Part shown: piece after piece, positions 1 to 64,000 of the stretch | Numbering within the stretch: the stretch's first letter is position 1 | Layout: the number at the start of each line of letters is the position of its first letter | DNA from: Dirofilaria immitis | Taxonomy: Eukaryota > Nematoda > Chromadorea > Rhabditida > Onchocercidae | NCBI GenBank assembly: GCA_024305405.1 | Contig: JAKNDB010000075.1 | Coordinates: 1,178,001 to 1,242,000 of the forward strand | Length of the DNA stretch: 64,000 nucleotides | Direction: 5' to 3' | Made by a program: the position numbers and the translations under genes | Notes under the pieces: model-generated | What the model was told of the DNA's origin: nothing | What the model saw: the letters and a program-made list of their open reading frames with translations, nothing else | The model's database searches: none

Positions 1-540
1 CTTTCCCCAAATCGCTTATATTTTAAATGCAATTGATCTCGAGATGCTACTGATAATTCTCGAAAAGTACACACATACACACGAAACTTTTGCTAGTAAT
101 TTGTCACAAAATTGTTATCAATTCAAAAAATTATTAACAGATATTTTAAAGATATGCATAGATAAATAAATGTTTGAATTTGATTATTTCCCTGAATCGC
201 TAATATTTAAAAGGAAATTGATCTCGAAATGCTACCTATAATTTTCAGGAAGCACGCATATATAAGACGATGTTATCAGTAATTTATCATAAATTATTAT
301 CAGTAATCGTTATCAATCCAACAAAAATCACTAATACATATTTTGAAATTATGTTTAGATAAGTGAATGAATCATTGAATTTAAATCTCTTTTCCTGAAT
401 TGCCAGCATTTAGAGAAAATGAATGTTAAAATGTTAGTGATAATTCTCAAGAATGAATTATTTATCAATAGTTATCAATGCATATTAAAAACATTAAAGC
501 TTTGCCAATAAATAACATCACAATATCCTTCAATAAATCA
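1..540. repeat. Degenerate tandem repeat, unit about 190 bp, 2.5 to 3 copies
   Basis: Three diverged copies follow head to tail, starting near 2, 185 and 389. Each opens with a TTCC..GAATCGC.A.TATTT block, followed by a TTGATCTCGA.ATGCTA block, then ATAATT.TC and TTATCAAT blocks. The first copy may begin before the window. No coding potential is seen. The unit size resembles satellite DNA, but only a few copies lie in view. I read the period by eye, so it is approximate. Confidence 0.6.
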
Positions 541-670
541 TTATCATAGAGAATATCAGTATTCGGTGATGCATTTAAAAAGCATTTTAAATTGTTCAAC
601 AATGAAATTCTTCGTAAAGTTTATGAACGCTTAATATCACAATATTTTCGAATCAAACAGAGTGTCTTAT

Positions 671-1196
671 TTGTTAAGTAAATTCTATCATTATTTGTTA
701 AGTAAATTCTATCATTATTTGTTAAGTAAATTCTATCATTATTTGTTAAGTAAATTCTATCACTATTTGATGAGTAAATTCTATCATTATTTGTTGAGTA
801 AATTCTATCATTATTTGTTAAGTAAATTCTATCATTATTTGTTAAGTAAATTCTATCATTATTTGTTAAGTAAATTCTATCATTATTTGTTAAGTAAATT
901 CTATCATTATTTGTTAAGTAAATTCTATCACTATTTGATGTGTAAATTCTATCATTATTTGTTAAGTAAATTCTATCATTATTTGTTAAGTAAATTCTAT
1001 CATTATTTGTTAAGTAAATTCTATCATTATTTGTTAAGTAAATTCTATCACTATTTGATGTGTAAATTCTATCATTATTTGATGAGTAAATTCTATCATT
1101 ATTTGTTAAGTAAATTCTATCACTATTTGTTAAGTAAATTCTATCACTATTTGTTAAGTAAATTCTATCATTATTTGTTGAGTAAATTCTATTATA
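671..1196. repeat. 24-bp minisatellite, about 22 units
   Basis: Nearly identical 24-bp units (TTGTTAAGTAAATTCTATCA followed by TTAT) run without interruption. Because 24 is a multiple of three and the unit lacks an in-frame stop, one + frame stays open over the whole array and would read as an 8-residue repeat (LLSKFYHY). Variants with GATGAGT or GATGTGT replace the usual core at units 5, 12, 17 and 18, usually after a CACTAT variant. This suggests local copying of blocks. No promoter, splice site or known protein supports translation, so I call it a repeat and not a gene. Confidence 0.9.
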
Positions 1197-1374
1197 AAAA
1201 TTTTACTTCAACAATTATATCAAATTTGCAATGATACTTTTATTGTTATTTGCTATGCAAATGTATGTAATATCAAAAGTATTCAAACATATTCTCATTT
1301 GCTAATAATTTTATCATGCCGTTTTCTATCTAAGTAATAGTACTAAATTTATCCAAATTATTTTATCACTTCAA

Positions 1375-1550
1375 CTTGCCCAAGTAATTTATCATTTCAA
1401 TTTACCCAAATAATTTATCATCTCAATTTATCCAAATAATTCATTATTTTAGTTTATCCAAGTAATTTATCATTTCAATTTACCTAAATAATTAATTATT
1501 TTAATTTACCTAAATAATTTACCCAAATAATTTATTATTTTAATTTACCA
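1375..1550. repeat. Degenerate 26-bp tandem repeat
   Basis: About six copies of a unit close to AAATAATTTATCATTTCAAT plus TTACCC lie head to tail, with more divergence toward the right end. It sits just downstream of the 24-bp array but is a different sequence. Confidence 0.6.
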
Positions 1551-4290
1551 AGCTTTAAATAGGAGCGCGTAGGACATATAGCAGAATTGATGTTCATGTT
1601 TATATATCATTCTATAACAATTTGAATGAATGCGAAGATGACGTAGCAGAAATGGAAGCCAACCAATGAGATAACAACACAGCTCGGACGCTTAACGTTA
1701 ACGCTGGTTAATGCGTTGCGGTTAAATCGACCATTTGTAGGGAACGTTAAGGAGGTGAATGGGTGAGTGCTGTGGGTAAAGTCGTGAGTTGATATGTATT
1801 CTCGACAAGTTTTTGTTCCAAATACCGCTTTTTTTAGCAATATTCATTGGGGATTCTCGGGAAAATGTTACATGCAAGATTACACCTCCCGAGAGCTTTT
1901 TCTTACCTGAAATTTCTTTAATTTATAATATTTATTCTTATAATTAGTTTACTATTCTTATATCTTTTTAGCCTTAATTTCTAAGCGTAGTTTTTGAGAA
2001 ATTTGTTATTTACAGTGAATATGTTGCGAGATATTGTCAATGCGCTTACGCAGAGAAATTTCTAAGAAATATTTGAGAAAAAAGGGAAATAGGGAGATAA
2101 GCTAAAGTACAGAATGAAATTACGGGTATGTTTGTGGTATTTATCAAATGGATTTTGTAATTTGATCCGATCATGTAATCTAATGATGAATATGTTGTTC
2201 GATTTCATCGGTTCTCCCAGATAAGAATAAGTTGCGATGAATAAAAGGTTATTATCAAATATATATCTACAAGAGCGAATTGCGAACTGTGATTGAATAT
2301 TTTGGGTATATATAAGATACATCCCCTTATGTTATTTCTTCAATTTTATGTGTTTTTCATGGTTGAACGCAAATGTAAGTGAAATACTATGGTAATCAGA
2401 GGTCGGAAATTATATATTTCGAACGAGGATTCAGGATATAAGTGTGTGAATGCATGGAATATAAGTCTAAGATTTGATACTTGTGATTCAGAAATTTTTT
2501 GTAGAAATATTTTTATTTTCTCATACATGATTATAGCAACTGAATGAAATCATTAGGCACTGTATTATTTAGAAGAATTGATGAGGTGAACGAATAACCC
2601 GAACATTTGATTCATTTGTATACCATATAACTTAATAGTTCCATTACCAAAATTATTTTTTTCATTGGAAGGGGTTACTTTATGCGAGTAATAAATTTAC
2701 TTAAATTAATTCATTTTAAATTTAACCTGTTGATTGAATAAGTCCAATATATTAATTACTCTTAGCATCATCTACTGATGATCGTGTTTGTATAGACAAA
2801 AGTAAAGTACATACAGGAATTTGTTTGAGAAGGAGAAGCACTTTTGTTTTTATTGATTATAAGATCCATCAATTCTGCATGAAAAATACGTCAGTGGAGT
2901 ATGTTTTGCTTTTTTTTCATGGGTATAGAAATGAATAAAAATATTTCACTATATAAGGATAGGAGGGAAAAATGGTTCCACTATACTATGCTAATTGTAT
3001 TTCATTATCAAACAGGTTTTATTCGTAGAATTATATGATATTTAATTTTGCTGAAATACGTGTGAGAAATTTGCACTTCAGTACAGTATACATTAACTGA
3101 GTAATTTATAGTTCTGTAAGGTGTTTGAAGTAGAATGCGTACTTAAACAAAACATAGAGAAAAATGAAAACATCGTATAGCGAGCTTAATAGGATGTTTC
3201 AAAAATTGCTGAATTTGATAGCATAAATACCATTTATGTCTTTATGTTAGGGATCTATTCAATTTTTATTTCACTCTAACCGTCAAATAATTTTTGTGTC
3301 AGTGAAATTGTCGCTATTAAATTTGGTAATTTAAAAAACAAAACATAGATTTTGTGTCACTAAAATTGTAGGTTGAGAAGAATTTCTCAGAAATGCAATA
3401 CTTCAAGTTGGACATGGATCCCTCACCATTCTCATCCTCTCTCATTTTATTTTGTTCTAGTTATATTGCCAATCGATTTAGCCAACATGCATTCATTCAT
3501 TGCCTAAATTTTTTTAATTTCTCCAACACTCGCTTATCTGAAATGTGCAGGGCATGCAGGTTTGCTTGAATGCAAATATATAACGTTGCGCTGCTAAAAA
3601 TGACATTTAGAGAATTTTATATATTTCTGAAAAAAAGATTACTATTCATGTCTCTGTGTTAAGATATAAATTAACTCACTTTTATCTAACTCTAACTTTT
3701 TTTATATGTTAAATGTATGTTAAATTCCATCAGTGAGGCAGAGTAATTGCATTTAATGTATTTTAAATATCAAAAGTTTAGTATCTAAGTTTCAGTAAAA
3801 TTATTTGTAAATTTTTGAGAAAGCGTATGGATATCGAATTTTTAAGTCTTTTATATTACATTTTTCACAGTATTTGATTAACTTAATCCTGGACTTGGAA
3901 TAAATATTATTACTGATAGTAGAATGATTTTATACGCTTACATTTTTGCTGTTTTTATAGGAGTGTAGCTATTTAGTGCTATTCGACGATTTCAAATCAC
4001 TCGATAACATTTTAATTAAATTTTAAGATTTATATATATATTACGAGATGAAAATCATGTTTGTTTAGTTAAAAGGAGAGTAAGGAGATATGGCATTACA
4101 AGGAGGAATAGAATTTTATGTTGTACCGAAAGAAACTAAGGATAACATTTTATAGCTTTATCTGTATATCAGATATGGTAATATCACATCATTGTTTGTT
4201 TATTTTCAGTTTTTGTAACCGGATTTTCATACGTCTTTGTACTGATATTGTGGGACTTAGTATATTAGTATATTTTTGAATATTTGACGA
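1551..4290. other. Intergenic region upstream of pdi-3
   Basis: No gene could be supported on either strand. The stretch 1560-1880 is clearly less AT-rich than its surroundings and carries a CCAAT motif near 1660, so it may be regulatory or a leftover exon. Short open frames here have no recognisable protein similarity. The remainder is plain AT-rich sequence with no repeats that stood out. Confidence 0.5.
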
Positions 4291-4299
4291 ATTTTCAGG
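4291..4299 (+). promoter_or_regulatory. pdi-3: Probable spliced-leader trans-splice acceptor of pdi-3
   Basis: ATTTTCAG ends one base before the ATG of pdi-3 and no upstream exon is apparent. In nematodes an unpaired TTTCAG just ahead of the start codon normally receives the 22-nt spliced leader. The mature 5' UTR would then be the leader plus one base. The acceptor motif is visible; use of the leader is inferred. Confidence 0.7.
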
Positions 4300-7200
4300 A
4301 TGACACTGGTGAGGTTGTTTGATGCTTCGATTTTTAAATTATTCTTGTTTCTGATATTGCCATTAACGAATGCCGATGGCGATGTGATGAAATTCACTGA
4401 TGCTGATTTCAAGGAAGGAATTAAACCATATGATGTATTACTTGTGAAATTTTATGCACCATGGTAAGATTGATTAATTAATCGCTTTGTTTTATTTTTC
4501 ATTGTAGAATATTTTAAAATTCTTGGTGTTTAGATTGGATCTTTTTTTTTAGAAATCTCTTGCAGATTGCTTTATCTGATTTGTATTTTTATTGAAGTAT
4601 CTTATTGTGCATTCTGTGGATGCAGACATTTCTTAATTTCGATGTTACTTTAAATTTTTACTTGTGAATTTTTGTAGGTGCGGACACTGCAAAAGATAGC
4701 ACCAGAATTTGAAAAAGCAGCAACCAAACTTTTACAGAATGATCCGCCTATTCATTTAGCAGAGGTGTTTTTTTCTCTCTTTTGATACAAAAAGCTATCA
4801 CATTTTGTGACAAATCTTTTCATTCAAAATAAGTAATTAGTAAATCTTGGAATCTTAAAAAATTCCCTGTAAATTGACTGGTTTTCAAACCAAAATTAAA
4901 TTAAACTGAATAGCGGAGTGGTTGAGCGCAGTTTATTAAAATAGAGAACAATATAATATGAGTTATCCAATTTGTAGCTTAATCATCAAATAGGTAGGGA
5001 ACCAGTCGTTGAGCCAATGAGTTTTCCACATTTTACTTTTCCACATTTTACTTTTCCTATACCACAAATTTTTTTAAGTAATAGATAGGTTCTGAAACAT
5101 TAATATCTAGAAATCGCAAATTTCAGACTTTGATTTTACGATATAGATGTTTTTAGGTTGACTGTACGGAGGAGAAGAAAACTTGCGATGAATACGGTGT
5201 TAGTGGCTTCCCGACTTTGAAAATTTTCCGTAAGGGAGAACTAGCACAGGATTATGATGGTCCGAGAGTAGCAGAAGGTATTGTGAAATATATGCGTGGA
5301 CAGGCAGGTCCATCAGCTACAGAAATTAATACACAACAAGAATTCGAAAAAATGTTGCAAGCCGATGACGTTACTATTTGTGGTGAGTTGATTCTTTTAG
5401 AATTAATTAAAGTGTAAAGTCTGATATGAAGCCTGTGGTACAGTGCAGTGGTCTTTTTTTTCATTCCACAATTTCATTTGAACTTACTTTCAGGATTTTT
5501 CGAAGAGAACAGCAAGTTAAAAGACTCATTCTTAAAAGTTGCGGATACAGAAAGAGATCGTTTTAAGTTTGTGTGGACATCAAATAAACAAATTCTGGAA
5601 TCAAGGGGATACAATGAGTTGGGGCTATTCCGTTTTTTTTTTCCTAATTTTTAAATATTAATCTTTTTCAAGTATTTCTTGATTTTAATGGTCTGATTAC
5701 TTTTCAGTGATATCGTCGCATATCAACCGAAGAAATTTCATAATAAATTTGAACCAAATGAATTCAAGTATGATGGAAATTACGACACAGACAAGATTAA
5801 AGAATTTCTCCTACACGAAACGTACGGTAATTTTATTTATGATATTCCCTCCCCGCCCTCTCACCGTTATATTACGTCTTGAAATGAAATGTAAAGTGAT
5901 TTGGAAAGTGTAGAAGTAATTGGTCCGCTTACTCAAGATTATTCTAAATATGGTCTTGCATTAAATGAGAAAAAAGGTTTCGGATTGCGAAGACGTACTT
6001 TTTCTCTATAATATTCTTAGTACTAGAAGTTTATGAATGTTTTCTCGAAAAAATCACTGTACTTTTTTTCCGATTGTTTAAGAGTTTATAACATTTCATT
6101 TGATTTTCTAAATAGATTTTAATCTTGACATAAGATTTATAGAAATGGGCTTGTTGGTATACGAACGGCCGAAAACCGTTATCAGTATGATCTACTTCCG
6201 ATGTTTGTTGTGTATGGCAAGGTTGACTATGAATTGGATCCAAAAGGTCTTGTTAGTTTTTTTTCTTTTATATATGTGTGAGACTAAGGTAAGAGTTTTA
6301 TGCCTCGATAGAAAGATATTTTATGTAAATTACATCCTTTATGATAACTATATTGCTCTTTTCAGGTTCCAACTATTGGCGAAATCGTGTTCTTATGGTT
6401 GCAAAAGATTACAAAAGGAAAGCAAATTTTGCTATGAGTAACAAAGAAGACTTCTCTTTTGTAAGCCTTTGTTAAGATTACATCTTTGAGTTTGTTATAT
6501 CAATTTTCTTACCCTTGAAAAAATTTTCGATTGTATTGCATAGCTTTTTTGCCTTTGTATTGTTTTATCGATTTCAAATAATAATTTATTCCTTTGGTTG
6601 AAAATATCCTAAATTTTTATTTTAATCACATTTTGGGAAAATAGATCTAATTTGACAGTAGCGAAATTTAGATCATTAGATTATGCAATCCAGTTAAACA
6701 GTTACTTAATTATAATCAGTTCTGAAAAGAACTCTTTTAGATATTGCGTTATTGAGGTATGTTTTGATTTCAGGATCTTGATGAATTTGGCTTAGCTAAT
6801 CGTAAAGATACCAAGCCGCTTGTTGCAGCACGTAGCAAAAAGGCAAATTCTTTATGAAAGAAGAATTCAGGTGATTACTTTAACTTCAGAGATGTGTTTT
6901 GTTTTCTGGTTTACCTTTGTTTCCATGCAGCAGCATTAAAGTGAGATAGCTTAAATATGTCTGTTGTGAAATCTCTATCATCAAACGTTTAGAAAGTTAG
7001 CATGTGAATAGATAATGAGATGAGTTTATTTAAAAATGTGGATTTGGACATGTTTTAGAGGTAAATTAGATGACAGTTTAAACTTGGAAAGAAGGATGAG
7101 AGTACGCAGCTTATAGAGTAGAATAGATATAAATAGCAGTACCGAAGTGGTAGGATTAATTTTCAAGGCATTGATGGAAAAGTAAACAGTTTTAGCGTGG

Positions 7201-9606
7201 AAAATTTGAAAAAATTTGTCGAAGATGTTATTGGTGATAGATTAGAACCGTATATGAAGAGCGAAGAAGCACCTGAAGATCAGGGTGATGTTAAGGTCTG
7301 TCTCCGTAATTTACTAAAATTTCCAAATTTTTGAAAGTTTATTGGAAACTATGTCATGAATAACATCAGGATTTTCATTTTTCAGCAGTAAAGTAAATGT
7401 TAAGACGCATTTTTTTGTAACTTGAACTCATATTCGTTTTTTTAATATGATGAAGATTATTCGAATTCTCTTTAATTTCGCAGTAGAGCCGATTTTTTGT
7501 TAAAAATTTTTTTCTGTTCTGATTGTTTTCGCCTTATTTTTACCCATGCATAGCTGTCAGGACTTCATTGCAAATGGGAGTTATTAGAACAAGGGTCGGT
7601 CTCTATCATAGTATCGGAACTTCATTCAATCGCAAATATTCGTCTATATTAACTGAACTTGAAGTTTCTCTCTTATTTCTAATATTTTTGTTTTTTTTTC
7701 GAAAATGGTTAGATCTCAAAAATTCGAAAAGCATAAATAGATGTGAATTGTTTGAAAAATTGAAAATTCTTTTGCCATTCATTGCTTGTTAATATTTGAA
7801 AGCTAGTCTGTCTTCAGATGTAAATCAGTTTTTTTATTAATTCTTTATTAATTGGCATTTTTTATTCACTTTTCATCTGCGAAATTGTCTCAGACAGTCG
7901 AAATTAGAAAATCAATATCTGAAGAACTGGTCGGAAAATATCGTTTCCGATCTGGATAATCTCGGATATTTCAGGTCGTTGTTGCTAAGACATTCCAAGA
8001 AATGATCATGAATGTGGAAAAGGATGTTTTAATCGAATTTTATGCTCCATGGTGTGGCCACTGCAAAGCACTCGCACCGAAATATGATGAATTAGGCCAG
8101 AAATTATCCGGTGAACCAGGTGTTGTTATTGCAAAAATGGACGCAACAGCGAATGATGTCCCACCACCATTCCAAGTACAAGGGTAAGCTTTAATTATTT
8201 AATTATCATAATATGCTTTTTATTGGTTTATTTGAAAATTTATGAGAATATCAAATATGATATATTCCATATATTTAATGGTAATTGTATAGACAATATA
8301 TGACCGAATCTCATCCCAACTGAAGTTCATTTTTTTCCAGTCGTTCAACAGTCTTCCTAGTCTTATTTATTTGAGTCATCGGTCATTTAAAGCGTCTAAT
8401 CATAGCTAGCCAAGGAACGAAATACCTTCTCGTTATGTTTAAGATTGCTTGTAGTTTTGTTTACTACGTTCCAACATAATCAGTAGTATTTCTCGATATT
8501 TTAATCAAGTAAATTTTGTCATGAAATCATAATTATCCCTTCATTCTTTGCACTGCAAATATAGGAATCTACAAATATTTACAATATCATTCATTGAAAG
8601 AAAATTGATTGACTAATAATGACTAAGGAATACAAAGTCAATTCTCGTTCCTGCTTTGAAAAACGTCTCTTCTTGAATTCAAAGCTTCAGTTCTTTTGCG
8701 TTTAATTAAATAACCTTTATTTTTTGTCTAGTGATACGAAATTAGTAGAATGATTGGCAATTCTTATGCTTCTTCAATTGCGTTCTGCAAATATTGAAAT
8801 TTGAAGTTATAAGAATAAATTTGGAACTGAAGCTGTTTTCCATCGCGTTATTGTTGACTCGTGCTTATCAAGTATTTCTTGTAACAAAAGTTGGCATGAC
8901 TTTTATTTTCATTAATTTCTGGTTAGGAGTGTTCTTTTTGCACAAAATTCGTTCTTTAATATTTTTGCTCATCAGTTTGAAAAATTTCACATGGGTTTAT
9001 AGTTTTTTCCGCAAAAATTCTTGAATTCCTTATTTTCTCATATTCAAAGCAACTGCGTATATGCATCCAAAGTCTACGGTACTGGAGGTACCAACCTTTT
9101 ACTTAGCTTTTTGTTCCTCTCTGATTTTTGTTGGGCAATTATATGTTATGAATGTTCATCTTTGTACTTATATATAATTAGCTGCAGTCGACAACTCTTT
9201 GAGACTCTGATTACTGTGGTAAAGTGATTGACATTTATCACTTCGCTTACCAACTGATTTCTCTCTGGATTTCCTTTTCTCTTCTGATGACAGTTAATTT
9301 GGTTGTGGGCTATAATGGTGATAATGATGAAATGACTTATACAGGTATATAACGATAGCTAAGTTTTGCTTTGTTGAAACTTTAGTTGGAACGACTGGAA
9401 CTTTCTTTTTCTTTGCTTTGATTTTTATGTTCTCATTTCAGATTTCCAACTCTTTACTGGGTACCGAAGAATAAAAAGACAAACCAGAGCCATACTCTGG
9501 TGGTCGAGAAGTGGATGATTTTATTAAATACATCGCGAAGCATGCAACGGAAGAACTGAAGGGATACAAGAGAGATGGAAAACCGAAGAAGAAGGAAGAA
9601 TTGTAA
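4300..9606 (+). CDS. pdi-3: Protein disulfide isomerase, ERp57/PDIA3 type (11 exons, three frame breaks)
   Basis: ER thiol oxidoreductase that forms and rearranges disulfides in secretory proteins. Exons: 4300-4463, 4678-4764, 5157-5382, 5494-5617, 5708-5821, 6143-6246, 6366-6460, 6774-6870, 7154-7295, 7975-8183, 9442-9606. The product would be about 509 residues. It has a hydrophobic signal peptide (about 1-24), a first thioredoxin domain with CGHC at 56-59, two middle domains without active cysteines ([22 protein letters not shown]), a second thioredoxin domain with CGHC at 412-415 and [12 protein letters not shown], and a basic tail ending KEEL, a KDEL-type ER retrieval signal. The match along its length is to C. 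elegans PDI-3 (from memory). Three exons lack one A each, in the runs at 4691-4694, 6837-6841 and 9473-9477. Adding one base at each makes all 11 exons phase-compatible (1530 nt), which argues for sequencing error over a pseudogene. The intron at 8184-9441 is unusually long for this gene. Confidence 0.94.
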
Positions 9607-10350
9607 AGGGTCAGAATTATTGTTAGATCTGAAAAACTGAGGAATTTGTAGCCATGAAATTAAGAACGTTGGATTTTAAGTTCGCTTATTGCTTAATTGT
9701 TACAGCGGCCCGATTCATTCATCCATTTTCATTGTTGAGTTATTTTGACTTATTCGGATATTCTTTTTTAATTTTAGATCTTTACATTCGATTTTTAGAC
9801 TAAGACACTACTTAAGGATATTTTTCTGCCATTTACAAGTTTAAATTCGTATGCTCAAAGTGCGAAACTCTTTTTGAGGTTTGGCAATTTTAATTGGTTT
9901 GGTAGAGTTTAGTTCCAAAGAGGGGAATGAAGCTTTTGATCTCCCATTTCTTTTTGTTTTGTTTCATTTCTGGTGAAACTCCTTCAGTTCTTCAATTCCG
10001 ATGAGTAACTGCCGTATTGTATTTCAGTTATCTATTTCAAAGTTTTAGGAGTTGGTGGGGCAAAAGTTATATGCAAGTTTTTTTGTTCTCTGGTTATCCT
10101 TTTTATTACAGTCCGTGAGAATCAAACGCTGACATTCTTTGTTAGTTTTCAGCTGCTATCATTTGTTAATCATGAAATATCAGTAAATTATAGGTAATAA
10201 TGATGAATTTTTAATTTGATGTGAACCCAAACAACCTCAGTTGCTTATTGCTGGATAAATATCTAAATCATTCCACAGAGCTGTGATATGAATTTTCACA
10301 TATGTTTTTTTGGTTTATTTTGATAACTTCATATTTTAAGTCGTTATTTT

Positions 10351-10445
10351 TAGTGCCTTAGGCTGTTTCATCAGTTGCCTTAGGCTATTTCGTCAGTTCG
10401 GAATGTTTATTCCGTTAGCTTAGGCTTTTTCTCGTTTACCTTATG
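10351..10445. repeat. Imperfect repeat and hairpin in the pdi-3 3' UTR region
   Basis: A block like GCCTTAGGCT.TTTC.TCAGTT recurs three times with decay. Between copies two and three lies a perfect hairpin: CGGAAT at 10399-10404, loop GTTT, ATTCCG at 10409-10414. It sits upstream of the likely poly(A) signal, so it could be transcribed as part of the pdi-3 message. Confidence 0.5.
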
Positions 10446-12233
10446 TTACTGTTGTTATTGTATTACTATTTCGCCCTTGTTTCTTAAATTTTAAATAAAT
10501 TTTTTTGAAAAATTACCAAAATTCATTCAATTTTTGCGCATAAATGCTTCAGGAGAAAATGAAGGGATTGAAAAACTTGCCAGGATAAATCGTGGAGTGA
10601 AGAGAAAAGGAATTTGACAAATTTGAAATTCCGCTTATTCATTTTGTAGCTGAAAGTGTCCCGTTTGGAATATCTTGCTTTTCCCACTTCGATAACGTCT
10701 GGGTTTTGTGTTGCGTTGCGACTCGCGTTCTGCGTCCTTCATTTCTGCAGTGGTGATGTTGGTAGTGGTGGTAATAGTAGTTATGGTTTTCTCGAAGTCA
10801 GCAACGAAATTTACGGGATTTTGGCATAGTCGAGGACAATCTCTTTGACCGGATCGTTCTCCAAAGCATTATTTCTGTTCCGAAGTATTTTCGAATTGGA
10901 AAGATTTCTTCCAAATAAATTCTTGGGATCTCTCAGTCTCAGTTGACATAGTTGATAGTTGTTTATCGATTGCTAATTCGGCACATCGGAAATTTTTAAG
11001 CGATCATTGCGTGTATGTATGTGTGTGCGTGTGCGTATATCGTTTTATCTTGTTATGAATTGTATACTGTTTGAGATTTTCTAAAAGATAAGACGGGGAA
11101 TCGTATCTTCCCAAGATATGTTAGACGGGTGGTGTTCGGGAAATTTTGGGGAAATGAATATTGTCCGTATCTGATCTTTGTTTCTTCGACTGGGTATTTT
11201 ATGTGGTTGTAGTGTGGGCAAATGATTATATATCAGTTTTGATATCAACTTTGGGATTTCTATCGCTTTATTCGATTTTATATTATTGGAATTCTGGGAA
11301 TTCTTAATATTACCGCTACCGGATCAATAGAGTGAAAACAAGTTGTTAGTGTTTTGGATTCTAGTCTGAGTTGGCTTATCGATTATAGGCGAGTTGATCC
11401 GTATTATTCACTGTTGATTCCCCTCATTCGTGATCATTTGAATTCAATCTCCAGCTATAAATTAGTATTATTTTCCGGAAATAAGTAGCATGGTCGGCAC
11501 TTTTGGAATTTTTCCAAATTTTCTTCTGTTATCAATTGTATATTGAATCGAAATTAGGCAATTTATACTGATACATCCTGATTATCTCATCAAATATATT
11601 CCGAAAGTAAAAGAAATCCCATACCGCGCGGTGAATCCGATCCCTGCAAGTTTACTTATTCTTGAGTATTTTGTGCTGCACATTCAGTGGTACATATTGC
11701 AGCGCTATATCCTCGAAGTCCACCTGTCAAATATCTTTCGGCATATATGACATGTGTATATATATATATATATATATACTGATTGTTTTGCTAAGGCGAT
11801 GTTTTTGGAAAAATAATAATTTACAATAATCTGGAAGTTTAAAAAATAAAAATAAAAATTTTTATATTTTAATTAAAACAAAATTTGTAATTTATTTTTG
11901 TTTCAAAAACAAAATGCGGCAATTTATATTTGTTAATATAAATATATTTATACTATGGCTATAATAATGATTAAGACGAGAAGTTTAATTGTATGAAACT
12001 TTAAGCAATTAATTCAATCCTAATTAAGCCAAGGTTGATTTTTTTTTTTTTTTTTAGCCCTAACCGATGCTTTCTATCTTTTGCAATGCACACATTGAGC
12101 AGGCAAGAATACAATTACAAGCTTCTAATATAAGCTAATTTTTTATCAATTTTAACTGGGATAATTTAATTTTGCTCATTATTCTGGACTGAATATCTGA
12201 AATTTTATCGGCTCGTTGAACGAAATCAATTGC

Positions 12234-12313
12234 TTTTTGCGCCAAATAGGCTGAATATGAAAAGAGACAGGATTGTTTTTTGCGCCAAATAGGCTGAATA
12301 TGAAAAGAGACAC
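12234..12313. repeat. Direct duplication, 43-bp period, two copies
   Basis: The segment TTTTTGCGCCAAATAGGCTG and the 17 bases after it occur at about 12234-12270 and again at about 12277-12313, essentially identical. It looks like a recent local duplication. It is flanked by ordinary AT-rich DNA. Confidence 0.8.
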
Positions 12314-13140
12314 AGTTAATTAAGCATATATAATTAATCGATCGATTAATTGAGCTAATTCTGTGAGGAGCAACTTTTAAATTCAAATCATTTTTCTTTT
12401 CAAATTTCAATCAATCAATAATCATAGGAATAACTGGAAAATTTTCATATAGCTTTTTTTTTTTTTTATACATGATCTAGAGAAATGAAAAAATCAACTC
12501 GATTAATTTCTTTTTTTTTCCAATTCTGATTATCAGAAATGATAAATTGATTGAATGGCACTTGCTATGATTTCATCGATTATTTTGAAATAAAAGCATC
12601 TATGATGCAAGAATTTTTTGAATTATTTTTACAAACGTCATTTTAATTTTCATCATATTTTCTATAAGAAATATTTGAAAATTTTACAAATCGATTAGAT
12701 GATAGATTGCTGCTGAAAATTTCCATTTCTAATTAATTAAAGACAAAAATAAACTTTCCAAATTCAACCTATCTATGAAAGCATTTATATATTATAAACT
12801 AAGCCAAGTGATTAGTTAAATATAATATTAATCTGAGGAATAATTTTGTTATCATCATATTAATAATGCTTGATATAGGTAGAAATTTGAATATATTATC
12901 AATATTTAATCATTATTGTGAATATTTACATATCTGTTATCTATTTTGTTTATTTAAAAAGTTTTCATCTAAAATATACTACCTGTTATGTTTGCAATGA
13001 TCTATCAATGAAAATTTGATGAACTTTATAAATGCTCATTTGGGAAATGATTTATAGATTCTCTAAATTTATTAAATTATTATCTGTGCATCAATTTCTT
13101 CGTTGTTACAAGTATAAATATTGAAATAAAACTTTTACAA

Positions 13141-13148
13141 ATTTTCAG
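13141..13148 (+). promoter_or_regulatory. chd-1: Possible trans-splice acceptor of chd-1
   Basis: ATTTTCAG lies about 180 bases before the proposed chd-1 ATG, and no better acceptor occurs between them. It could receive a spliced leader or be the acceptor of a 5' UTR intron. Only the motif is seen. Confidence 0.35.
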
Positions 13149-13329
13149 ATTCGGCTCAAATCCATACGTTTTTTTTTTTCTTTTACTCATCGTATCGATG
13201 ATTTATTTGATGGATATGGTTTGAAAGAAAATGCAACAATTTGCATTGTAATATACTACTATTCATCATTTTATTATCGCATACAAATACTTGTATATTT
13301 TTCTTATTGCATCATCTGTTCATGAAACG

Positions 13330-29349
<16,020 letters not shown>

Positions 29350-31758
29350 CATTAAAACTTGTTCCATTTTTGTTTCTTTCATCTCCTTTCAAAATATTTT
29401 TACGGGTCAAAAAACTATGCAGCATGAATTGTACACCTCTTTTTTCTAGAAATAATTGCAATACAATGCCAAGGTAAATTTGAATTCAGTCTGAATTTAT
29501 ATCTATCGTCCTCAGAATATTACAAATTAAAAGTATCAAACTATCTTTAAGAAATATGTTGTAAGTTGAGTGTCACGCTTTCTATTCTTCTTATAATATA
29601 AAATTCTTTTATAACAGTTCTTTATCTTCGTTTTAAATATTTTTATGTCTAAGGGATTTTCTTCTTCTGAAGCTTTATTTTTCACATGATACTTTGACAA
29701 ATTGTTTAAAAGAATCGTAACATCTTGACACATTGTTCAGCTGGCATTACATCACTTTGATAGCATGTTCTCATGGTTTAATTTTGTCTCATGTATTTTT
29801 CCTTATTTCTTGTTCATAAGGAAAAATATGATGAAAATGAAGTGATTTATTATACGGCGTTTTTCTTTTCCAAATTTATTTACTATTTGCTTCTTTACTT
29901 CGTTGTCCATATATTAGTAATAGGAATGAAAGTAAATAATCGAAATGGGATTTAAGATGTAAGTTTTGTTTTTCCTCTTTTTTTCTTTACAAATGTATAG
30001 AAATCCGTTAAAACTTTCATGTAAAGAAATTTAATCAATGAAATAAGTAATTATGTTAAAAAATATGAAAATTTGATGTATATTGTTAAAATTTACATCA
30101 TACAGTATTGTAAAATTTAGATAACATTGCAATGGTTTTGTTTATAAAATATAGTAATTTCAAATTATATCAATTTATATAATGGTACAAAAATTTTTTT
30201 TTTTTAGTGATACAAAAGTTTATATTAACATCTTATATTCTTTGTTTTTCTTAAATGTTTTTTTTCCTTTCACATTTTTCTACTCCATAACAAACGATTC
30301 ATGTATTATTTCCGTATCTTTATTAGTCTTTATTTATATTATCCTTCTATTTTTTCTATACTGTTTTTGACTAGTTTGTTTCACCGATTTTTTTGTATTG
30401 AATAATGCATAATGGGTTATTTGATCATATTTTTTCGAAGACATTTCATAACCCTAATACGATTACTAATAAGAATACACAATACTAATTGTTTATTCCT
30501 ATCTATCATGCCGACACTTAAAAATTTTGATAAGATATCAAATGAATTAACCAATACGTCATCAAGGATAAACAATTATATTTATGCACAAAATAATGTA
30601 TCATGGGAATGATTAGAGCTTTTTAGATTAAGATTCAGCTAATGAGAAATTATATTTGTTAAATAGATTGTCAGAATAACGCAATTATCATAATAATTGT
30701 AGTTTCGAAATGGAAAATAAAGGATATTAAATAATTGATATCAAAAGTATGATTGTAATTATGGACGAATATATAATAATTAGCATTAAATATATGATAT
30801 AACACATATCAAGAATAACATAATACAATTAAGAATATGAAATTCAAATTATATTGCTTAAATTATAACATCGATCAATTCAGGTGTGGGGTCGGTATGA
30901 TTGATTATATGAAATAAGTCATAACAAAATGTATGTACTTCATGCTAAGAATACAGTGTATTTTACATTTTACATACTATTGGAAATATAAAAATATTCA
31001 AATTAAACATGTAAAATGATCCATACTAAAGATAAGATATACTTTAGCTAGCTTTCAAAAATAATTCAAATTGTCCAAGGTAGCAGATTTACTAAGCTAA
31101 TATGATGGGAATAATAATTACAAAAACAACAATTAGATGGATTAAATCGGTATTCAAAAAGTAGAATTTCGTGCCGAGATTTGTACCTCTATGATCCACT
31201 CTTGAGTCTTTTCCCACTCCTAATTAGCCGACTACAAGGTTCATATTTCGAGAAAGTAAAAGACCAACTACTCCCGAACTGGCCTTCCACTACCCAGCCT
31301 CTACAGGTTCACTTCTAATCTATACATTTCTTGTAGCACTTGTATTTAACGGACCATGGTTCGAACATTACAGCCACATTAGTTGCTCTTACCGCTTATC
31401 TTAGTAGGTCTTTGTTCGGTTGGTGCGGGGATATTTGTTGGTTGCGTTTGCATTGTCTTGTATTTTTTTCTTGATGCGGGGGTGTTGTTCGGGATGACAA
31501 GTAGATTTGAGATGAAGTAGGGGTAGGATTCAAGAATAGATGACTAATTAGTTAATTAATTAATTTGTTATGGGGGATGAATCATCTTGGGACTATTAAA
31601 AATTTCGAAATTCGAATACTATTTTAAGAGCAATGAAATGAAGAGATGTATCAGATATATTCATAAATGATTCCAAACGAAGCACTAATATCAAATTCAA
31701 ATATGTTGTTGTTATAATTATGATATGTATTTCTCTTAAGCTATTATAAGTTGTAATA
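29350..31758. other. Intergenic region between chd-1 and ubql-1
   Basis: No gene is supported. Short T-rich open frames (for example 30182-30370) have no family features. The stretch 31160-31520 is less AT-rich than the flanks, with a GT-rich part from about 31400, and lies a few hundred bases ahead of ubql-1. It is the best candidate for the ubql-1 promoter region, but no specific motif was recognised. Confidence 0.5.
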
Positions 31759-31766
31759 ATTTCCAG
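31759..31766 (+). promoter_or_regulatory. ubql-1: Probable trans-splice acceptor of ubql-1
   Basis: ATTTCCAG ends 14 bases before the ATG with no upstream exon in sight, so a spliced leader is the likely partner. The inference rests on the motif and its position. Confidence 0.6.
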
Positions 31767-31780
31767 AATTTGGACCAATA

Positions 31781-34700
31781 ATGACGGATTCTGGTAGTGA
31801 TGAGGAGGTTCAAAATAAAATAAATTTAAAAGTGAAAACTACTACGGAAGGTTACGATATTGCGGTGCCGGAAAAAGCTACCGTTTTAAAGGTATTTATA
31901 ATATTTGATCCCTTTTATTTGTAATATTTTGCATGTGGAATTTTTTTACCATACATTTTCATCATTGATTATGGTAGAACTATCCTCATAATATGAGTCT
32001 CATATTCTTCTAATCGAATATACCTTGATATTCCTATCCATGCATGTTATATTCCAATTTGTCGAAATATATCAGAATTATATTTCACAGATATAATTGA
32101 TTATTATAACTAAATATTTTATGAAATCTAGAACACTCATCCCGAAAATCTCCTGTCAAGATTGCTTACTTGTTACTTCGAAATATTTAGAAATACTATA
32201 GACTATTCAGTCTGCTTATTTTTTATTGCTCTTAGTTTTTATATGTTTTCGCTGTCTTCGTTTAATTTTAAGTGCTATCACGGTATCAAATGAAACAGTA
32301 GTTATTAAAGCATGTTTATTAAAGCATGTTTCATCATCATTATTTTTACTGTAAAGATATAATGAGATTCCAGGTTAAGGCAGTATTATCAGCGAAAATT
32401 AATCAACCACCTGAAAAGCTGTGTCTTATCTTTTCCGGAAAAATTTTGAAAGATCACGAAACACTTACTAAACTTTGTAAGTTAAATTTTATTAACTGTA
32501 TTTTGACATCTTCCGACACTTTTTCGAAAGAAAACTCCGTTGTAAGCAGAAGTTGATATCGGTAATTTTATTAGCTTTTATAATTCCGGTATTACGTTTT
32601 TAATTACTACGATCCTTTTCCCTCTTATAGTGAACAAAATGTTGGATGTTTATAAAAGCGAATGAAATTTGTAGTTTGATTTGAAGAAGATATTATCTTT
32701 AACGACATCTTTTACCCTTTTGTCATCTTATATTGAATCGATTAATTTCAGCTATTAAAGATGGTATGGCCATTCATCTTGTTATACGGAATTCGCAGCG
32801 GGTAAGAAATTCCATTTAATTTTTTTCTCGAATAACTTTGTTTCCAATTTATTGTTTTCAAATAATTTTTTTCTAATTATGGTTCTTATTGTTGTTATTA
32901 TTAAATTATTGCAGCCTCCCGCAACTGGCACTGCTTCTGGAACCGGATCAACTCCAGTAATTTTTCTTCCATTGTCTCAGATTTTAAACAGAATATTTGC
33001 ATTTTTTTAATACTGTTTTTATGTATTGTTTGCTTTTCAGCACATTATTCTCTCTCTCTCCATCTTTCCTTAATATTTTTATTAAAACAGACTGCAACAA
33101 TGGGAGGAAATCCCATGGGTGGTGCATTAGGAATGGCACAGCATATGATGCAGAATCCAGAAGCAATACGTGAGATGACGAATAGTCCAATAGTTCAATC
33201 ATTATTGAATAATCCGGACATAATACGGTCATTGATTGCTGATAATCCACAAATTCAGCAAGTTATTGAGGTAATTTTTGTTTCTTTCCTGTCTTTATTA
33301 CAAAAATAAAGGAGTAACAAGAAACAAAAGACAAATTTTTCAGCTTTATATTATAGTTCTACATCAAAAAAATTATTATTTTGTTGGACAATTTTTAACT
33401 GATAGATTAATATCCAAGTATTCATTTAAGTCAAATCCCGAGCTTGGTCATTTGTTGAATGATCCGGAAGTTATTCGACAGACTATCGAGATGGTAAGAA
33501 ATCCGAGTATGTTCCAGGAATTAATGCGTAGTCGTGACCAGGCAATACGGAATCTTCAGGTTTGGATTAAAATTGCTGTTTTATTTATATCCAATTTGTA
33601 ACTAATATTAAAATCTGTAATAATATAAACAGTTTAGAAAGTTGAGTAAATTTCAGGGCATTCCGGGCGGACAAGCAGCATTGCAGCGTTTATATCAAGA
33701 TGTACAAGAACCACTGTTAAACAGTGCAACAAGTACTTTTGCTAACAATCCCTTTGCATCTTTAGTAGATAATTCCAATAGTATGGGTAAGATTTTTTGC
33801 ATTTTGTTTTTGCTTTTCATAAGCCTATCCATTAACTCCTAAGTTGTTCTTACTTTTTATTGCGATATCCTTGTTTTTTTTTTTCAAGTTAGGATCATAT
33901 GTTAAGTAATCAGTAGTTCGCTTCTAAGATATTTTTAAGTTAAATCACCGTTTTCATAGTTTAGCATCACGTAGTCAACGTGCTGGTGTTGAAAATGCCG
34001 AAGCACTGCCAAATCCTTGGGGCAATACTACCAATACATCTGGTTCCGCTGCTACTAATATAGGCACTGGCAGTGGTACGCCATCTCAATCTTCGGCAAA
34101 TATAATAGCTGGTAAGTTGATTTTATACAGTAATTATCTCATCTTGATTGATTTTGCTAATATTAGAGATCGATCATTCCTATAATTGTAAAATATATCT
34201 CCAGCATTGACTAATCTTTAATAAACTAGTGCTAAAATACACGGTCATTACTGTCATTTTTCCTTCCTAACTCTTGTATCTGTTTTATTTTGCTGTCTGC
34301 ATAAGAATTGTAAAACTTGGAGAGTTTAACTTCAGTTTTGACTGCTGAATAGCCGAAACAGATGGAAATATTTTTTATCTCATTTCATTTTTATTCATCT
34401 CCATCTATTTATTATTGTTTGTTTGAAAGGGAAAAAAAAGGATATACTTAGAATCGAATTAGAAATTAAACTGTATGGAAAAAGTGAAATGTATAATCCG
34501 TCACTCTTGACTACAAAAAATGTTCTTCATAATAATTTCTTGACGTTACAGAACTCGCTAATACTCTTGGTTTGTCGGAAAATCCACCAATGTTGTCTGA
34601 TCCAAATACTTATGCTCGATTGTTCAACAGCGAGGCGTTTACAAATACTATGAATATGATTCGGCAAAATCCATCTATATTATCACAGGTTTACATTTTC

Positions 34701-36696
34701 TTCTTTTCGTTTTTATTTTATTTTATGTTTTTGAAAAAACTTAAAGAAATAATGTTGCTCATGATTTCAGATGCTCTCATCGGGCCCCGCAGTTTCATCA
34801 ACTATGGAGCAATATATACGGAATGCCATGCCACATTTCCGGAATACGGTAGTTTTTTTTAAATGAATCGGGATAATTCGAATTTTTATTTTTTGCTAAC
34901 TGACTGTTATAGTTTTCCTGGAATTATTCTTACCGCAACTATTGGATTATCTCACAATATATGTTATAAGCGTTTTTCTTTTTCAAGTTTTTGAAATGTT
35001 TTATGAGAAAAAAGAAAAAGTCTAAGGAGGATGCTAAGACTTCATTTTGTTTGCAAAAAAGTTAAGAGAATATTAGATTATCTTTAGAAAGCAAAATAAA
35101 AAGTAGTAAGAATTTGCAAATCATTAGAAAGTTGGTAATTTTCTATTACATTTTCAGATGCAAAATCCGGAAATGTTGCGAGCAATATCTAATCCGAGAG
35201 TGCTTGAAGCATTCCATCAAATTCATACTGGCATGGATACTTTACGTCGTGAAGCTCCGCAGCTTTTACCTCCTGGATTGTAAATAGATTTTTTATTCAA
35301 TAAATACTTATCTAAAAGTAATAGGAATTCCTACCTACTCCTGTATAATTTTTATGTTTTTATGTTCACATATTACTAATATTTTTCTTCCGTTTCATAG
35401 TATTCTATTTTCAGTTTTCCAACTACTCCAGCGGCAACCACAACAGCATCTAGTACTGTTACTAGGTTAGTTTCTCACTGCTTTTTTGAGATGTCAAAAT
35501 TAAAGTTTTTCTTACCTAAAGATAAGAAATTGGAATGGAAGATCGAAAACGATTGTCGGTCGATTCATGCCCTCGATTTAAAAAATAAAATGTTCCAAAA
35601 ATTGTGTTTTTTTAGCGATTCAACTGTAACTGGCACAACAGCAGGTACGGAAACAACAACAACAACGACTTCTTCTGCTCCGACTACCGAACAAGCGATG
35701 ATGATGCTTAATTTAATTAGACAAATGACTGGCGCAACTCTCGTATGTCTGTTGAAAGCTTTGAATAAATGTTGAGCAATAAGAGAATGAGAATTTTTCC
35801 AGAGCATTAGGGCAGATTTGATATGTTGTTCTTTTGATGGCTTTTCAGTAATGCTATAAATTTGTAATCCACATATGATCGTTATTTATGCGTTTGAATT
35901 TAAGGCATATTTGAAAAATATAGGTAGCATAGAACAGAATTTCGTAGTATCTTTCTCAAGAATTTTTGCTTGTTTGAAAACAACAATAATGTAAAGATTT
36001 TTAGGGTGGATCGACACAACCACCAGAAGAGCGTTACCGTAGTCAGCTAGAACAGTTAACAAGTATGGGATTCAGTAATCAAGAAGCGAATATTCAAGGT
36101 AATTTTAAGATTAGAATTTCTTGAACCGGTAAATCGCAGAATTGGTTGACTATGACGAAATGTCTTAAGGTGAAAACCTTAAATATTCAATTGTTCCGTT
36201 TTACTTTAAGTTTGTAATTTGGACTAAAATTTGAAGTAATAATTAGTGTTAAATTATAAAATTTAGTCGACGAATAAGCTTTTTCTTCTAATATATAAAT
36301 TTTTTTTTAACAAGTTAATAAATGATAATGAAGGAAGAGGAAAGTAGAAACATATTGATTGGAAGAAGTATTTTTCTCCTAGTATTAATCATGTTGGGCC
36401 TTAGATGGACGCGTTTTGCGTATAATTTTGTCTAAATATTATTTGTCGCTGTTTCAGTCAATCACTTTTTCATTAAATTTTTTGATATATGATTATTATA
36501 GTAATAGTGGTTATATTTTATTATTCAGTATTTTAAAAAATTAACAGTAAAACAAAATTCTGATATGTTAAGCGTTAAAATGTCAAGATAATTTTCAATT
36601 AACCGCTATTAATGAATGCTTGTAGCACTACTTGCGACATTTGGTGATGTAAACGCTGCTATTGATCGACTTCTAAGTGGTGCGGGACAACAGTGA
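31781..36696 (+). CDS. ubql-1: Ubiquilin, ubiquitin-like/UBA shuttle protein (15 exons, intact)
   Basis: Cytosolic shuttle that carries ubiquitinated or misfolded membrane proteins to the proteasome. Exons: 31781-31891, 32374-32476, 32752-32801, 32915-32956, 33091-33270, 33431-33559, 33657-33786, 33965-34111, 34552-34688, 34771-34848, 35158-35279, 35415-35465, 35616-35742, 36005-36098, 36626-36696. Their sum is 1572 nt, a whole number of codons, giving 523 residues with no frame break. Domains: ubiquitin-like fold at about 15-88 (LCLIFSGKILKDHETL, IKDGMAIHLVIR); STI1-type repeats rich in NP motifs at about 110-205 and 300-410 (MMQNPEAIREM, NPFASLVDNS, MQNPEMLRAISNP); a Thr-rich linker encoded by exon 13; and a C-terminal UBA domain (LEQLTSMGFSN, FGDVNAAIDRLL). 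Length and order match the ubiquilin family. AATAAA at 37205-37210 is a plausible poly(A) signal. Exon 6 uses a TTAAG acceptor and exon 8 a TTTAG acceptor; both were chosen by reading frame. Confidence 0.95.
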
Positions 36697-39227
36697 TACC
36701 GCAACTTGTTTTTGATTGGATAGTCTATCGAAATATTATCGTAAATTTTAGTCGGTTGCAAAGGAAATTCATTTGTGTTAAATCTTTAAAAAAATTGCAA
36801 ATTAAATCTTTTAAATGAAAATGAAATTATATTTGTCGTATTGATCCGTTACGAAGTGGTTTTTAGGTCAAAAGGGAAATAGTATAAGACGTAACTGAAA
36901 TGCGCTAGATGCCTATGAAATGGATAGAGTTTAATTTTAAATTATCAAAAAGTTGTTTGTAGGCGGAAGCAACTGACTTTATATAATTGTGAGTTTGGAA
37001 TTTAATCAGAAAATTGTATTAGATTTTTTTACTGAGATAGACTATTTCTCTGTCATTCCATCGATTTTCGATTGATTATTGTTCGGATATATCAAATAAT
37101 TAACTTTGCTAAACAAATATTGTGATTTATTAAAAGTCTTTATGTAGTTCCTTTCTTGTTTTTATCTTTTTTTTGAAATATACTGTTGCAGCAATTTCAT
37201 TACGAATAAAATTGTAAATCGCAAGAAATATTACTCAATTAAAGAATAGGAAGTATTATTCACCTTACAAATGTAGCATACTTTTTATATGCTCTTGATT
37301 TTAATCGAATATTCAAGTTCTAATTTCATACTGATATATAGCTTATCTAAAAATACTTTTCCTAACCTCAGATTTATCATTGCTTCTATCTTTTATGCAT
37401 CAATTTTCGTCTTGTTATCTATTGAATGGCAAGTGCATAAGTTTGCACGACTAAATAGAAATTTTATTATTCATTTTCCCACTGCTTCATTTCAAATTTA
37501 GCCTCTCGAAATGTGATAAATAGCTGAAGTTTTACGCTCTAAAGGTTTTTTTTTCCAAATTGGTCATGGTATGTATTTCTGTAGTTTGAAATAAAGTTCT
37601 TTATTTGTTCGCTATTGATCGATTTATCGATCCATTCGTATCGCAAGTGTAATAATTGTAACCATAATGTATACCATAATGGTTTTTGCTCATTTTTCTC
37701 TTTTGAAATTTATTTAAATTTCTTCAGGAGCTTTCATTTATCATCTAATCAATCATCTGCATCACGTTAAGCAACATTCATATGTAATACGAAAAGTTTT
37801 TAGATATATAAAATCGTAAAAAAATTTGATGATGAAAGAAGACATAAAATATCAATCAGAAATATTGTATTAACTAAAAAATTATAAGATAGCGTAAAAT
37901 GAAGTAATAGATGGAAAAAAGAAGCGATATTCATTTAAATGACAAAATCTAATTAAATCAAATGTAAATAAAATACATCGACAAAATAAATAGCATTTTA
38001 AATCTAATAAGCTTAATATTACATTTTCAACGAGAAAATTATAGTTTGATGCGTTCGGCAAATCCTTTCTTTATTATATTTAAAAGATATTTTGCTAATT
38101 TTATCTATTAAAAGGAGCGATACAAATACATAAATAATGTATTACTTAGGAAAGCAATAATACGAATAATAATAATGATAATCATATAACTTAAAAGGAA
38201 TAGAATAATAATAATGATAATCATATAACTTAGAAGGAATAATAATCATATAACTTGAAGTGCTTAAGTTTCAAAACTTACATGATATATGTATAATTTT
38301 CCCGATAACATTTATTCTTCTAACAGTTCTGGCATATTAGAAATAAATGTTTAAATTTTGAATTAATCAAATATTAATTGGCACTAATTAATTATTCTCA
38401 TTTTATGATAAAATTTAATACTTATTTTTTTCAATAAAAAAAGAAGGAAAAATAAAAATAAAACGTTAATTAGCGGAAGATATTACATTCAATAAAGTTG
38501 AAAGGTCATTTTACATCATTTAATATATTTTATTAAATCAATATGTATATATAAATATATATATTGATTTAATAAGTAAATATGTGTGTATAATTAAATT
38601 ATTTTATTTGGAAAATATATATATTTCTACTACGATCATTTATTTATTATAATTTGCAAAGAAATGATGACAACATTAATCATTTCTTTTTTTTCTCGCC
38701 TTCTCGAGATTCCTCCTTCTCCTTCTCGAGAAAAGAGCATCATCATCATCATCATCATCATTACATTTGCTAATTCTATGGATTAAATATTTGTAGGAAT
38801 TGCTATAATCTTAAATGACATTTTATGCAAACTAATCCATCTAATGTAATTTCTCTTAATTTTTCATCTTTTTTTTGAGACGAAAGAATTTTGGATATTA
38901 ATAGATCAGAAATAAAATTTAGTATTAAAAAAAAAAAAAAATTAAGTAAATTCATTAGATTGATTGTTTTTCTTTGCTTTTTTCTTATTCAATTTTTTCT
39001 TGAAAAAATAGAATAAAATAAAAAAGTTAATTTTTATATTTTTATTTTTAAATAAAAATATAAATTAAATAACGAAATAATATTTAATTATATTATTTAA
39101 TTTGATTATTGCTATAAATTATGATGTGATGTATTGAAATAATATAAAATAATTCATTAAAATTTTTAATTGAAATAATATAAAATTGGAAATTGAAATT
39201 GCGTTTGTCTTTTTTTTTTTTAAATTT
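36697..39227. other. ubql-1 3' flank and start of the gene-free tract
   Basis: Very AT-rich DNA with no supported gene. It contains short repeats of ATAATAATGATAATCATATA near 38165-38265, a (CAT)n run at about 38739-38760 preceded by CTCGAG-containing sequence, and the inverted repeat listed separately. Confidence 0.5.
38530..38575. repeat. Perfect 15-bp inverted repeat
   Basis: TTATTAAATCAATAT at 38530-38544 is matched exactly in reverse complement at 38561-38575 around an AT-only spacer of 16 bases. It could extrude as a cruciform, or simply be chance in such AT-rich DNA; the 15-bp perfect arm is longer than I would expect by chance nearby. Confidence 0.6.
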
Positions 39228-39230
39228 TTA

Positions 39231-39744
39231 TTTTACAAAATTCTCTTCTGATCCCACAATGCCTTCAGCTAGTATTATGGAAGCATCATTACCTGAAACT
39301 ATTACGATTCCTTCGAGCAACTCTTTTACTGTAACAAACTGACCTTCTCTTAAAAACATAGAAGAGCCTTTTCTTTTCCATGCCTTTTTACTTACTTGAA
39401 ATTTATCTTCCATGTTTATTACCCCGGCTTTTAAATAGGCAAAACAAAAGCTATATATAAAGTCATTAATTTGCTCATTGAAGATGGCGCTATTTTTCAT
39501 CAGAATTATGCTCAAAAACGATTGAGTCTAAGGCTAAGTCCAAAATCAATGCTCTGGTTTTTATGATGACATTTTCTGTATCATCATCTTCTAGCCTGAT
39601 TAAAAATTCTAAAAAAGGTATGGTTATTTTGCTTTTACCTATGTTCACACTGAATTGAATATAAGCAACTGAGACAAGTACAACTATTACTAACCAAATC
39701 AATAAGCCTTCTAGAAACTTTTCATTGTTATTTTTAACTAGACA
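39231..39744 (-). pseudogene. dacF: Wolbachia-like D-alanyl-D-alanine carboxypeptidase fragment (peptidase S11), nuclear insert
   Basis: In bacteria this periplasmic enzyme trims peptidoglycan stem peptides. On the minus strand about 110 residues match the N-terminal part of the S11 family: TRALILDLALDSIVFEHNSDEK (about 39493-39558), the active-site tetrad SMSK just after it, AYLKAGVINMEDKFQVSKKAW, GSSMFLREGQFVTVKELLEG, the SGN motif within VSGNDASI (about 39288-39296), and LAEGIVGSEENFVK. Similarity stops sharply at 39231, so the KTG motif and the C-terminal domain are missing. Two one-base losses in runs split the frame, near 39492 and near 39445. Upstream, the frame stays open to a TGA at 39745-39747 and codes for a hydrophobic segment I do not recognise. 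No introns, host promoter or neighbouring bacterial genes are seen. The bacterial family is clear; Wolbachia as donor is inferred from the filarial-type host and the AT-rich alpha-proteobacterial look. Confidence 0.85.
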
Positions 39745-40649
39745 TCAATTAAGCTTATCAGACTTTGTTTTATTATACTATTAGCAATGAAATGAATCTT
39801 GCCATCATTTATTTTCTATGGAGCATTTATTTCAAGTATTTTTGCTAACTTTGATTATTTATAATTTCTTTTTCCATCATACAATCAATCTAATCAAATG
39901 ATTGATAATTTAAATTGATTTGATTAGTTAAAAATTTCTTATCCTTTTATTTTCTTAACTTATTCATATTCTATTTTTCTTTTATTCAAATTAATCAATA
40001 TTTTTGCTTATGCATTTATTTCATTAGTATAATTGTTGTTTTTTTTTTTGCTTGATTATTTACTTATTTATTAACATTTTATCTTGTTTGTTAAGCAATT
40101 AATATCATCTGCATATTTTATTAGCTTAGTTATGTAAAATTTTATATGTAAAATTTTGTTATTCTTTTATTTATTCGTTTGTTTGTTTGTTTTCTCGAGA
40201 ATGAAACTTTGATATGATTCATAGATATATTTTTCTTTATTTTTTTATTTTTATCAATTTTAATTTTAAATGTTCAGTTATTCATTCATTTTCATATGTT
40301 ATTTGTTTATTTGTTTATTTTTTTTCAAATAGCATTTTTATAATTGTATTATTTTGATAGTAAAATTTAATTTTAATTATTCCTTAAATTTGTTTATTAA
40401 AATTTTTTGAATTTTGAAAGATTGAAGTAATAAAAATCAGTTATTTAATGAAAATGCAAAAATATGTTAATTTGAAATTTTTAAATTCAATTTTATTTCC
40501 CATTAATTCAATTTAAAATTTTACTAATTGCTATCTTGATGACTTTTAATTATATGTTATTATATTATATTTTGACATACGATAAGTAGCATATTTTATA
40601 ACAAGTAAATAATCTTGCATATCATGATAATGTTTCCTCCGTATCTTTT

Positions 40650-40900
40650 CGAACTTTTAAATCCGACTGATGATGATTAAATCGTTAAAAGTCGGTAGAA
40701 AGATTTTGAAACCGATTAATGATGAAATTGTTACAACTGGATAGAAATATTTTTGAATCCGATTGACGATTGAAATCGTTAGAAATCGATGGAAATATTT
40801 TTAAATCTGATCAATGATGAAATCACTAAAAGTTGGTAGAAAGATTTTTAAAATCGATTCATAATAAAATCATTAAGAATGGATAGAAAAATTTTGTCGT
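40650..40900. repeat. Degenerate tandem repeat of about 50 bp, five copies
   Basis: The pattern TTTTAAATCCGATTGATGAT followed by GAAATCGTTA and a GGTAGAAA-like block recurs about five times, each copy differing at several bases. No coding signal is seen. Confidence 0.65.
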
Positions 40901-41562
40901 ATCACATTAGCAAAATATTACGAAAATTAATATATTTTATTAATAAATCAAAAATAATTAAAATTTAAAATTTTCAGCATAAAATTGAATTTCTATAATT
41001 TAATAAAAAATTTCGCAATATTTAATTTTCATTTGAAAATTATTTTAAAAAAAAGGAATTCAATTAATTCCAATTATATCATTAAGCATTTCCATTAATT
41101 TAAGTTAAGATTCAAAGAAAAACGAAAAACAAAAGAGAGAAAAAGTTATCAATGATAATATTTCAATCAAACATTATATCAAATTAATACATTGAAATGA
41201 TATTTATTCTTAATAAATCTTAATATGAAATAAATTCGTAAATGAGTAAGTAAGTAAGTAAGTAAGTAGGTAGTAGTAAGAAAGAAAGACTTTAATGAAA
41301 ATGAATAATTGTTTAATTTAAGCTCTTTCTGTCGTTTGCATATGTCAGTTCGTAATATTTACGATCCGAACAATTGGCTTATTTGCGAAACATTTGCCGC
41401 CGCTATGCGTTTTATACGATGAATTGTTGAGCATTTTAAATAGCCGGGCGGTTAGTTGATTGATTTGTAGCAAAATGATAATAATAGTAATTATTTTGAT
41501 CTATACCGCTCAAAGTTAAAATCTATCCTAAAGAAATACCAAAATTTCTTTCCCAGTAAGCA

Positions 41563-41935
41563 CCGTATTACTATTATTATTATTCCGATTATTATTACGA
41601 TTATTATTATTATCATTATCATTATTACTGCTACTATTATTACTGTTATTATTATTATTATTGTTATTATCATTTGCTACTCTTATTAATAGCTACTAAG
41701 ATTTTAGTAATTTCAATTTTACATAATAAATTAATAAAGAATTTCTTTTCATTCTAAAATTCCTAATAAACACTGTATCATAATCACTATTGTTACTATT
41801 ATTATTATTATCATTATTATTATTATTGTTATTATTATTATCATTATTATTGTTATTATTATTTGCTACTATTATTGACAGATGCTGCGGTCGATAATTT
41901 TAATTTTACTTTACAAATTAATAAATTTTAACAGC
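41563..41935. repeat. ATT-type microsatellite with flank, duplicated
   Basis: Two blocks of interrupted (ATT)n, near 41563-41680 and 41785-41875, share the same right flank: TTTGCTACT.TTATT, then TTTTA.TTT.A.AAATTAATAA. This implies that a microsatellite and its flank were copied together, not that two arrays arose apart. Confidence 0.65.
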
Positions 41936-43752
41936 GAAGGCTTTTTTCCTAAACTTTTGAAAATCTTGAAATTTGAAATCAAATTGATGATAAAATGGTA
42001 AAAATATGATAGTGATAATTATATGTAATGATAAATAATATTGATTTGCAGCAATGGAAATAATAATAAAAACGCGCATAATAATAGTAAAATGATATAT
42101 ACTAACTGTTAATGATAATTATTGTACTGATAACTGATATGATAATTGCAACAATAATAAAGTTGAAGTATAATCTTATTAACAAAAAGAAAAAAAAAGA
42201 AATGAAATTTTGCTAGCATTCGAAATGCAAATAAATACTTCAATCATTCAATTTTGTTTGTAAAAATAAACAAACAATCCGAAAAAAAAAGAAAAAAAAC
42301 GAACAAAACAAACAAACATTTCTTGCTAGCAATATTTTAATCAATAAATATGCAAATGATATCATTTGATTATCAAAATAATTCCGCCTAATTAATTCAT
42401 TTGATAAAAGCTCAAATCATTCATTCAAATTAATCTTATCCGATAAAGAAAAAGAAAATAAATTTGACACCATTTGTAATAATTTCAGCAATATTTTTGC
42501 TAATTATTCTTTTCGCATTTATACGTTTATCTTTTCGTCTTCTTTTTATTTTTTCTCGACCATATGTTAACTGATATATGATCATTTAATTATTGTCTTA
42601 TTAAATAATTTCTTATATAATAATTGATTTTTATGTAGCACATTCACTTTATTCTTTTAATTTCATTCTAATCTTTCATTTAAAAAAAAAAAAAAAAAAG
42701 AAGAAAGTTTGTTTTTAAGTTTGAATATTTAAAGTAACAAAATATGGCAAAATAAAATAGCAAAATAAAAATTATTGATCGTATATGCGATCATTTATCA
42801 TATCACCTTTTTTTGATATTCTTTTTTTTTGATATATATATTGATATATTAGTATTATGATTAATGATAATAAGTAATTGATAGTTTAAAGTTTTATTTA
42901 TTCATTGATTAAATCATTCTGCTTTCAATTAAAATTTCTCATTTAATCGTTATTAGCATAATCAATCAAATTATCGAATCAATCAATAAATTGATAAAAG
43001 ATTCAATAAAACTAAATTTGAAACTGAATTTGACGAAACGAAAAATATTTAATACATTGAACTTTATTTAAAAAGTTAACAATCTAATCATTATCTGATA
43101 AAGGCTATATTGAATATTAGAAAACTTGAAACTTACCCGTATTATTATCATAATAAATTCGCCATAAAAAGCTTAATAAAGTTTAATCTCAATAATACTA
43201 TCATTGTTAATTATATGCTTATCCTAGCAATCATTTTGTCATTTTTCGTCAGTTAATAATCAATTAACTATTTGGTAAAATTTTAATTACGCATAAAATT
43301 TATATTAATTCTTATCAGGCTTCAATCAATTTCAATTTCCAATTACAATTAATCGAAATAAGTCAATACGAAGATATGAAATTATAATTGGAAAAAAAAA
43401 GAAATGAATGGGAAGAAATTTGAAATAAAAGCAATTCCAAAATTAAACAATAATGGATTTGATGATATATTGATAATTAATGCTATAAGATATTCCTAAA
43501 AGAATATTATACTTTTCATCAAATAATTCCTTCCTTCTTTTTTTTAAGTCTAAAAAAAAAAAGAGTAAACAAATAAATAAATGAATGAAATAAGAGATAT
43601 TCAAATTTGAGAAAGAAATAAAGAGAAATGATAATTTATGAAATTTGAGACAATGATTGGCCTTCTTCTATCATTTTGCAATTGGCAAGAAATATGAAAA
43701 TAATATTGCAAAGCAAATATTATTTCTGCTCAAGCAAAGAAAAAAATTTTCC

Positions 43753-43853
43753 ATTATCAAAAAAATTTGATATAATTCGAGAATTGCATTATCAAAAAAA
43801 TTTGATATAATTCGAGAAATGAAGAAAAAGTTTGATATAATTCGAGAATTGAA
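43753..43853. repeat. Tandem repeat containing TTTGATATAATTCGAGAA, three copies
   Basis: TTTGATATAATTCGAGAA starts at about 43766, 43801 and 43831, with spacers of different length. Confidence 0.7.
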
Positions 43854-44310
43854 AAATAAAAATAAAAAATTATATATATATATATAAGATGAAATGTTTC
43901 TTGATAATAATTAAATGATTTCAAATTTGAACAACAGAAAACAATGGAGTATATTAAAATAAAGAACAACGATGGTGTAAACTTTTCTATGTTGATAAAT
44001 TATAAAATGAATATATCATTTATCATTTTTTGTATGTTCAAAATTTCTTAAAATAATTTATATCAATGATTAAAAATGATAAAAATATTTCAATCCATTT
44101 GCCGCATATATATTTTATACAATCCCTCATATTAATCGAGAAAATTTCATTCGAGATTAATGCCTTTAACTCATTTAGGCATTCTATTTTTAGCTTTTTG
44201 CTTCGCCTATAATGTTTCACATTAATTGATAGCTTTAAAAATAATATATATCGTTTCTTATTGCTTTTATAATTTTAATATTTCGCTCATTTTTACTTAG
44301 CCATCATCAT

Positions 44311-44330
44311 TCTCGACAGATCTGTCGAGA
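44311..44330. other. Perfect 20-bp palindrome with 50% GC
   Basis: The half-site TCTCGACAGA is followed at once by its exact reverse complement. It is conspicuous in a region that is almost all A and T. It could be a dimeric protein site or chance. Confidence 0.6.
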
Positions 44331-44369
44331 TCATATGGCATTATCTAACTTTCAACAGCATATCATTTA

Positions 44370-44640
44370 TAATATCGTGATATTGTCACTGTCATCTTAC
44401 TTCTGTCATTATTATTTAATCTATGCAATTTTAATATAATATAATTGCTAATTTATCAATGATTAAATCTGCTAATATTTTTGTCGGAACATTTGTGTGA
44501 TATGTCACAATATCGTAGTATTACAGTATCATCTTGCTTTTATCATTATTATTTAATCTATAAAATTTTAATATAATATAATCATTAATTTATCAATGAT
44601 TAAATTTGCTAATATTTATTCGAACATTTGCGCATTATAG
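44370..44640. repeat. Direct duplication of about 130 bp
   Basis: Two diverged copies run at about 44375-44500 and 44515-44635. Each has a C.T.TCATTATTATTTAATCTAT block, TTTTAATATAATATAAT, and TTATCAATGATTAAAT.TGC in the same order. Confidence 0.7.
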
Positions 44641-45463
44641 CGCCTTATTTATAAAAACATATATTAATATCTCATTTAATATAATTGCAATTTTTTCTTA
44701 TCATTTTTGCTTCTGTTTATTATTATTATTGCAATTTCTCGTCTCATCTCGATCAATTCAATTATTTATTTACATTTTATTATCATCATAATCAATCGTT
44801 TTAATCGCTTATTTTTCATCATTTTATTTCTACCATAGATCAAAGTTAAAAGATAAATAAATAATAAACAAACAAAATGGGACCGAAATTGGAAATGGAT
44901 GGACAGATAAAATAAATCCAATTATATTGAGACTTGCCATTTTAATTATATATTTATGGATAAAGAATGAAAATGAAGGAAAGCAAATAATATGATTTTC
45001 TTTGTCTTAGCTAACTAATATCCATCTATCATCTTGACTTTTATCCTTAACAATAATATATATTACTTATGGAAAATATAAAACTTTTAACATTATCCGA
45101 TTATTGTATAAAAGAAATTAATAAATAAATTTACGAAAAAAATACAAAATATTATCAAATATTGATTAGATAAACAATAATTATCATTGATAAGAAGAGA
45201 ATGTAATCAATATGATTGATTAATGTTTTTATGCATAAATTTTAATAGATTATCATGATATGATATGATATGATATTTTAATAGATTATCATGATATGAT
45301 ATGATATGATTGCATGTATTATTACTATTATTTGATGCAATGTTGAAAATTCTACAATAATATGATAACGAATTATTAATATATTTTTTTAAATATTCAA
45401 TTTCCTTTTTTTTTATTTGCTACAAATATTTAGAAAAATATGCAAAAAAATTTAAAAAAATTT

Positions 45464-45544
45464 TAATTCATTCCCGAATATTTGTATTCATTCCCGAATA
45501 TTTTAATTCATTCCCGAATATTTGTATTCATTCCCGAATATTTA
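45464..45544. repeat. 20-bp tandem repeat, four copies
   Basis: ATTCATTCCCGAATATTT plus two variable bases repeats four times. The variable bases alternate TA/GT, so the array is two copies of a 40-bp dimer. Confidence 0.85.
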
Positions 45545-46194
45545 TCATTTTGAAATGATAAACATGCTTTTCGTAATTTTTTAGAATGAAATTTATGTTT
45601 AGGAATCATAACGATTAAAAGTTTTATATCGAAGTAATCTTATTAAATTTAGCATAATTAATTATTTAATCGTTAAGAATATGATATTAACAATATTTGT
45701 TTTATTAAATGATATTCTTAAATTGTTATCACAAATTTTGGAAAATTATGAAAGCTAAATGCTTGACGTAGAAACGATTCATAGAATTTAGTAAAATTAG
45801 TTCTTTGGCAAAATTAGTTCTTAAATGTTTTTCCGAACAATATGATAGTAAAATCATATCACTAAATTACCTCAATTTATCTTAGTATTATCAGAGGTAA
45901 TAAACCTTTAATATTACCGTATTATTTATGCTCAAAGTCTTTCTTCTTGTTTTGCATTCTGCATCAAATATCCTTCTGCTTTTTATATTTTGCAATTCTT
46001 ATCCGTCGTCTTTCACATGATGTATGCCATCTAGAAGATTCGTCGAAAATAATGAAATACACGAATGAATGACGGAAATAAGTAATGACGAAAGATTATG
46101 GACATCAATGACATCAAACTATGATAATTACGTTATGAAAGTATGGATGATAAAGTGGACGAAAGGTTATTTGTTCCATGTGACATATACATTT

Positions 46195-46228
<34 letters not shown>

Positions 46229-46929
46229 GGTGATGACAATTGACAAGCACACAATCATTGATTATATTTGAAAATTGAAGATGACAAGAATGAATCCGCC
46301 TTTTGCTTTCCTTTTTCAAGATCAATCTCGATGTCCAATATTAACTTATATGTTTGGATTGATGACTGTGTTTTTGCACCTGTTATTTTCTTATCATTAA
46401 TCATATATTCCATTGATTAAGTTTCAATTTTCTTCTTTTTGTTAACAATGAAAAATATTTGCTTATTGTAAAATTTATTAATTTAAAACTTTTGCAAACA
46501 TTCCTTTTGATCTTTGATCCGCTTTCTATGTTAATTTTTGTTTCAAATCTTTCAAATTCATTTAATTCGATTTTATTTTTTTTTCTATTTTATCTTTGTT
46601 ATTCGATAAAAATAATGATAATATTATCAATTGCAAGTAAACTATAAAATTTCATCTGATCATCTTATTATCATGATATAGGTGAAAAAATTTTTTGAAG
46701 TTTTATTGAAAAAACGATTAAAAATAGTCGGCGAAATGAAAAACATTTCGAAAGCTTTTAAAACGATCATCGAAAAGTTAATCTTCGATAATCCAAAAAA
46801 AAAAAAATTATAGGAAAGCGACTATAAACCTATCGCATGATGCTCTCTTATCAAATAATCACTTGTAATTGTATTAATATCAATAATTTATCGTTCAAAA
46901 TAATCAAATATATATTACCGTATGACAAA

Positions 46930-47080
46930 ATAACAATACCACTAACACTCATCACTACCAATAACAACAAACAAACAACAACAACAAAACAATACACAAC
47001 AATATCAACAAACAACAACAACAACAACAACAATAGTAACAATAATACAGTAATAGCAGCAACAGCAATAAAGCGACAAT

Positions 47081-47112
<32 letters not shown>

Positions 47113-47310
47113 CGATAACAGCAATAGCAACAGCAACAACAACACCAACAACAGCATTAATAACCACAACAACAGCAACAATAACAACAACAACAACAAC
47201 AATAATAAAAATAATAACAACAACAGTAACAGCAATAGCAACAGCAACAACAACAGCAACAACAACAGCAACAACAACAATAACAATAACGACGACAATA
47301 AACAATAATA
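46930..47310. repeat. CAA/CAG-type trinucleotide tract
   Basis: About 370 bases consist mainly of AAC/CAA triplets with AAT and CAG interruptions. Open frames on both strands here (poly-Leu, poly-Val, poly-Cys, poly-Asn) result from the repeat. Confidence 0.85.
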
Positions 47311-47788
47311 TTAGTAAAAGAGAAAATTTTAATTTTATAGTTAAATGTAAGAAGAAAAGAATGAATAAAAGAAGAATGAAATAAAAAAAAAAAGAAGAAA
47401 GAAAGAAAAGAATGGATAAATAATAAGAAATAAATCAGTATGAAGTCAATTATAGCCAACAAAATTGCAACGTAATTTTAATGTTTTATCCATTTTGATG
47501 CAATTAAAAAAAAAAGAAATATTTTATTTTTCTTTTGAAATTTTGCGCCTAAAAACGAAACATACACATACATCACACATACACACACACACACACACAT
47601 ACACACACACATACACACACATACACACATATATATATATATATGTTGATGAAAAATATTGACAAGAATAGTAGTAAAGATATTAGGAAGGATGGAAAAA
47701 TAAGATGATGAAGAAAAAGAAGAAAGTAATAAAAATTGATTAGTGAACATTTGAAATAGCAACAATATTTGTCGATCTCTCCTTTTCC

Positions 47789-47829
<41 letters not shown>

Positions 47830-48397
47830 CTCTCTCTAGCAATAATAGCAATTTAGTTTAGTAAGTAATTTATTTTAAAATAAATCGAAAAAAAAATGAA
47901 AAAAGAATTGAATGAATTAGTAGGTAATTTGAATTATAAACTTAATATCATTGAATTAATAGTTTAATCAATTAATTAATTAATTAATTAATTAATCAAT
48001 CGATTAGTTTAGTTAGTTGGTTGGTCGGTTGGCAAAAAGGAAAAAAAAGGAAGCGAAATGAAATATAGCAATAAAATATTTGTACGATTTTTTCGTTGCT
48101 AAATTACTTCTCTCTCTCTCTCTCTCTTTCTTTCTTCTCTTTCTTTCCCTCTCTCCTTTCTTCGACTCTTTTTTTTTCGCAAATTTTAAGCAATTAAATA
48201 AAATTGAATATGCGAGGTGGTAAAACTTTTTATCTTTTTGTAGTTTGCCGATTTATTTTGGCAACAACGATTTTTGTTGCAATTTTTAAAAATTATTTTT
48301 TTTTCGCCGTTTCTCTTTTTTCGTTCTTTCTTTTCTTTTTTTTTGTGCTTTTCGTAAATTTGTTTCAATTTTGGCCAAATTAGAAAATAGTTAACTA

Positions 48398-48535
48398 TTT
48401 TTCTAATTTAATCGAATTAATTTCATTAAATTATTTTTAGGAATATATTTTGGAATAGTTAACTATTTCCCAAAAACTTTTTCTAATTTAATCGAATTAA
48501 TTTCATTAAATTATTTTTAGGAATATATTTTGGAA
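48398..48535. repeat. Direct repeat, 80-bp period
   Basis: A 58-base segment beginning TTTTCTAATTTAATCGAATT is repeated without change 80 bases later. The 12-base palindrome ATAGTTAACTAT precedes the first copy and lies between the two. Confidence 0.85.
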
Positions 48536-49089
48536 AAGGAAAATTAAACGAATAATTTTTTCAAAAACAAAAAAAGTTTATTTAAAATTTAACAAAACAT
48601 TTCAATTATTTTAGTAAATTTTTAATTTTCCAATACAAAAAATATTATTAAATGTTAAAAATGAGCGAAATATTTTGGGTAAAATAAACTTTAATAAAAA
48701 TATTTCAGCTCTTTCAACTTGAAATTAATAATATTAACTGTTTTTTTCCTTTTTTTTGCTTCAAGAAATATGAAAAAAAATTATTAATGCAAAATAATAA
48801 TAATAATAATGTACGATTTATATTTTTAGAAACCTTTCGTATCATTAAATTTTCGAGAATTAAATTGAGAAAAAAAAAGGAAAAAGACGAATGATTAAAT
48901 TAATGTTCAATTAATTCAATTGATTATTAGTTATGGATTTCAATAATTTATTGTCGAAATTTAATTGTAGCATTTTTTTTCTTGTTTAAATATACGTAAG
49001 ATTCTAAAATACTTAAGATTCTAAAATCATTGTTCTCGACTAAATTTAATCGCCATCATAATTTATTGATAAAAGTAAATTGGAATAAT

Positions 49090-49235
49090 TCTATTCAAAT
49101 TTATTATTATAATGCTTTTTTGTTTATGAATATGAATAGAATAGGAAATGAAAAGAATAAAAAATTTTCTATTCAAATTTATTATTATAATGTTTTTTTG
49201 TTCATGAGTTTGAATAGAATAAGAAATGAATAGAA
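49090..49235. repeat. Direct repeat of about 80 bp, two copies
   Basis: CTATTCAAATTTATTATTAT followed by AATG.TTTTTTGTT.ATGA occurs twice, each followed by a TGAATAGAATA block. Confidence 0.75.
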
Positions 49236-50444
49236 TAAAAAGTTACAACTTTTTTTTTTTTTATTTCTGTTTTAAATATAATAAAAAAGAAAGAGATGTA
49301 AATGAATAAACAAACATATGGCAAATTAAATCATTAGAAAGGTTGTAAAAATAGAATGTTATAAACAACAATTACAGTAATGACTAATTGTCCTGTAATC
49401 TCGGGATTGATTACTGATGAAGCAAAATTGCATTATATACTTTTGCAATAGGAATTATTGAAAAGAATAATAAATGATTAAGATTAACAACAAAAAAAAA
49501 AAAGCTAATCGTTTAGTGAAGAGTGAGAAGAAGACGTAGAAGACGACGAAGAAGATAAAGAAGACGACATTCCCTCCTTTCTTCCAATTCCTTATTATTT
49601 CCTTTCTTTTATTTCCTGTATTATCAATAGAAGCTAAACGAGCTGATTGACCCTTAACCCATCCTGAACCTTTTTGTCCAATTGTTGTTGCCATAATTTA
49701 CGCATATTGTGTATGTTTTGTCAGTTTGTCGATGTCCATTTGTCTTCTTCCTAACTAACCCATCCTGTACTTCGTCGCGAAATTTAATGGTAAAAGGTGA
49801 TGGTTAAGAGAGCGAGAAAGCGATCGTAAATTTCAATCTGAATGGCTATTGATCCCTTTATATCCAACTGTTAAAGGCTACCTTAATACCCATTTTATTA
49901 CTTGGATCCCAATGACCTCACATAGTTTTAATATACCATCATTAAGCTGATCAGTAGTAGCAAATAGTTGATAATAGTAGCATCAATAGTAGTTAATGAT
50001 AATGATAAATAGTATAATCGTGGATATTGAAACATATTATCGTTGATTTATGAATTTTTTTTTAAATTCTTTCTTTCTTTTTTTTTCTTTCAATTTAACT
50101 TCAATTCAATTTAGTTGAAAATAATTGTTGAATAATTTTCTAAAAAATTTTATACATAAATTTTTATTTTACTTTCTCTAAATTAAATTTTAATCAAAAT
50201 GATAATCAACAACAAGTTGATTGATAATCAACAACAACAACAACAAGTTGATTATCATTTTTCTTTTCCTTTTTTTTCATAAATATAAGTAAAATTTGAA
50301 GAAATTTAGGAAATTTGAAGAAGGTAAATGAAATTTAGAAAATTTATCTTTTCTATGATTGTATTATATTTCTGTTACAATTTTGAGATATTGCTCATTT
50401 TCTATATTCGAGAATTTCTAATTCTTTCTTTTTCAACTGAAATA

Positions 50445-50775
50445 TATCTACAGTATCTTTGATACCTTTAGATGATATCTCTTTTTTCTTCCTTTTTTTT
50501 CATATTTAAAATATTTTTGATTTGCAGAAATATATGCGATATATTTTTTGCATACATTTGCAATAAGCATTCATGAATTTAATTTATTTTAGAAGCTAAA
50601 ATAAGCTATATATATAAGATTACGGTTTATATACAGTATATCTACAGTACCTTTAACACACCTTTAGATGATATCATCTTTTTCTTCCCTTTTTTTCTCA
50701 TATTTAAAATATTTTTGATTTGCAGAAATGTATGCGATACATTTTTACATATATTTGTAATGGGTATTCATGTAG
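50445..50775. repeat. Direct duplication of about 135 bp, period about 193 bp
   Basis: Copies at about 50445-50577 and 50638-50773 share TATCTACAGTA, CCTTTAGATGATATC and ATATTTAAAATATTTTTGAT followed by TTGCAGAAAT. They are moderately diverged. Confidence 0.75.
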
Positions 50776-50995
50776 ATGACATTGAAATGATATCTATCCA
50801 TCACATTGGAATACTTTTTTAATTGGAATGACTTTTGTCATCGTAACATCAAAATTGTTGGGTAATATTTGAAAAATGTGATTTGTGCAATGAGTCGAGC
50901 GTTGTTGGTTCATCATCTCAATAATTATTGTGTATTTAATTAGAAAATGTAAATCATGGCCTTCAATTCATCTTGTTAGAAAGAGAACTAGATTT

Positions 50996-51205
50996 ATATG
51001 TATGTATGTATGTATGTATGTATCTATATTTATATGTATATGTATGTGTGTGTATGTGTATGTGTATGTGCATATGTATTTATATGTATATATGTTTGTA
51101 TGTATGTATGTATATGTAGAAATATAAATGATATAGCCCATCTATGTATGCATATATATATATATATATATGTATACATATACACATGCATACATACATA
51201 TATTC
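50996..51205. repeat. ATGT/TATA microsatellite in inverted arrangement
   Basis: (ATGT)n repeats on the left (about 50996-51118) face (ACAT)n repeats on the right (about 51173-51202), around a (TA)n core. A long imperfect hairpin is possible. The open frames here are repeat artefacts. Confidence 0.75.
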
Positions 51206-51528
51206 GTTTTGATATAAGCGGAAGTTTGAATCGTTGATGAGCTTCCTGAAAATTACGCATAATCAGGCTACTGATTCAAACGAGAATATATGAGCAAATA
51301 AGATAAGCGGAAAAAGTCACATTTATTAATAATACGATACTAACAATTTCTCTCTCACGCAATATTGATACGTTTTAAAAATTAAACGTACGTTTCAATA
51401 ACAGGTATCAATCAACATTTTCATTTTATTCAATCAATATATATTCAATCATATATGCATGAATAATTTATCTGAATAAATCATAAATGGATAAGAAATG
51501 AAATTGAAAAAATTGGAATTTAAATACA

Positions 51529-51872
<344 letters not shown>

Positions 51873-52567
51873 TTCTGTTATTAATATTAGTTTATTGATA
51901 ATCTTAATATCAATATTAATTGATATTTTTAAAATATAAAATAAAAAATCAATTATTTGATATGATATTGTATGATGTAATATTATTATATAAATAATGC
52001 TATGAATACATATAATACAATATCGAATATAAAAATATCGAATATAATTAAAAATAAAAAACAACAATAAACATAAATTTTAATTTAATTAAAATTTTCA
52101 AATTTTTTCTTCAATAATAAAGAAAAATGGAATAGTATTGTATTTTTGAAATGAAAGAAGTATTTAAGTCTTTGAGTAAAAAATATATTCATTCCCTAAA
52201 ATAAATATCAATCTGTTACGGAAGGATTAAATTTATGATTTTTACTTTGGCAATAAAATTTTGAAATTTTTTATATATTAAAGATGTAATTTAATTCGAT
52301 AATTGAATTTGAAAAAGAAAAGAATTTATTTTCTTCACTTCTTTTTCTTTTTATCCTTCCTTTTTTTAATTTTATCAGTAGATGATTGATTGATTATATC
52401 GTTAAGATCACTGGAAAATGGTATTAAATGATATGAGATAATCAGTTATATATTGCATTTCAAGAAGGTAAACATTGTTGGAATTGATTTTATACCATTA
52501 TTTGATTGATCAAAACTTATTTAATTATTGTTTTAAAATTTAGTTTTCTTTTTCTTTCCATTTTTCT

Positions 52568-52950
52568 TTTGCTCCATTTTTTCTCTATTTTATCATTTCT
52601 ATATTATTTATGTTATTTTTATTTTATTTTCCATCTTTTCCATGATCTATTTGAATTATATCATTTATATTTTTTCTCTATTTTATCACTTCTATATTAT
52701 TTATGTTATTTTCGTTTTATTTTCCATCTTCCTATGATTTATTCGAATTATATTATTTGCATTTTTTTCTTTGTTTTATCATTTCCATATTATTTATGTT
52801 ATTTTTATCTTACTTCTCATCTTTTCTATAATCTATTTGAATTATATTATTTGTATTTTTTCTTTGTTTTATCATTTCTATATTATTCATCCTATTTTTA
52901 TTTTATTTTCCATCTTTTCTATGATCTATTTGAATTATATTATTTTTGGC
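52568..52950. repeat. 93-bp tandem repeat, four copies
   Basis: ATATTATTTATGTTATTTTT recurs at about 52601, 52694, 52787 and 52880, an exact 93-base spacing. Each unit also holds TTTCCATCTTTTC.ATGATCT and TTGAATTATAT. Because 93 is a multiple of three, one frame stays open and reads as a 31-residue hydrophobic repeat. There is no other sign of coding. Confidence 0.85.
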
Positions 52951-53184
52951 CTATTTATACATTTTGCTTGTGATAAATGTCATCATATCGTTTGTTTGAA
53001 ATGAATATTCAAACCTGTTTTCTTTTGTTGCTCTAATTTATTCCATCTTATTCTATTTCTATTCCCATCTATCTTATCCAATTTTTCATTTAATTTTAAT
53101 TTTAATCCTGAAAATAATTATTATTTAGCTAAAAAATATATAAAAATAATTTTCAATTTATTCCATCCATTCAATCAATCGATT

Positions 53185-53219
<35 letters not shown>

Positions 53220-53397
53220 TGTACAATGAATTATTTTTGTTATCATTGATTAATAAATAAATAAACTTTTTTATTCCATTCTTTTTCCATACTCGATAAA
53301 TTTTATTATTTATTATTAATTATTTTATTAATTTTCTATTTGTTGCATAATTGTTGCTAGAAAGATCTAATTTATCAAAAATATTGTTTTCACAATG

Positions 53398-53476
53398 TTT
53401 TAATCTTATCACTCATTCTTCTCTTTTTAATCTTATCACTCATTCTTCTCTTTTTAATCTTATCACTCATTCTTCC
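53398..53476. repeat. 27-bp tandem repeat, three copies
   Basis: TTTAATCTTATCACTCATTC followed by TTCTCTT repeats three times with almost no change. Confidence 0.85.
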
Positions 53477-56107
53477 CAATCTAACATTTTCTTTTCCCTA
53501 TCTCATTAAGTGTTAAGATTGCAAAATAATCAGTCATTTTTCAAATTCACACTTCAACATCAAATACCACAAAGACAAAGGTTTTTTTTTTTAAAGAAAA
53601 AGGGAAAAAAATGAAAATTTTGTTAACATAAACAATTTTCTTGCTATCTGATAAATTTTGTTTGTTAATTTGATATCAGAGATAAGCTTAATCATAGTGA
53701 TAATGATATATGGTATATTTTTAAAGAAATATAAATTCTTTTTTCTTTTTCGAAATTTAAATTTCTTTTTTAAATATAATTTCAAAATTTTACATTTATT
53801 TCTCAAATAATAAGTAATTATTTGAGAAATGAACGAGAGAGAGAGAGAGAGAGAGAGAGGAAAGAGAAGAAAAGAGAGGGAAAGAGAGAGAGAGAGAGAA
53901 GGAGAGAAAGGGTAAAAAGAAAAGAAAAAGAAAAAGGAAAAAGATAATGTTAATTTATATATGATTGATGAAGAAAATGAAAACATTTAATAATTGAAAA
54001 GTTTTTTTTTTGTTTATATTTGTTTACGAAATAATAAAAAATTTTTTCCCAATTTCGATTGGTTCATTTATTATTACAGTAGTATAAATGTTTAGAGGAG
54101 GAAGAAAATATGATAAATGTATATAAATATATAGATATATATATATATGAGTAGCGCATATTACCGTAATCTTTTCATTCATACATCTTTATTGATAGGA
54201 TAGGAAAGAGCAAGTAGTGCTTTCGTTTCTCTTCTATCAATGAATTATGATTGGAAGAAGACAGAAATATATAACTGTGTTTTAGCTCGTGCATAATATT
54301 TCAGTGTATGTGTGTGTATGTATGTATATGTATGTGTGTATGTATGTGAATGTGTATGTATGTGTGTGTGTGTTGTGACAACTGTTGGTGAAATAATTAA
54401 TGAAGACTCCTTTGGATCATTTTCTTTATAAACTAAAGCCTAGATCGAATCGGCAATCTCTCACTCATAATCGTATTTCGTTAGGATATTTTATTATCAT
54501 CAATCTAATCAAGCTAACTCATCATAGCTTTGATTCAGTGATATGAAGCATTTGAAGTGATAATATATGTTTGATCGATTATTTGCTAACTCTTAAATCC
54601 AATTATTAATCCCAATGGATGATGATTTTCTGAAAATGATTCATGAGAGAAGAGGTAAAATTAATTTTCCCTTCACTAAATTGTCATTTGCGAAAATTAA
54701 TTAAATTTCAAGCATAGTGTTTAGTTAAAAATAGATGATATTATTTCGAGAATATTTTATTCTTGAAATATAATTTTAGCATAATTAAATAGAATAGAAT
54801 ATTCTCTCTTTTTATATATATTTTAAAATAATTATTTAGAAAAGTTTTTATTTAATTTTTATTTTGCAATATCATTTTTGTTTATTACATTACTATTTTG
54901 CATTCGTTCGATGTGATTGTTGCAGAAGAAATATGGATAATTTTGATAAATCGTTTTAATTTTAACATATGATAAAAAAATATTTGCTAGAAGTGATCAG
55001 TTTAATTAGCATATGATAAAGATATATTAAAATATTTGATAGAAGAAAGATTGCTATGATTAGTATATGATAAAAATATTTTGTAATATATCGTAGGCTT
55101 ATTTTTATTATATATTAATTATCAATATAATTATTAGAAAATTTCATTATTTAAATTTTGATTAAAATTTAGGAATAGCAAAATTATTCATTTTTATGCA
55201 TCACTAATAATAGTAACAGTAACCTGCTTAATTACTGTATATATGTACTGTATATATTGTATAATTACTGTATAGGAAATTTTTTTGGTTAATTACTGTA
55301 TAAGTTAGCTATGTTATTAAGTAGTAATACTATTGAATTACTATAATTTTAATTTCTTATCTCATTTCAACAATTCTTTTTCATAATTTCAAATTGATTT
55401 TTTTGGAAAGGAAATGATAATATCCGATTTATAAATGATATTCGAAATAATTCCTATCTATTATTTCTATACATTTCCGAAAAAGTATATCATTCATTCA
55501 TTCTCGAGATGAAATAACGATGAAATAATATATGGTAGATTTATGATTATTGGATGGGAAAAAGGAAAAATGAAAAAGTGCCAAGATAGGCTTAGCTACA
55601 CATATATATATATATGTTCATCCATTTATAATTATAAAATTCTTTCCACTTTTATTCTTCTATCTGTTTTGTTTACTTTTTTAAAGCTCAATTGAATGAA
55701 AATGAGAGAATATGAAAATGATAATATATTTTAATAGTAGTGATAAGAATTATATATATATATCTAAAAATCATATCAGTAAAAATGATAAGGTGATGTA
55801 AATATATGGGAAGAAAGAATCTAACAAATAAATATTATTTTAATAATATTTATGTATTATACTAATTATTTTTGCATTTTTCTTAATAGTAATTTTAAAA
55901 TAAATACAGAAAATTTAAAAAAGTTAAAAATGAATTTATCAAAATGAAAATTGTAAGTTCAACTTTTCTTCTTATTTTTAATCAATTATCATAATAATGG
56001 ATGTAAGTGATTTGAAAGATGGGATGAAATTGATAATATCTTACAATTCTTTTCATTCCTTCATTTGATGATTTTATGCATGCGATAATTGAGAATGAAA
56101 TTATAGA

Positions 56108-56308
56108 AATATTTGATCTTCTCGGTGATAAAAAAATTGATCATTTAATCTTCTTGATTGATAAAGAAATTGATAATTTAATCTTCTTGATGATAAGCAA
56201 ATTGATAATTTAATCTTTTCGATGACAAAAATATTGATAATTTCATTTTCTTGATCGATAAAGAATTGACAATTTAATCTTCTTGATTGATAAACAAATT
56301 GATTATTA
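56108..56308. repeat. Degenerate tandem repeat of about 37 bp, five to six copies
   Basis: The pattern ATTTAATCTTCTTGATTGAT followed by AAA.AAATTGATA recurs with small length changes. Confidence 0.65.
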
Positions 56309-56785
56309 TTTTGTAATTAAAAAAAAGTGAATGAAATTAATTGATGCAAAAAAATTATTCGATTTAAATTTTTACAATTTTTTAAAAACAAAAAAACGGA
56401 AAAAAACGAATAAATAAAATAATTTATTTTGAGAAATAATTTTACAACAATTTTGTAAATGTAAAACAAAAATATATAAAAAGTGAAAAATACTGAAAAT
56501 AATTCAAATATTACAATAATTATTTTCCAATTTTAAATTAAAATTATCAATTCAAATATTGCATTAATTATTTTCTAATTTTAAGTAAAAATTAGCAATT
56601 CAAATTTCTTTTTTCTTTTTTCACATTTTAAAATTTTAAAATTTCTTTTATCCCTTTTTTTTTTAAAAAAAAAATTTAAAATCAAATTCTCCTCTTTGCT
56701 AAATTTTCTTATGCTGTTAGGAAACATCGTAAAAGTCATTAAATCAGCAACCCAGCCATTTGAAAATGATTATCATTTCATAAAA

Positions 56786-56825
<40 letters not shown>

Positions 56826-57759
56826 TATACACATACACATACACATACATATACATACACATACACAATATAACTAACATACAAACTATCATATATATAT
56901 ACATACATATTTATATTATACACATACAAGCATGCATATATACAACATACATACACATACATATCAATGATATGTACACATTTTAATGTGGCCCAATAAA
57001 TTGAAATGATGAGGAATGACAGTGTTACTGGAATTTTGAACAAGGTGAAAAGAAGTTCGGGAATATAAGAAATGGAAAGGGAAAAAATAAAAATTCGATT
57101 GAATAAATTAATGTATTCGAATAAAAAAAAAAAAAAAAATTTAACTATCATTTGTTTGTATTTATGAAAATTCATTATTCTTTCATATCAATCAATTTGT
57201 TTATTCAAATTCTTATAATTTATATGATTGCTTATATTTGTTTGTTTAATTTCAAAAATTTCAACAAATATTAAATCAAAAATAATTTTTCTATTTGATA
57301 TTTAATTTTAAATTTATGTATTGAATTAAATAAAATACAATACTTGTTTTTCATTCTTCGATCATTAAATTCTGCATTATTATTTCGCCATTAATTTACA
57401 ATATCATATATCAGATATGTAAAATGAGTAATTAAGTAAATATATAAAATTTATATTATAAAATAAAATGAATTATATGTATATATGATGAGGAAAGAAA
57501 AAATATTTTAATGATTTTTTTTTTTTTTGGTAAAAAGTTTCTTTTTCATTTTAAATTTATTTCAATGATGTCTTTTCATCCTTCTCTCCTCCGCTTTTCT
57601 CATATGCATATAATTTTCATTCATTTTTTTTCAAACAAATTCATGATTACGACGTAATTCATGATTACAATGTATAACTTTGCGAATAATGGGCGTAAAT
57701 TTTACCGTTTTATTACCTTTTCAATCATTTTTGATAAAAAAAAAAAAAAAGACTGATAA

Positions 57760-57912
57760 ATATGAATGCGAATCGTCGACGAACGAATAAACGACGGTTG
57801 GCTGAACGAATCGGCGGACGAGCGGATCGACGGACGAACGAATCGACGAGCGAAACGAACGGATGGATGGACGGAACGACGGACGAACGAATTGAATGGA
57901 CGAATATGGACG
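57760..57912. repeat. GC-rich CGAA/CGGA tetranucleotide-derived array
   Basis: About 150 bases are built from ACGA, ACGG and ACGAACGAATCG-like words, rich in CpG, in the middle of extremely AT-rich DNA. The minus-strand open frame across it (SVHPSVRFARRFVRPSIRSS) is periodic and looks like a repeat artefact. Confidence 0.75.
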
Positions 57913-58197
57913 ATATTAGGATGAAATGAAATGATTAGTTTTAGACATTGATCGATTAAACAAAAATCAACAAAAAGTTCCGAAATTTTCTTTTTTTTTT
58001 TAAATTTCATTTCTTCCGTCACTCATAAAAATTTATTATCCTTTAAGCGATTATTTTTTCTTTTACTACCTAAAATTTGCTATATCTCTTTTTCTTTTTC
58101 TTTTTTTTCTTGCCGCTCTTTTTAATTTTTCGATAGTTTGTTTTTATTGAAATAAAAGAAAAATTACGATGATGATTTATTTACTCAATCAAATACA

Positions 58198-58440
58198 ATC
58201 ATTATTGCATGCTACAGTAATTCTTGGATTATTAGAAATAATAATAACATTATTAAATGTTACGATAGATTATTATTAATTCATTTTAGTTGCTGTAATA
58301 ATATAAAAATAATATTTGAAATCATTATCGTATGCTACAGTAATTCTTGGATTATTAAAAGATAATATTATTATTAAATGCTACGATAGATTATTATTAA
58401 TTTATTTTGGTTATTGTAATAAAATAAAAAGGATATTTGA
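58198..58440. repeat. Tandem duplication of about 122 bp
   Basis: TGCTACAGTAATTCTTGGAT followed by TATTA.AA occurs near 58209 and near 58333. Each copy continues with ACGATAGATTATTATTAATT, a TGTAATAA block and a ATATTTGAA end. The copies differ at scattered bases. Confidence 0.8.
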
Positions 58441-58626
58441 AATATTTATAATTTATTACAATTTCAATATTTATTTGAAAATTTCATCGAAAAATATAAT
58501 AACACTTTTTAAGTTTATTTAAAAATTTTCCATCAAAATATTTCAATCAAATTTATAAAATATTGAAGAAAGATAAAAATATCAAAAAAATGAGGAATAG
58601 ATTGGAATAAAAGAGAAAGAATGAAA

Positions 58627-58662
<36 letters not shown>

Positions 58663-58995
58663 TAAAATCAAAAGCTACAGTATCAAAATTATCATTTTGA
58701 TAACAGGTTATTTTTTTTTTTTTTTTATTTGGGCTATCAAAAAATACACATCTGTTCTTTGCTTACCTTTCTAAATCATTGGTAAGGGTAAAATTTAATT
58801 TTTATAATAATAGGTTATATGCTATACGATAATTATTCATTTTATAAATTGACGAAAGATGGCAAAATTTTGAAATTTAATTTCATAAATTTATTCAAAT
58901 CAAATTTTTCTTTCTTTTTCCCTTCGCTTAAAATAAATTGGATAAAATATATGGGAGTGATCGGAGATTGAATAATAAAAATGCAATCTAAAATG

Positions 58996-59139
58996 CTATT
59001 ATTATTATTATTAATTATTAGCATTATCATTATTATTATTATTATCATTATTGTTAATTTGTTATCATTATTATTATTATCATTTTCGTCATTATTGTTA
59101 CTATTATTACCATTATTATCATTATTATTATTATTATTA

Positions 59140-59182
<43 letters not shown>

Positions 59183-59378
59183 CATTATTGTTATTACTAT
59201 TATTCTCATTATTACTATTATTATTATTATTATCATTATTGTTATTACCATTATTCTCATTATTACTATTATTATTATGATAATAATAATGATCATCATT
59301 TATTTGTTATTATTTTGATTTGTTATTATTACCATTATTATTATTACTATTATTTTTATTATTATTATTATTAATTAA
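58996..59378. repeat. Interrupted (ATT)n tract with internal copies
   Basis: ATT triplets with CATT, GTT and ACT interruptions span about 370 bases. A block TTATCATTATTGTTATTAC.ATTATTCTCATTATTACTA occurs twice, near 59178 and 59232. The open frames on both strands are repeat artefacts. Confidence 0.85.
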
Positions 59379-62181
59379 TTATTACTTTGCCGATTAGATA
59401 ATGATCAAAGTGTAAACAAGTTGAGCAGCTTATGACAGTACTGGAACGACAATTTTTTTGCTCACAGTTATCAGTATTTTATCATATTATCTTTTAACAT
59501 TTTTATGCTATCAATTAGCGTTGTAATCTGTGGAAGTTATATATATATATATATGTGTTAGACAGAAAACATATGATAGCTAAATATCACTTCACATCAA
59601 TTCGATGAATTATGAGCAGAGTTTGTAAATCATTAATCTTGATATCCGCTCATTTTCTTAGTAATAGCTGGTAGTTATCGGTGTTTATTTGAGTAGTAAT
59701 AGTAGTAGTAATAATATGTATGTTATACTTAGCTAATAAGTAGTTAACAAAATTTTTAACTTAAAATCACAAAATTTACTATTAATTATTTTTTAACATA
59801 TCCTTTTATATTAGATGAATTTTTGAGTATCTCAACATGGAATATCTGTTTATTTGTTTATTTTTGATCAACTTGGAATATCTGTTTTGATCAATTTGAC
59901 AAATAATTCTTGGCAAGAAATTTAAATGATATCTGCTTATTTGTTTACTTTTGATCAACTGAACAAATAATTCTTGGCAAGATATTCAAATGATATCTGT
60001 TTATTTGTTTATTTATTCATAATTTTACAATATACCTATGAAGAATTTTTTTTTTTGCAGCTGTTGCCGAAAAAGTTTTAGGCTATAGATGACAGATTAT
60101 TAATAGCCAAGAATCAAATGTATCACATTTCAATTTTTAACAGATAAAAATTTGTAATAATTTGATGTAATGCTAATATCTTCGTTTCATCGTTTATTTT
60201 AATAAATCGAATTGCTTCTTTTTTTTCCTCTTTCTTTTGCTTAGAAATTTAAAATTTTTGCTAAAAAATTTGCCATATCATTTTTATCATTGAAGTGATA
60301 AATAGTTTAATTTATTGATAAATGATATTAATTAATTAATTTTAATGTTTTTTCTAATTAATAAATGAAGAAGAAATATTTGAAAAAATAATTTTAAGCT
60401 TATTTTATATGCATACTTTTTCTTCGTCCCTTTTCTTTCTTTCTTTTTCCTTTTTTTTTTTCTTCTCGTTATCATGTTAAGCTTCGAAAACGAAATGATA
60501 AATAATTGGCGTATCAAGTGTGAGTAGTAATTCGACGGATATATGATATGATATGTATGGGTATATATATATATATATGTATTCATGCAAAAATGATTCG
60601 ATAAAATAACGAAAAAAAATTAGAAAAAAAGGAAAGAAAGAAAGAAAGAAAAAGATGTAGAAATGATAATATCGGATGATTCGAGAACGACCGTAGCTCA
60701 TTTATCAATGAAACTATAACAATTTCAATCATTCGTTCCCATCTCATCCTTATCAATTATTTATTTATTTGATATATGTATGTATATGTATATTTTATCA
60801 TATATGCTATATTTTTTTATTCTTTATTTAAAATTTTGCTCAAATCTTATTTCGATCTTTCTTTTCAAATTTTTATTTTTATATATTAAAAAAATTCCCA
60901 TAGGTTTTTAAAAAAAAAAAATTTCTTTTCAAACAAATTTTATTCGTTACAATAAACAATGATTTATTATGATATTATTTATGGATAAGAATTATTTTCA
61001 TAAATTTCAATTTCCTATTTTAAATTCCTTTTTTCTTTTCCTTTTTTTTTTGTTGCTTTTTTGATTCAAAAAAAAAAGTTAAACGAAATATTTTATTTGT
61101 GGAAAAAAAATTTTTTTTTTCAATTTTAAAGAAAATAATTTTGAAAAGAAAAACAAAATTATAATAACAAATTTATTTTGCTGTAATAATTTTAAAAGAA
61201 ATTTTGATTTATTTTAGTTTAAATTAGAAATTTTAATCGAATAAATTGAATTGTTATAATTTAAGTAATAAAATTTTCGATTCTAATTAATAAATTATCG
61301 CAAATTTTGGTCTAAAAATTCTATTCTGGCTTATTTTATTATTCATCTAAAAACGAATTGATAAATTGAAAACAAAAAAAAAAAAAAATTGTTGAAATGT
61401 ATAAGTATTGTTTAGCACACAACATCTGATCGATTTTAAAAATAAACTTCATGCCAAATTTATCTTATAATTTTAAATTTATTTATGAAAGAAAATTGTT
61501 CGTTTAAAAATTCTTTTCTTTTCTTTAATTATACTTTTCGTTCGATTAGGTTTGCTATTTTTGCATATATATTGTTTCATAATTATTTTATCGATCATAT
61601 CCGTCCATAATTTTGCGGCATATTGTTGTAACATTGAGAGGATGATGTTAAAATGATACGATATCAAAATCGATGAATCATAACAAAACTTAGATTTCAT
61701 ATTTTAAAATTCCATAACCAACATTTTATTATCTTTCTCAAATTTTGCTATTATTATTTTTACTCATACTCTACCGTCTTTTTATGCTTACCGTACTTTT
61801 TGTACCGACCGTATCATACATCCAGATAATATCATCCGATGATTTTGTTCTTTTTCCAATTTTTTAAAATAAAATTTGAAATATATCTAATCAAATGTAA
61901 GCAATTAATGTCTTATTTAAATTTAACTCATAGAATGTGAAGATATGACGGGAAAAAGCAACCGGAATAGTTTCTACCGTAATTCCGCTCCTTACTAGCC
62001 TTTCTCTCATTTCCTTTCATCTAATATTCGCTCATACTGTAATTTTAGAAATATTTTAAATTTGATATTTTCACGAAACTAACTTAATGTTATGTAATTT
62101 CAATTGCCCATATAAAATTTTATTACATTTTTCCTGATAACGAACAAATAATTTGGAAGTTACGATTTCTCTTTCTTCCCT

Positions 62182-62214
<33 letters not shown>

Positions 62215-64000
62215 CTTCTCTCTTTTCGTCATCTTTTTTACGCTCACAAAATTTTATTTCTAATTTCTACCGAATGGAACAGCAAATTGTTGCGTTCCAA
62301 ATTTTTCAAAACGAATAACTTTTTTTTTTCCAAAACAATTTTTCATTGAACTCATAAAAAAAAAAATTTAAAAAGCCTTCAAAATTATACGATCACAACA
62401 TATATTTCCTTCTTTGTTATCTTTTATTATCATTTCTCTCTTTTTGTTTATTACTTTCATTTTCTCTCTTTTTCTTTTCCTTTTTTTTCGTAATTTTTTA
62501 TTTTATTTTATTTTTTTTGCTTAAATTAAAAATTATATATTGAAAAAAATTTAGTTAATTTTAGTGAAAATTTAGTGAAAAAACTTGAAAAGTTAATAAT
62601 ATATCGTAATGAAAAGGAGAATTATGGTAGCATTGATCGTAGTCATAATTTGATAATACCATAATATTATAATTATTAGACAAGTCAATTACGGTAGCAC
62701 TATTTTGATACTTTAATGTTACTAAGACAATCGATTGATATTAATTTGTAATAAATGAATTTATAATATTATTATTATCGAAATATATTATTATTAATAG
62801 TAATGAAATTGTCTTTTATTTTTTCATTGAATTCCAATTTTTATAAAAGAAAAAAAATGAATAAATTTGCGATTGATAAATAATTTTGTTAAATTTAAGA
62901 CTAAATTTTGATGCAATATTATTAACAAATATCGGAGGATAATAAATAGGAATTTAATTTAAATGTGCTTCATCATTATACGAGTTATCTTATCTGATTG
63001 ATAAGAATCTTTTCTTCTTCTTCGTCTTCTTTTAAAAGTCAATTACGACTTGTTGATTCGTTTGATGTGTTGTTACAAATGATTGTTAATTAAAATTGTT
63101 GCATCAAATTGACCTCAATCCGATTAATGCATGATCAATAATTGAAATTTTAATGATAAAAGAAAGGAGGGATAAGTTTATTTTAATAATAGAAGAAAAG
63201 AGCGGATAAGTTTATTTTTGAAGAGAAAGAGAGAGAGAGAGAAAAACGCTTTAAAAAGTAAAATTTTTGAGGAAAAAATCAATGGAAAAATGAGAAAGGA
63301 AAAAAAAGATTCGAGGATATATTTGATAAATAATAATAATACTAGTAATGATAGCAATGATAATAATATGATGATAACGATAATAATGATAATAATAATA
63401 AATTAAGGAATAAAAATTTTTCTTTTTAATTTCGATACTTTAGTCAATGAAAGTTGCAAAAATAGTATTACAAAAATAGGAAGATATAATAAAGAGTTAA
63501 AAAAAAAAAGATAGGATGAAATAAATAGAAATAGAATGAAATGAATGGATCGATAGAATACAGTTGGAATAGATTATTTCAAAATGGTAGTAGAAAAAAA
63601 AATAAAATATAATTTACATCAAAGACTCATTAAGCATATCTATTCAAATTTGGTTTATTTATTTATTTTTTTCTTGTTTACTATCAATTATCCATGTGCT
63701 AATGTATATAATATGCTTTTTATACTGAATTCATCTATCTTGCCATTATCATTGATTATTAGCCATTTTTATTTATCATTGATTGTTAACCATCTTATCA
63801 TTTTGTTGTAAATATTCGTATTATTTTAGTGAATAGATAATTTTGTTATAATTAGTTGTGATAGTAATCAATATGATAATTATTAATTTTGAGATACTAA
63901 TAGATTTATTGATATGATTATTATGTTTTGAATTAAGATAAACATCATTTTCACTTATTAATTCGTTTATCTATCTATCAAAATATAAATATAAATTTTG
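59379..64000. other. Gene-free AT-rich tract, part 4
   Basis: No gene is supported. It contains short duplications of ATATCTGTTTATTTGTTTAT and TTGATCAA-type words at 59838-60015, (TC)n at 62187-62216, A/T runs, and (ATA)n-type repeats near 63330-63400. Nothing in it reads as conserved protein. Confidence 0.5.

Follow-up and report, generated by a model that had tools for sequence, protein, structure and literature searches.

A carboxypeptidase fragment in Dirofilaria immitis DNA as part of a probable composite, dead Wolbachia transfer

Within a stretch of 64,000 nucleotides from the heartworm Dirofilaria immitis (contig JAKNDB010000075.1, positions 1,178,001 to 1,242,000; hereafter the window), an initial annotation had described positions 39231-39744 as a fragment of a bacterial S11 carboxypeptidase, most simply explained as an insert from the endosymbiont Wolbachia. 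This raises the question of what this bacterial DNA consists of, where it came from, and whether it still encodes anything.

Two adjoining pieces of Wolbachia DNA

Comparison with the genome of the Wolbachia of D. immitis FR3 (wDi) revealed an insert of 585 bases in total (window positions 39233-39817), made up of two wDi-matching pieces that adjoin end to end. The first piece (39233-39553, minus strand) matches wDi 423273-423589 at the DNA level (94.4% identity over 322 columns, E=1e-139) and is a fragment of an S11 D-Ala-D-Ala carboxypeptidase gene (dac/PBP5-like, Pfam PF00768) that lacks both ends and carries two frame breaks, while its wDi parent is an intact 370-aa gene with S11 and PBP5_C domains. 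The second piece (39546-39817, minus strand) matches wDi 117797-118072 (95.7% identity over 276 columns, E=1e-120) and contains the end of tilS (ca. 39738-39812) and the start of ftsH (ca. 39546-39725). Its wDi parents are a 447-aa PP-loop ORF, identified by Pfam as ATP_bind_3 and which we take to be tilS, and a 609-aa ftsH ORF (AAA and M41 domains); with these ORFs as tblastn queries, matches were obtained at 39741-39812 and 39547-39666, respectively. The S11 assignment of the initial annotation thus holds for 39233-39553, where both Pfam and the wDi DNA match support it, but the remainder (ca. 39554-39744) is ftsH start and tilS end, and the wDi match runs past 39744 to 39817. In other words, the insert combines two Wolbachia pieces that are unrelated to each other and is not one gene.

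At the junction (39546-39553) the two matches overlap by 8 bp, and three letters (TCA) are common to both parents on one side, agreement beyond them being patchy. Relative to wDi the two pieces are oriented alike, and their parent places in that genome lie ca. 305 kb apart by the shorter way round. The Wolbachia of Onchocerca ochengi (wOo) carries both parent places as well (88 and 89% identity, ca. 38 kb apart), as does that of Dipetalonema caudispina (wDcau; 84 and 88% identity, ca. 220 kb apart). It should be noted that 112,000 of the 920,000 wDi bases are N, so that any additional insert piece from there would be missed.

The insert sits within a 1.48-Mb contig (C13), with host junctions as given by the assembly, and the window holds animal exons such as a ubiquilin-like open frame at 32905-33309. 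By the assembly, the insert therefore lies in host chromosomal DNA. Searching the host genome (86,694,620 bases in 65 contigs) with the insert segment returned only the segment itself and no second copy, a search for the S11 family found no place besides the insert, although two DNA matches of ca. 72% that look older overlap the dac gene, and the insert flanks gave just partial, short or low-identity matches elsewhere.

Against unmasked wDi DNA, the window contained no other clear Wolbachia piece, the only further match being a weak one of 61 bp at 19350-19410 (79%, E=6e-4) that was absent from the listed matches of one wDi-tile genome search. A stretch at 7987-8181 (plus strand) that encodes a thioredoxin domain has a protein match to wDi, this domain being widely shared, and an open frame at 22704-23333 has CHD1-like relatives, with its best match in the nematode Gongylonema pulchrum (57%). 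Two tandem repeats were also observed, one near the insert (40655-40895; 47-bp unit, about five diverged copies) and one at 667-1192 (24-bp unit, ca. 22 copies, 95% matches). Neither Rfam families (at gathering scores) nor tRNAs were detected in the window.

Coding state, origin and divergence

The portion of the dac fragment with the SGN motif is contained in a 99-aa open frame (39228-39527, minus strand) that has ATG codons, starts out of frame with the front of the gene and stops at the break; Pfam Peptidase_S11 covers its residues 32-99 (E=1e-17) and the motif reads IVSGNDAS. The SxxK motif is present as SMSK in the alignment to the wDi gene, located between the two frame breaks. Both motifs lie on the minus strand, as the initial annotation had placed them, but in different frames. 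It had also proposed a cut before the KTG motif, which our data confirm: similarity to wDi ends at 39233 while the wDi gene runs on to GLKTGY, leaving KTG absent from the fragment. SxxK, SGN and KTG, which a functional S11 enzyme would hold in one open frame, are accordingly not found together in one, and the AAA and M41 domains of a functional FtsH lie further on in a wDi gene of which only the first part is present. Finally, an 84-aa open frame across the junction (39490-39744, minus strand), in which ftsH letters run into dac letters, has no methionine codon and is an in-frame fusion by chance, not a gene.

A scan of GTDB genomes with the 99-aa frame yielded ten loci, nine labelled as Wolbachia and one from a Rickettsiales metagenome-assembled genome (MAG). 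The best of these was wDi, no best match fell outside Rickettsiales, and no Wolbachia of D. repens was among the loci found. Nine of the ten loci were taken into a maximum likelihood tree of the dac piece (L010 was omitted from tree and alignment, its match being in two pieces), in which the nuclear fragment grouped with wDi with support of 96/95; two of the seven inner branches were well supported, and this grouping is the sole reading we take from the tree. For the ftsH/tilS piece, wDi was the best match among the three Wolbachia genomes searched. Among the loci found, wDi is the nearest relative, and the Wolbachia origin proposed by the initial annotation is upheld, although it had missed that the pieces are two and unrelated.

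When differences were assigned to branches with wOo as outgroup (575 sites), 15 substitutions fell on the nuclear branch and 4 on that of wDi, with 2 three-state sites. The nuclear changes were distributed over the two pieces as 9 in 313 and 6 in 262 sites, which suggests that both are of similar age. Twelve nuclear changes could be scored by codon (9 in dac and 3 in ftsH, the remaining ones lying outside these coding parts), and 10 of these altered the amino acid, with a proportion of ca. 0.76-0.77 expected without selection. By codon position, the dac changes were distributed 3/4/2, while the comparison of live wDi with wOo gave 4/2/22 (third position in 22 of 28). This pattern is consistent with a piece that has been non-functional ever since its arrival, the test being weak with 12 coding changes only. 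Judging from the missing ends, the broken frame, the fusion frame lacking an ATG and changes that fit no selection, the insert looks dead.

The differences from wDi nevertheless crowd at the junction-side end of the dac piece (ca. 39481-39550), 8 of the 12 falling within a stretch of 70 columns out of 319 (p=0.0009 by Fisher's test, for a 70-column cut that was set after viewing the data). In the same 70 columns, live wDi and wOo differ at 8 positions, with 20 differences elsewhere, indicating that the region is mildly more variable. The crowding does not fit plain drift, and we speculate that mutation at the repair join might have caused it.

The insert nests within Wolbachia, lies in host chromosomal DNA by the assembly, and has diverged in a manner that the few coding changes weakly indicate to be free of constraint. 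We are therefore highly confident that it is a composite, dead nuclear Wolbachia transfer (NUWT). Its source would be a Wolbachia closely related to wDi, from whose genome two short pieces would have been ligated together and taken up into an AT-rich chromosome stretch. Mechanistically, loose Wolbachia fragments may have been end-joined at a double-strand break with the help of short microhomology, such microhomology being weak at the inner junction, after which the insert would have drifted without function.

Both pieces probably arrived in one event. Their common orientation relative to wDi would also be accounted for if each had been inserted separately at this site, or if a single long insertion had subsequently been shortened by a large deletion, but given the order of the pieces, and with the wDi record taken as circular, the latter would need a deletion of ca. 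614 kb. The like divergence of both pieces moreover fits one event, and other abutting pairs in the genome include opposite orientations, making such a stepwise history unlikely. A second alternative is that live Wolbachia reads were joined into a nematode contig during assembly, symbiont and worm being sequenced together in such projects (PMC3849323). However, the fragment differs from wDi by indels as well as substitutions, most of the latter on its own branch, the insert brings together sequences that are widely separated in wDi, and similar diverged matches occur over many contigs. Because the insert has changes of its own, we consider such a misassembly very unlikely. A functional gene acquired from Wolbachia, be it a domesticated carboxypeptidase or a new fusion protein, could draw on the junction-spanning 84-aa frame and on the ATG codons and SGN part of the 99-aa frame, but was rejected as barely conceivable given the broken frames with SxxK and SGN apart, the fusion frame without ATG, the missing KTG part and no sign of selection in the 12 coding changes.

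Composite junctions elsewhere in the genome

To place this composite transfer in its genomic context, the host genome was searched with seven 20-kb wDi tiles, one of which was all N (0 matches, counting neither way) and one 60% N; the unmasked wDi effectively searched amounted to 108 kb in six tiles. These six tiles gave at least 183 matches in the host genome, the window's two included, with diverged matches dispersed over many contigs. Among the matches listed, 96 had at least 90% identity, median identity was 91% and median length 159 bp; some other matches in the genome were 98-100% identical to wDi.

Match pairs from different tiles that lay within 23 bp of each other or overlapped by at most 10 bp numbered four, including the window pair. 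The two tiles of the window pair had been deliberately chosen. By position among the matches listed, the other three pairs form putative junctions between non-neighbouring wDi tiles, at C26:1612121-1612487, C26:2093168-2093571 and C63:2402670-2403114. Under even random placement, a mean of 0.095 pairs within 100 bp was obtained, and three or more pairs occurred in 0.04% of 5000 simulations; even placement underestimates regional clustering, a weakness that extends to the low chance figure. Same-tile neighbours numbered six, three of them in opposite orientation.

The share of composites was estimated by taking the 6 of 181 matches (window pair excluded) with an other-tile neighbour within 23 bp, and dividing by ca. 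0.11, the share of unmasked wDi in which a partner could have been seen. This yielded about a third, with a range of ca. 6 to 90% on three pairs, and part of the low-identity matches counted may be host genes. We tentatively propose, as a possibility somewhat short of even, that many NUWTs in this genome, on the order of a third perhaps, arose by ligation of distant Wolbachia pieces, such that a pool of short Wolbachia fragments would enter the germline nucleus, several being captured per break and the joins possibly being mutated.

A longer collinear pair of matches at C21:1019701-1021994, 68-72% identical to wDi and overlapping the carboxypeptidase gene, looks older or derived from another supergroup. 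One 122-bp wDi stretch was found at four places with 91-92% identity (C54:1222-1343, C41:1203-1324, C41:14206-14327 and C53:845917-846037), of which two lie no more than 1.4 kb from a contig start; it may be a NUWT that was amplified, or else a conserved element. At C8:812555-812835 and C21:2664120-2664317, matches that stem from a single wDi place lie next to each other in opposite orientation, resembling fold-back joins.

Relation to known transfers

In D. immitis, 483 NUWT regions have been reported, 85% of them from supergroup C (Vancaester et al. 2025, PMC12693587). As described there, the NUWTs of D. immitis and other filariae are, like the present insert, short and decayed, and they are numerous and in D. 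immitis mostly of supergroup C. In that study, matches up to 2.5 kb apart are grouped into regions, and the parts of it consulted do not discuss joins of distant Wolbachia pieces. Joined NUWT pieces are on record for Brugia (PMC3849323), where two Wolbachia pieces from different places adjoin as they do here; in that system, transcription of a nuwt was seen as well. Complex numts and mosaic organelle insertions (PMC6215612) are likewise described as multi-piece with marks of end joining, their donors being organelles and not Wolbachia. Titles and the beginnings of abstracts in a literature search on joined NUWT pieces yielded nothing for Dirofilaria.

Since hundreds of NUWTs as well as Brugia and organelle composites are known, the insert is an ordinary composite NUWT, ordinary in kind. 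A hint of something less ordinary comes from the three additional junctions between wDi pieces that lie far apart, given that even placement predicts a fraction of one. By itself, the insert is a further relic of a symbiosis already known, and it carries a caution, as a chance in-frame fusion gave two unrelated bacterial scraps the appearance of a single protein. Should composites turn out to be common, they would reveal the way in which the filarial germline captures symbiont DNA.
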